This document shows positions 1 through 64,000 of a stretch of 64,000 nt of DNA, piece after piece. A program made the translations under genes and the position numbers. Below the pieces are notes generated by a model. It ran no database searches. It was not told where the DNA came from and saw only the letters and a program-made list of their open reading frames with translations. Within the stretch, counting starts at the first letter, position 1. Every line of letters starts with the position of its first letter. The DNA comes from Ischnura elegans (lineage: Eukaryota; Arthropoda; Insecta; Odonata; Coenagrionidae), in assembly GCF_921293095.1 (NCBI RefSeq), contig NC_060252.1, positions 78,698,866-78,762,865 on the forward strand, given 5' to 3'.

Positions 1-481
1 ATACTCTACACCAAAATGTGTACCGATGGCTGTACGAAAAGATGCACAAGTTCTATTTTCTGGGTATAAGATTTCATGCAGCAGTTTGAGCAAATAAATG
101 AACCATGTAACATAGCCGTAAGGTTTGTTTACACAATATATCACTTATAATTAGACCTTGTTTAGATTCATCCCAAGTTTCTTACAGTCGTCCTATAGTT
201 TCCACTAAATTAAATGCATGGATGACTAATACCACAGTTACTTAGTTTGTAGTTAAATTAGTTTATAATTTAGTAGGTTAGCAAAGTTGGGCAGAAAAAA
301 TATATTAAACGCTATAAAAGTTACGTCGGCATTGTAATTTTTTAATCCCTAAGCCTTATCTTTACTGACATAATAGATCATTTAATTATTTAGGACCTAA
401 AAATTTTAATTATTAACCTAGTTCCATCAAACAGATAAAGAGTATAAAAACTTTTTGTAAAAAGGCTAAACATTGGTGGTT
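1..481. other. AT-rich intergenic DNA, nothing recognised
   Basis: AT-rich sequence without a convincing reading frame, splice pattern or repeat that I could assign. Confidence 0.5.
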
Positions 482-519
482 ATCCTATCATAACCTTAAT
501 CGCCATATCCTATCATAAC

Positions 520-643
520 CCTTCGACCTGAAGACGCTGGCAGGATAGCCAGCGAAACTGTTGTCAACCAACAATCTGACGCGGAAGAAAACCCTGGAGA
601 AATGCAGAGATCAAACCATCGCCGCGGAAACCTACGCTCTAAC
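520..643 (+). mobile_element. Half-unit of the hammerhead-bearing Penelope-like family
   Basis: A hammerhead-like core lies at 528-557: CTGAAGA, a perfect 6-bp stem GCTGGC/GCCAGC with a six-base loop, GAAA, then CTGTTGTC. The tail that follows (about 583-640) resembles the tail of the complete foldback at 61967-62197, sharing ACGCGGAAGAA, CCGCGGAA and CCTAC. The same 13-mer ATCCTATCATAAC flanks it at 507-519 and 644-656, which fits a target duplication; a third copy of the 13-mer sits at 482-494. The opposite-strand arm present in other family members is missing. Penelope-like elements are known to carry hammerhead motifs; family assignment here is by resemblance. Confidence 0.6.
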
Positions 644-656
644 ATCCTATCATAAC

Positions 657-1799
657 ATTAATGTTCTTTTTCGATGCGTGCGTGAATATACATATCAAAA
701 GAAATCACACGGTGTACTCCGATTTCAAAGAATTAATAATTTACGTGAAACCTATTAATCATATATGCGTGTTGCAAAATCCCCCGGTTACACGTAAGTA
801 CAATTCCTAGTTATATATATATATTTTATAATATCACGAGATGTGGGTCAATTCCTAGTTATATTTATTGCCAAGAACCCTACTTGATTTGATTTAGGAA
901 CGGAACCAAACGGACCGTTCGGACAACAAATTCAGCCGTAGCCTACGTTATCAAAACAACAGGTTCTATTTTATACGCTAGCACTTACATTATTTCCTAT
1001 ACGTTCTCGCGTACAGAGACTATAGTACAAGAACTTCCACTTTAAATTATATCATGTAAACAAGGAACAAAAGCGAAAATTTCACCATGAACAACGGAAA
1101 AAGACGCTACCTTTAGTTGCCAAGTAACGGTTTTACCGAGACGGTCATGTTGTTCCAAGCAGAGCCATATTTTTCCTCGAGATGTTACAGGCTGAGTTAT
1201 AAGAAATATAAGGATCATGCGGAAACACTATACTGCCGACAGTGAACGCCAAGAAAAAATTATTTGGATGTCACATCAAACTTACTTGGAATACATGTAG
1301 CTGCATCTTTGTAACCGCCAAACCACCATGCTGTCTCCGGTGTTCCATTCCGGTTCCTCTGTTGGAAAGGAGGAACGGAGGAATGTGGAGAATCTGTATC
1401 GCGGAGTAGCGGTAGATTCAAAATTCGTTCGCCACCAAAAAATCTAGAATTTCAATATAAAGTAAAGGTACGGCAGTACTTACCTTCTATTGCCTATCCT
1501 TAAATTGGACAATTACAATGTCTAATCTGGGAATGAGGCCATCGATGCCGTGATAATTTTAGGAGAATTCTTACCATTAAAAATTAAAATGAATTTAAAG
1601 CGTTATGTTTCATTAAAATACTTTCCAATCAATCGCCTCTGAGATTTTTTAATCCCTAGAGAGTAAATATTAATTAATCAATAAGTTGAAAGAGTTCATT
1701 TAACCTGCAGGAATGGAATGTCCCCGAGACGGCTACGCGACGTCGGCAGGACATTGGTACATAATATAAAATTTCAGTAAAAATCGATAAATTCCATTA
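657..1799. other. Intergenic DNA, nothing recognised
   Basis: Mixed AT-rich sequence. No reading frame with recognisable motifs and no repeat with clear ends was found. Confidence 0.45.
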
Positions 1800-2190
1800 T
1801 TCCTGTTGTTAATTTTTGTAAAAGTTGCTAAATTTAAGTAATTTTTATAATCATGAAAGAGTACGGGTTTATTGTTCATCCAACGCTTCTCAACCGTACA
1901 ACATGCGGAAATTTTTAATTTTTTGAAAATTGCTAAAATTGTTGCTAAATTTGTTAAAACTTTAAAAATTGTTATAAATAATGTAGAGAGTCATAAGTTC
2001 GTTCAATTGTTGTTGTTTAACCCGTAAGGCATGTAGAAATTTTAACGCTCGTAAATGTTACTTAAATTGTTGCTAACTTTGTTTAAACTTAATTAATTGT
2101 TATAAACAATGTAAAACTTAAAAATAGCGTACATTTGTTGTTCTTAAACTATAGAAGCGGTAAAAATGTCAAATTTTTTTTTCGTTAAAT
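1800..2190. repeat. Degenerate ~120-bp tandem repeat, three units
   Basis: The phrase GTTGCTAAATTT (or GTTGCTAACTTT) recurs near 1824, 1940 and 2070. Each is followed by a similar order of words: TTATAA, then a TTGTT-rich stretch, then GTAGAAATTTT or similar. Spacing is about 116-130 bp. The units are strongly diverged, so this is an old AT-rich minisatellite rather than a recent array. Confidence 0.5.
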
Positions 2191-2459
2191 AGTTTATAAT
2201 TTCCTCCCAGAGTCCACACTCCAACAAGAGGATTACACTTGGTTACCTAAAATAATCCTCAAAATAACTCTTCCTCCACGAAAAATTTCCTCTTCCTCGA
2301 TCGGGAGGAAGTATTCTGGCTTCAGAAACGAGAGAGAGTTTTTTTTCTTTCTCCCTTCTCCTATACTCCCTACTCGGAGGAGGATCTCGAGACTTTCTCT
2401 CGGAGTTCCTCCTTGAGGAGGTGAGTGTTTTAAGAGGAAACCAAAACTCCGAAACCCTG

Positions 2460-2740
2460 CATAATGGGACACTAGCTGGACGTCCGCTGGACATCCAAGA
2501 TAGGACAGTGTGCGGACGGATGGCCAGGACAGCCGGCGGATGTCCTCTGGCTGTCCTGAAAATCCGCGGACACTGAGAGGACGCGACGGACGCGCAGCGG
2601 ACGTCCTCTGGCAACGATGTGCTGTGTGGGCGATGAGCGCGAGCGTTGTGGGCCCCCCCCAAGCTCGGGGCCCTCGGCGATCGCCGACCAGCCAACCTGG
2701 CCAGACCGCCCCTGAGCCTACGCCCAAGGCAAGTATATAG
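2460..2740. repeat. GC-rich block of repeated GGACGTCC-like words
   Basis: An abrupt GC-rich block in AT-rich surroundings. It is built from variants of GGACGTCCGCTGG, GGACATCC, GGCGGATGTCC and CGGACGTCCTCTGG in both orientations, followed by ATGAGCGCGAGCG and a C-run then GGGCCC. Several reading frames are open on both strands here, as expected for CpG-rich repeat DNA, and none carries a recognisable domain. Probably a dispersed repeat; class unknown. Confidence 0.4.
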
Positions 2741-3367
2741 TATGTACAGGTTGAAGTGCAGAGAAATAGCGCCTGTTACCTCAACCCTAAAGGCATGCAT
2801 TTTTTTAAACAGTAAAAATAGATTATGCGCATCCTTTTGCATTTCATACCATCAACCATGTGGAATATCTTACCCTTTCTCCAAGGTCTTCCCTCGCAAT
2901 TCATTCGACTTTCGTCGCCATAGAACTTAAAACTGTATGCTGTTGCTTCACTCGGGAGGCTATATCTTCGAACTTATACGGCAGGGATTTTTTTTAAGGT
3001 TAATAGGGTCAAGAAGATTTATTATAGGATAGCAGGCTGGAAAAAAATTAGCAACTGGACTTAAAAAGAGGACGTCCCGCAGCCTATAGGGCGACAGAGG
3101 GCAAAAGGGGGTCCTCCTTGGAATTTGAGAGAAAATACGTAGCCAGGATGATAAAAAATTGCAGTGGAGACAGTGGGAACCTAATGTTGTCAACAACACC
3201 TTCAGTCTAACCTGAGTTTTAATAAAACTACATAATCCTCAGGTAAACTGGGTATCGAAGTCACGCTTCCAAATAATGAGTTTTTAGGGATGAAGAGGTA
3301 AGGGATTTATCAGGAGAATTTTCTTATGACCCTCTTTTTCTCCAGCACCCATTCTCTTTGCGAGGGT
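2741..3367. other. Intergenic DNA, nothing recognised
   Basis: No reading frame or repeat could be assigned. Short open frames on both strands have no recognisable motifs. Confidence 0.4.
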
Positions 3368-3578
3368 TACCGCGGCGATGTTCATGATGAGTGAAGTTCT
3401 CCGGGTACTGCAGCCGCGTTCGTTTTTTACATGTGATCACCGTTTCGAAAACCATCTAGCTTTCGTCTTCAGGTCGAAGGTGGGAACTTCACCGCTTCAT
3501 ATAGTGCTTTCCGTCGTTCCGTTGAACTCTGATTGGCTAGGACTCTCTTCCACGCTTTACTCATGGGGTAGCCATGGT

Positions 3579-4209
3579 CAGGGGCGGATTCAGCATCAAA
3601 TTTGGAGGGGTCATGACCTGTGTCTGGGGAAGATGAAATACTCCCTAATAGAGAGTGTCGATCTCCTGCGTAAAATTCTGTGCAGGGAGTGCCACCCTCT
3701 ATGGTAGATACATCTCAAATTTCTCTCACGGGACTTTTTCTGGGACTTGCAGTGGCGAAGCGACGGGGGGGGGGGGGGTTGGGGGATAAAAACCCCTCCC
3801 AGAGCACAAAGAAATTTTTAAGTTTAATCTATTTTACTTAATTGGATTGATATTACTAATAGAATAGTGTAAGGATCAATAAAATATCCCCCAGAAAGCC
3901 GTAAAATTCACGATTTTGAACCATTTATACTAAAATTCCGCAATTTATTAATCTCGCACCTACCGATTATCTTGGTAGGTATGCCATACCCCCACACACC
4001 CCGGTATTATTTCCACCAAACCCCCCCCCCCCCCCAGCCTTAATTCCTAGCTCCGCCCCAGGGGACTTTTGGGACATTCATTTGCATATACACTTCCTGT
4101 ACTCCTTCACAAGGATACAAAACCTATTAAACTAATAAAACTTTTAAAAATTTGATAAAATTTGGGGAGGGATCATGACCCCTGCGATCCCCCCCCGAAT
4201 CCGCCACTG
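3579..4209. mobile_element. Non-autonomous hAT element, 631 bp, with perfect 8-bp target duplication
   Basis: The ends are CAGGGGCGGATTCAGC and, read inward from the other side, CAGTGGCGGATTCGGG. Such CAGNGGCGGAT inverted repeats are typical of hAT transposons. An exact 8-bp duplication GCCATGGT flanks it at 3571-3578 and 4210-4217, as expected for hAT. It has no transposase and contains a second hAT-like insertion at 3750-4061. Confidence 0.85.
3750..4061. mobile_element. hAT-like MITE (~310 bp) nested inside the 3579-4209 element
   Basis: Terminal inverted repeats CAGTGGCGAAG and CTGGGGCGGAG (right end read inward), long G and C runs just inside each end, and an 8-bp flank GGGACTTG (3742-3749) against GGGACTTT (4062-4069), one mismatch. 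Related copies lie at 24669-24960 and 41949-42245. Confidence 0.75.
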
Positions 4210-4534
4210 GCCATGGTCTGTATTGAAGTTTTCCATCTTGTGGATTTTAAAGGCGGCGAAATAACGAGCTTCTCCCCTTTGGCCTGAAGACGAAAGCGAG
4301 ATGGCTTCCGAAATTGTTGCCACTCGTAACAGACGAACGCGACTGGAGTACCCGGAAAACAGCACTCATCACCCAACAGCTCTGCTTCCCTTGCTGCAGC
4401 GGCGAGAAAGACATAAGACGATAGCACAATAGACTTCATCGCAGCTTAATTATGCGAAGAGTTATAAAATATATAAACCTCTAGTACTTAAAAAAAGGTG
4501 CGGCAATATTGTAATGAAGAGGCATACACGGGTC

Positions 4535-4805
4535 AGTGGCGTACACATCTTCAATTGGGGGGGGGGGGGGAGAGGCTGGCCATGTTAGCCCCCTCCTTTG
4601 CGTCACCCCTGAAGGTACTACCATTATAGTAGCAACTCTAAACATTGGTTTGGCCTCAATTCAGAGCGTATCTTTGCTCACGAGAAGCGATCGCGCCTAC
4701 TAAGACACAACATGATATTCGTAAAATCAGCCAATTTCGGACCTTCGGATTCGCCTCCCTCAATCTCTCGCGCGAATCCAGGCTGGTACAGCTTAGCAAT
4801 AACTA
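4535..4805 (+). repeat. Dispersed repeat starting CAGTGGCGTA, copy 1
   Basis: Starts CAGTGGCGTACACATCTTC followed by a G-run; a segment shared with 14108-14345 follows, including CATTGGTTTG, CAGAGCGTA, ACGAGA(A/G)GCGATCG and ending GCTTAGCAATAACTAA. The first 75 bp (4535-4610) ends TGCGTCACCCCTG, which could be an inverted terminus, but no target duplication was seen. Confidence 0.5.
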
Positions 4806-4882
4806 AAATAATGGATCAACAGTAGAAGAGGGGAAACATCCTCTTAAGGTTGGGCAACTCATTATAAATAAGGGTATCATCA

Positions 4883-5128
4883 TTATAATAGGTGGACAAA
4901 TCCTAAGATTGGTTTGACGCAGCTCTCCAATCCGCTTTCAAAGTGACGTATTTCTTCTCTTTCGACAACCTGTCCTATGTAACTGATTCGGCGCCGTTCC
5001 TTTCCATTCTTCTTTTCCACCTGTCCTTCTACGATTCTTTTCATCAGGCCATCACGCCTCAAAATGTGGCTAACTAAGTCCCGTTTTCTCCTTAAGGTTT
5101 TTAGAGGAATGTAAGAAAAACCCATCAT
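4883..5128 (-). pseudogene. Non-LTR retrotransposon remnant: C-terminal end of the reverse-transcriptase polyprotein
   Basis: The minus-strand frame contains RRKRDLVSHILRRDGLMKRI then VEGQVEKKNGKERRRISY, the basic motif seen after the reverse-transcriptase domain in many arthropod non-LTR elements (pattern RK..LVGHILRRDGLL..I.EG...GKRGRGRPR). Only this C-terminal part and the 3' tail survive, as expected from 5' truncation during target-primed reverse transcription. The tail (TTGGTTTGACGCAGCTCTCC near 4910) recurs at 32770 and 55140. Confidence 0.65.
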
Positions 5129-7071
5129 ATTTTATGTTAAAATATGTATATGAATAATGTTGCACATGACAGAATCTGTGCATGCTGCAGCCTTGGCATA
5201 AATTAAGCTTATTAATTTTACATAACGGCACATATTTTCTTCATTTTATTCATATCGGAGAGAGGGATCTGGCTCCTTTGGCTCTCTTTGGGAATAGTAA
5301 ATGGTTAAACAGTTACAGATAGGAACTCTTCAGCACCCGTTATAGCCACCTGTTACACACAAAAATGATGACGATTCATTTCGCAAGCTACGACCATGAT
5401 GTAATCATCAAAGCTGAGGTCATCTTAAAGCGGTAGAAACGGTTCCATTGTTGGACGCGGAGCTTCGACGAAACAATGGTATTACGTATCATAGGAGATT
5501 CATCAGCATAAAAAAGTCATCCACTTATTCTTAGGATGTCTTTTTCTCCCGATTTTTCCATCACAACTATTCAGTAAAAATAACATGAAGATATTAAATA
5601 TAATCACAAAAACTTTATTATTTGCTCGAAAAGTAGTAACTAAACACCTGAAATGAAAAGCTTGGGACGAATGTACGGCAGGAATGATATTTATGGGAAT
5701 ATGCCACAAAAGGTTCGCGAATTGAAATGTGTATAAACATCATCGTAACCATAAACATTCCATCTTTTTGCTACGTGGAAGTCAGAGTCAGAGAGAAAAA
5801 GCATAGTGAGAATTAGTGTGTGTTAAAGTTTGAAATATTCTGCGCCAGGACTCCCCGTAAGAATTGAACAGGCTTAGATGAACAACATCCCTAAGCTGAG
5901 GGATTTTAAGACAACGAGTAACTTCTGATGAGAGCAATGCTTTACAGTTTATTTTCGGTGTGCAAATCAATAGCAATTCATAAATATGATTTTCCGATAA
6001 AGAACGAAATCTTTCAGTGCCTTTCAAGTTGATATCAGTTGTGGCAACTGTAGTTTAAATTAGATAGTGAATCTCTTACGGTGATAAATCAAGGAAAATT
6101 GCAATTTGTCTCCGCCAGGAGGGGACGAGTCACCCTGATCACAGAAATGGTGAAAATAATGAATCACGTTATGTTGTATGAATTAGTTTAATGAATCATT
6201 CGCAAAGTAATGGAGACAGTAGATAGTGACACTCCTTCATAAATAGTATCATTCGTATAAATTTAAGTATAAAGCGTGGTGAGGTGAATATAAGGGAGGG
6301 GCCGACAATAGGCTCGGAAGTAGGGTGGGGCCCGTGCCCCGGGCGGTAGATTTCAGGGGGCGGCGTAATTTGAAGTTTTTAATTTATTAAAAGAATAAAA
6401 AAAAGGTGGTTTAATTTTTTAAACTAAGTATTTCAACAATAATAACTAAGTTATAAATAATTAAACAGTAGTATTAATAAAACTACTCGATAGAAAACTT
6501 ACTCTGTTTAATTTCATCAACCGCATCTCAAAAACTAGCTTACGGAGCTATTATATTTTAATAGTTCCTAGTTCCGGCCCTGGTTGAGAAGCCTCCTAAC
6601 CCCGGAAATGAGGATCTACGTATATACGTCACTGGTCTGCGCTGATGTCAGCTTTTCATCCTGCTGAGTCGATGATTTTCTTATAGTGATGCAACGAATT
6701 TCGAAAGAGAGGAACAGTGGGTGGGCAGCTATGCCATGGTTTCAATCATCACTGGAGTTGCTCGAGGCAGGGAGAGAGGAAGGAACTCTGCTCTGAACGA
6801 ACTGAATTGATTTCGTCCATGAAATGGGACACAGCTGTCAGGCGTCGAAGAAAACGCCTCGCGATGTCATATCCGAAATGAGCAAGAAATGAACTCCGAA
6901 ATAATTGCACCTGATCAGTACCCCTCTTTTCTAACTCGTCAAGACACCATAGCGAAATATTTCGGTTCGCTATCTTCCTTACCGACTGTATCCACGCGAA
7001 GTGCTTGTGAAACTGTAGAATTCGTCCTTAAGAACAGAAATTTCGGCACGGAAGAATTTAACGCCTTCGTG
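5129..7071. other. Intergenic DNA; possible decayed hAT-like repeat near 6311-6582
   Basis: Mostly featureless. Around 6311-6350 is a GC-rich segment (AGGCTCGGAAGTAGGGT then GGGCCCGTGCCCCGGGC), and near 6575 the inverted CCTAGTTCCGGCCCTG. These could be the ends of a hAT-type repeat (CAGGGCCGGAACTAGG), but no target duplication is visible. Short open frames have no recognisable motifs. Confidence 0.35.
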
Positions 7072-8460
7072 TTCTTAAGGGGTGTTACAGAATGGCGTTG
7101 TCAGTGGAATTGATTTGCATCATCTCGGAATTTTCGCTACGGCCAAGCTAGCGATGATTTTTTTATAAGGAGTTACGGAATAGAGGCACTACTGGTTGAT
7201 ACTGAAAAGTGAAATAAACGGTGCTTCGCAAGCCATTTATACGGTTTTTTTTGGCACAAGGTGAGTTTTCCTTAGCATACATTATCCTCATCGTGCTTTT
7301 TATATTAAAAATATATGCTATCATCTCGACAATGTCTTCGTTTTTAGAGTAAATCCTAGTCAACTGTATCTGTATATCTAATATAAAATTTTTACTCCTC
7401 CCTCCTTTGATGATACCCCCTCATTTGAGCTCTAACACCGCGTCTTTGGAACCCCCTTAACATGAATCGTCCCTCATCCCTCAATTCTATCTCCTCGCTA
7501 ACTTTGAACTTAGCACCAAACGAGGAATTTGCCATGCAAAAATAATTTGGCAGGACTTGGAGCAGTTTCTCGCAATAGCTGGTCATGCATGCTTCCAGTT
7601 ACACCGCCAAGCTATCTTCCTGCAAGGCGAATATCAAACTAGGTTTCCCGATAAAGGTGTTAGCGTCTCTAATCCACATAATGGCACAGGGGAGGGAGGC
7701 TGTACTTACTAAGATAATGTCGGAGAGGCAAGCCTACTATTCAGCACTGCCTGTTTTTAAGAGGTGTTAAAGAACGGCGTTTCAGTAGAATTGACTCGCA
7801 TAATCTTGGAATTTTCGTTACGGGCAGGCAAACGAAGATTTTGTTCACGAGTTACGGAAAGGGGTACGACTGAAGAGGCTGAAATAAACGGTGCTTCGGA
7901 AGCCATTTCTACGGCTTTTGGCACAAGGTGAGTTTTCTCAGGCACGCATATCTCCATTATAGCTACCTCCTTACTAACATTACTTTTGTAACGTCAAACG
8001 TTAGTGTTTTTTTTTCAATTCCTATATATCTTCTTCAAGATACATTTTATTTCTTGCCTCTCTACTTCGATCAACTCTCTCTTACTTTCTCTCCTTAACA
8101 ATCCCCTCTCATTCCATCAAAAACACATTGGCAACATTGAATATCAATGTTCATTAAATATCAACGGTATTTAAATGTTTAACATTACACATTAAACTTA
8201 ACACAAAGGGTTTGCCGTCCAAAAATAATTTCATCTCCCCATGATTTTAAGCAGTTTCTCGCAATAGCTGGTCACGCACGCTACCTGTTACACCGCCACG
8301 CTATCTTCCTCCACGGCGAATATCAAACTAGGTTTCCCGATAAAGGTCTTCGCGTCTCTAGTCCACACGATGACATAGGAGAGGGAGGTCGTTCTCACTG
8401 TAACAATAAGCCAATGTCGGAGAGGCAAGCCGCACCTATTCAGCGACGGTCTTTTTCCAA
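7072..8460. repeat. Tandem duplication, two units of about 685 bp
   Basis: Unit 1 (about 7072-7753) and unit 2 (about 7754-8460) share long words in the same order and spacing: TTAAGNGGTGTTA, GGAATTTTCG, AAATAAACGGTGCTTCG, GGCACAAGGTGAGTTTTC, GCAGTTTCTCGCAATAGCTG, CGAATATCAAACTAGG and TGTCGGAGAGGCAAGC. The offset is 682-689 bp throughout. Substitutions and small indels show the duplication is not recent. What the duplicated sequence encodes, if anything, is unclear; open frames on the minus strand lack known motifs. Confidence 0.7.
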
Positions 8461-8529
8461 AGTACTATATGAAACAAGAAACTAAACCCGCGACAGTAAC
8501 CTCTGAACTCATTTTTACCTTGAAAATCG

Positions 8530-9192
8530 ATAGGGTGGTCTCCTATAATTTTTTATTGCCTAAATAGACAGATTATAACTCCTGAGGTACGTATTTCACG
8601 ATTTTAGACTTTAGGACGATTCCTAATTTTCGCGATTAAATGGAAAGTGAAAATTTTCAAGCGCGCGAAAACGCGACGGCTAAGAATGAATGCTGGGAAT
8701 AGTCCGTGTGACGTCTGGCTGCTGCTGTGTGAGGCCACCTTGGTGCGAGGCTATGAACGCCGCTACGATGCAGGCTGCTTGCTGCCGAGCATGGGGGTAG
8801 CGTAGAGACCCTGCTAGCAGGTAGCGCTTGGCTTAAATAAGGATTATTAATAACCTTTCAAACGAAGAAAACTTTCTGACCATAGGCAGTTTTAATAGGT
8901 GAATATTAAGACATGTTTCCCTGAGCTCTTTGCCTCATGCATGCATTGGTAATCTCAGACGATGTATAACCCCTATCTTCTCGTGTAGAAACTATCCCTG
9001 TGACATCACATGGAGTGGCATCGCATGGGCGCCAATCTGACCTTTTTCAAATGAGGATAAAATTGACCATTGCCATTAGTCTAAACCGGTATTTCTAAAA
9101 CCAAATAATTTGTATATTATGAATACATTAATGGTGGGTAACGAATCGCAATCAATGCCTCTCGTTTTCTTTGATGAAGGAAAATACCCTAT
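8530..9192 (+). mobile_element. ~660-bp MITE family A, copy 1
   Basis: Starts ATAGGGTGGTCTCCT and ends with the near inverse (AAAATACCCTAT). The interior is shared almost base for base with 18459-19112 (inverted), 31875-32538 and 36424-37092: an AT-rich left part ending in CGCGATTAAATG, a GC-rich core with AAGCGCGCGAAAAC, then CATGCATGCATTGGTAATCTC and ATGGTGGGTAACGAATCGCA. It has no coding capacity. The superfamily is not clear; a TA or 3-bp target duplication is possible. Confidence 0.75.
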
Positions 9193-10413
9193 CATATTCG
9201 TGCATGAATTACCATAATTTTTTTCTAGCAATTGGGTATTAATCGTTTAGATTATGGGATCTATGAGCACCGCAAAAATATCTTTACTCCATAATTATTC
9301 ATCCATCATTACAGGTTTTTTGTTCAGAGCATTATAAACTTAATATTTCAATACAGTATGGGGTACAATACAATAAAAAATCATGGTATCAGAGAGAAAA
9401 AAGGTAATAGGCCCCTCAGTGTCATGAAAAAAAATCCATAACTTCTTTGAACCAGTCGGAACGGAATGGATGGTCAGCGGAAATGGACTGTCGGCGACGG
9501 ACCCGACAAGGTCGTTGCCACAAAAAATTGAGGGGTCCAGATGGAGCGGTGTAAGAGTTCAAAGGATTTTATTTGTAGGGGGTATCTTTACGAGGAGGGA
9601 GGAATAAAAATTTTATATTAGAGATACAAGTGGATTCTGATAAGGGTTAACTCGATGGGTTGAACGCGATGACAATGTAGATTTTTAAGAGTAAATGGGT
9701 CAGGGAAATAGACAAAATGCCACAGATTATAAGGAAGTGCTGTGTTCTCATGAGAGAGCATCTCCAAAAATTTCTGGGTCGTTGAACCCCATATACTTCC
9801 TACTTGCGAAGACTTTGGGACACGATATTTAAACAGCTAAGTAATACCTTAGGGACTTATGTCAGGTATTGAACTTCGACTAAATTTTTCGAATAGCATG
9901 ATTTGAGTTGGAATGATGAAAGTCCTATAAAAATAAAATGCATATGATTAAACTGGATAATTTAACTCCAAAACCAAATGGAGGAAAATAAATTCGCATT
10001 CCCTTCCTAACCCGAATGAATGTTGAATATCATCCGCAATTTAACAACTTGGGGAACTCTCTAAGAACAATTCAGCTCTAATATCCCACGCTATTCTACG
10101 AAACCATAACAAGAACCTATTCTTGAAAAGAAAATTTTCCTTGAACTAAGTACTCAAAGATGATGTTTAATTGTATCGATCGACCTAAGGCCTTCATGCC
10201 ATTAACCGATAAAGACACTACTTGCTGGCCGAAAATTATTCCATTCTACATCGATGTACAGAATATGCGTGAGGTAGGGCTACAGAGTTTTCCGCAGGAA
10301 AAAGTCCTATTTATTTTGAAATGATAGAAACTAGCAGGAAATAAATAATCAATCCATACTACAGGTGGCATATTTACAAGAAAAAAAGGCTGTGAGACAC
10401 ATTGGGGTTAGTT
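9193..10413. other. Intergenic DNA with a short inverted match to 7373-7425
   Basis: The segment 9583-9640 (AGGGGGTATC, GAGGAGGGAGGA, TAAAAATTTTATATTAGA) is the inverse of 7373-7425, so both belong to one dispersed repeat. Nothing else was recognised. Confidence 0.4.
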
Positions 10414-10876
10414 CAGGGCCAGATTAAAGGGCCCCTGGGATACCCAACAAGCATGGGTATTCCGCCAATATAGAGGTTCCTAAATCTCATAAAATCGGAT
10501 AACAGAAAAAACATCATATATGAGAGGATTCGAAGTAAAGCTGGGTTACCTTTGGTAAACATGTAGTCATCAACATTGACGTTAATAAATGATAAACGCT
10601 GCTGATAAAAAAATGCTTATCCTTTGGCGTTGTTAATGTAGCCCTGAACGCAACCAGTGGCATGCCAAGCGGTGTCGTCGGGAAGAAGAAGTTTCTCGCG
10701 CAGATCTTTGCGTACTTAGGAAGACGAATAGCTCAGTTTGGTATCTTGCTAATAAATTTGTTGAAAATTGTGTGACTAGCATTTTCTGTTTTTATGTTAC
10801 AAATTGCAACACCTTGAAACAGCTGTCATCCCACCAAAATGGGCACCTGGCCACCCACATCCTAAATCCGGCCCTG
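10414..10876. mobile_element. Non-autonomous hAT-like element, 463 bp
   Basis: Ends CAGGGCCAGATTAAAGG and, from the right reading inward, CAGGGCCGGATTTAGG. Flanks GGTTAGTT (10406-10413) and GGTTAATA (10877-10884) match at 6 of 8 positions, consistent with an old 8-bp duplication. No transposase is present. Confidence 0.6.
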
Positions 10877-10884
10877 GGTTAATA

Positions 10885-13800
10885 AACAGATTCTTCAGGC
10901 CGTTATTCGCCGAAAATACAAGGGTTATCGCAGTTCGGACTCCAGTGGGCAGTGAATGCGCCACCTCTTCCTTCGCATGTATCCATTCGCTCCAAAAACC
11001 GGTTTCACCCCTCCAATCCTTCCACAAACCTTCCTCATACAGACTAGCATCAAGTAATTCTCATTTCAAACTTTTTCCTTAAGAATTTAGATCCTCACTG
11101 ATTGATTATAACACGGGATGTAAGAACGTAATGGAGACTTGAGGAGGGTTGGCTTTCCCCTTGCTGAAGGAAACAAACCTTGCTGATTTGCCCTGATAAA
11201 GAGTTAATTCCGGAAGTACCCATTGTGTTAAATCTGCATTAAATTTACATCTCGTCATTAATAAGAGAGCGGTTTGCGAAAGCCAAGTGAGAAGAAGAAT
11301 TACATGGAATGGACACTTTATATGTGGTTATTATCTAGTTATTGGCCCAATCACCGAAAAATTAATGCACTTATTATAGGTGAATTATCTTCTAAAATAA
11401 ATTATACCATTTAGCTTAAATATGACTACTTTTTGTTCGAAAAGTCAGCTAATTTACGCAATAGATTGCCAAGGCGAAATAATGACTTTTAATTCAAAAT
11501 AATACGCCATGAATCGAATTAAAAGAGTAAATTTGTTGAAATACTAAATTATAATTAGCTAAAATACTATACATAATTCACAAATATTTGTCAGCCAATA
11601 GTAATATCAGCTTTGGTTGGTTCTTTACTAATCATTTATCTTCATCTAATGAAATTCGTTCTCACTCATAATGAAATGTACAAACTATGAAATTCTACAT
11701 AAATTTAATACTGTACAACCATGTCGAAACCTAGGTCGAACAGAATTAAATTAAAGCGGAATTATAATTAAAAAAAAAATACATTATGTTGATTCGGAAT
11801 GGGTCACGTTCGAGACAACGAATCGCTCTCACCCTATAAGATTAACAAATGGCGAACGAGACATCTTTTGTCAATAGCTGTTCAAAACAATCCTGACTTT
11901 ATTTCTTAGAATATGTAATTGTTTTATTCGCCTCAAGAGATCATTAAGAGCCGAAGTGGCGCGCCGGCAGCGCGACGTAACGGGCAGAAAGTAGAGCGGC
12001 GGAAAGTAATCGAAGGTATGTGTGCTAATTCTGTGATTCATTACACTGATCGCAGGCTGAACCTCAAGTTTTAGCTCTTGTTCGAATGATCGGAGGAGAT
12101 TCGGTGTTTGGTGAATTCATTTTTCATATTGGTGTTTCAAAAAAAAACACGGGTATATTAATGAGCGAAGATATTACCTCCTCATTCATAAAAAATGAAA
12201 ATATGTAAAAAATAATCAAATCATTGGAGATAAAGTTGAGAAAAAGTCAATGGACGTAGAATGAATTGAAGATAGATAGCCAACAACCATGAAAACCTTG
12301 CATAATTTTACATGAATAGTTTTTCGATTTTTATTTTCCCTTCAAGCCTCGAAAAAAAGGCTGATGAACCTGCTGTCAACAAATCACGGTACGGTGTCCC
12401 CTTTTCAAATGTAAGGTGCTAATTCACCATTTTTTGACTGAATGCAGTAGAGTTAGAAAAATGAAGAGACTAATATTTTTCCTTTTTCCATCGATCGCCG
12501 TCTTATCAAGCTGTTCGTGGCGAAAAATTAACAGAGATGACACTTTCGGAGTTGATTTGATGGCGTCACGAGCTCAAGCTGAGCGGGTCGCGGCACCGCG
12601 CATTAGCCGTGAGTAGTTCGTTGCTGTTTACACTTTTGCTAACGATTTCTTCTCCAAGGAAAGGTTCTCCCTGAGCGAAGTGAATGAACCAGAACCCCAA
12701 CGACGTCACCAACTCATGAAAAGCGGGTGGCAACTTTCGCACTTTCTTACGTGAGGATGGCTGAATGAGGAAAACTTTTTTTCAATACGATTACTTAAAA
12801 TAAACTGCGATTTCGCCAGTCAGCGATTTTAGTCGACGACCCTATTCTTGACGGCTTACATGAATAAATTTGAGAATCACAAATATCACTATACTATAAA
12901 GCCCACTTTCGACCACTGACTGACCTATTCATACAAATGTATCGGGTGAATGAGACGAGATACGACAAAAGTCATAAAATCAAAACACTACATTTTCTAT
13001 CTATTACAGTGTTGTCAATTGCCTCCATACCGCTACTTTTTGTAGTCGCTTGGGGGTAAACAAAATCGATGGTAGGTAATGAGAAATTTGAACATCGTGG
13101 ACAGTCAGAGAGCGTGGGAGTCAAGAACTATTTGGTATTTTAAGAATTCAATTTAAGTAGGTTAGATATCACCGAAAATACGACCTTCAGGATCAAACGG
13201 CAGACAAAAATTGTAACAACTGGCAGATTGGCCAGAAAAGACCGCAGGACGTGAACCGAATAGTGCAAAATTCAAATCAAATATTAAAAGCCACAGGCAA
13301 GGAATTTACTGTAATATACTTTAATAACAGTTCCGCTCAACATATACCACTATGCCATTCCGCCCGCAACTCACCACTGAAACGGAGCTTTAAGAAGCCG
13401 GCGAGAGTAATCAAAAACCCCTTCCTACTCCCCCATTCCTCACCACCATTACTCCCCACGCAGACAGCGCATCTAATCCAATTTCATCCGGCGAAGCTCT
13501 CTGCGACTGCTCCGGGTTGCGAGGCCTTCTTCACACTTCACGACGCTCGCTGCCTATGTGTTCGCTTGGCGCTGCTCGGGTCGGCCGCACAAGGTCGCAT
13601 GCACGAGAGACGACGCGAATTTCGACGGAAGGAATCTAAAAAATAAAAGACAATCGCACGCCGACCTTGCCCGAGAAGCACCCGACGCGCTTCGATTGGC
13701 CATTTCCGCTGCGGATAACTGGAACGGCTAGCACCGATTATCCATGGGGTGATTCAGGACACAAATGAGTTTTCCACAACTAACAAGGAGATACGTACTC

Positions 13801-14107
13801 CTTGGAACTGTCTATAAGCTTCGAATCGGTGAAATATGAAGCCGTCACCGATGGCCCAACAACGAATACTAATAGGCTGGGACCTTTCTTATTGATCGCC
13901 TCCCTCAAAAAATTTTCCCTGGAACTTGAACCCCTAAAGAATTTACCCTCCTTAAGAGCATGCTAAAGTGCTTAACTGTCCCCTACCTCTCCAAATGATG
14001 ATAATCCTTCATACATTAACCATTTGGTCCCTTCCCTACCACTGCAAAATTTTCCTAGAGAACAAGTTAGCTGACTCAAATGGAAATTATGCAAACCTCA
14101 TGCAGCT
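10885..14107. other. Intergenic DNA; CpG-rich patch at 13480-13740 and an orphan signal-like frame near 12462
   Basis: Mostly AT-rich and unassigned. Two spots stand out. At 12462 an ATG opens a frame beginning MKRLIFFLFPSIAVLSS, which looks like a signal sequence, and runs to a possible splice donor (CC/GTGAGT) at about 12611. At 13480-13740 there is a CpG-rich patch with an inverted CCAAT word (GATTGGCC). Neither could be tied to a gene model. Confidence 0.3.
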
Positions 14108-14460
14108 AGCCAGTGGCGTATATAAATCAAGCGGGGGTGGGGGGACTCCATTATATTCGCCCCTTAGGGGATTAAAGTTGGCAGCTAAGCATTGGTTTGA
14201 CCCCAATGCAGAGCGTAACCTCAGTAACGAGAGGCGATCGTGCTGGTTAAGAGACTTTAGGAATGTTGGTCACATCAGTTATGCCATTTCGGTCCATTAG
14301 GTTTACCGTATCTGTATATCGCGCAAACCTTGCTTAGCAATAACTAAGCTAAGCTGGCGTATATAGATCAAGCGGGGAGGGAATGCATTATATTCGCCCC
14401 TTAGGGGATTAAAGTTGGTTTGACCCCAATGCAGATCCTAACCTAAGTTACGAGACAGCA
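14108..14460 (+). repeat. Dispersed repeat, copies 2 and 3 in tandem
   Basis: Copy 2 (14108-14345) contains CAGTGGCGTATATAAATC, CTCCATTATATTCGCCCC, TTAGGGGATTAAAGTTGG, TTTGACCCCAATGCAGA and AACGAGAGGCGATCG. Copy 3 (14350-14460) repeats the first two thirds of this. The 3' half matches 4616-4805. An inverted relative lies at 37340-37475. Confidence 0.6.
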
Positions 14461-15365
14461 GAGATTTTTGTATTTTTTAATAAAAACTGCTAGATTACTG
14501 ACCAAGTATTCGGGCTTAGTTTTAAAATTCTGTTGATTCGTTCTTACTTAAGGGGTTGCGCATGAATTGTCACACTAGTCGTTCCGTACACCAGTCCGTA
14601 ATCTGCGAAAAAATCGCTAATACCTTCATAAATCTCATTTTTATTACGTGTTAGGGCTTACATTTTTGCGTTGACCAAAAATAATTCATTTATTTGTCAC
14701 TTTGAGGGAAGTTTAAATCATTATACCTTATTTGTTCAGCATAAATATTTTTATTGAGCGGTCCAAGGGGCACAACAGTATAAAACTCAGTTTTGGAAAC
14801 AGTTATTCAATGAAAACAGGCATTATCATTGGAGTAATTCACCACTTTACTCCCATATTACTGGTAAAGTCATTGGATAATACAAATTTGGTTTACTATT
14901 GCCGAGTATGATAAGCAAAATTGCACAGTAAGGATTATTGATGGACAGTAGTGAAAGGCAGCAGGTCGATGTAAGGTTAGGTTGACCCATTTTAAACAAC
15001 TGCATCTCATGATATTGTATACTTGAAGATATACGAGCAATAATATATGTAACTCAGAGACACTGAATGCCGGGGTCGTGTCCTCTCCCATTATTCATTA
15101 CTCAAATACAGTCCAAGATAAGTTCTTAATTTTTTTTATTTTACATCATTTCGGGGGGTGGGAAGCGGACCCCTTGCCGTCTTTAATATACTCCTACATC
15201 AAACTATGATGATCCTACACAATTTCCCCTCAACGCCGTTTACTTCCGAATCCATATCGAAATAAATATTTCCAGTTCTGGTCAAAATATACAGGTAATC
15301 ATTTACTTCTCAAAGACCCAATCCTCCAGGTCCATGAGCCTCATATTTCAGCCTTTGGTTGGTGT
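14461..15365. other. Intergenic DNA, nothing recognised
   Basis: AT-rich sequence with no assignable frame or repeat. Confidence 0.4.
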
Positions 15366-15379
15366 CCTGGACCTACATG

Positions 15380-15686
15380 GTATGGTATGGTATTTGGAGG
15401 AGGCGACCGACAGCTGAGGTCATTCGCGCCATGAGGGAAGGGTGTGAAAGGAAGGGTGGAGAGAAACCCGGCGTCGGCGTTAGTCTGCTCTTAACGAAAG
15501 GCGCCAAGGGGACCACGGCTTAACGTCCCATCCGACGGACGGAGTATTGCGCTTGAAATGTCCTCCACACATCATTCAAGGAGGGATCGGCCAGTTTCTG
15601 AAAATTCTCTGCCTCTGCCGGGATTTGAAGCCGAGCCCGCCGGGATGGGAAGCCACCCTTCTAGCCACCACACCAACCCGATCCCC
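15380..15686 (-). mobile_element. tRNA-derived SINE, 307 bp, with 14-bp target duplication
   Basis: On the minus strand the element begins with a tRNA-like head: an A-box-like region (GTGTGGTGGCTAGAAGG) and a B-box-like word (GCTTCAAATCC). It ends in repeats of TACCA-type units (GGTATGGTATGGTATT on the plus strand). A perfect 14-bp duplication CCTGGACCTACATG lies at 15366-15379 and 15687-15700, diagnostic of LINE-driven retroposition. A second copy on the plus strand is at 39719-41440, interrupted by a transposon, where the B box is a perfect GGTTCAAATCC. Confidence 0.85.
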
Positions 15687-15899
15687 CCTGGACCTACATG
15701 TCCACTGAGCACCTTGCGTGGAGGCGTCCGGATTCAATTGTGCTTCACGCCGGCGGGTAAGCCGATAATCTCTCTAATCGCAAAATTAAACTTTTCTCGG
15801 GATTACACGCGGGTAAGATTTTCTAGGAGCGCCGCTTATATCTTTAATTGCGTTAACCACGCAGAAATTCGAGCATATTAACACTACTGAACACATACG

Positions 15900-16160
15900 C
15901 GTCCGTTATCTCACATGGTGGGTGAGGAGAGGACACTTCTCCAAGAGAGAAAAGCGAGTGCTAAGCGGGGAGGGGATGTCAAAATCCGTGTTAGATGGAA
16001 GAATGTTAGGTAAACGAGGGAGGGGAAGGAAGAGAATAGGATTTATAGATGCACTGACCGGAAGTAGGCCTTAGTTTGAATTGAAGAGGGATTTCCAATT
16101 TTGGGGAGGAGAGATCCCGAGGTAATTTGGAAAATTCTCCATGAAAACCTAACTTAATCC
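15900..16160 (+). pseudogene. Non-LTR retrotransposon remnant: polyprotein C-terminus
   Basis: Across shifting frames one can read HMVGEERTLLQ, then DGRMLGKRGRGRKRIGFI and later FELKR, which parallels the minus-strand remnant at 38815-39150 (MVGEERQLLDAI, GKRGRGRKRIGIL, KLKRE). Frame breaks show it is dead. Confidence 0.55.
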
Positions 16161-17461
16161 AGAGAATAATAATCGCACCGTTTCGACGGAATGTTGCTGT
16201 ATCCCTGAGCCATGCCTCGAACATGATTCATTGAAACTTTTCAGATTAAGACACTTAAGCTTTTCTTTATGTTCCTCATTTCGCTATAGAAGGTGCTGCC
16301 CCCCCTTATATTCGCCTTGATTCCTATGAAGAGAGGTAACTGTAAGAAGAAAATATTCGTAATGACAGCACTCGTAATGAGATTTAGATTTACCGTAGCA
16401 TCTGGAGATATTTTCTCGTGTAATACGTAGAGCTGCGGGCAACGCTGGGGTAAAAGGTTATCAAAACGGCATCATTACGAGAGCGAAAGGTCGTCGAAAA
16501 TTTCATTTAATCCAGCGTCGCTGGAATCTTTACCTAGCCAAACTAATGTTCAACATAATGAAATGTAAAAAAAAACTTTTTATTTCCACAAAAAATTAAT
16601 GCTGTAAGACCTAGGTTTCGACGTGGTACGCATGTGATCTGGTACATTTTCATCGAAGACCGAGAATAAATAGTCACACACAAATTCATTTAAAAAATAA
16701 AACGTTTTAAGGGGTAGAGAAGGGGAATCCAACCACACCTCAGACCGTCACGTTTTTTGGATAAATAAATTAATTTGTGAGTGATTATTTATTCTCTGTC
16801 TTCGATCCAAATGTACCAGATGATGACGTGCCACGTCAAAATCTAGTATTAAATTTACGTGGAATTACAAAGTTTTTTTTTTAATTTTATTGTGTTAAGT
16901 CGATTCCACGAAGTCATACTCGAGACAACGAACAAATACTCGACACTTACCTCGGGATGACATGATGCCATCTGAGTATGGGGACAAGTATTCAAAGAAA
17001 TAAGTTTCTCATCTATATTTTTAAAAGAGGATGTCTGTTTGTCTGTCCGCTATGAATTGCCGTACGGCTTCACAGATTGTAAATAAAATAGTAGGTAGGA
17101 GAATCTCATGCTCACTAAGCCTGTAGTGCTACTTCTGGTTGTGTCCGACGCGTCCTTTGCTTCATTTTCTCATAACAGTTTGTTACGTCACACAACTTCT
17201 GTGGTGGGGCATCCTGCGAGGTAGGCACAACTCTAGACGAGCCCAAAGGGAAAACATAAGTCAAAGGATTCCACACTCAACTATTAATCATCTTAGTGCA
17301 AACCTTATACCTGCGGTATGCGTTCAAGCGACGTTTTTGGTCTACGCATGTACGGACAATACGATCAAGGTTGTGGAGCGGGATATACGATAATTCTGTG
17401 CGCGATATACGGAAATCATTTTATCTCTGGCATGATCTTAGGTTTTCCCGGCGTATCAGGT
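16161..17461. other. Intergenic DNA; possible Helitron-type fragment near 17010
   Basis: The words TCTATATTTTTAAAAGAGG and TGTCTGTTTGTCTGTCC near 17012-17050 resemble the 5' ends of insect Helitron-type repeats. No matching 3' end was found. The rest is unassigned. Confidence 0.3.
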
Positions 17462-17672
17462 GCAGAGAAGTTTCTCGGGTTTTCCACCGGTTGATTTCGT
17501 CCATGTCTCCCGACGTTTCGAGCAGCGACTTGCTGATCATCCTCAGGGGATCTTCCGAAACCTTCCGGAAAGAATTCGGAAGATCCCTTGAGGTTGATTA
17601 GCAAGTCTCTGCTCGAAACGTCGGGAGACATGGAGAACATCAACCGGTGGAAAACCCGGGAAACTTTTCTGC
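17462..17672. mobile_element. Foldback element with two opposed hammerhead-like cores
   Basis: Two arms of about 100 bp are nearly perfect reverse complements around 17563-17567. The left arm carries a minus-strand core (17516-17546: CTGAGGA, stem, GAAA, then CGTC). The right arm carries a plus-strand core (17588-17618) whose first block has decayed to TTGAGGT while GAAACGTCGGGAGAC is intact. The outermost words GTTTTCCACCGGTTGAT and their inverse are conserved. No target duplication was identified. Confidence 0.7.
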
Positions 17673-18025
17673 ATTTTTTTCTCTTGTTTGCTGTTATATA
17701 TGTATACTATCATCAAACCTTTGTTCCTATCACAAAAAAATCCTGCCAAGTGACCATGAATTCAAAGTTCTAGGTTCCCCATTTCTATAGGTACTATCCT
17801 TCCCGAACCACACCGGGTTGCCTGCTAATATTTCATAGAGCTCAATAGGTTTTTCTAGTTTGTAATCAACGCTTTCAAAGGAGCTTAGTCACAAAAAAAC
17901 CGTCGCCAATCACACGGAAAGTTGGAACAGGTTGGAATGGTCAGTAGAGGGTGAAGGTCGTCCTCGCCCGTTCCGATGCACCTGGCCACCAGAGAACTCG
18001 GCCTTACCAGAAATTCGAAATCACA

Positions 18026-18125
18026 AGTATCTAAACAGGAAATGGAGACTGAATCTAAGACGTAATAATAAATGGTAAAAAAAATCTCTGCCTAGATGGG
18101 AGCACCCCTAAACTCGCGACGGTAC
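18026..18125. repeat. Local duplication, 5' part of copy 1
   Basis: ACAGGAAATGGAGACTGAAT, CTAAGACGTAATAATAAATG and ACCCCTAAACTC are shared with 20040-20140. The continuation of copy 1 resumes after a ~1-kb block containing MITE A at about 19130-19336; copy 2 is continuous to 20315. Confidence 0.65.
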
Positions 18126-18458
18126 CGACAAGCTGCTAATGAAACGAAAGCAAAATGCAAACCTAACTAGTCGCAAGACTTTTGTTAGAAAATCAATCTG
18201 AGGTCTTCCACACTTTGTTAGCTCCGAATTCGTGTAAGCGAGCGTTTCGAATTGGTAACGCTACCTTCTCGGGGATGTCAAGTAAACAGAACCACGAACA
18301 CAGGAACAAGAAAGAATATAGCGAAGCAGACAAACTGCATACGACTCAGTAAGACATTGATTTTAGAAAAGGAAATTTGAGCTTTCATGCTAAAAAAGTG
18401 GCGCGGATATAAAATAGCATCCGAACACGCAGTGGATAGTTACCTCATTATCGTTGGA

Positions 18459-19112
18459 ATAGGGTAGTTTCCTTCATCAAAGAAAACGAAAGGCATTGAT
18501 TGCGATTCGTTACCCACCATTAGTGCATTCATAATACACAAATTATTTGGTTTTTGAAATACCGGTTTAGACGAATGGCAAGGGTCAAATTTTATCCTCA
18601 TTTGAAAAAGGCCAGATTGGCGCCCATGCGATTCCACTCCACGTGACGTCACAGAGACCTAGTTTCTACACGAGAGGATAGGAGTTACACATCGTCTGAG
18701 GTTACCAATGCATGCATGAGGCACAGAGCTCAGGGAAACATGTCTTAATAATCGACCTATTAAAACTGGCTAAGGTCGGAAAGTTTTCTTCGTTTGATAA
18801 GGTATTAATAAACCTTTTTTAAGCCAAGCGCTACCGGCCAGCAAGGTACTCAGCTACCCTCCTATCAGCGCTCAGAGCCTCGATCAAGGTCACCTCACAA
18901 GGCGGGAGGGGGAACCAGAAATGCGTCGCACGGACTTTTCCCATCATTCCTACTTACGCGTCTCGTTTTCGCGCGCTTGAAATTTTTCATTTTTCCTTTA
19001 ATCACGAAAAATAGATATAGTCATTAAAAAATCTAAAAGCGTGAAATACGTACTCCAGGAGTAATAATCTTTCGATTTAGGCAATAAAAAAATAATAGGA
19101 AACCACCCTATT
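18459..19112 (-). mobile_element. ~660-bp MITE family A, copy 2 (inverted)
   Basis: Begins ATAGGGTAGTTTCCTTCATC and ends AGGAAACCACCCTATT. It is the reverse complement of the copies at 8530, 31875 and 36424, with the same GC-rich core and the CATGCATGCAT word. It lies within the first copy of a local duplication. Confidence 0.78.
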
Positions 19113-19336
19113 AGCAAGGTAATCTCCCTGACATTGGGTTCGCGTCAATCAGTGAAATTCCATGATATTAAGAAAGATTCAACTTCTTAAAATATCACGG
19201 ATTGTTATTTCCGACTGAGCTATAATCAATTTATAGAGGATCTTTACATATTATTAGAAGTATTAAGTGCCATAAGAGTCATAATTAGCCATTTAAAATT
19301 TACTTAATTGTAAGCGGAAGTACTTTCACTGTCTTA

Positions 19337-19571
19337 AGGCCTGTTTACGCGGTACATTAACACGTACGGGTTAATGTCTAAATGTATGAACACGAGAATG
19401 AACGCCAAAATGCACCGTGTAACCACCTAACTTATGCGAATGCATGCACAGAAAATAGAACCTGTTCTAATTTGGTTAATGCATTCGTGCATGTTCCGTT
19501 CCGGTCCACAAAAATCATTCACGCAAACAGACATTAACTCGTACGTGTTAATGCACCGCGTAAACAGGCCT
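19337..19571. mobile_element. PIF/Harbinger-like MITE, 235 bp, TTA target duplication
   Basis: Inverted termini of about 40 bp start AGGCCTGTTTACGCGG, continuing with CATTAACACGTACG. TTA lies directly outside each end (19334-19336 and 19572-19574). The related segment at 20040-20315 keeps the uninterrupted target (GTCTTAGAGCAT at 20307), confirming a 3-bp TTA duplication. TTA duplication plus GGCCTGTTTA-type termini are typical of PIF/Harbinger MITEs. An inverted interior copy is at 30757-30900. Confidence 0.8.
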
Positions 19572-20039
19572 TTAAAGCATTGCGTAGTAGGGAAATTAAC
19601 TATAAAAGAAAATTTCATGTCAGCACGGTTAAGTTATGCATATATTACTCCACAGATGTACTAACGCTTAAAAGTGTTTTGAAATAATAATTTTAAGCGA
19701 ATTTTCACGAAAATATTCCCCTCTAAGAACGATATCATAGCTAATGTTAATTCTCATGATGATTCAGCCGTTTACAATAAAATTGAAGAGAATGGAAAGG
19801 TTAACTTCCTTGTCTTTCTTCAGATTTTGGACCACTCATACACTTGCAGCCATGTAGCATCGTAGGTACTCACGAATTAGTGAGGAGAGAAGCTTAGTGA
19901 CAGACTCGGAGAAACCTTGCCGAAAAGAGTCGAGTGATATGTTCTCATAGATAAATTTGGAATTCATGAAAAGTTTCTTATAATGTAAAAATTAAAGTTA
20001 ATAATGGGTTCACCATGCACAACAGAAAATCGAAAGCGT

Positions 20040-20315
20040 AAGTATCAAAACAGGAAATGGAGACTGAATCTAAGACGTAATAATAAATGGTCAAAAATAA
20101 GCTGTACCGGGATGGGAGTACCCCTAAACTCAACATGATATTAAGAGCAATTCACCTCGGTGACATTTCACGGATTGTTACAGATTTCTGACCTAAGAAA
20201 GTTTCGATTGAGCTACAATCGATTTATCGAGGGCCTTTAAGTACTGCCAGGATTATTACGACTATTAGCAATCATTAAAAAAATACTTAGCGAAATTATT
20301 TTCATTGTCTTAGAG
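20040..20315. repeat. Local duplication, copy 2 (holds the empty MITE site)
   Basis: Matches 18026-18125 followed directly by sequence like 19130-19336: TCACGGATTGTTA, GAGCTA(C/T)AATC, TTATNGAGG, ATTGTCTTA. It lacks the block containing MITE A and the PIF-like MITE, so it serves as a reference for the unoccupied sequence. Confidence 0.65.
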
Positions 20316-20820
20316 CATCAAAGGAATATGGATATTCACTGCAGACAAAATAATAGGTACCAAAGGGTTTGACGGCCTTGCCTCTAGCAAAAACAGCCAT
20401 TTTCCGTATAGATGTGTTTCGATGGATATAAATCTATGCACAAAATTCCAAAAAGTAATTTCAAAGGAGTGACGTAAATAATACATTTTAACCCTTCAAA
20501 TACGTCACCGAGCGCATCCAAAAGTTTCAGGAACTATGGTGATTGTTTTTCGGGTTCATTCCGCGTTGACTCATATTTTGTCCTCACCAATTAGCTCACC
20601 GCGGAAGCCTCCGTAATAATTTCAGGAACTCTACCTGTGTTGAAGCATAATTTACTAATACGAGCAAATGTTTAGACACTGGAGTTGTATAGCAAAATTA
20701 AAAAAAAAACTACCAATTAAATAGCTTGCATAGGATATTACGTCCAGTCAAATAATTCTTGATGACATTTTTGGAACAAGGGAAGAGACAAAAGAGCTAC
20801 TCGCTTCGACCACTCATGAG

Positions 20821-21427
20821 CAGGGGTGGCAATCAAAACTAAACGAAAGTCAAAACCAGTAAAATTTCAATAGTTGCGTTCCCAGGCGCGAAATGTAGAA
20901 ACAAAACGACATGGATTTAAAACCGTGGAGCTTAACTCAGGGTCCAAACGAAATCGGAGTCAAAACTACTTCGGGTCGAAACAAAAGTTAAACTCTGGGA
21001 CGAAACGAAACGCAAATAATGTTTCGCACCGGAGGGACCACGTGCTTCACCTTTACAGCCAACAGCTAAAAGATGCATGGGGGTACTCATATCTTTACCA
21101 CTAACAGGAGAACGGTGAAAGAAAACTGGTCATTCGATTTTTAAGCTCAATGTTTTAACACCTTTACACTTATGTCAAACATAATGGGTCGAAACTATTC
21201 TCTCTTATCCCTCTCCACTCAACTTTTGGGATCGAAACTTAACTATGAGCAGCGGAGTTTCGATTAATTTAGTTTCATTCCCGGGAGTAAAGTTTCTTCC
21301 CGGGTCGAAACTAAACTCCTTGGTGATTTTAATTTCGTGCAGGAACGAAACTAAACCTAGGCCTCGTATTTTCGTTTCCTTCTGGGCCGAAACAAACATT
21401 TTCGTTTCGTTTCACTTGCCATCCCTG
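20821..21427. mobile_element. Non-autonomous hAT element, 607 bp
   Basis: Inverted ends CAGGGGTGGCAA and CAGGGATGGCAA (read inward from each side). The flanks CTCATGAG (20813-20820) and CTCGTGAG (21428-21435) are an 8-bp target duplication with one change. The interior is built of repeated GAAAC(T/G)AAAC words that continue the terminal repeats inward. Confidence 0.82.
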
Positions 21428-21435
21428 CTCGTGAG

Positions 21436-22250
21436 AGGTTTACTGCAGGAAATTTCCCTCTAATAGGGAAATAAATAGTAAAGGCGTCCCATTACAAAGG
21501 AAATTTTAAGCTCGATGACATCATACACGTTACAAATGATGGAAGGCTCGCAGTCCAGTAAATCAGGCCACACCATTAGAGAAGGAAAATGTAAAGGAGG
21601 AAATCCTGTTGAAAGATAGCTGACTCACACTGCTTCGGCTAGAACGACCGAAGTCACTAATCTTCATTAAAAATAATTGACCTCTCATCATGAAAACGAT
21701 ATATTAAACACTGATGCAATTTAAGGAATATTTTCACAGCTTTGATCATCGTTGTATCAACGCAGAGGTTACATCAACCCCCAATTTACGATCAAAATTA
21801 CCATTTCTATCACGATTGCGCCATCTTTTCAGTGTCATGAGCTTGCTAGATGCAATTAGGCCCTCCAAGGACTTTACAGTTTCTGATGCGGTATCACCCG
21901 GAGCAAAGTCAACACAGGAGTTTTTCTTTTCCCACAGTTTCATTGATACATATTTGATCATTTTTCCATCTTAAATGGGCTGTATGCGTTCCACTCTTTT
22001 GTTGAAAAGCAGCCACAAGTCAAAAACCTGTAACTGAGACCAATAATTTAAAAATCGATTTCTGCATAACCTAAATGATTAGCTTAGTACCAACCACTAA
22101 AATCATTACCATGGATGGAAAATAATTAGTATTCCCTAAGAAGAATAATTAAACGCAAGAAATTCGCTAATCTATATGCATTATTGAAAAGTCAAATCAT
22201 TCATAGATACATTTTTCGAGATGGTGATCAAATATTCGAGTGAAATATCA
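21436..22250. other. Intergenic DNA, nothing recognised
   Basis: Open frames on both strands at 21714-21974 overlap one another and have no recognisable motifs, so no gene is called. Confidence 0.35.
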
Positions 22251-22254
22251 TTTC

Positions 22255-22335
22255 TGAATTTTATTTCCGACAATAATTTGCTTTAAATGCACTACGCATT
22301 TCACCGATTTATAGCGTCATCAGGTTGGCAGAATT
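22255..22335 (-). mobile_element. Possible half-unit of the hammerhead-bearing family
   Basis: The minus strand reads CTGATGA, a short variable stem region, then GTGAAATGCG, followed by a tail with ATTATTGTCGGAAATAAAA that resembles the tails of other family members. The stem is weak and the GAAA block is altered, so this is tentative. Confidence 0.3.
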
Positions 22336-23661
22336 TGGGTTAATTACAAGTTATTGCTGTCGTTGTAGGATAAATACAGTACATACAATTACATAAATTT
22401 TGATATTCAAAACATTTTTACACTGACAAATTGCATAAGAAATTAATAAAATAAAAAATAAGAAATTAAATTAGAGGAAGATGTCTAGCATCACATTAAC
22501 AGAATTCTTATGCAAATGTTAAGCAAAAAAAGGAAGTCATTGCAAAATCAAATTAGGATAAGTGGTTTGAGAAGCGTCAACGATTTAAAAAAAGTTCGTT
22601 TAACAATTAAGAGAGCAGAAAATTACAATATATTTTTAAAATGGATATCTATTATATATATAAAAGAAAGTCGAAAATCGTGTTAGTTAGAACACTTATA
22701 AATCGAGAACGGCTGCACCGATTTCAATGAGATTTGGTTCTTTGGATTCGTCTCAGGCGGGGTTAATATATAGGCCATTAAAAAAAGGATAATTTCACAA
22801 AAGAAATTCATCTCTTTCCTATGGACATGCTTTTAGGAGTTATAGTAACACAAGAATTGATAAGTCGGTCAAAACTACAAATTAAATAATTTGTTTTGTT
22901 TTTACCACTTTAATAACTGAATTTAGTAACAATATAACATTTTAATTACTAAATATATTCAAAATATTAATTAAATTGAAATTACATTTTTAAAATTTAA
23001 TCCGAGCTGATTGTAAGCCCAGCCGTGGCCCAGCTCGAGTTGACACTTCACTACCGTGTTTGTAAACAAATCTCCAAGCAATTGTTGACAAACGGTAGTG
23101 TCCGTGTTGCTGTCGAGGAATCGAGTAGTTTTAACTCATTTCCTTGGAATGATTGCAAATTAGTTTCAGCGGAAGGTGAGCTCATCAACAAAGAGTTCCA
23201 GAATATGATTGATCACCAAAAGAATCAAATATGGTTGATTTAGCGAGCAAGAACGAAGATGTGGATGACTAAAACGAGGTAAATTCAAATAGTTCGTACT
23301 CTGCATGGATTCGAATCTTTTAAATGTGTGACAAACGAAGACGAAATCACCAACTATCTATCTGAATATTTTAAGTCCTTGGACGTACCTGGCTTACCAA
23401 GGCACGATTTACAGAAAAATGTAGTTTCTGTGCTCATGATCTTTCGAAGCCTAAACCAACCATAACTATCCAACGGAAAGTGTTTGATCATTAAAAAATT
23501 GGTGATGTATGTGATTCACGCAACTTTACTCAAAGGAAAATTCAAAGGTTAGGAAGTCCTCATTCCGTAGATTCCCTGATCTCAACTCATATGCCCTTTT
23601 GAGCTTAAACGTATTCAATTTACAATTCGTGTTGCATGCGTGATATAACGATTAAAAAATC

Positions 23662-24528
23662 GGTATTATTTTACAAGAGGTACAATCCGGATTTCGCCTT
23701 CAAACCTTCACTTTCCTGTAGTATTTTTGCCTCCTGATTAACGTGGTGACATTCATTCCTGGCGGAAATTAACAGTTTTCGAGATATTTTAACTTTTATG
23801 GATAGCGATTTTCGGGTTCTGCGCATGCGCCGCCATTTACGATCTTCACTTACTCACCCTTTACTTTACGCACTTCACCTTCTGCGCATGCGCAAACATT
23901 ACCATGCCGCCAAAGTTAAAGTTTACCCACTGGGGAAGACCTGCCTGGGACATCTGGGCAACCATAAGCACTGGAAGGTAAGCACATTTTACCCACTTCT
24001 ACCTCCCACCCTACCAACTGGACCAGCTCGAAGGATATTTTTTTCTAGTTGACCAACTCGTACATGTGCCCGGAAAGTGATTTACCCACTTTACCAACTG
24101 GACCAGCTCGAAGGATATTTTTTTCTAGTTGACCAACTCGTACATGTGCCCGGAAAGTGATTTACCCACTTTACCAACTGGACCAGCTCGAAGGATATTT
24201 TTTTCTAGTTGACCAGCCCGTACATGTGCCCAGAAAGTGATTTATCCACTTCTACCTCCCACTTTGTTATGTATTGGACCCTCACTAGGGATATTTTTCT
24301 CTTGTTTACAATTTCAAACATGTTCCGTGAAACTCATTTACCGCCATTCCAATATGGCCGGGCATGCGCAGAACCCGAAAATCGCTATCCATAAAAGTTA
24401 AAATATCTCGAAAACTATTAATTTCTGCCAGGAATGAATGTCACCACGTTAATCAGGAGGCAAAAATACTACAGGAAAGTGAAGGTTTGAAGGCGAAATC
24501 CGGATTGTACCTCTTGTAAAAATTTACC
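23662..24528. mobile_element. Foldback MITE with ~165-bp terminal inverted repeats
   Basis: The left arm (about 23662-23834) is the reverse complement of the right arm (about 24357-24528): TTACAAGAGGTACAATCCGG, GTGAAGGTTTGAAGGCG (inverse), TTAACGTGGTGACATTCATT, GATAGCGATTTTCGGG and TGCGCATGCG. Between the arms is a tandem array of 80-bp units. There is no coding capacity, and the superfamily and target duplication are unclear. Confidence 0.75.
24011..24250. repeat. 80-bp minisatellite, three units
   Basis: Units start at 24011, 24091 and 24171. Each contains TACCAACTGGACCAGCTCG, AAGGATATTTTTTTCTAGTT, GACCA(A/G)C(T/C)CG and TACATGTGCCC(G/A)GAAAG. Units 1 and 2 are almost identical, indicating recent expansion within the MITE. 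Confidence 0.85.
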
Positions 24529-24668
24529 AAAAAATCGCATGGTCATTCTTTCAGTTTTTGTGTTGTTTGTGCTCATGTGCTAATGAAAACCCATGATTTT
24601 CTCATGGTCAATTTAGCGTGCTATGTTCACGAGTCGATAAACCATCCTCTGTATTTCTTCCTTCGCTT

Positions 24669-24960
24669 CAAGTGCGTAGCTAGGATAGGGGGTTTTGGGC
24701 GCAGCTAATACCACGGGTCTGTAGGGTATAGAAAACTCGCTAAGGTAAGCGGGAAGTGTGGGGGCACTTCCCCCAGACATTTTTTAAGATAAATGGTTCA
24801 AAATAGTGGGTTTTGTGGCTGTGTGAATAGTTAAATATGTTTTGTTTGTTAGTCATCCGTCCCCCAAATATTAATAACAAAATCTTTCATAAAAAAATTC
24901 TCTAAGTTCTTGGGGGGGGGGGGGGTTTATCCCCCAAAACCTCCCCTCGCTGCGTCACTG
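24669..24960. mobile_element. hAT-like MITE (~300-bp family)
   Basis: Starts CAAGTGCGTAGCTAGG and, read inward from the right, CAGTGACGCAGCGAGG. The flanks CTTCGCTT (24661-24668) and CTTTGCTT (24961-24968) are an 8-bp duplication with one change. A G-run and the words CCCCCAAAACC near the right end match the copies at 3750-4061 and 41949-42245. Confidence 0.75.
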
Positions 24961-25655
24961 CTTTGCTTCGCTATATTTATTTAGCTTCATCCGCTTCATC
25001 TTGCGCCTGATAACAAAACAAAAACTGTTGTTTCTCAGAAGGTGCTTGACGCAAGACATTAAACCCGAATGTGTAGGGCTCACCGTGGTGCGTTTACGCA
25101 TGCAGTACATTTACGCAGTGCATTTTTTCCAAACAGAGATACTAAAACTGGCGCGCCTTAAGTCATTTAATGCGAATGCTGCTTCATAGGGGCTTTTCTT
25201 GCACGATTTTGAGCATCAGTCAAGCGTCGGTCTGGGGTCATGTCAACCTGCCCCCTGAATGGGCCAAGTGTATGCAACAGACTTGGACCTAAAAACATTT
25301 TTTTACAGCTAATAACGCAAATAGCCAACAACTGAATGCGTATAATTTTTATTTCATGAACTGCTTTAAACCACAATGCCCAAAATTTCTTAAGCTAAAA
25401 CGTAAGAAAATTTGTTGAAAAAAATCCGCGTAAACGTGCTCCGATTCACCCTATGTAGATTCAATAAAGAAAATGTCTTTCTGACAAGCAATTTTGGTAC
25501 TCATTTACGTAGTTTTATTGAATTTGTATCCTTATTTTATTATAATAAATTAAACATGATTAAAAACGATACAGCCGCTCTTGATTTATAAATGGTGTAA
25601 GTAAACTGTAAGTTCATTGATTGTTAGGCGGTACGAAGTTCGCCGGGTCAGCTAG

Positions 25656-28574
25656 TTAAACTATAAAATAGAGCAGGAAATTGTATATTCTATTCGAGTG
25701 AAAGTTTGTATGCGATAAACTTGATGCAGCGAAGATAGGATGGAAGGGTTGACGACCTAAGAGGATGACGAAGGACCCCAAAGGACGATCGATTCCGGAA
25801 AAATGGGACTGCGGAATGTAACTAATACCCTTCTGCTCCACAACCATTCCATAAAACCATTGTGATTTAACATAGTTGCTCATTTACGGACAAAAATATT
25901 CGGTAAACTACGGATCTTGCAAAAAAATATGTAAATGCTGTCATAAATCAGAAAATACACCTTTTACCATTCTCTTGCATAGATTAGCAGACCTTGAGGC
26001 TTTTAAGACTTTATTCCGACATTGTCAGAGTCGGAGAGAAAATTGTACAACTTTATAGCATACAATTCAACCGTTTTTAATTCCGTACACTTCATGGCAG
26101 CTATATTTCTTGCGCAATATAGATATTATCCATAAACACAAATATGGAAAGCCGATATCAAAGCCTATCTGGCCCAAATACAGCCTAATCTATTGGAACA
26201 CGGAATTATAAAAATGGTGAAATCATTTTACGGACGATGGTAGTTACATAAAGTGGAAAGTTGTTAGAAAAGGAACACACGCCAACTTTTAGCCTAGCTT
26301 TTGTCTGAAGTAAATTTTAGTAGAGCAATAATTACTTAATAATGCAAACCAAACTAATATTGTGAAACTTGTTCAGAAATAGTAAAAAAAGAAATTGTAA
26401 CATCGGAGACCATGACGTACCATGTGTGACATAAGGCACAGCTATAACTAACTCTAACTCGTTTATTGTACATTACTCCTCTGGAAACACGATGATCATT
26501 AAAAAATTGACAGGAATTTAAAGTTTCCAATCTTATTCCTGGAATTCAACACAAATTATCCATTTCTCGAGCGAAAAATCGACGGAAAAAATGTATAAAA
26601 TAAAAATATAAGCCGGAATGAATGTCTGCTACAAGCTTTTATAGGTTACGAGAGATTCCACTAACCTCGCGTGTCACGGGAGAGATGAAAAATGACTCCA
26701 CCAATCTTCGACCAATCAATGCGAGATTGCACATTCGAGCTATCGACCGAGGAAACGAGCAAGTAGGTCGTTGGTGATGGACGTTTCAGAGGAGTAGACG
26801 ACCTCACTGGATGAGTATCTCATCGAACACGAAAAATAAGAACACTGGCATTGACTCATTTATTCCTTCATTTTGGCGACCAACCCAATAAAATAATTTT
26901 TGAGGTTATGATAAGAGCTTCCTGTTGATATGTTTTGGTAGATACTGATAAGAGACTTGCTAATAAGTAAGGAATATGCATGTTATCTTTGAAACACCGT
27001 CTTCTTCCATCTTCCTTCGAAGATTAAGCACATGTTTCTCTTCCCACAGCCTTCGTCTAGGTTATCATTCACACCTTTTCCTTAGACGACCACACATCTT
27101 TTCCCTATAGGAAGATTTTAACTTGCCACTTTTACTGTGCAGAGTTCGTCCATTCTGTCAACATGTACATCCAACCCTAATTACCATAAGCACCCCTTTT
27201 GTCTCCTCACTCCTTTCTCCGTCCAATAAGGTTTTGTTAGCAATCCCTCGTAAAATTTTAATCTCTATGGTCTCTCTGGTGTTAGAGTACCTGGTCTCGT
27301 CTCCCTTACGCATGATAGGATTGGTCGCACAACGACCTCGTGTACCCTTTTTTTTCCAGCCTTTATATCAACTCACCAACCTGTCTGTTTGTTTGTCTGT
27401 TTGTCTGGTACAAATCTTGTAACTGAAATTTGACTCACTTCCTGTGAAGCAAAAACGCTGAAATTTTGCACACTTCTTCATTTCCGATGACAATACATGA
27501 AAATATAACTTTTTCTCTCCAACCTTTCTCCCCCTTTAACCACCTAATACGTCACTTTTGGTTTTTCGGGGCCACTGAGTTTTTTTGCTTTGTGTCATAT
27601 ATAAACGTTGCTCATCCCCTGTAATCTAAATATAAAGGCTGGTTTAAAAAAATTTTTTTTTTATAAGAGCTTATTATTTACCAATGCGTTTGTTCCGCCA
27701 GATTTTGCACTCAGGCGGCGTTTAATTCTTTTAACTTTTGCCATAGTTATCTCTATCCCCAGGGATAACAATGACAAAATAGCTCAATTCTCAGATATTT
27801 AAACGGAATTTCTCGCTGGATGTCATTTCCATCCATGTCAAGTTTGCAGCGCAGGAGTTATTCTGACGTATTTTCAGGAGAGACCATACTATATGTACTG
27901 CGTGTTGGAGTCTCGGTAAGTCGTCCTGCTGCAATACGTCGAGAGAACTATTTTTTCAGCACATTAGCTAGTTTTTTTCTTGATTTTCCTTTAAATACCC
28001 TCATATATTTTTAACTTTTTACTTCTCATTTACATGACTCTAATGGATAGAAAGAAGCTTAAAGTCTAATGTTAAAAGTAAAACCAAAGTATAATGTGGA
28101 AAAAATTATATAGAATGACGTAATGCGTAAGACCATAAGTATCATTTATCTCTTGAGGTTGTTTGTTGTAAACATTTGATTCCCTTTCATGACCTTCGGG
28201 GTTATCTCGAGCAAGAAGGGACCGACGAAGGGCCTGCCACCTAAAGATTTCGAGAGCAAAGCATTTTCCTCGCTTGAATTAATATTTCAGTTACAATGCA
28301 TCCAACTAACCGTGCATTCGTCACACGTGTGGCGTGTGTATGGGAAGGCGAAATGAGCAGGTGCGATTCAATCAAGCGAATCATAAAGAGCGAAAGCTTC
28401 GCAGTGTAGGGGATTCGCAGAATAGCGAGCTCAGCCGGCCGTATTCCATTGGATCAGCGGGGGAAATCGCCTGGTTAAATAGCTGACTCATTGTGAGGTC
28501 GCTCGAAAACGGCCGCCGGAAACCGCAACCTCGACCAAAAATCCTTACGACTTATAAATGTTCCGAGAAAAAAG
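25656..28574. other. Intergenic DNA with a TCTG/TTTG microsatellite
   Basis: A short run of TGTC/TGTT units lies at about 27382-27408. The region 28280-28520 is moderately CpG-rich. No gene or classifiable repeat was found. Confidence 0.4.
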
Positions 28575-28890
28575 CTTGAAATTTTCAGGGTATGTGTATC
28601 AGGCCCTCTTCATTTATTTGATAAATCTGAAGTTTGAAAATTTTACAGCTGAGAGTTAAATTGTTCATATTAGAAACAATGGGGAACTTGCATGAATTTT
28701 TTTTATTTCATAGGCGGACAGAAAATTATTTTCTGAATACAACAAAGAAAACCGCATGTAAATCTGAGTTTTCCTTCGCGAGATATTTAATGATAAATAT
28801 AACGAATTTTAAAGCGCGGGAAAAACTCCCTCACCCCCCAAGCCACTGCCGACGAAGCCTCGATGACGTCAAAGGTGCCTAAACATCACG
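28575..28890 (+). repeat. Dispersed repeat family B, copy 1
   Basis: Shares GGGGAACTTGCATG, GATGACGTCA, and GGTGCCTAAAC in the same order with the inverted sequence at 30530-30775. Moderately diverged; no ends or target duplication could be fixed. Confidence 0.5.
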
Positions 28891-30160
28891 CGAAGCTATT
28901 GTTGTGATTGTTTGTAATAGTTGCCAGCAGTTGTGAGAGCTTCGTTTGTTAGACGTGTTGATTATTTTATATTTAAAGATAAATATCCGACGATAGAGGC
29001 TTGGAAGCCCTCGTATTTTGCATTATTTATAATATTAATATCTGAGTAAGGGCATAAAATATAAAACTGGAGCAGTTAAACCAAAAATTTGATAATACCT
29101 AAATAACATCGTTGTAGGAGTCTGAGCCACGGCCATTGGAAGGGGGATACGTTAATTGTAAGTTGATATTATCGACGGCATATCATTCATTTAAGTATGT
29201 AATTAGAACGATTTTGATGTTTACTAATGTCCGGTTAGCTTTTATATACAATAACTTCATCCGTTTATTCGTAGGTACCGGAGAATTCGTCGTTTAGGAC
29301 TGTCAGTGCTTGTATTATGGGGTGAATTCCAGTCAATGCAACTTTTGCTCGCTGATTGGAGACATCTAGAAACATTTTTGTGCCAAAATAGTGTTATTTT
29401 CAACGTGACATCTCCCGTTAAGCTACTGCTAATAATCACAGTGCCAGTGGTTGTAATGCACAAAGTTTGACAAGGTTGAAAAATATCGGCCAAGAGTTAT
29501 CAGTGTTCAATCGTGATTGAATTGTAAAAAGTGCTATTACGCTATCGATAAATGTCTAACAGTAGTGTAAAAATTGTCAGTGGCGCGCTAATCTCCGTTG
29601 TTCACCGTAGATATGACATTTCACGATCACGCTATTGAAATAAAAACTGTGTGTGAAGTTTGTTATTCCATTATTTCAACGAATAGTAGTGAGAAATGTC
29701 ACATGTGTGGGCTAATTTAAGGGTTTAAATCAGTGAATAAAAAGTTGTATTCATCATAACGAGTTCTGTTATTGTAAGTTGTACGTGATGAATATAAGAA
29801 TGTGATAGTGACATCCAGTTTTTGATAAGAGTATTTGCCTATTTCCTATTATATTTTTATGGTATATGCTAGTATATTGTTTATGGATTTACCTATATTA
29901 TTTAAATAGGTTGTAGCTTGTGTGTGTGTTGGCAGCGGAACCGATTCGCGATCTCACATGTGGATTGTGTGCAGACTGTTTTGCTGTGAATTCGTACCGT
30001 GGGACGGATAGGACTACCTTCTCCGTTAATCCGGCGTTGCCAAATTCAACAGCACAGCTTACTCTAATGTCAACAGCACAGCTTACGATCGTTATCCTCC
30101 AGTATTACAAGTTTCTTTTAGAACTCGATTTGCCGCCGACGTATAGCAATAATTTGTCTT
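28891..30160. other. Segment between inverted family-B repeats, no gene recognised
   Basis: AT-rich. The minus-strand frame at 29257-29493 and the plus-strand frame at 29920-30162 carry no known motifs. A short duplication, TCAACAGCACAGCTTAC, occurs at about 30047 and 30069. Confidence 0.35.
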
Positions 30161-30164
30161 AACA

Positions 30165-30290
30165 AATTCCATGAGGGTCGTGGCATCAATTTTTGGTGTC
30201 CTAAAAAAAGGCTGGTGTCCTAACACTCCATGCCACACGCCTTTTAGGCGGCTTGCGGGGTATTATGTAGACGTAGATGAATTTCAGGTG
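30165..30290 (-). repeat. SINE-like fragment with CTACATAATACCCCGCAAGCC
   Basis: On the minus strand it reads CTACATAATACCCCGCAAG, CCGCCTAAAAGGCGTGTGGC. The same pattern (ATCTACATCTAC, then CTGCAAGCC or CTGCGAGCC, then a short hairpin and GTGTGGCA) occurs at 58540-58630 and 59150-59235. Confidence 0.5.
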
Positions 30291-30529
30291 TACTATTCGA
30301 ACGAGTGGCAACGTTATCATCCATTTTTCTGATAACCAAAACACACGAAGTGAAACGCTTGTATTTCATAATCCCGATGCCGCATTATTAATATCCCAAG
30401 TAATAATCTAGGCACAATAGCAATAGGAGAACTTGCCCAAGAATAACAGAACAAAATAAAGTGACGATGAGCGGCTAAATACTCCCTCAAAACAAATTTT
30501 ACACCATGCGCTCAGCGTATTTCCCTACT

Positions 30530-30775
30530 CCCTACGGTTGTTTAGGCACCTATGACGTCACGCCTGGCCTCGGCAACGCTCGGGTGTCTTCGCGCAGTTG
30601 TCGGCTCAGAGAAATTTTTCTCGATTTTAAATGCAATTTTTTTATTTCTTTTGATGTTGAATGGAGAAACTGAAGGTATTTTTGCGAGCTAATGTATCCA
30701 TTTGACTTATTCAAAATAGTTTTTAGAGCAATCTACGACCCATGCAAGTTCCTCATTAAATGGGCCGGAACGGAG
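30530..30775 (-). repeat. Dispersed repeat family B, copy 2 (inverted)
   Basis: Inverse of 28575-28890: GTTTAGGCACCTATGACGTCA at 30538 and CATGCAAGTTCCTCATTAA at about 30742. Confidence 0.5.
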
Positions 30776-30900
30776 AATTTACGAATGCACGAGCCAAATT
30801 AAACAGGTTCTATAACGTGTGCATGCGTTCGCGAAAGTTGGGTGGTTACACGGTGCATTTTGGCGTTCATTCTCTCATTCGTACATTTAGACGTTAACTT
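30757..30900 (-). mobile_element. PIF/Harbinger-like MITE fragment
   Basis: The reverse complement matches the interior of the MITE at 19337-19571: GAATGAACGCCAAAATGCAC, CGTGTAACCACC, ATAGAACCTGTT, GTGCATTCGT and CCGTTCCGG. The AGGCCTGTTTA termini are missing. Confidence 0.65.
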
Positions 30901-31870
30901 TTCGGGATCCCCACCGGGTTAATTTATCCATAATTGCCAAAATTTCAAGCTCCAACTAGGGGCTCATCCTCAGGGCTGCTGAATATTGTTTTTATTGTTG
31001 AAGGCCTTAAGATGTTAAAATTGATCTTTTCTATACACCATGATACATTCAAGATGATAGTTCAAATTTTAAACCAGAAATACCTTACGGAAAAGACAAA
31101 TGCGAGGGTGATTCTGTCCCTGCTGGGTGGCGAGGAAGGTATTTTTTCTCATTTAAAATTAGACTACTAAGTGCAAAAAAAATATATAATTCATAAATAT
31201 TATAGAAATACATATACGGGAGCTGCAACATGACAAACTATTTAATACCCTGAATCACTAATGTATGGTGCAGTTAAAAGCCAAACTTGATTCCAGGATC
31301 ACAACGTTTGCACGTACGTACACGAATGTGTAAAATCCGACTTTTTCAATCTAAACACACAATATTTGGCAAACATTTAATAATATAAATACTAATACCA
31401 TGTAACTAGTCGGAAAAGATTACGGAATGAGTTCTAGGCCAATTATCTATTGATGGAATGTCAATCGAATCATATTTTTTTGCGCCTCTTCCGCTAAGCA
31501 AAAGGCTGAATGCTGAACTCAGAATGCCGAACGTCCTTGGAGTGCAACCATGGGAACGCTCGGGGAACCACGGAGCTAATTCTTTTTTTTGTTTAGATGG
31601 ACTGTTTTTTGCATTCGCATTCAGTACAACAGCGCGGCCGACGACGCGACGCGACTCCAGCAATTTCAGTACATTGAGTCAGACTGAGAGAGACTTTTCT
31701 ATTCAAGTTACGTCAAAAATGCAGGACGACAAACTATTTAATAACTAATTTATAAAAATAATCAGATATCGGAGTGGCAAGTATAATATAGATGCAACCA
31801 CAAAGATAAATAATTGCATAGCAGAGTTCCCGTTGTCAGATATGCAAACTATAATGAGATACGCATCATC
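30901..31870. other. Intergenic DNA, nothing recognised
   Basis: A locally CpG-rich stretch at 31600-31660 (GCGCGGCCGACGACGCGACG) is open on both strands, but there is no recognisable product. Confidence 0.35.
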
Positions 31871-31874
31871 AGCA

Positions 31875-32538
31875 ATAGGGTGGTTTCCTATTATTTTTTT
31901 ATTGCCTAAATCGAAAGATTATTACTCCTGGAGTACGTATTTCACGCTTTTAGATTTTTTAATGACGATGTATATTTTTCGCGATTAAATGAAAAGTGAA
32001 AATTTTCAAGCGCGCGAAAACGCGAAGGCTAAGTGTGAATGGTGGGAAAACCCCGAGTGACGTCGTTCTGGTTTCCGCTGCCGCCAAGTGGGGTGACCTT
32101 GGGGCGAGGCTTTGAGCGCTGAGACGATGCAGGCTGCTAGCAGGTAGCAGAGTACCCTGCCAGCAGGTAGCGCTTGGCTAAAATAAGGATTATTAATACC
32201 CTATCAAGCGAAGGAAACTTTCCGACCTTAGGCAGTTTCAATAGGTGATTATTAAGACATGTTTCCCTGAGCTCTTTGCCTCATGCATGCATTGGTAATC
32301 TCAGACGATGTAAAACTCCTATCTACTCGTATAGAAACTAGGTCCCTGTGACATCACGTGGAGTGGCATCGCATGGGCGCCAATCTGACCTTTTTCAAAT
32401 GGGGTTAAAATTGACCATTGCCATTCGTCTAAACCGGTATTTCTAAAACCAAATAATTTGTACATTATGAATACACTAATGGTGGGTAACGAATCGCAAT
32501 CAATGCCTTTCGTTTCCTTTGATGAAGGAAACTACCCC
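31875..32538 (+). mobile_element. ~660-bp MITE family A, copy 3
   Basis: Begins ATAGGGTGGTTTCCTATTAT and ends GAAGGAAACTACCCC. The interior matches the copies at 8530, 18459 and 36424 over nearly full length, including the GC-rich core. Confidence 0.78.
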
Positions 32539-32544
32539 AATTTA

Positions 32545-32765
32545 TGGGTGCCGATTAAGGCCGGCGGCAGCAGGTGGGGTAGGCGCAGGAGGCGGTAGGG
32601 GAAGGTCCTCACCTGCCAATATGTGAGTTGCGGGTTCGAACCCCCCCTGCCCATATCCAGGGCATGCATGTTCGTGAACGTTTATTGCTAGCTTGTCACA
32701 AAACCCCGGTGCAAAAGGCCAATAGAGTGCTGGTTATGGCGATATGAAAATAAAAAATATTCCTA
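32545..32765 (+). mobile_element. tRNA-derived SINE, second family
   Basis: Contains a perfect B box GGTTCGAACCC at about 32633, preceded by a GGCGCAGGAGGCGG region that could include an A box, and followed by CTGCCCATATCCAGG and a unique body. The element abuts MITE A copy 3. No target duplication was found. Confidence 0.5.
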
Positions 32766-33080
32766 CGTCTGATTTGACGCAGCTCTCCGCTAAATTATCA
32801 AGTCTATGAATCTTTTTACAGTAACTAATATTTATATAATATTTCTGTTTCTCACAAATTATCACCTGCTCCGCATATCTTACTCGAGGTCTTTCTCTAC
32901 GGATCTTCCTTTTCTTGATCTTATCCAACTTGTCCTTCATCGAAAGTCTTCATCACTCCATCATGTTTCGTGAAGCCTATATGTGTCATGTGCCCCGTCT
33001 TCTATGTAAGATATTCATGACACGAATTATCTTTTCTACCACTCTTCTAAGGACTTTAGACGCGCAACCGATCTACTTCG
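32734..33080 (-). pseudogene. Non-LTR retrotransposon remnant: polyprotein C-terminus
   Basis: Minus strand, several frames: SLRRVVEKII, then KHDGVMK, then a basic run KKRKIRRERPRVRYAEQV and LAESCVKSDV. This follows the same plan as the remnant at 4883-5128, including the tail TTTGACGCAGCTCTCC (plus strand, 32773). Confidence 0.55.
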
Positions 33081-34560
33081 TACGTATTAATACCAATCAA
33101 TCAAAATAAACTGTTGGGGACAAAACTTTTCCAATGCATACTTCAGCACTTACAAGACTTGTGTTCTTTTTTCAGGTGTTCTACCGGTTGAGATAGGTTT
33201 ACATAGAGCATTTTGCGAATAGACCTGCTAGTCCCCCTCCCCAAAGTGATCTTTCCTCTTCGATTTCAAATTCAAAATTCCATCCACGAATTCCATCATT
33301 TTCCGATTTGGAAAAAGAAAGGAGTAGGTTCATTTGAACATTGAAACGGTCAAGTGAACGAAAGACTTTAATTTTAAAAAAGTATTGGCACTTTTAATTA
33401 AAAAAATAACAATACGATGATTTTCCACGGGGAAACAATAAGTAAATAACGATAACAAACCAGATACTCATGAGGTGAAAACGTTTTTTAAAAACATGAT
33501 CACCTACTCGGCAAGGATGGCGTCGAAACGAGGCTTGCGGTCAATCTCGCTGTATGACCTTGAGCCTCATCTCGAGCTTGGTCGTTCACAGAGGGCAGTC
33601 TCGTCACGCATATTTTACATGCTACTTAATTATGGATTGCTTTATACACATACAATTGAGGTTATTCTCAATAGAAATACAATTTTTTTCAAACTCGCTA
33701 AATACCTTAAAGAGGAAAAATATTAATACAAACAATTGTCACGGATTGAAAGGCACCGAAGCGTCAAATGAAATCTTTTATTTTCAACCCTCAAAATTGT
33801 ATGAAAAATTTATATTAGCGACTTCATCGATGTTGAATGAGGTCTTGAGCCAAAGTCTACATTATATCCGACGAACCATCTGTAGGACGTATGGCAAGTA
33901 GTATTTCTCCGCAACATGCACTCGGCCACATGCCACCACAATTGCTCGTGCAATTTTGTAGAGGCTCTCACCAAACATGTTAAATTCATTCTGCTAACTA
34001 GGCCAGTGCATTGACTCATATGGACAAAATTCAGATAATGTGAGAAAGCAACGAACGTACGGACGATTTAATAACATTTGGGATATTAGTCGCAAATAAT
34101 AAATACAAAATAACCTAAATGACTAAAATGCCCAGTGAAAGTATCTACATACACATTTCATATCTCGCTTAATTCTGCTGTTGCATTTTCATCGTTCTAG
34201 AGGGGAATGAATATCTGAATGTCTCCGTTTCGAATATAATTTCTCAATGTTGTGTTATTTTCTAATCTATTGTAGCACGTGGAGTGGTCCCCAGCGATAC
34301 TCAAAAGTCTATTACGAACGCTACAAACGGGAATCGTGTTAGGTTACCATTTCCTCTTGAATTGGGAACAGGTATCACTGACCTTCTGCCCGTGGTCGAT
34401 ATTTTCAAGGCTTCACCATTACATAAACTCTCCACTCAAACTTGTTCGGTTTGGAAATATTGATTCCCGCCAATAACTTTCGATCGGTGATCGGCCGTTT
34501 TGCAGTTGCTAGCGCCGTTATTGGGGTCCTTAAAATAATAAAGTCGAATGTTTGTTATGA
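33081..34560. other. Intergenic DNA; small GC-rich pocket at 33500-33610
   Basis: The pocket at 33500-33610 is less AT-rich than its surroundings and on the minus strand ends in a 20-codon frame finishing RKPRFDAILAE-stop, but I found no acceptable acceptor or partner exon. The rest is unassigned. Confidence 0.3.
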
Positions 34561-34564
34561 AATA

Positions 34565-34640
34565 AAAGGTAGTTGTACTTTTCCACGATAATTTCAATAC
34601 GTATGACACGTTTCGGCTCACAGAGCCATCATCTGTCTTG
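34565..34640 (-). mobile_element. Half-unit of the hammerhead-bearing family
   Basis: The minus strand reads CAGATGA (one change from CTGATGA), T, a perfect stem GGCTC/GAGCC, GAAACGTGTC, then a tail with ATTATCGTGGAAAAGTAC comparable to other family tails. No opposite arm and no target duplication were found. Confidence 0.5.
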
Positions 34641-34689
34641 TACCAGATAACCAGTCTTGTACCAGTGGTATTTAAAATACTGTTATTTT

Positions 34690-35560
34690 ACCTCTGTTCA
34701 ATATGTATGTTGAAGACATGATAAGTGATCTATTAGATGAAAGAGAAGAATGAATAAGTATTGGTGGAGTAAAAATAAGATGCATTATATTTGCTTATGA
34801 TATGGTGGTTTTAGCTGAGGACACAGAGTCACTTCAGATATTGATAACACGGTTGGAGGAAGGAAAGGAAACATATGGAATGAAAATAAGCGTTAACAAG
34901 ACTAAAGTGATGAAAGTAAGCAATGTAGATGGTATGAGAGTGAAGATAAAAGAAGGTGAAATAAAGAATGTGAAAACCCAACAGCTACTTGGGAACTTTG
35001 ATAACAGAGGACTGGAAAAGTATAGGATAAATAAAAAGAAGGATAGGAATGGCGAAAGAAGTTATTAAGTAGAAGAAAAGAGTGCTGTGAAACAAGGGAC
35101 TGGATATAAAATTGAGGAAAATATTGGTGAGGTGTTATATGTGGACTGTGTTTATGTATGGATCTGAGACTTGGACGATGGGGAAGAGAGACAGGGACAG
35201 GATTGGGGCGTTTGAGATGTGGGTTTGGAGGACGATGGAGGGAATGCGGTGGACAGATCGAGTAAGGAATGAGCTATTGTTAAACAGGGTAGATGAGGAA
35301 AGAACATTGATGGCTAAAATAAATAAAAGGAAGAGTAACTGGCTGGGACGTGTGATGAGAGGTAATGGCATTTTGAAGGTAGCCTTGGAGGGAACGGTGG
35401 AAGGGATAAGAAGAAGGGGAAGGAGAAGCCTAAAGTTGATTGACAGTTTGAAGATGGGAAAGTACAGCGACTTCAAAGAGATGGCCGGAGACTGGAGGGA
35501 GTGGAGACGGCGTTGGCGCGAGGTGCCTGCCGTCGGGCAGAACACCAAATGATGATGATT
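34690..35560 (+). pseudogene. Non-LTR retrotransposon remnant: reverse-transcriptase palm to C-terminus
   Basis: The best preserved member of this lineage here. The plus strand reads LFNMYVEDMISDLL, a stop, then FAYDMVVLAED where active relatives have FADD or YADD: the first catalytic aspartate is tyrosine. YGMKISVNKTKVM follows. A frameshift leads to 35112-35552 with CYMWTVFMYGSETWTMGKR, WVWRTMEGMRWTDRVRN, RKSNWLGRVMRGNG and EGTVEGIRRRGRRSLKLID. The 3' end is GAACACCAAATGATGATGAT. The stop, frameshift and altered catalytic residue make it inactive. The endonuclease domain is absent (5' truncation). Confidence 0.82.
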
Positions 35561-36185
35561 GAATGTTGTTAGGGAGTTAATGATGGAAGGTGAGAGAGAT
35601 TGTTGAGGAGAAAAGGAAAAGTTGTTCGACGGAGAGAGAGAAAAAAAAAACAAAACTGTTATTTGAAGGAATTAAAGAGGTTTTCGAAAAAAAACAAACG
35701 TCTGACGTTACAACCGAAACGCGTCGTACAAATAAAAACTATTGTGGATAAGTCCACCAACATTTCATTTCAATACGTCGAACTTCCACTGTATCACGCC
35801 TGAATCGGTTGAATTTTTTTGAATAACTATTGATGTAAATTTTGATGGGGTTACTCGTCCCAAGAGTTTTCGGGAACCCGAGAAATGTCGCAACCTATAG
35901 TCATCTTACCTCTTTCAAGAATTGGATATCTGATCACCGCACCATCATGGGGCATACTGCGCCCTGATGATGAGTCGGAAGCTGTCTCAGAGGAGCGCGA
36001 GAGGTGAGAGTCATTCGGCGAGGGGAACCCTTAAATCTCCCTTCAATCTTGATTGAAGATGAGGATTTTCTAATACAAGACAGTCCGCTGCGTCATTTTG
36101 TGGTCAACCAGAGGCGTACATAAGGGTGGTACATAATGAAACCAGGAATCCTAACCCACTCCACCCCCCGAAATGAGGAAAATAT
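35561..36185. other. Intergenic DNA, nothing recognised
   Basis: Includes a purine-rich stretch after the retrotransposon 3' end. The word CTGATGATGAGTC at 35962 has no following GAAA block, so it is not called as hammerhead-like. Confidence 0.35.
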
Positions 36186-36189
36186 AGCC

Positions 36190-36405
36190 AAAAAACATGA
36201 TGACCTGATGAAGACAAACGTCGAGGGATAAGTAGATGGGAAGAACGGAAAAGGAAGACCTCGAATAAAAATCATGGAACAGGTTAAGAAGGATGTGAAA
36301 GAGAAGAAATACGTGGTTGTGCAAAGAATTAGCTGACAGGAGAACTGAGTTGAGAGCTGCGTCTCAGGATTGTTGGCCAGTGAGAAGGATGATGATGGAA
36401 AAAAT
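36190..36405 (+). pseudogene. Non-LTR retrotransposon remnant: polyprotein C-terminal tail
   Basis: Reads DDLMKTNVEG, a stop, VDGKNGKGRPRIKIMEQV and then, after a frame change, LADRRTELRAASQDCW and a GATGATGATGG end. This has the usual order of basic GRGRPR block and ADR...LRAAS tail. It lies directly before MITE A copy 4. Confidence 0.6.
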
Positions 36406-36423
36406 TTAAGAACCGCAGTCTGA

Positions 36424-37092
36424 ATAGGGTAGTTTCCTATTATTTTTTTATTGCCTAAATCGAAAGATTATTACTCCTGGAGTACGTATTTCACGCTTTT
36501 AGATTTTTAAATGACGATATCTATTTTTCGCGATTAAATGAAAAGTGAAAATTTTCAAGCGCGCAAAAACATGACGGCTAAGAATGAATGCTGGGAAAAG
36601 TCCGTGCGACGTCTGGCTGCTGCTGTGTGAGGCCACCTGGGTGCGAGGCTATGAACGCAGCTACGATGCAGGCTGCTTGTTGCCGAGCATGGGGGTAGCG
36701 TAGAGACTGCTAGCTGGTAGCGCTTGGCTTAAATAAGGATTATTAATACCTTATCAAACGAGGAAAACTTTCCGACCTTAGCTAGTTTTAGTAGGTGATT
36801 ATTAAGACATGTTTCCCTTAGCTCTGTGCGTCATGCATGCATTGGTAATCTCAGACGATGTATAACTCCTATCTTCTCGTATAGAAACTATGTCCCTGTG
36901 ACGTCACGTGGAGTGGCATCGCATGGGCGCCAATCTGGCCCTTTTCAAATGAGGATAAAAATGGACCATTGCCATTCGTCTAAACCGGTATTTCTAAAAC
37001 GAAATAATTTGTATATTGTGAATACAGTAATGGTAGGTAACGAATCGCAAGCAATGCCTTTCGTATTCTTTGATGAAGGAAACTACCCTATT
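36424..37092 (+). mobile_element. ~660-bp MITE family A, copy 4
   Basis: Ends ATAGGGTAGTTTCCT and AGGAAACTACCCTATT form a near-perfect inverted pair, the best preserved termini of the family. The interior matches the other three copies. Confidence 0.8.
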
Positions 37093-37339
37093 ATTTTTAT
37101 TAGCCGTGTGCATGGCCGTGGTATAGGCCCTCACGTACATTATTTGTCGTACATATTTATAAATAAAATACCTTGCGGAATCCACACTGGAAATGTGTTA
37201 ATGAATGAGTCCAGAAATTGATCTTGCCCCTATTCTATTACCGATTAATCACCCCAAGTTATAAATAAGCATTGTTAGCCCAATTACGCACGAGAATCAA
37301 TGGAGTTACAAGCCCAAAGAACTGAATTTTAAAAATATT

Positions 37340-37475
37340 CCTGAATTGCCGTGACAACCGCGATCGCTTCTCGTCACCGAGGTTTTCCATTGGGGCTAAA
37401 TCAATGCTTGGTAATACTAACGGTGGTCGCTACGGGGGGGAACAATAAGGAGGTTCCCAAGGGGTCGGGGACCCC
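37340..37475 (-). repeat. Dispersed repeat, copy 4 (inverted)
   Basis: The reverse complement shares AAGCATTGATTTAGCCCCAA, GTAACCTCGGTGACGAGA-like words and AGCGATCGCG with 14170-14250 and 4640-4700, plus a C-run corresponding to the G-run of the other copies. Confidence 0.5.
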
Positions 37476-38808
37476 CCGAGATAACGTGATACAGATAGAA
37501 CAGTTGTTTTATTACGTTCTTGTATTGAGTCGTTCTCGTAGGTGGAATCAGGTTAATTAACCTTGTTATTGGTTAATTAACTTTGATAATGGCAGTATAT
37601 ATTGTCGAATCCTAGGTCGGTTAAGAAATATAATATGAGGAAATGAAACAAAGATTTCATCTTTATAATGACATCGATTCTCGATTTCCACACGGTGTCG
37701 CCTAAGACGTTAAACTCCTCCTCCATGATGATCTATGTATACCACTGTGGTCAACGTACGGTGTGTGTTAAATTATTCCTTCGCGACCGCGCATCTGTTT
37801 TGTCGGCTTCCTCGCTGGGTTATCGCAGGGCGACTGGCATTAAGAGTAGCGCCCACGGTCCATGCATACAAAGGCCATGGTAGCGCCTTATGAATGCGTG
37901 ACCAAGCGAGTCGCCTGCCACCCTACTTAACTGGTCCGCTGGGCGTTGCAGGGATAAAAATCCCACACCCAACCGTTGACCGGGAATCAGAGGTCAAGGC
38001 AAATGATTTATCGCTGCTCTTGCGTTTAAGTATAATTCATGGCAAGAAAAATAATTCTTTGGCTTTATTTATTTATTAAACATCAAAAACAGCACTAAGG
38101 CCTTTACATCGGGTTACATGAAAGCAAATAAATAATAAATTATGTATATATGATAAAAACAAGGACAACATAATCTCATAAACAACGATGATGTAAAGCA
38201 AAGGCAACATATGTATACAAAAGGGGGGTATCAGAATGATAGTCTTTGCAGTTTGCAGTACTGATTTATTCGAACTATTAGGATGGGAATATTGAAAATT
38301 ATATTGAACCTAATATGTAAATTCAAGAGCAGTTAATTTTCCGACGAAATCAACCACAGCTTACAAACGCCAACATACTACGGTATATCAGGTCATAAAA
38401 ATATATAATGAGAAATAGACTGTAGAACTGTTTGATTTAGAATGTAGTTTTTTTCCGCGTTAGCTAAGAGACTATAACGGAAGGACTAAGAAATAGGTTA
38501 TAGTTGACTGGTAGGTAGTGCAGCTTAATAACTTATTCGTTTCTTTGTGCATGCTTCAGAATTTTCCTAGTATATCTGACAGCGTGTTTTGCATGTTCTA
38601 GCTTCATAGGCAGATTCCCTTCATGAATAGGATATAGACTAATCAGCTATAGCTCATGTGTCATATGTAGCGTACATTTTGCGTGGCGTATGCTAGTGGA
38701 CATAAATTTAATCCTCTGATGTATGTTAGAGATGGTTCACCCCCTCCCGAACACCTCTGTGAGTGGTTTGCAGGGTAATATTATAATTGTTAAAGTATTA
38801 GGATTAGA
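37476..38808. other. Intergenic DNA, nothing recognised
   Basis: AT-rich, with no assignable frame or repeat. Confidence 0.4.
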
Positions 38809-38814
38809 TTAAGG

Positions 38815-39150
38815 TAGGTTTCCATAGAGTACTTGAAAAGAATTCTGGGATCCTCCCTCCCCATCCACTACTTCCCTCTTCAATTTACAATAAGGCCTAT
38901 CCTCTTTCATTCTATCTAAAATTCCTATCCTTTTCCTTCCTCTCCCTCGTTTACCTATCATTCTACCGTATAACACTGTTTCCAACACCCCCTCCCCGCT
39001 AAGTACTCGCTTCATCCATACCTTCTGTCTCCTCCTTATCGCATCCAAAAGCTGCCTCTCCTCACCCACCATGCCCAGCACCTTATCGTTCCTCCTCCTC
39101 TCCGTCCACTTAACCTATACCATTCTTCGCCACACCCACATGTAGATGCA
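38815..39150 (-). pseudogene. Non-LTR retrotransposon remnant: polyprotein C-terminus
   Basis: The minus strand reads KWTERRRNDKVLGMVGEERQ, LLDAIRRRQKVWMKRVLSGE, GVLETVLYGRMIGKRGRGRK and RIGILDRMKEDRPYCKLKRE, the typical region after the reverse-transcriptase domain (WTDRV..EEVL..V.EER.LL..I..R...W..H.LR...LL...EG.....GRGR). It sits just upstream of the MADF-BESS gene and on the opposite strand. Confidence 0.75.
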
Positions 39151-39179
39151 TTAATTAAACATTTGTACAGATAGCTTCG

Positions 39180-39442
39180 AAAGACCGCGCGTGCGGTGCC
39201 CGCTACCTGGAGCGACTGAACTTGCGCCAGCAGCTTATAGATGACTCTGAAGCGACCTTGAGCGTCCCCGCATCGAGCGTCGAGTTAACGGGAAAGCTAG
39301 TTCTAGTGCGGGCTGCGACCAACGACTTGGCGTGGCGCGACTTGAAGCGTCTCCGAGCGATTGCTGAACGCGTGTGCTTGCTTGCGGTTGCTGGTCGCCT
39401 TGAGTCACATCGCACGAAACCACGATACCACTTGTGATTGTG
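39180..39442 (+). promoter_or_regulatory. CpG-rich region upstream of the MADF-BESS gene
   Basis: The 260 bp before the ATG at 39443 are markedly richer in CG dinucleotides than the surroundings (for example GACCGCGCGTGCGG, GTGGCGCGACTTG, TGAACGCGTGTG) and are open in several frames on both strands. The position fits a promoter and 5' UTR. No TATA box is evident, as is common for housekeeping or regulatory genes. A coding role for the upstream frame cannot be excluded, because it reads into a different frame than the gene. Confidence 0.45.
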
Positions 39443-39575
39443 ATGGAGAGTGAATTACTGATTGCAGCTGTGCGGAAAAGGACTCCACTCTGGAACAAGA
39501 ATAACAAATACTACAAGAACAGGGATGTAAACAATAGATTATGGAAGGAAATATCCAAAGAAATCGGTGTCAATG
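39443..39575 (+). CDS. MADF-BESS protein, exon 1 (N-terminal half of the MADF domain)
   Basis: First of two coding exons, join(39443-39575, 43200-43804), 738 nt, 245 aa. MADF-BESS proteins (Adf-1/Dip3/stonewall type) are nuclear; MADF binds DNA and BESS mediates protein contacts. Exon 1 encodes residues 1-44: MESELLIAAVRKRTPLWN, then YYKNRDVNNRLWKEISKEIG, the first MADF helices with the conserved Trp pair (W17, W34). The donor ATG/GTAAGT is near consensus; the exon ends one base into codon 45 and exon 2 supplies the other two, restoring an uninterrupted MADF domain. The start is the first in-frame ATG and lies just before the domain. The possibility that this is the accessory MADF/Myb-like protein of a PIF/Harbinger transposon was considered, but no DDE transposase is nearby and the gene has a long intron, so a host gene is favoured. 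Confidence 0.85.
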
Positions 39576-39718
39576 GTAAGTTGCATACAGTTTTTCTTGG
39601 TAAAATTTACAAAGAGACATTGGTATCTCCTACACGGCCGATTTTTTTTGGCAAAACTTATACTATCTTCAAATTTCCAGAGTATATCTATAAAGTGGAC
39701 ACTTGTTAACAATTGTCA

Positions 39719-41440
39719 GTGGGGATCATTGATGTGGTGACTAGAGTGCTGTCTTCAGGTTCAAATCCCGGCGGTGGCAGAGAATTTTCTGAGTCTGTCC
39801 GATTCCTGATTTTATGTCGTGTGGAGGACATTTCAAGCGCAATACTCCGTCCGTCGGAAGGGATCTTAAAAAGAGGTCCCCTTGGCGCCTTTCGTTAAGA
39901 GCAGGCTAATGTTGACGCTAGGTTTCTCTCCACCCCTCTCTTACCTACCCTTCTTGGCGCAAATGACCTCTGCAGGGTTATTCCACTAATCGTATGGCCG
40001 GGCCATAAGTCGAAATCGACCATAACTACGGCCTCGAGACATACGTATGGCTTCGAGCGATTCTACTCTGAGCGAAAGGCCATAAGTCGGGCGGTAGCTA
40101 TGGCCTAAAGGCCGTAATATTATGGCCTGCCTAGGAGGCGGTCATAACACGGGCCATACGAAATAACATTGCTCGCCTAAGGTGTTATAAAAGAAACTTA
40201 CGAAGTGTCATCGATTACATAGCGATTGTTTCAAGAAATATATGAATATTGTGGGTGAGCACATGCGGATTCAACGGGCATTGGCTAGATATATTTAAAA
40301 AAGACGTCGATTTCATAAGGAGGATGCGGGATACGTGTAGGTAATCCGTTCGCATACGATGACGATATTTTCATTAACTATTTCCGTGCGTCAAAAGTTG
40401 TTACTTAATTTTTAAGTAGATATAGCGGATGAGCTAAAAGTTCGCTTGTAGTTAAAAAGTTAGGAATACTTTTAACGGATGCTCTGCTAAAGTGAACGGA
40501 GGAACGGGCCCGTTCCTCTTCCCGGAGCCGGCTTTTATTTGCTTTCTGTGCTACATTTGCTAGCAGATTCCTTACTTGTTTCGAAAAGCTGTAGGTAGTT
40601 TGAAATATCCGCTATGAAATGTTTTATATTTTAAGATTCTCGTAGCATAACGGTTCATGAGGGAGGATATCTAAGAAACATAGGGCAAGACATTGTTTTT
40701 GGCAGTAAGGCAATTTTCAGTAAATCGATGCGTAAAGGACAAATGTTGTCCACAAATCAAGGAAAGAATGATAGTCTCATATTGATGTTTTAACTTTATA
40801 CAGCTACCGAAACATAAGCCTCTGATAATAAAATTAATGAAACTTAAAGTTTCAATTTCATCTTTAGATTTCGTGCATTGGCTGGATTTATAAGGCTTTT
40901 GGGGGCATATGATTGCAGCCATGAGACAATAGTTACACCATTGGAAGGAGAGGAAGGGGGTTAGAGCTACAATAGGATGTCATGTTCTAACTCTATCCAT
41001 TACATGCACAATTCACGAATATTATAATACTGCACGGTACAAATTTCTTTTGCTTCTTCTCGCCCGTGATTTGCGTTCTTCACTTGTTTTAAAGATCTTC
41101 AGCGTCTGCCGCTAGATTAGTGTTTAAAGAAAATCCAAATTTATCCTTTAATAAGAGTCCATTTCGGTTAAGGAACATATAATTAATTTTTTATTCACGT
41201 TGGAACAAACTTCCTTCTCAAAAAAATGACTAGTACCTATATAAAAAAGTGAACCAAACTTATAGTACCAATTATAATTCTCATACTCGCTGGCCCCTCG
41301 AGAGTGGAATCGGTTTAGGCCGTAATTTCGGGTCAGACCATAAGAAACTTACGGCCGGCCATACGTATGGCCCCGTTTAGTAGAATAGCCCTGCAGCTGT
41401 CGGTCACCTCTTCCTAGTACCATGTCGTACATTTACCAGT
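39719..41440 (+). mobile_element. tRNA-derived SINE, second copy, split by a transposon
   Basis: The plus-strand head has ATGTGGTGACTAGAGTG (A-box region) and a perfect B box GGTTCAAATCCC. The body matches the inverse of 15380-15686, including ACATTTCAAGCGCAATACTC, CCCCTTGGCGCC, TTAAGAGCAG and AATGACCTC. The body stops at 39975 and resumes at 41391 with CTGCAGCTGTCGGTCACCTC. Adding the two parts rebuilds one SINE, so the intervening DNA is a later insertion. Confidence 0.8.
39976..41390. mobile_element. 1.4-kb non-autonomous DNA transposon inserted in the SINE
   Basis: Inverted ends GG(T/C)TATTC(C/T)ACTAA. CTGCAG lies on both sides (39970-39975 and 41391-41396); because the termini can also be read as GGG...CCC, the target duplication may be 4 (TGCA) to 6 bp. 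Sub-terminal DNA is rich in GGCCATAC/GTATGGCC palindromic words (for example CGGCCGGCCATACGTATGGC). No transposase frame was found. Superfamily not assigned. Confidence 0.75.
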
Positions 41441-41948
41441 ACCTCAGATTTGAAAATTTTACTTTTTATTATTCTATCAGATATTATTTTTCAATATCTG
41501 AGATGCAGAAAAATGTTAAACGGGTTCCATTCAGCTTGCCCTGAAAACGTAATCATTTTTACTCGATTCATACTTCACCAATAAGCCCGCTTAAGAGGAA
41601 GGAATGCGTTCTCTGAAGCAGTAGAAGTGCCTTCTATAAGCGTGTCTCTAATTTACGTTCATGGTGAAATCAGTTGTCTTTATGAAATCAAAGAGCAGTG
41701 TCAAGGGTGTAGAAGGGGTGGAGGTGAGTGAACTTCGTTAAGACGTGGTTAGAAATCGCGCAATGAACTAATGAATTGAAAACAAACACGCTTAGGACGT
41801 CATCAAATTATGTGTGCATGCTTGCTACATTGTTTTCTAAAATTCTATGAATTCAATGATACCATTATCTTCCTGTACGGATCATGAGTAGTTATGTGAA
41901 TATTTAACCCCTGCCACTCACTTTTACAGTGCATTACTTATTAAAGTT

Positions 41949-42245
41949 CAGGGACGCAGCTAGGAATGAAGGCTGTTTTTAGGCGCAATTAAAACCGGGG
42001 GTTCTGGTGGGGAGGCATGCAGTACCCGATAGGGTAAGCGGGAGGTGCGGGAACCCTCCCCGAGGAAAAAATTGAGGTAAATATTTAATATGGTGAGTTT
42101 TACGGCTTTCTGGGGGATATTTTCTTAATCCTTTCACTATTCTCTAATTAATATTAATCCAGTTTAGTAAAATGGATTAAACTTAAAATTTATCTGAGCC
42201 CTGGGGGGGGTTTATCCCCCAAAACCCACCGTTGCAGGGCCACTG
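41949..42245. mobile_element. hAT-like MITE (~300-bp family)
   Basis: Starts CAGGGACGCAGCTAGG and, read inward from the right, CAGTGGCCCTGCAACGG. The GGGTAAGCGGGAGGTG, AGAAAGCCGTAAAA-type (inverse) and CCCCCAAAACCC words match the copies at 3750-4061 and 24669-24960. No clear target duplication remains. Confidence 0.65.
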
Positions 42246-42932
42246 ATGTAGATATGGATTGGTTTGAAATACATTAGGACGTGTACCTCTCTCATAATCC
42301 AACGGTAGTAAGCGGTGGGCTTTGTCGTCTCGGTGAGCTTAGTTAAACAAGATCTTTGAGCGAATATCAACAACACGATAGCGCAATCACACCCATTTTG
42401 TGATTAAGTGTTTCAGACTACGATAATCGTGCATTTTCGTCCAATCTTAGTTATATTATGTACTTAAGACTCCAGAGTATCAAATAAAATGCCGAAAAAT
42501 CTGGATATCCAAGAAAAACCGCTTTCTAGGTAACTGCATAGAAAAGAATGTTTGCGTGGCCACAGCTCAGTAACTAACGAGATGCGGCCACATGGGCAAA
42601 AATACTTAAAATTGTCTCCCCTACCACCTCCTGAAGTATCTCGTGAAACACCCAGTTAAAGTGCAGGGTATTTCAGAAGAAGTAAACACCTTAAATAAGT
42701 CTAAAATAGACAATGCGACCGGATGAACGGGAATGGTACATTCCCTTACGGTTTAAGGCGTTTACTTGTGAATCTGGTTATTTTGCCATTACGTTACAGT
42801 AAAATCTTTTGACTAATTTGTTTACATCCGGTTAGACAGGGCCCATGTCATCAGATGATGGGAATATGTTCGCATGTTACATCTTGAAGCTCCTCTAATT
42901 GGTCACCAAGGCGCAAAAACAATGAAAAGTAG

Positions 42933-43143
42933 TAAACAATTTTAATTTCTCCCGGTGAATAATATTGAGGAATTCTTCTCGTGTTCTCAACCAGATTAAT
43001 TGAGTCATGTAGGCCGACGTTTCGGATCACGACTTGTCTTCCATTTTCAAGGCGTGTTTCTCATTGAATGTCCAGTTTCACACTGAACTACATTACGGCG
43101 ATACGGCTCGATTACCGTGGTTGAGAACCCGAGAGGAATTCCT
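42933..43143 (-). mobile_element. Foldback hammerhead-bearing element in the MADF-BESS intron, 13-bp target duplication
   Basis: Outer arms GAGGAATTCTTCTCGTGTTC and the inverse GAACCCGAGAGGAATTCCTC pair with each other. A minus-strand core at 43020-43043 reads TGGAAGA (two changes), stem, GAAACGTCGG. The other arm has diverged inside. The 13-mer CAATGAAAAGTAG flanks the element at 42920-42932 and 43144-43156. The unpaired tail is on the left, giving minus orientation. Confidence 0.72.
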
Positions 43144-43199
43144 CAATGAAAAGTAGCTTTAATGATGGGTAGTAACAAGTTTACATTCTTATTTTTCAG

Positions 43200-43804
43200 C
43201 TGATGTCCTCAGGAGAAAATGGAAAGGCCTTAAAGATATGTTCAGGAAGGAATTAAAGAAACAAGTAACAATAGGATTTAAATCGGGTCTGCATACATCT
43301 CGCTGGGTTTTCTACGATTCCCTGATGTTCTTATCTAGCCATATGAAGACAAGGGATGGAAGTGGTCATCTTTCCAGCATAGATCAACAAATCGAGCCAG
43401 ATGAAACCGAAGTTGCTGGATTAAGTCTACCAGCTGGAGTACAAAACATTCCTGAGCTGAACCTTCCAAACCCATCCACGACAGAGGATGGAGATGGACA
43501 ACATGAAGGTGATTCGTCACCCGCATCGTCGGACGAACAATGTACCTCAAAGGACAGAAGCCGAAAGGCTAAACGGTTTCGACATGACGACGCATCTAAA
43601 TTAGTGGACTTAGAGAAGAAGTTATCGATTCTGAAAGGATGTTGTAATCAAGGTAAAAGTGATGATTACCATTTCTTGATGAGTTTCCTGCCCCACGTTG
43701 AGAATTTACCATTGGAGAAAAAGATGATGTTCCGAGTTAAAATGCAGGAACTACTTTATACCACTTTGTTCTTAAGTGACAGTGCTGAAAAGAATGACGA
43801 TTGA
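43200..43804 (+). CDS. MADF-BESS protein, exon 2 (rest of MADF domain, linker, BESS motif)
   Basis: Encodes residues 45-245. It begins ADVLRRKWKGLKDMFRKEL, the C-terminal MADF helix with its conserved R-W pair, followed by WVFYDSLMFLSSHM (end of MADF near residue 92). A charged, Ser/Glu-rich linker has a basic cluster KDRSRKAKRFR (about 162-172) that could be a nuclear localisation signal. The BESS motif lies at about 201-231: FLMSFLPHVENLPLEKKMMF then KMQELLY, with the expected pattern of two amphipathic helices. Stop TGA at 43802-43804. An ATTAAA at 44159 is the first poly(A)-like signal. No internal stops or frameshifts, so the gene appears intact. Confidence 0.88.
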
Positions 43805-44187
43805 CAATATAAAAGAACGAAACTCATGTGAATATATCCATCTGTATGAAGGAAGAAGTGCAAGTGTCGTGAATGAGCATTTTTCAACAAATTTAGTTTT
43901 ATTGGGAAATATTTGAAAAATGTATTTCGAATTAGAACGTTATTCGAAGTGACAAAATCGAAAAATCTAAAAAAAAAAACGTAGTACTCGTAGGTAGCCC
44001 AATCAAATGAAGCAAGAAAAAGTTATTTTCACGATTTTTTTTAAGTATCAACAAAATAAGAGATTTGAAAAATGCTTCACAATATTCATCCTTTTTAAAT
44101 GAGAAAGAAAATCGGTGTAAGAAAGATTATTGGAAAATCATATTTCTTCCTAATACAAATTAAATAAGGTTGCCTCGCAAGTAAGTT
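43805..44187. other. Probable 3' UTR of the MADF-BESS gene
   Basis: AT-rich DNA after the stop codon. ATTAAA at 44159-44164 is a variant poly(A) signal; the transcript end is otherwise undefined. Confidence 0.35.
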
Positions 44188-44740
44188 ATGGAGCATGGGA
44201 AACATCTGATTAACTTAATAAAATTATTGGAGGGTTCAAACTATCCTAATGCACACATATTACATAGAGATTTAGGGAAGTTAAAAATGAGTCTCGGAAA
44301 AATTCAGAAGGGCATTTTTTCGATAAAACCTCTAATTACTTACAAAACATTACAACTTCTAAAGCAGCTGCAGTAAAGTCAATACCAATGCAGATGGCTT
44401 CAAAAGCATCTACAAAACTTAGTTCTATTATGTTAGAAGACCCTAGCAGAAAAGTATTTGAAAATATTTCAGTATTTGATCCCCAAGAAGTTTTGACTAC
44501 GGAGGTGAACCCTGACTTAATTTTAAAATTGAAAAAAGCTCATGGCTTTGAGTCGATGGAGACAGAAAAGTTAATGTTGGGGTTTGGAGAATTACAGCGA
44601 TTACTAAAAAAGCAAAATTCCCAGGGCTCAGTGGATACAATTAAGGCAATGCAAATTTGGACCCCTGACAGGGGGCCCCTGTGCAAATTTGGACTCAGAG
44701 GGATTTCTTTCCTGTTACAACACTGTGTCAACAGATAGGA
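44188..44740 (+). pseudogene. Probable hAT-type transposase C-terminal remnant
   Basis: Two plus-strand frames in series: 44188-44376 (HLINLIKLLEGSNYPNAHIL, LGKLKMSLGKIQKGIF) and, after a frameshift, 44388-44738 (SSIMLEDPSRKVFENISVFD then PQEVLTTEVNP, GFGELQRLLKKQNSQG). The order of an NILEGS-like helix, an 'F...VFDPQ' segment and 'LL' helices resembles the region before the dimerisation domain of hAT/zinc-finger-type transposases. The match is by pattern only; the family is tentative. Confidence 0.4.
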
Positions 44741-45565
44741 GAACAAATGTTAAAGGAGACAATTTGGCCACAATGGCAATTTTTTCATTTGAAAATACAA
44801 TGTTTAAAAGTAATCACTCCGTTAATGTAAGTTGAATGTATGAATATATGAAGATTAAAAATATATATTGTGTGAATTCAATCTATACTGAATGTTTATT
44901 ATAGCTTAAATTATCCCTAGTCAATAGCATTCAAAATTCAGGGCAATGGATGGGCCCACTAGAAACATGGCACTCAATTAGCATAAATTATTTTGCCGTT
45001 AAAATAGCACCGACTTCAGTGTAAAATAAAACCACTTTTTAAAAAAATAACACCACTTTTGGCTATAAAATAACCCCACCTTTTGCATGTACCTAGTTAT
45101 GTTGTATGAATAGCTGGTTAAGGATGTAGGGGGCTGGTAGGGGTTTAATAATAATTACCACCCAATTGAGTAAATTTGGATTAAAAGACAGTTTTTCTCT
45201 TCGGGTGAAAGTTTATTTTTTAATTAATAAATAAAAATCTGAACTTTTTTTGCATAAAAATATTTTATTTAAAAGTATCGAGTACAAAACTAATGTTAAA
45301 ACAGCAACATTTGTGAACATATTATTATTTTTTAATTTTCGCATAAAAGTAAGCTATTTTGTAAGTTCAGCAGTGGAGTACAGTTGGAATATAAATATCG
45401 CCTGGCTAGAAAGCCTACTATTTTCAACTGAAATTCAGAAGCAATGATGAAGGTATTCACAGAAAATAGTGTCCGCTTTAAGAGCTACGCGACGAGTTAC
45501 TGCTAGAGCCGAGAGGAAGACAATTGTGGAAAAATCACCGATCCCACACGCACACGCTTCCTAGG
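44741..45565. other. Intergenic DNA, nothing recognised
   Basis: AT-rich. A short imperfect repeat, ACCACTTTTNNNNATAAAATAA, recurs around 45030-45080. Confidence 0.35.
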
Positions 45566-45577
45566 CGAGAAGTGATT

Positions 45578-45811
45578 CTGAACAATACAAAGTTATGGTA
45601 CTTTTACACGATTTATTCACTACGAACGGTTTCGTTGCAGAGGCGACATCATCAGGTACAGAAATCGTTATAGTTAATCGTTCTGCACCTGATGATGTCG
45701 CCTCTGCAACGAAACCGGTCGTATTGAATAAATCGTGTGAAAGAGTACCATAACTTTTTATTGTTCAGAATGGATTTTCACAAAGTAAAGCCAGAAACAA
45801 TCGAGTTTATT
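45578..45811 (+). mobile_element. Foldback element with two opposed hammerhead-like cores, 11-bp target duplication
   Basis: The best preserved family member. The left arm (45578-45666) and right arm (about 45676-45770) are about 95% inverse matches. The minus core (45630-45655) and plus core (45689-45714) both read CTGATGA, T, stem GTCGC/GCAAC with loop CTCT, GAAA. The plus copy continues CCGGTC, a self-complementary word ending in a GTC triplet, as at hammerhead cleavage sites. A 41-nt unpaired tail (TTTTCACAAAGTAAAGCC) follows the right arm. GAGAAGTGATT flanks the element at 45567-45577 and 45812-45822. Confidence 0.8.
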
Positions 45812-45883
45812 GAGAAGTGATTCATTTTCTGGTGCGCTGCTACCAAACATTCACTGCATTTAACAAATATATAAAACATATAT

Positions 45884-46412
45884 GGGGGGAATAAATAATT
45901 AGGAATGATCGGGAGTGTCTTCCACTATTATCGTAGACTCAGGGTTGACGGGTTAGAATTTTTCAAATATTGCCGAGATATTAGTATTTGCTGCCGAGTT
46001 TTTGTGTTGGAATAAGAGATTTTGCACCAATTATCGAACCAGCATTCTAGAAATTAATAAAACGTCTTGGGCAGTTTGAAAAAATGTATAAATTTGAATG
46101 GGCAATAGGGTACCTCGTTTCCATAAATACGTTGATGGGAGTTAGGAAAATTTTTCCGAATTTTTCCCCGCTTTCTACATCAGTGAAAAAATTAGGACAA
46201 ATCGGAGATTCAAATTTCTCCCTCTCATATTGAAAACTAGGTTGGTGATTTGAAAAAAAAATCTTTCACCTGAACATTATATTGGTTATCCAAGTATTCC
46301 TCTTAGACCTGGAAAGCGTGGCCAAACCCTAACGATATAACAGACGTGATATTTTTCCTCGTCTTGTTATCGTGGCAATTTTTTCCCTGGATTCAATCGG
46401 GGAAAATCATAT
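45884..46412 (+). repeat. Local direct duplication, copy 1
   Basis: Starts GGAATAAATAATTAGGAATG and ends near TTTCCCTGGATTCAAT. It shares long runs with 48611-48950 (CGGGAGTGTCTTCCACT, GGAGATTCAAATTTCT, CACCTGAACATTATATTGG, GGCCAAACCCTAACGATAT). It contains about 250 bp (45955-46180) absent from copy 2. Confidence 0.75.
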
Positions 46413-48610
46413 GTGATTGGATATTGACAGCAAAGTCAGAAAAATAGAATTATGTGCTGCGGTTTTCCAATTTCGTATTCATATGTATATATATTAGATA
46501 TCTCCAAGTATAAGTGAACAAGTCAATAATCTAGAAATGATTTCCGTGAAACATTCATTGGTAAGTAAATGATTTCATCATTCTTAATCACTAAATAAAA
46601 AACGTGGTAGTCCATCTACGCTCATCGAATATTAAATTATGTTCACTTTTTTAACTTGTATGCAGAAAAAGTTGTTTAAGACAGCCATTAAAGAAGTTGC
46701 ATACATATAATTAAAAAAAATACTCCAATATCTACGGATTTTCTCATAATAAAACCTTAAATCATCGTTTTGGATTAAAAACAACATTACAAGTGATTTT
46801 TTTGTGTATTAAAACTCATGAGAATGAGAAAAGCTAATGTGTACTTACCATAGCTAATTAATAACTGCTATGTTGAGGAATAAAGTCATGCGAATGTCTG
46901 GAAACAGCAGGGTTGTAACTACCTCAGAGTCAATATGAATTCCTGCGAATCAATTGGTATCGCTTGCGTAATGCGTCGAGCCATGCCCAACGGTGAATAT
47001 CAACGGAAGTTTTTCAGTGCATTTTTTGTCGATGATAGAGCACTTTAAGTAGATTCCCGCAAACTTCCCTCTGATTTTATAAAAGTTCAATACAGTGAGG
47101 ATAAGTTTAACGGAGTTTTTAAGTTTAAATTTTTTCCTTCGAATAAATCGAAATGGTATTTTATTATTAAATAAACTATAAAAAATTCAAATGATAACGA
47201 ATTTTTAGGCGTATAATGCACGTTACAGGGATAAAATAATTCATCACCGAAGACAGTCAGTATTCATTCAATTTTAGTATAAGTCAGTCAGTATTAAATT
47301 TTGGATGATTCAAATACGTGATGCAAATATAACACGGATCATACCGCCTCAATTCAACAAATATTTGACCCTAAGGATCTCACATTTCGATCAGTTTCGT
47401 GCATATTCATCTCACACTAAATATCCGAAGACCGATTGGAGAAAAAATGGGGGTTTTATGCGCATTTAACATTTTTGACCACAAATAGTTAACTTAACAC
47501 AATAAATTCCATACATATCTCTATAAAATTTTTGCAGAGCTTTAATTTTTCTTTAATGTTATAGTGAAGACTTAAAATTATCAAATATATCAAAGAAATT
47601 TATTATAAAATTTTAATGTAAATATATTAAGTTTTATCACGTACTACACTTCACAATCGGCCGAAAATTCTGTTTTATAATGAACAAATATCTGTCTTAC
47701 AATTCCAAAAATACAATTCAAGGGCAACTCACATGAGTTTTTTTTTTTAATTTCAACATTTTTGTTTTCATCCCGCGCGGCGCTAGTAAGCTACTCAGCT
47801 ATTAAGCTACTTTTGGCGAAAGTTGTGCGAGAGAATAGAAAATATTTGGGTTGAGAATCAGCTAGTATGCTTTGATTTTTCATGCGGCTCGACTATATTT
47901 TACGAGGATATTCATTAAGTAAGGGAAATTGACAGCGCCGTCGAGCTCCTTTTCGGTTTCGAAATGTTGCCCACCGAGCCACTGTTTCAAGTGCAAGAAG
48001 AGGAAGTAGTAGTACTAGGTGCAAGTAAGACTTTACGGTGGGTGGTGAAAAAAAATTCCCAACGAAAATATTGAAGCTTTTTATTGGTTTTGACAGCAGT
48101 GTGAGCCTGTGGCTTAGTCCAATTGGTTCGACTTTCAAGCGGCGAGCTTCTATGCAGAGGGGTTAACCCTTTAAGAACCAGAAATATTGCAGCCATTAGA
48201 TCGCATATCAAGATACGTTTTTAGGCTAATATTAATGCGTATATTCCAAAAAAAACATTTATATGAAAGCGATATCTCTAATAGTTTCTGAGATACACTC
48301 AGAGACGCGAAATAATACAAATCCTCGCTCCCTTGAAGTCCAAATATGTCCCACGAAATAAAAACACTAATTCTGCGAAAACTAAAGCATAAATGCGGAG
48401 TTTTTCGTTCTCACTTCACTGGCTATGTGCACACAAATGATAAACCAAAATTCCTGTTATAATTGACCTTCTTATTGATTTGTTATAAACTGTCAATAAG
48501 GTCAATATTCGTGTACAGCATATCAAGTGAAAGCTCTTAACTCTCTGGGAACTACAACATCTAAATGATATCACAAAGATAATTTAAAACTATTTATAAT
48601 AATTATGAAT
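46413..48610. other. Intergenic DNA, nothing recognised
   Basis: AT-rich. Overlapping minus-strand frames at 47893-48211 have no recognisable motifs. Confidence 0.35.
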
Positions 48611-48950
48611 GCGGAATAAATAATTAGGAATGATCGGGAGTGTCTTCCACTTTTATCGTGGACTCAGTGAAAAACTTAGGCAAAATCGGAGATTCAAATT
48701 TCTTCCTCTCAAATTGAAAACTAGGTTGGTGATTTGAAAAAGATCCTCTTTCACCTGAACATTATATTGGAAACCCAAAAATTCCTCTTATACCTGACCA
48801 TTTAGATTTCCTGGTTTATCCAACTCCTTCATGGGAATTTTAATACTCGGAAAACGAGGCCAAACCCTAACGATATTACAGACGTGATATTTTTCCTCAT
48901 CTTTTTATTACGACAATTTTTCCCTGGATTAAATTAGGAAAAAACTAGAT
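48611..48950 (+). repeat. Local direct duplication, copy 2
   Basis: About 2.7 kb downstream of copy 1 in the same orientation. It has about 60 bp (CATTTAGATTTCCTGG to ATTTTAATACTCGG) missing from copy 1. The flanking sequence differs, so either a dispersed repeat or an old local duplication is possible. Confidence 0.7.
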
Positions 48951-49925
48951 GTCAATGGCCTATTCTTCAATAGAACCAATTCTTACAATCATAGACTTTC
49001 TCATTTCATTTTGAGAGAGTTTAAAAAATTTCGGAATTATATGTCCCTTGGACCTTATAGGGTTAAAGAAGCTGGTGCAGCGGCACGATAAATGCCTAGA
49101 AGTGACCGGCGATCATGTAGAGAAATAAAGTAGGTTTATAGCTACCTAAAAGTGCAAATAAAATGTGTTTCATATGAGTATATTTTTTCCTGTGATCAAA
49201 CGGCCCTTACTTAGTATATGCCTCGTATATCCTTGTTATTGTTTTGCCGTGTAAATACTATTAAATAACGCTAGTTAACAATAATTATTACTTCGACCTA
49301 TCCAATGAGAAGTCAAAACGAAATTATTTATTGGATCCAGATACGGTCCCAACCTCTGGGTACTGTTCATGATGTACCCGTGTATGTGTCCAAAGCATTA
49401 GATTATCTTCCTCTGCAAACAAACACCCCGCTGTCACCATGAGGCGACAACGAACGCGCAAAGAGACCGCTTCGTGCCCGCGTCAAGAACGCCGCCATGC
49501 GCAATTAAGCAATTTAAGCTGTTTGAGTGCGAGAGTAGTTAACGCCTAACTGGAAGCAAACGCTGCCACCGTTCTTGTGCTATATTTAGAGACATTAGAG
49601 CACTGGAGTGGCCATAAGCGAGGAGATTTTCCATTGAAACGCATAGAGATAGGGCCAGATTGTGTCACACCATGTGGTTTAAAATCATCGTCACCAAAAA
49701 AATCACCTAGATACAAAATAATGCTGTTATCCAACTTACAGCATATATAATTAAAAATAATCTTTACGAATAAATTCAATCAAACGGTCCACATAAATTG
49801 CCATGGAAAAACATTTCACCGGATCGGAATTTATGAAAACAATCGTCGAAGGACATCAAGTGGGTATCAACATAGGAAAAGGGGTATAATATAAGGAACA
49901 GGCAGTGGTGGTTGTGAAAGAGAAT
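48951..49925. other. Intergenic DNA, nothing recognised
   Basis: No gene or classifiable repeat was found. The minus-strand frame at 49546-49779 has no known motif. Confidence 0.35.
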
Positions 49926-49929
49926 ATAT

Positions 49930-50835
49930 ATTTGGACGTGAAAATTTTACTCTTTCTGATATAGATTTTGAGACTCATGAAGTGGTGTTGTTACAGTAAG
50001 GTCTTAAATACGAACCGAGTATTCCAACGAGGAAAAAAGGAAGTGGAGAATTTAATTTTAGATTGTGAAGTGGCACTAGACAAGCAGAAAATTGGAATTA
50101 AAACATTCATACCTCAAAAGATGCCTAGCTTAATTAATAGTCACGAGCAACATCAACTACCCCGTCCTTCAGACCTCCCGTCAGTGATTTCTATTCGGAA
50201 ACGCATAAGGGACAATAATCTTATCATTAGATAGGCTGACAAAGAAAACTCAGGGGTGATAATGAATAGGAACGACTACTTAGATAAGTGCTACTATTTC
50301 ATCAATAATAATAAAATAATTAAACTTTCCACAGATTCTTCCAAAACGTTTCCAGGAATTGCGGTGAAATCCCTAAATAATTCTCCTCCTGGTCAAACCC
50401 AACGAGATATATAAAGTTACTGCCATGAACCCAAGAGCAACCCGTTTCTTCGGTCTCCCCAAAATTCACGAGTCCGTTCCTGTTCGCCCAGTCGTTTCTA
50501 GCGGAGCAGCCCCACGCAGAAAACTAGCAGCCATGTTGAATTTTCAATTTAGAGAGTTAAAAAATTTCCATCCAAGGTTCGGAGTAAAAAATACGAAAGA
50601 CTTCTGTGACCGTCTGACAAAGAGAACTCCTCCAGCCAGTAAATACAGATTAGTGTCGTTTGACGTAGTGAATCTTTTCACTAGTATCCCAGCATTAGAA
50701 GCAATGAGTGTTGCCGAAAAAGTTCTAAGAAATGCAGGAGCGGAAAAAACACCATAGATTTTATTTCTCTGCTAAAAGTGTGCGCGGAGCAAAACTATTT
50801 CAAATTCGAGAACTTCAACTTCCACGAAGTTAAGC
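49930..50835 (+). pseudogene. Penelope-like element: reverse-transcriptase remnant
   Basis: Read across three frames in order: GLKYEPSIPTR, then VENLILDCEVALDKQKIG, DNNLIIR-stop-ADKENSGVIMNRNDYLDKCY (the conserved Penelope 'ADKG..VVI....Y' block), then RFFGLPKIHE with PVRPVVSS, KNTKDFCDRL, LVSFDVVNLFTSIP (the first catalytic Asp region), and after a further frameshift DFISLLKVCAEQNYFKFENF. This order is diagnostic of Penelope-like retroelements (GLPKIHK, RPIVS, SFDV.SLFT.VP). A stop codon and frameshifts make it inactive. The rest of the RT and the GIY-YIG endonuclease are missing. Confidence 0.85.
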
Positions 50836-50841
50836 CGGAAG

Positions 50842-51440
50842 CCATTGAATGTGAAAATGTTAGCTGATAAGAGAACTCAGAGGAGCTGCGTCAAACAAAT
50901 CTCAGAATTGATGACCAATGGTGAGAAAATAGCATGCTACCGACGATAAAGCGGCCATAACAAAGATAGAGAGAAACTTGAATAAAATTATTATAATTAT
51001 GGAAAAGACAATGACAAGATATAAGCTGAAGATTAATGCAACGAAAAACAGGTATTAGTCTGCTGTTCAACAAGGAGCGAAGGCCAACTTAAAACTAAGA
51101 AACAAAATTGGAGGAGGAGAATGAGATCTGCTACTTACGTAGCTGAGAGAGTGACGATGAACAAAGCAAGAATGAAATAGTCTGTACCATAGTCCTAGCG
51201 AAGAGGAAATTTCTCAAAAATAGGAATCTCTCAACAGCTGGGAGTACAATTGTTGAAGAAAGGAAGCAATAATAATTAATTGCATTCGGAGCATACTTGT
51301 TTTTTGGTACTGCGGCATGGGCGATGACATCAACGGAAAAATCAAGGTTGGGAGAATGCAAATGTGTTTTTTTCAGGATAATGACGAAAATCAAATGGAT
51401 AGACTATGTGGGTAATGTGGAATTTTTGAGAAAGTGAGAA
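50842..51440 (+). pseudogene. Non-LTR retrotransposon remnants: one tail plus one reverse-transcriptase segment
   Basis: At 50842-50935 a short tail reads MLADKRTQRSC and then MTNGEK, the ADK...R.A tail of the lineage at 36190-36405. From about 50950 a second piece reads ERNLNKIIIIMEKTMTRYKL then KINATKNRY (reverse-transcriptase palm region, 'YGLKIN..KTK'), RVTMNKARMK, LFFGTAAW and KIKWIDYVGNVEFLRK (compare W..R.....W.D.V.N...L). Many frame changes show strong decay. It directly follows the Penelope remnant. Confidence 0.55.
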
Positions 51441-51889
51441 GTCTTTAAAAACCATCGATAGGGTGGCACGGGGGCACATGCCACCCCAGACGCTTAAAAA
51501 TACACGAAATATTTAAAACAAATAACAATGAATTTTATACTTTAATATAAAAGTTATTAATCTTCACATATTAATAACTTTTATCTGAAAATGAACTGTA
51601 TATTTCGTATAGTAATTGTTGCATATAGTTTTTAACCCCAAATATGAGAAGACCGTTGGCCCATCAGACCCTTATGTCACCCCTCTCAGAAATAATCCTG
51701 TATCCGACCTTGTACATTGCCACACTAACGAGGTTGCTAATATAGTGCTTACATATCGTCTATAATGAAATATATGGGAAGCTGCACGCTAATAATTGCA
51801 CATTGCTGCTTCTCCATCCTACCTACTCTAGCCATGGGTTGGTAATCCTGAAATATTGGGATCAATGCGCTACCACCTCCTCTTGCACC
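51441..51889. other. Intergenic DNA; possible decayed repeat 51460-51710
   Basis: GGGTGGCACGGGGGCACATG near 51460 and CCCTTATGTCACCCCTCTCA near 51670 could be worn inverted ends of a hAT-type repeat, but no target duplication is seen. Confidence 0.3.
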
Positions 51890-52430
51890 GCACAGCCGAA
51901 TTTTGATCCGACGGAGGCGGAATGATACGGCCGGTTGGTCCTCCGAAGGACTTGCCTCGCCTCCATCACAAAAGGCAACCGAATAAAATCCAGGAGCGAA
52001 GAAGAAGAAGAGTTGAGCAACGACTTCCGTCGAAGGAAGGAATTCCCCTTGGCGGGACAGCCACCGGCGGACACGCAGAAGTCTATCCTGAAGGGGTCAA
52101 AGTCGCCCGCCCCTCCCCTACCGTGCCAAACACCGACGTCCGCAGGGCAGTGCGGTCGCGATACGCTCGACTGACACAGCCAGGCGGACTGATTGTCAAG
52201 GTGTTCCTTGCGTCTCCACCCCAACACCGCCTACCGTTCTCCACCCTCATCCCCTTACAGTTTCTTTTGTCAATCGCAAGGGTCGGAGGAATTTCCCACA
52301 TTATGCAGAATACCTCACACCCTGGAAAAATCATGGTTCGGTCGGGCATGAAATGGTATAAAAGGAGCCCTCGTCAGCAGTTCCAATCACACTCTTCCGA
52401 CAACTCAAGTCGAGACGGTGCGATACAAAC
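51890..52430 (+). promoter_or_regulatory. Promoter region of the glycine-rich secreted protein gene
   Basis: A GC-rich upstream region ends in a clear TATA box, TATAAAA, at 52357-52363. An initiator-like TCACACT with its A at about 52389 lies 32 bp downstream, giving a 5' UTR of about 42 nt before the ATG at 52431. A strong TATA box is typical of cuticle-protein genes, which are switched on in bursts. The overlapping open frames in the region (51922-52440 and others) are explained by its GC content. Confidence 0.7.
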
Positions 52431-53011
52431 ATGGCCGTAGTCTCATTGTTGACGTCCGTCGCCCTCCTCGTGGCGACCACGTGCTCGGTCCTAGCTTCTC
52501 CGGCCAGCCACCCGAGGGTGGCCCGATCGACAGAGGAGGTTGACCAGAGCCCGGCAGCTAGCGGATATTACCTTGGTGGTGCAGCCGCGCCTTTGGGCGC
52601 CGTGGAATACGTTGGAGAACCTGGTTTCGTGGAAGGAGCCGGCTATATCGTTCCCGAGAAAATCGCATACGGGCCAGTAGGGGGCGCGTACCCTGGAAAG
52701 GTCTTCTACGGTGCACCACTGGTGGGAGGCGCGTATGAGGTGGGCCACGGAGGACACGATGGTTACATCAGCAATGGCGGTGGCCATAAAAATTACTACG
52801 GTGGCGCCAAGGAGGGTGGATTCTACGGTGGGGACGAGATCTATAATGCCAAGGGAGCCGTCGGTAAGGCGGGATACTACGGCGGCGGAGGCGGAGGAAA
52901 GGGACAGTCCGGATACCAGTCGTACGGAGGCTACGGAGAGGGTCAGCAGGCAGAGCACAAGGATAAGGCGGACGTTGGATACTACGGAGGCAATAGCGGA
53001 TTGAAGAAGGG
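52431..53011 (+). CDS. Glycine-rich secreted (cuticle-like) protein, exon 1
   Basis: Encodes residues 1-193 plus two bases of codon 194. Starts MAVVSLLTSVALLVATTCSV, a signal peptide with likely cleavage after about residue 22-23 (VLA-S). A short polar segment with HPRVARS follows, a possible processing site. From about residue 46 it is rich in Gly, Tyr and Ala with YYGG, GYYGGGGGG and YGGAK words, as in insect structural cuticle or eggshell proteins, which are secreted and probably self-associate or become cross-linked through Tyr. The donor is AAGGG/GTGAGG; an in-frame TGA begins one base inside the intron, so an unspliced transcript would give a 194-aa product. Function is inferred from composition only. 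Confidence 0.87.
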
Positions 53012-55129
53012 GTGAGGATGATCGACACTCCGCGTTCACTAATACTAGTTTTGACCAATAATTCATATAAATAACACTATCTCAACTTAAACAGCCCCAA
53101 AAAGTTACTCTTCCATCAGCTTCGCCATTTCTTTCTGTTCTTGTACTTCCTCTTAGTTTTACTAATTTTTAAAATTCATTAATGAGGCATGAAAAAAAGA
53201 ATGAATGATAATAATTTGCAACATAAATAAGAAAAGAGCCAAATTTGGTCGGCTTTGAAATTGTAAATGTGAATGAAATTTACAGAGATGTCATGATTTA
53301 AAATCAGTCGATGGTCATATTCTTAAAAAAAGAACGAATTTGGTTTGGGTAGGCGTGATTGAGATCAAAACAGATAAAGCAATACACCGCAACATAAAAA
53401 TAAGCATCAAGGGAAGAGGGGCCAGTTCCTTTTCCTGGGCCACCTCGTATGAGGGATTGTTTGGGGATGTCCATAAGCATAACCTGGAGTAAAAATCCGG
53501 GACCCTTCCGTCAGAAGGCAAGCACTCTATTCAATAGACGACCACGAATCACTAAATTAATGTTGGAATGTGCTGTAGATACAAATGGATCAAATTGTCT
53601 CCACATCAAAAAGTATTTAAGCATTGTGAAATAACTCGCTGCCTACACTGAGATTGGGGATCTACCAGTATATCGGTCAATTGGGCTGAAGTTTCAGAAA
53701 ATCAAAGCCGAAGACTCGGTGCGAAACCAAGTTTCGGTTAACGAAGGACCTGAGAGGGTAAAATCATTTCTCATAATATTGGCAAACTTATCAAATTTAG
53801 AAGCAACTAACGGAAACTAATTCGATTCTGGCGTTAACTCAATTTTGATATCAAAATATATGCATGCTTTTCTTACGTTTTCTAGCAAAGGTTCCGGATC
53901 GAAGCCACACTCGTATGTCATATGAGAATAAAAACCTTTCCGGGAAAAAAATACCTGGCATAATGGATCGATAACTATTTATACATACAAAACTTATGGC
54001 ATTCATTATCGTAAAAGGATATCGCATATTCCACCAGGACCAGCGAACAATTTTTTAAATTCGGCTTTTATTTACCTAGGAAAACGTAGTTCATATTAGA
54101 TAAGGAGGAGATACAAGGCGTGACAATCTTCCCTGAAAAGCGTCGGACCTATTAGTTGAAACTGATTATTGCTTTGGAAAACGCAAAGATATTATTCTCC
54201 GTTACCATCAGAAGCTCTTAACACATCGCCATTACTTGATGGCTATTATAAGGGTCTGGTTGTATGCTAGTCTTAGCTTCTTAGGATTTAAATACTAACT
54301 TTTCAATGCAAATTTAGTAAATCATGCGAGCCGTAAAATGATGATCTCTAATAGTTCGCTTCCCACACGGAAAGAGACGAAAGAGAAAAGAGACGAAAAG
54401 AATCTCGAGCGCGCGATGACAAAAAATTACGTCGACACGCTAACTCTTAGCGACACGATATTAACCAAATAAGATGACGCGCTTCGTCTTCTCCATCAAA
54501 ATATTTCGACGTGCTACCCTTCTATTTAAAATTTTGAGCCGAGTAAATTTTATGTTCGATAACAATGAATCATTTTTTCCCAACTAAATACAATGCGCAT
54601 TGAAAGGCGCGACATACTCGTCTTAACTACATACAGATCGCTCTGAAAATGTTCAACTACGACTTCCACGAAGTTGTCAATTAAACAGCACTTGAATTGT
54701 GCACTATATGGGAATGCATATAATTTCCCATTGCTTTGCAGAAATATTTTTTTATCCTTTCATTTGATTAAATATTATGCCCACCGCATTTTTTGGCATT
54801 TCTCTTTTAGATATAGCATGAGCAATAGTGAGCCGATTGCGCCAATTGACTGTTGAGAAAATATCGCGTCTTGCTTACAGCTAGTAATGACCGGCCATCG
54901 AGTTAGAGCAACGGAATTAAAAGTAACCAATCCTTTTTAGGGTTTTTCACTAGAAATTATTTACTTTAAAAAGCAATTATACACGTAACCCATTCATTGA
55001 CCCCTCAATCAATCTCGTTGAAAAACTAATGGGCTTATTAAATTAAATAAACTGGTGTGTAAAATATAAATATCCTTCCCCATCAGAGTTATGAACTACC
55101 CTTAAATTCATCATCTTAAGGCAATAATC

Positions 55130-55180
55130 CAAAGATTGGTTTGACGTAGCTCTCCACCCCGCTGTCACGTCAGCTTACCA
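55130..55180 (-). repeat. Non-LTR retrotransposon 3' tail fragment
   Basis: CCAAAGATTGGTTTGACGTAG then CTCTCCACCCCGC matches 4898-4935 (CTAAGATTGGTTTGACGCAG, CTCTCCAATCCGC), the 3' end of the same retrotransposon lineage in the same orientation. Confidence 0.6.
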
Positions 55181-56312
55181 CTTTACATTTACGTTTTGTT
55201 CCTTTTAAAGTTAAATAATGAAGGAAAAAAAACGATCAACCAACATATCAAAAAAAAGAAAGAAAAAGAACAATAAGGACGCACTGAGCAGCCCTTTCTG
55301 GGGAAAATAGGGTTATAATATTTCTCTAATCTTCGGTGTCAGGTCTAAAAATGTATCACAGGGACGCAACGATGGAATCGGGCGAGGCAAGAGGCACCAA
55401 AAGGTGACCCAGATGCCACGGGAAAACGGGATAGACCACCAGAAGCAGGCATCTTTTGATCCACCCCGCTCCTCTTAAAACTCCGCCAGAGGGAGACAGG
55501 CGAGCTATTTTTGTGTTGACTTCACGAGGCCTTATTTACATATCATCATCGGTCCAGGGACTGTGCTACCTACAGACCGTGGCATGCTCAATTTAGGCCG
55601 TTGGCAGAACCCACCCTTAACTAATCACACGATCTTCCCCTATGATACGTCTCCTTGATCCATTTAGGAATTCCTTGAAGAAGGGACAAACTAAAGGGAA
55701 AAACGTGATGGCATCGTATTCGACGCGTGCGTGTCAATCTATGAATACGATTCCCAAAGACTGACTAGTTCGTAACTACACTAAGTATTTTGAAGTGCCC
55801 ATTTCTCAGGTAGCTTTACAGTCAGTTTATGAGAAAAAGTTATAATTTTTTCATAAAATCATGGATAACGCTACATTGCTGGCAAAAAAATGTGCTGGGA
55901 AACTAATGCTATAAAGAAACAAAACAAAAATATTTTTTTAAAAGAACCAGTAAATTCACAATAATGGCGAACACAATTAAATAGCCAATGTATCCATTGC
56001 CATTTAAGAAAACAGCACTTTCTGAGAAACGTTTTTATCAAAAAATTTCTGTTTGGCATAGCAGTTATTCTTTCATATAATATTCAAAAAATACACGATC
56101 ACAAAAAATACACATATATGCAAAAATCACACATCAAATATCCAGAAATTTTAACTAGGAAGCTTACATTATTTATGTCTGACGACGAAGGAGACATATT
56201 CTCTGGAAAATGAAAGCACCATCGAACCATTTTCCCACTTTGAACATCACTTTTCTCCACTCGCTTGCACCCTTCTTAATTTTGGCATCGGGAATATTTG
56301 CAATCTGGTATT

Positions 56313-56362
56313 TTGGTATGATATTTGCTCCCAATTTTATTTGGGGGCAAATATCATACCAA
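56313..56362. repeat. Short near-perfect hairpin, 22-bp arms
   Basis: TTGGTATGATATTTGCTCCC pairs with GGGGGCAAATATCATACCAA around a loop of about six bases, with one mismatch. It is too short and its loop too small for a typical microRNA precursor. It lies in intron 1. Confidence 0.6.
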
Positions 56363-58265
56363 GGGTAAGTAAATAATCTTGGCCGAGCATCATTTCATGA
56401 TACATTACTACTAAGCATCCTTCAACATCAAAAATAAAATAATTTATGATTAACACAAAAGTTATAAATGTACCGAAAATCTGCACGGTTAATTTTGATG
56501 AAAACATCAGACCGTAAAGTAAATATAATAGGTAGCGGGAGTTCATGGGTATTCAAAAAGAGAAGGAAATTAAGGAAATTATTACGAAAGTTTTCAAAGC
56601 AACAAATATCCATCAATGATGATAATTCTCTATTCTTTATTTAATTCACGAATCATGGTTTCAAAATGTTTACGGCCAACTTGAGACATTTCATTTCTCC
56701 CGAGGAAAAAAAAACATCTTTCGTTGTAAAGCGTGCAATACAAATGAAAGAAAATGAGGAGCCATATTGAGCTACCGAGAAAAAGCACCATTTCTATTGA
56801 ATACGCTCAAGCTGCCTGAGGGCATGCCGTAAAAAACACAAAAGAAAACTAAAAAACTTCAGCGTCAGTCATTTCAAGCGTGAGTTGGAACGTTTATTTG
56901 CAAGCGCTCCAAATACGGTCTCTTTCTGTATAACATAAATGCCATTCTTACCCGCGTAGCGTGATGTCATACAGGAGATTGGACTGCTTCGGTAAACTTC
57001 CCTCGTCTAGCAGAAAAAAACGAATTTCAACGATGGCAATCATCACGCATGCATTATTTCTTTGCAACAGCAACCGTCCAATCCACAAAAAATGAATGCT
57101 TATTTGCTGAGTACATATTACTCAGAGGTTTTTTTGACCATGAATGTAAACTATTGAGACACATTCGAGATGCTTGACACTGCTACTCAGAGCTAAGATT
57201 TTAATCAGGGTTGCGACTTCAAGAAAAAATATAATAAGAACTCCGAAAGGAAATCCTTCGTTTTCTGAAACAATGAAATTGATATTTTCGATTCTTCAGT
57301 GTTGAATAAGGAGATGGCATGAGTATCACCGAAGGCCCGCATTGTAAAGTACTATTAAGGATATCCAGCGATATTCATTTGACTACACCCGGGTCACACT
57401 TTAAAAATTTGTATCAACAGTTTCGTCTACGCTGCTGTAGACTCCCTCAGGTTAAAATTTAAATGAAACACTAGAAAGAGTGAAAAAGACGATGGATTAG
57501 AAGATGAGAAGTGTACTTTGGCAGATTAGGTTCACATTCAAGCGCCATAGCATGGCGTCTTATATTTTGCTAGCCTATACCGAAAGTCAGAACAAGCCCG
57601 TGTGATTTCACTATTCACCTAATGAACGATAAATACCAAATAATCGATGCTTACGTAGCTTTCTTGCATACCCCCATTTTTTTACGTATGCTCATCTGGT
57701 AAAAAGTATTTTCGTTTACAACGGAATGAAGGGTGCATGCTTGGTGAGACCTGACCCCTACCACGTAATTACATGTGCACTGAGGTAGCATTTACATGTT
57801 AAAGAGTAAATATTGCATAGAAATGCAAACCGCCAACCATACACCCTGGAGGTGGCTCGCAGAGTATCATATACTATATCGTTTTCGAGGGTGGCGGCGA
57901 TTCGCGTTCTTCACGACAAATCCAACACTTTCCATGGGATAAAAGCTGTTAATACTAGATCTGGCTTTCTAGTATCAGAAAAGAAAGCAACTGTAACGAA
58001 AAGTACGAGATTATCAAGCGCTCAAAGTTGGGTAACTTGATTTTACGTGCAAAAAACGGGTAATTTTTCGAGAAAAAATTAAGCATATGACGATTTTTTA
58101 AAAAATAAATGATCAAACGTAGAAATAAATTCTCCTGCGTACAATTTTTCTTTCATTGATATCGATTGCTTCCTTTAAACGATTGAGTTCTTCAAACTCG
58201 AGTGTCTTGCTTTATTTTTTTACAGGCAGTAGATGGCTAACTCTCTCATTTTTAATGGATAACAG

Positions 58266-58512
58266 ATACGGCAACGAGGGCTCCTTCAATGGAGGGCAGC
58301 ATTTTGGCACCAACGGCGTGGCGGTGGCATCTGCCGGCAGCAAGGGAGGCCACAAGAAGGGACACCACGTGTCTGGCTTCCACAACACCTACCACAAGGA
58401 TGAGTCCGGCAAGAACTCGCGCTACTACGACGACTCGGATGATCAAGGAGAGCATGTGGATTACAACGCTGAAGACAAAGGATTCGGATACAACGGCGGC
58501 GAACAGTACAAG
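58266..58512 (+). CDS. Glycine-rich secreted protein, exon 2 (conserved His/Lys/Asp domain)
   Basis: Encodes the last base of codon 194 through residue 276. The joined codon is GG+A (Gly), reading GLKKG-YGNEGSFNGGQHFG. Residues about 222-257 are quite unlike the glycine-rich flanks: GHKKGHHVSGFHNTYHKDES, then GKNSRYYDDSDDQGEH. This His/Lys-rich then Tyr/Asp-rich pattern recurs in insect secreted proteins of unknown function; I believe it is the DUF4779-type domain, but that name should be confirmed by search. The donor is AAG/GTGAGG, ending in phase 0. The other possible acceptor at 58225 (TTTTTTACAG) would give an immediate TAG and is rejected. Confidence 0.83.
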
Positions 58513-58539
58513 GTGAGGCACACAAAGGTATAATTAATA

Positions 58540-58630
58540 TCTACATCTACGAGTTTCTCTGCAAGCCACGAACGGGGTGTGTGGCACGGGGTGATTCAAC
58601 ACCAGGCATGCCGCAGCAATTGGAGCACTC
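58540..58630 (+). repeat. SINE-like fragment in intron 2
   Basis: ATATCTACATCTACGAG, CTGCAAGCCACG, GGGTGTGTGGCACGGGGTG and ATTCAACACC match the family seen inverted at 30165-30290. Confidence 0.5.
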
Positions 58631-59149
58631 ATCCCAGCCCTAATCAGAAACGAGCTCGTATGCCGCACTCAGGCCAACCAAGCAAGCGAGACGCGGTCAG
58701 ACCAAAAACTAGGAGAGTGCTAAGGACACGAACATGCTACCATGCAAATAAAACTATTAGTTATAAACAGGAAACGAAAATGTTGCGTAGTATCCATGGA
58801 CCGATGAAATCTGACTTTCCCACAGCCGGTTGCTATGGTGATGCCATCTAAATTTTAAAATATATCAGAGTTACACAAGTTTCCGCCATTAATTCCCTAA
58901 TAGTCAATTTCTGCTTTCAAAGATACCTATGAGCCATCCAATATCTACTGAAAGCTGCGATAGTGTGATAGATCATAAATGATAACACGAAAAAAAAATG
59001 AAATAAATAAGAGCGTAAGGATGAAAAATAAAAGTGCTCATATTTTATTTTATAGGCCGGGATGTTAAAAGAAACACATGACACAGCTAAGACCAACATG
59101 GTCGTCACCCAAGTTATATTTTATCCCTCTGATGTTTAGTACAAAACGG

Positions 59150-59235
59150 TACATCTATATCTACATAATTACCCTGCGAGCCACCCTCTGTGGTATTTGG
59201 CAGGGGTGATTAATCACTAGCTTGCAGCATGCAAG
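59150..59235 (+). repeat. SINE-like fragment in intron 2, second copy
   Basis: ATCTATATCTACATAATTAC, CCTGCGAGCCACC, GGTATTTGGCAGGGGTG: same family and orientation as 58540-58630. Confidence 0.5.
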
Positions 59236-59730
59236 AGGATTCCCACATGCACACCACACAGTCATGAAATTTTAAGCATACTAGCAAAATATATACTAAA
59301 TAAATAAATATATACTTTCGCATTCATGCAAAGGCAAAAATTGCCAACTACTCATGAAGGCATTCTGCCTATGAAGCTATAATACGAAAAAAAATGCTTT
59401 TAGAATTACTAGGAACATTGAGAAACACGCATTAAGGAATACATAAGTTAGCTGGCTACACTAAAAGTCGGCTGACCTATTAGTAAGTCCCAACGCTGCC
59501 GTTATAGTCTCTTATCGATCGCGGAAAAAATGGCATACTAAATCTATATGTTCTACTTTCAGTCTCTCCTATTTTATACTTACGATCACTTATGCACTTG
59601 AATCACGCTGGCAAGATTGGAGCACCGAACCTTAACCACATCCACCTTTCCCCACACAGATTAATCAAGCCTTCATCAATATGTAAAATTATATCATTCA
59701 ATCGGTGCTAATTTTTCTCTCCCATTTCAG

Positions 59731-60030
59731 GGAGGTCACGTGAACTCGGCTTACGACGAGGGAGGTCGCGGAACGGCTGGCCGCATCGGCGGTGGTTTCG
59801 CAGCGGCCGAGAAGGGTGGCCACGGAGGCAGTTACGGCGGCCAGGCATTCCACGGACAGAAGACTGGCTTCGGAGGGAACAGGGCCGGCCATGAATACTA
59901 CGACGTCGGCGATAAGTTCTCCAAGGGTGGCGAACAGTTCTACAAGGGAGGCGGAGGAGCTTCAGGCGGAACCGCTGGCTTCTACGGCGGAGGACACCAC
60001 ACGGGAAACGGTGGTGGCTATTACTACTAG
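59731..60030 (+). CDS. Glycine-rich secreted protein, exon 3 (C-terminus)
   Basis: Acceptor TCTCCCATTTCAG ends at 59730. The exon opens in phase 0 with GGHVNSAYDEGGRGTAG and encodes residues 277-375, ending HHTGNGGGYYY-stop (TAG at 60028-60030). It is rich in Gly with scattered Tyr and His (GGHGGSYGGQAFHG, GFYGGGHH). The His-Tyr-Gly composition suggests a structural matrix protein able to bind metal or be cross-linked; that is inference. No stop or frameshift. Confidence 0.85.
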   Translation, partial: GGHVNSAYDEGGRGTAGRIGGGFAAAEKGGHGGSYGGQAFHGQKTGFGGNRAGHEYYDVGDKFSKGGEQFYKGGGGASGGTAGFYGGGHHTGNGGGYYY

Positions 60031-60145
60031 AGCTTGAAGGCGACGGGAGAACTTAATTGTTTTGTGAATTTATGGAAAGCGAGGACTTGAGTGACTGTAT
60101 TTTTTGCCGTGTCGTGCAACTGCAATAAAAAATCGTGCAAAGAAA
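60031..60145 (+). terminator. 3' UTR and poly(A) signal of the glycine-rich gene
   Basis: AATAAA at 60124-60129 lies 94 bp after the stop codon, followed by a GT-rich stretch (TGTTTGTCTTCGTGT at about 60148). This is a standard cleavage and polyadenylation arrangement. Confidence 0.75.
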
Positions 60146-60159
60146 CTGTTTGTCTTCGT

Positions 60160-61950
60160 GTAATTTCCGATTTCCTATTATCCAAGCTATTAATGATGAT
60201 TATTTGCTACTCTGCTTCACTTGGTATCTCCATATAGACTAGTTGATCGACATTAAATATGCTTTCCAAAAATAGTAGAATAAGCTATCTATTACAATAA
60301 AATATTCCGATTTCGTTCTCTAATCCCTACAATGCGAGCTACAAGAGATGATTACCAACTACTCTGCTCCGCTTGGCACCTCTCTGTAGTCTTATTGATC
60401 GATATTAAATTTGCCTCTCAAGATAGTAAACTACACCATCAATAATAAAAATAAGCTTACAAGCTGACGATGCTATAATACGCGAAACCCTGGTCGCCAT
60501 TAAAATATTCCAATTTGTTGTTAATTTAGCCAGCGTTTTGATTTAATAATGATGGCGACCATACATTTCCACACAATCACGTCTGAATCGTCTGAATTTG
60601 TAGTGCAATAAATATTAAATGGAATCTCTAATGAAAAGATTGACTTAAATAGATAGCGCCAGGAATCTTTCCCGATTAAAAAATATCCCTGCACCATTTT
60701 TATAGCTGGAGAACGTCCTCTTCACTGTCAGTTATTGCGCGACGGGTGAGAATATCTCAGGAAACAACTACGACTCATGCAAAATTCTTCATGCTAATTT
60801 TTTCTCTCCAAAACACGATCTCCGGACACTTCCCTTTTACTTTCCTTCCGAATTATACCATCAAACAGTCAATATAACGGGTACATGTAATCGCATCATC
60901 GATCTCTTTCTCCCTTTAAATGTGGTTCATGCTTATTTAGAAACGTGTCCATATCTCACCACCACGTCGTCTAACAACATTTTCCGAATGATATTCCTGT
61001 CAATTTAATTTCTGCCTAAGTCTTACAGAGCGCGGAATATTTGTTATTTTGTCGTAATCTATATCATTCAAAATCTCCTCTATTTTTCTCTTTTAGCAAA
61101 AATTCACACTTTGATGTGCGAATAATTTTTGCATACATCATTATTTAATTTGATCTTAACATCATTTCTACGCTAGTATTCCTTTGTTTCATGTATCCTT
61201 GTTATGAGAATAATTTTAATCAGCACTCCATAATTAAGTCGTTATTAAGGTGCAAAAGTTTCCGCTTTCTACCTCTTGCTAGATACGATCGTATAATTAT
61301 ATTTTGAACTTAATTTAGGCTCCCAATTTCATGCGTAATATTTCCATCCTGCAGTGTGAACGGTACTGAATTTCTCAGTAATTGCCAAGAGAAAGATTCC
61401 CCTAGATCGGAAACGAAACACGGACCTTCGATTTTCTGAGCGACTTCGCAGATCACAACGCTAACAGGTTCTTAATTTCCCATATGATTTACACAAGTCT
61501 CAAAGTACTTGATTGTAGCCCTTTGCGGCCCGTCTAAGATGGCACCGCAACGGGCCACCATGAATTCCCTATCTAAGGAAATTTTTTCTCACGGAAATTT
61601 ATGTCAGTTTCACCATATCATGATTACGGTAAGTTGAAGTAGTTCACTATAATTTTCATTGGTGTTTCACTTCATTATTCTCTTTACAGTCTAACTTCGA
61701 ATCATTTTTCATCACCGTGGTTTCATCGCAAACGAGTAATTCTCTCACCACCTGCTATTCCAACGGAAGAAAGCATTCGTGAATCCAAATACCGATGTGG
61801 TTCCATCATCAAGCGAGTCACAAGAAAACCTACAATTATATTTCATCTACAATCTACATACTATCCCGCAAGCCGATTCAATAGGCATGTTGCGAGGAAT
61901 TTTCGGGCGCCCGCTGTTAACAAATAGAAAGTCTCCGAAGAAGTTATGCC
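60160..61950. other. Intergenic DNA, nothing recognised
   Basis: AT-rich. Weakly related segments at 60190-60290 and 60345-60440 (CTACTCTGCT(T/C)C(A/G)CTTGG, GATCGA(C/T)ATTAAAT) suggest a diverged ~160-bp direct repeat. A SINE-like word (CATCTACAATCTACATAC) occurs near 61848. Confidence 0.4.
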
Positions 61951-61966
61951 AACCATTTATTTAAGT

Positions 61967-62197
61967 GATATCTGGTGATTTTTCCGGGTATTATTCCGCG
62001 TTTATCCATTTTGTAGGACAATATTTCGTCAACGTTCCAGTTGGCTTCCTCAGGTCCACCTCAGGTCACTTCAGTGGACCTGAAGAAGCCATCTGGAACG
62101 TTGGCGAAATATTGTCCTACAAAATGGATAAACGCGGAAGAATACCCGGAAAAATCACCAGATACCATCATAATCTCCGCGGAAGCCTACTTGGAAA
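61967..62197 (+). mobile_element. Foldback element with two opposed hammerhead-like cores, 13-bp target duplication
   Basis: Arms 61969-62063 and 62070-62165 are near-perfect inverse copies (TCTGGTGATTTTTCCGGGTA and its inverse). The minus core (62024-62053) reads CTGAGGA and the plus core (62080-62109) CTGAAGA; each is followed by a GCCA/TGGC-type stem and GAAATATTGTC(C) or similar. The right tail CATAATCTCCGCGGAAGCC is unpaired. CATTTATTTAAGT flanks the element at 61954-61966 and 62198-62210. Confidence 0.8.
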
Positions 62198-62210
62198 CAT
62201 TTATTTAAGT

Positions 62211-64000
62211 CCTTAATTGTTTGAGGGCAGAACGAATTCCCATGCCTATCCATTCAGAAAATCTCCATTAATTTCTCGTTTCTGTCTTACCTGAAAACAT
62301 GACGTTAGCCAATTCTACAAAATAAGAGTTGGGGAGCATTGAGGGATATGGTAGGGAAGGCCTTAGAATAAAAATTGATCCTAATTGGAATAGAATTTTG
62401 TGAATATGTCTCAAGGGTTTCAACTTCAACGCGTACAAATTCAATTAATTAGTTACAATGTGATTAAAATCGGTTTATCTGAAGGTCTCCTTTAGTACAC
62501 TAGAAATGAATGCTATTTAGATGGAATTTATGCGGCCCAAATTGTGACTCCGTTGAGTTCAAATAGGGCATATCAGTAAGGATATCCACGGGAGGTGGTT
62601 GGACGAAGAAAAACATTAAGCATAAACAAATTTTCATAATTTTTGCAACATAGTCTCTGCCATTAGTTTTAATTTTCCTTTTTCGCGCAAACAACATTAA
62701 CACTGCCAACGATACACATGCGCTATTGTTTTAATTATCATTGGTAAACTGGCTGGATGGGGTGAGCTTTGACTCACCGGTACAGCTTCTGCATACGCAC
62801 CTTCGGCGCTGACATTTAGTGACTATATACAACAAAAGGAATTAACTTACAAAACCTCAAAAATTGCATGTGTTTCTTTCAAACTAGTAAATAAGGCAGC
62901 AAAGCAGTAGCCATCATAAGATCGTGTTCGCAGTAATTTTTTTTAAAATTAATCAACTCAAGTCCGTATCATAACCAAGGAGTACCTCAGGGTAGAAGCT
63001 ACTCCTCCCGCCGGTGCTTGACTAAGCGCGACAAACCAGTATTGCCGCTAAAGCACCTTCTAACCTCTTTTGTCCTAACCTTGAAATATCCGTTGGTTTA
63101 TGGCGGCAAACGACATTATATTGCACCTAAGCATACAAATGAATACAAAAAGCAGACTGAATTAAAAACTAATGAAGCACAGTTCCTGAGTATATTAACT
63201 CAACTCTAACACCTGCTAATTTATTCCATTTTTATGGCATACTAAAAAAATAGAGATGCCATTTTTAATCGACCACATAGCCAGCAAGCAAATTTTTATT
63301 CAAATCCGACCAGCAACTCATCGGACACTTTCCTTGGCAAAAAAACATTTCCCCATAAGAAATATGACTAGTAGTTATAGCTCTGAAAATACGCCTCCAG
63401 GTGTTTGAAATACAGATGGAATGATCGTAAATTATATTTAGAACTTAGCATTATTGATGATATGTTTACGACTTGATGCCAGCGCTTTCTCTGGTACGAT
63501 TTACCACACTCACGATCATTGCTGCGATTTATTAGTCTCCGGAGAGGGATAAAAATTACGAGATTTCTTTCGACTTGGGGAACAAATACTCAGAAATGAA
63601 GAGACGAATCTTAGCACAATGCAACACGGAACCACAGCCGCCATAGGGCAGTAAACAGCCTTAAACACCTTTGCAAGTAATTTCGTGCGTCAATTTATTG
63701 TTTGGGCATTTCCATGAAAATGTCAACTTTTTCTCTCAAATTAAAATTTAGTTGGGAAATATTTTATTTGGATATATAAACAGTTAAATGATTGAATTTT
63801 ATGAAATCGGTATTTAATTTGTTCAAATAACTTAGTTACTCATTTGTTGATTATTGAATTCAAGATGGCAGTCAAGGATTGGTAATGAACTATTTTATCA
63901 TAGTTTAAAGAGAAATATATATCAACAAAGAAGGGAAGCTGTTTTTTATTGAACTTTTTGTTTTATGTTGTATTGCTTTGGCAACGTTTTTAAACAAACA
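62211..64000. other. Intergenic DNA, nothing recognised
   Basis: AT-rich with no assignable frame or repeat. Short open frames at 62500-62709 (minus) and 63018-63209 (plus) carry no known motif. Confidence 0.4.

Follow-up and report, generated by a model that had tools for sequence, protein, structure and literature searches.

The closest described counterparts of the locus reported here are found among Penelope-like elements (PLEs) and animal retrozymes. Penelope elements of the rotifer Adineta vaga (Pen2a_Av and others) have an open reading frame (ORF) bounded by pLTRs, with an inverted pLTR adjacent, and one inverted pLTR may carry a 31-bp tail; according to the available part of the account, pLTR and tail together can hold the first 22 codons, target-site duplications (TSDs) are 8-10 bp long, and copies lie mostly in head-to-head order (PMC3846280). 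In Poseidon of Anolis carolinensis (PAc), both target strands are cut, with AT-rich targets, and the purified Anolis PLE extends both strands, reverse transcription (RT) beginning internally, at one site on either side of the tail. Cleavage by the Anolis hammerhead needs the PLE protein, and no reads end at its site (PMC11167929). There is no settled account of PLE integration: a paper of 2013 put forward self-priming, as far as its available text goes (PMC3846280), and two-site, two-strand extension was reported in vitro in 2024 (PMC11167929). A search of the available literature for twin priming in Penelope-like elements found no paper.

The window, meaning the whole 64,000-nucleotide stretch of Ischnura elegans DNA that was analysed (78698866-78762865 of contig NC_060252.1, within a 1.72-Gb genome), contains a short foldback that very probably consists of two 5'-truncated copies of the pLTR and ORF start of an endonuclease-bearing Penelope-like retrotransposon, set head to head and made by the route proposed below. 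Its parts are as follows.

45567..45578, no strand: left copy of the target-site duplication GAGAAGTGATTC, 12 bp (sequence comparison, shuffles)
45579..45663, minus: left, inverted PLE end copy, tail-less; its outer end lies at the inner RT start site (TTGTTCA)
45624..45655, minus: hammerhead-like core CTGATGA..GAAA..CCGTTC, with its predicted cut falling between 45624 and 45623
45664..45680, no strand: central junction, unlike in nearly all copies compared
45681..45767, plus: right, sense PLE end copy
45689..45720, plus: hammerhead-like core CTGATGA-T-GTCGC-CTCT-GCAAC-GAAA-CCGGTC; predicted cut after 45720
45768..45811, plus: tail; the PLE frame begins in it, at the ATG of 45770, with the codons MDFHKVKPETIEFI
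45812..45823, no strand: right copy of the target-site duplication GAGAAGTGATTC

The element occupies 45579-45811 between the two copies of GAGAAGTGATTC, a word that occurs in the window only at 45567-45578 and 45812-45823 and in none of 100 shuffles. A first-pass annotation, made from the letters of the sequence, had described a foldback of 234 bp flanked by an 11-bp duplication; the compact foldback and the duplication on both sides stand, with their lengths corrected to 233 bp and 12 bp. The foldback shape is borne out by inverted arms of 63 nt (45601-45663/45681-45743) that are 94% complementary, outside which lies an additional 52-nt complementary pair (79%). The left arm is the inverse of the right arm up to TTGTTCA, and beyond this motif about 44 nt more, ending GAGTTTATT, are present on the right side only. 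This tail corresponds to the first 14 codons of the PLE frame, and the window copy holds PLE codons 1-14 only. The two opposed hammerhead-like cores noted in the first pass, with CCGGTC in the plus copy, are both matched by a simple core descriptor and show the order CUGANGA - stem II - GAAA - NUH. The plus core is composed of CTGATGA (45689-45695), an extra T (45696), GTCGC-CTCT-GCAAC (45697-45710), GAAA (45711-45714) and CCGGTC (45715-45720), and the minus core has CTGATGA (45655-45649), GAAA (45633-45630) and CCGTTC instead of CCGGTC (45629-45624). Stem II carries a C-A mismatch in both cores and is preceded by one extra nucleotide.

Taken alone, the window element is ordinary. The first-pass annotation knew of no description of such an arrangement, but published work on PLEs already describes pLTRs paired in inverse orientation, a tail on one side, TSDs and hammerheads in the pLTR. 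In the available text on Adineta Penelope, the same combination of inverted pLTR, one-sided tail with first codons, TSD and head-to-head order is found (PMC3846280). The differences, within the limits of that text, concern abundance, duplication length and the ribozyme motif: the Adineta elements are low-copy, whereas hundreds of tails are present here and many copies are reduced to two ends; TSDs of 8-10 bp contrast with shared flank words of mostly 12-13 nt; and the word hammerhead is absent from the available account, whereas each arm here has a core (PMC3846280). PAc likewise has a hammerhead at the pLTR/ORF junction and a tail between RT start sites; its start sites in vitro are equal between strands, whereas the ends here, in rows chosen by exact tail, are asymmetric (PMC11167929). 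A further difference from PAc is that the long frame here reads from the tail ATG.

The connection with coding PLEs is provided by longer copies. One of these (L109) has coding sequence upstream of the hammerhead, in a 169-aa frame with GIYRLKCSDCETCYIGQTG and the motifs GIY and CYIGQTG; its match to Pfam GIY-YIG (PF01541), in the right place, reaches 18.9 bits (E 0.0019), below the gathering cut-off of 22.6. The frame matches 150 scored places, from 11595 first-look candidates, some of which have open frames of 817-845 aa. A full-size relative (L121) has an 824-aa ORF, followed by the same hammerhead region, with an RVT_1 (PF00078) match of 47.7 bits, over the cut-off of 29.6, and a GIY-YIG (PF01541) match of 17.7 bits that lies in the right place and below the cut-off of 22.6. 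In another locus (L122), the end of the EN frame, the hammerhead region and the ORF start stand in line, with an inverted unit alongside; here the hammerhead region directly precedes ATG-MDFHKVKPETIKFI, within a long RT frame, and ATGGATTTTCACAAAG, which follows the region, shares the reading frame of the long RT ORF. This in-frame ORF start next to the hammerhead region identifies the tail as the beginning of the PLE protein. A frame opened by the ATG within the core is closed by a stop after 10 codons, and the long frame starts at the tail ATG. The hint of a Penelope-like affinity in the first-pass annotation was right; longer copies grade into coding PLE and the tail is the start of the PLE ORF. 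The PLE traits found comprise an RT ORF (L121), a pLTR/ORF arrangement with an inverted pLTR (L122), an ORF-start tail, for which 30-40 nt is expected, and a TSD of variable length, expected near 10 bp and 12 bp long in the window.

The first long GIY-YIG frame considered as parent (L118) was rejected, being another PLE-like frame with no core in the 4.3 kb fetched. It represents a separate family of PLE-like elements; its open frame is 840 aa long and has a PF01541 match, the RT having been judged by eye alone, and the CTGATGA core is absent from those 4.3 kb.

Related units are present elsewhere in the genome. From 1676 first-look candidates, a search at the DNA level scored 40 places, the window among them, with 80 matches in total, palindromic copies being counted on each strand; when the window was aligned with the 39 others, arms and tail aligned in nearly all, the flanks were unrelated and the centre varied. 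This abundance, together with the small size, the TSDs and the cores on both strands, would suit a compact self-contained unit, retrozyme-like or MITE-like, that moves as one foldback bearing a pair of opposed ribozymes, which is close to the complete compact mobile unit of the first-pass annotation. The available text on animal non-LTR retrozymes describes small elements with a type I hammerhead and PLEs as suspected helper, in likeness to the present copies; those are, however, direct tandem repeats with circular RNAs, whereas here inverted pairs merge into coding PLE (PMC7229834). Small non-coding tandem direct repeats, a retrozyme trait, were not what was found in this family, which consists of inverted pairs grading into a coding PLE. 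Because copies grade into the full PLE and the tail is ORF sequence, the window element is better described as the truncated end of a full PLE, and the variation of centres and arm lengths described below argues against the compact unit.

The 39-nt tail pattern, allowing up to three mismatches, occurs 459+441 times in the genome and 0 times in the control. The arm ends were studied in 71 exact-tail occurrences with flanks, 23 of the 100 exact tails listed lying outside this set. In eight near-identical loci the tail is a passenger in another repeat; seven were removed and one (L059) was kept, leaving 64 rows in which L065 is counted twice. Both L059 and L065 were left out of the arm-length, flank-word and cut-site counts, and all eight passenger loci and L065 were left out of the typing and centre comparisons. 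In the passenger loci themselves (L059, L073, L080, L093, L094, L097, L105, L106), a PLE end fragment lies within a larger near-identical repeat and was apparently carried by another element.

The outer ends of the arms are site-specific. A left arm was recognised in 54 of the 64 tail rows, with none found within 750 bp in the other 10; 50 of these 54 left arms have their outer end between unit +41 and +51. The right arm ends at unit +85 to +93 in all 64 rows, a value partly forced because the rows were selected by the exact 39-nt tail, and it begins about 40 nt further on than the RT start site of the left arm. Target-site duplication is general: flank words of at least 9 nt are shared in 39/51 loci versus 20/1000 mismatched pairings, and words of at least 11 nt in 31/51 versus 5/1000, the commonest lengths being 12-13 nt. 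Among the 149 EN-domain (GIY-YIG) matches listed, all 16 pairs of neighbours within 10 kb are head-to-head and none is tandem or tail-to-tail, two of the 16 looking like one duplicated stretch; longer copies are thus arranged likewise.

The inner ends and centres behave differently from copy to copy. A short stretch directly upstream of the hammerhead, from -86 to -45, holds about half of the inner arm ends (57/112); arm lengths range from a few nt to more than 900 nt. Both arms were present in 76 of the 101 sequences considered for the centre comparison, which was made on the 51 in which both cores could be recognised; centres were more than 85% alike in 3 of 1275 pairs, these three being short and mostly composed of arm ends. 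Since nearly all centres are unlike, every insertion creates its own palindrome and the foldback is not itself mobile, contrary to the first-pass idea of the palindrome as the inherited, mobile unit. Differing centres, the spread of arm lengths, the gradation into full PLE and transcripts that are predicted to be hairpins make the compact self-contained unit highly implausible.

A stronger rival is self-priming, in which a cDNA or antisense transcript would fold back at a near-palindrome upstream of the hammerhead and be copied into its own inverse. For rotifer Penelope elements the idea goes back to palindromes seen where inverted copies join, according to the available part of that account (PMC3846280), and some junctions here do lie in ATAAC/GTTAT near-palindromes (for example L084 and L101); rare variants common to both arms, discussed below, also count in its favour. 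Such copy-back, however, should include the tail and reach the flank, whereas the left arm stops at +41 to +51 in nearly all rows. Most centres (41/54 rows) contain extra bases, with 34 having 1-60 extra nt and 7 more than that, against 10 overlaps and 3 flush joins, and just 4/51 copies have both arms ending at the same inner position. Self-priming is accordingly judged improbable. The long centre of L085 looks like a later nested insertion.

The preferred reading is a head-to-head PLE pair produced by priming from both cut ends of the target. A read-through PLE RNA, comprising the EN end, the hammerhead region and the ORF start, would be bound by the PLE protein, and the enzyme would make staggered cuts, about 12 bp apart, in the two strands of the target. 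Each cut end would then prime the copying of the RNA into cDNA, one at an outer site within the ORF start and giving the tail, the other about 40 nt upstream and giving the tail-less arm. Both cDNAs would pass the hammerhead, about half ending no more than about 40 nt past it, and their ends would be linked through filler bases or short overlaps, yielding a unique palindrome with a TSD. The anatomy, the link to a coding PLE, the TSDs, the site-specific outer ends and the unique centres are observed; strand cutting, simultaneous priming, joining and the use of a single RNA are what we infer. Counting against this reading are the 10 tail rows without a recognised left arm, the equal start sites of the two strands with the Anolis enzyme in vitro, the GIY-YIG scores below the Pfam cut-off, and, as described below, the two tails of L065 and the mosaic arm of L052. 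A variant in which the tail-bearing cDNA trails and is hence shorter found no clear support, and the arm lengths do not tell which cDNA leads: in 51 loci the left arm was longer in 26, equal in 4 and shorter than the right in 21 (sign test P 0.56, Wilcoxon P 0.07).

The use of one template is suggested by comparison of the arms. In all 71 typed copies (49 A, 22 B) the closest subfamily is the same for the left and the right arm, typing having scored both arms against 91-nt references with 30 of 101 sequences, L066 among them, dropped for low score. Arm identity within copies exceeds that of re-paired arms, clearly in subfamily A (0/2000 shuffles reach the value) and less clearly in B (34/2000). 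Non-consensus bases common to both arms number 42 versus 11.1 expected in A and 2 versus 0.6 in B; in A, two subfamily positions account for 26 of the 42, and without these positions 15 are shared versus 2.57 expected. One source RNA, whether through two initiations on one RNA or through one source, would be the simplest reading of these sequences; gene conversion between arms could also produce shared variants. Arms from two subfamilies were considered and rejected: 5/51 rows appeared mixed by best BLAST reference, but 0/71 were mixed with the 91-nt references. By eye, L049, L054 and L095 have short right arms called A through the shared tail, and the mixed call of L066 may reflect the short A reference. 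One arm of L052 is an A/B mosaic by eye and is nevertheless typed A/A, which indicates that typing can hide mosaics.

The asymmetry of the tails can be estimated roughly. L065, with tails on both sides, is the sole two-tailed row among the tail-selected rows, so tails would be rare if they arose independently on the two sides. A rough estimate, in which the stringencies of the counts differ, points the other way, with about half of subfamily A arm ends tailed; it is based on 900 tails from both subfamilies, 36/64 rows called A, which overcounts A because short B arms are called A, and 824 subfamily A arm ends (control 2).

The hammerhead-like cores were weighed against chance. The descriptor gave 39 matches in 100 shuffles of the window, with at least one match in 34/100, and a single core alone is only moderately improbable by these counts; the inverse core pair together with the 39 other scored genomic copies places the cores beyond chance. 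Throughout the window the descriptor, which itself requires pairing, matches 11 places (9 outside the element) versus 0.39 per shuffle, and their stem sequences differ. Rfam models leave the cores without a match: at gathering score there were 0 matches in the window, and at E up to 10 there were 13, mostly microRNA precursor models on the long hairpin, with no hammerhead among them. A search of the whole genome with RF00163 also gave no match, and the control genomes were likewise without any match.

The silence of Rfam would fit cores that arose by chance or have decayed and do not act as ribozymes, with the PLE end alone being of importance. The stem II mismatch in both window arms and the CCGTTC of the left arm point the same way, as does the dispensability of the Anolis hammerhead for insertion in vitro (PMC11167929). 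Folding predictions are divided on this question. The monomers of subfamilies A and B are predicted to form stem II and an interrupted stem I, with three core bases paired with CGG; the predicted B dimer is not a hammerhead, and the predicted single-arm folds of the window lack one, its copies being weakened by the C-A mismatch. The predicted A dimer, on the other hand, keeps the core free, and the self-complementary ACCGGU would form stem III between the strands. Also against decay are the excess of descriptor matches with differing stems in the window, subject to the pairing built into the descriptor, and, by eye, the identity of 43 nt over the core in subfamilies A and B, the following ~45 nt differing at several places. 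The available part of a review, moreover, reports hammerhead motifs in all available PLE sequences (PMC6155905). That the cores arose by chance or have lost their function seems unlikely, if less so than self-priming.

The first-pass annotation also held that the transcript of either strand would contain one active core. In a full-length transcript this is unlikely because of the long hairpin: the whole element is predicted to fold at -131.0 kcal/mol versus -76.9 kcal/mol with the core held free, a difference of 54 kcal/mol, and the hairpin should trap both cores. For the source RNA, a weak hint of template cutting may be read from the arm ends. Among 33 arms ending between -44 and +36, 4 stop exactly at the predicted cut; they come from three loci, L051 (both arms), L077 and L100. 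The chance of such a coincidence is about 0.0007 if ends are uniform and independent, weaker if L051 is counted once, with the cut site fixed beforehand and the range chosen after the data were seen. The hammerhead is proposed to be part of the life cycle of the RNA and a passenger in the window copy.

The window contains other foldbacks. A second one of 231 bp, with the same plan and a different sequence, lies at 61967-62197 (61954-62210 including flanks):

61966-62059/62074-62167: arms of the second foldback, with cores at 62053 (minus) and 62080 (plus), by core descriptor

It has a 13-bp TSD, CATTTATTTAAGT, and a tail on the right side only, ending at 62197, into which the frame MDKRGRIPGKITRYHHNLRGSLLG continues. 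An older head-to-head core pair (3385-4371) has cores at 3472(-)/4284(+) and arms of 102 nt that are 79% complementary; a further related core lies at 528(+). Other descriptor matches are found at 17546(-), 22323(-), 30973(-) and 56179(+), shuffles giving 0.39 per window. At 43238-43804 a 188-aa ORF contains a BESS motif (44 bits), a motif known from insect proteins.

The part of this account that goes beyond published anatomy is the putative mechanism, with two fixed starts, one template and some templates cut. As a general rule, PLE insertion may involve two initiations on one RNA, one per strand, at fixed sites 40 nt apart, with one tail per insertion and some templates cut by the hammerhead in vivo; this generalisation is tentative and on balance doubtful. 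The genome is well suited to such questions, as it holds about 900 tail matches, many with their own junction, and counting arm ends, tails and centres can separate integration models. If the rule is true, double initiation and template cutting would have left a natural record in this genome, in the form of its hundreds of foldbacks.
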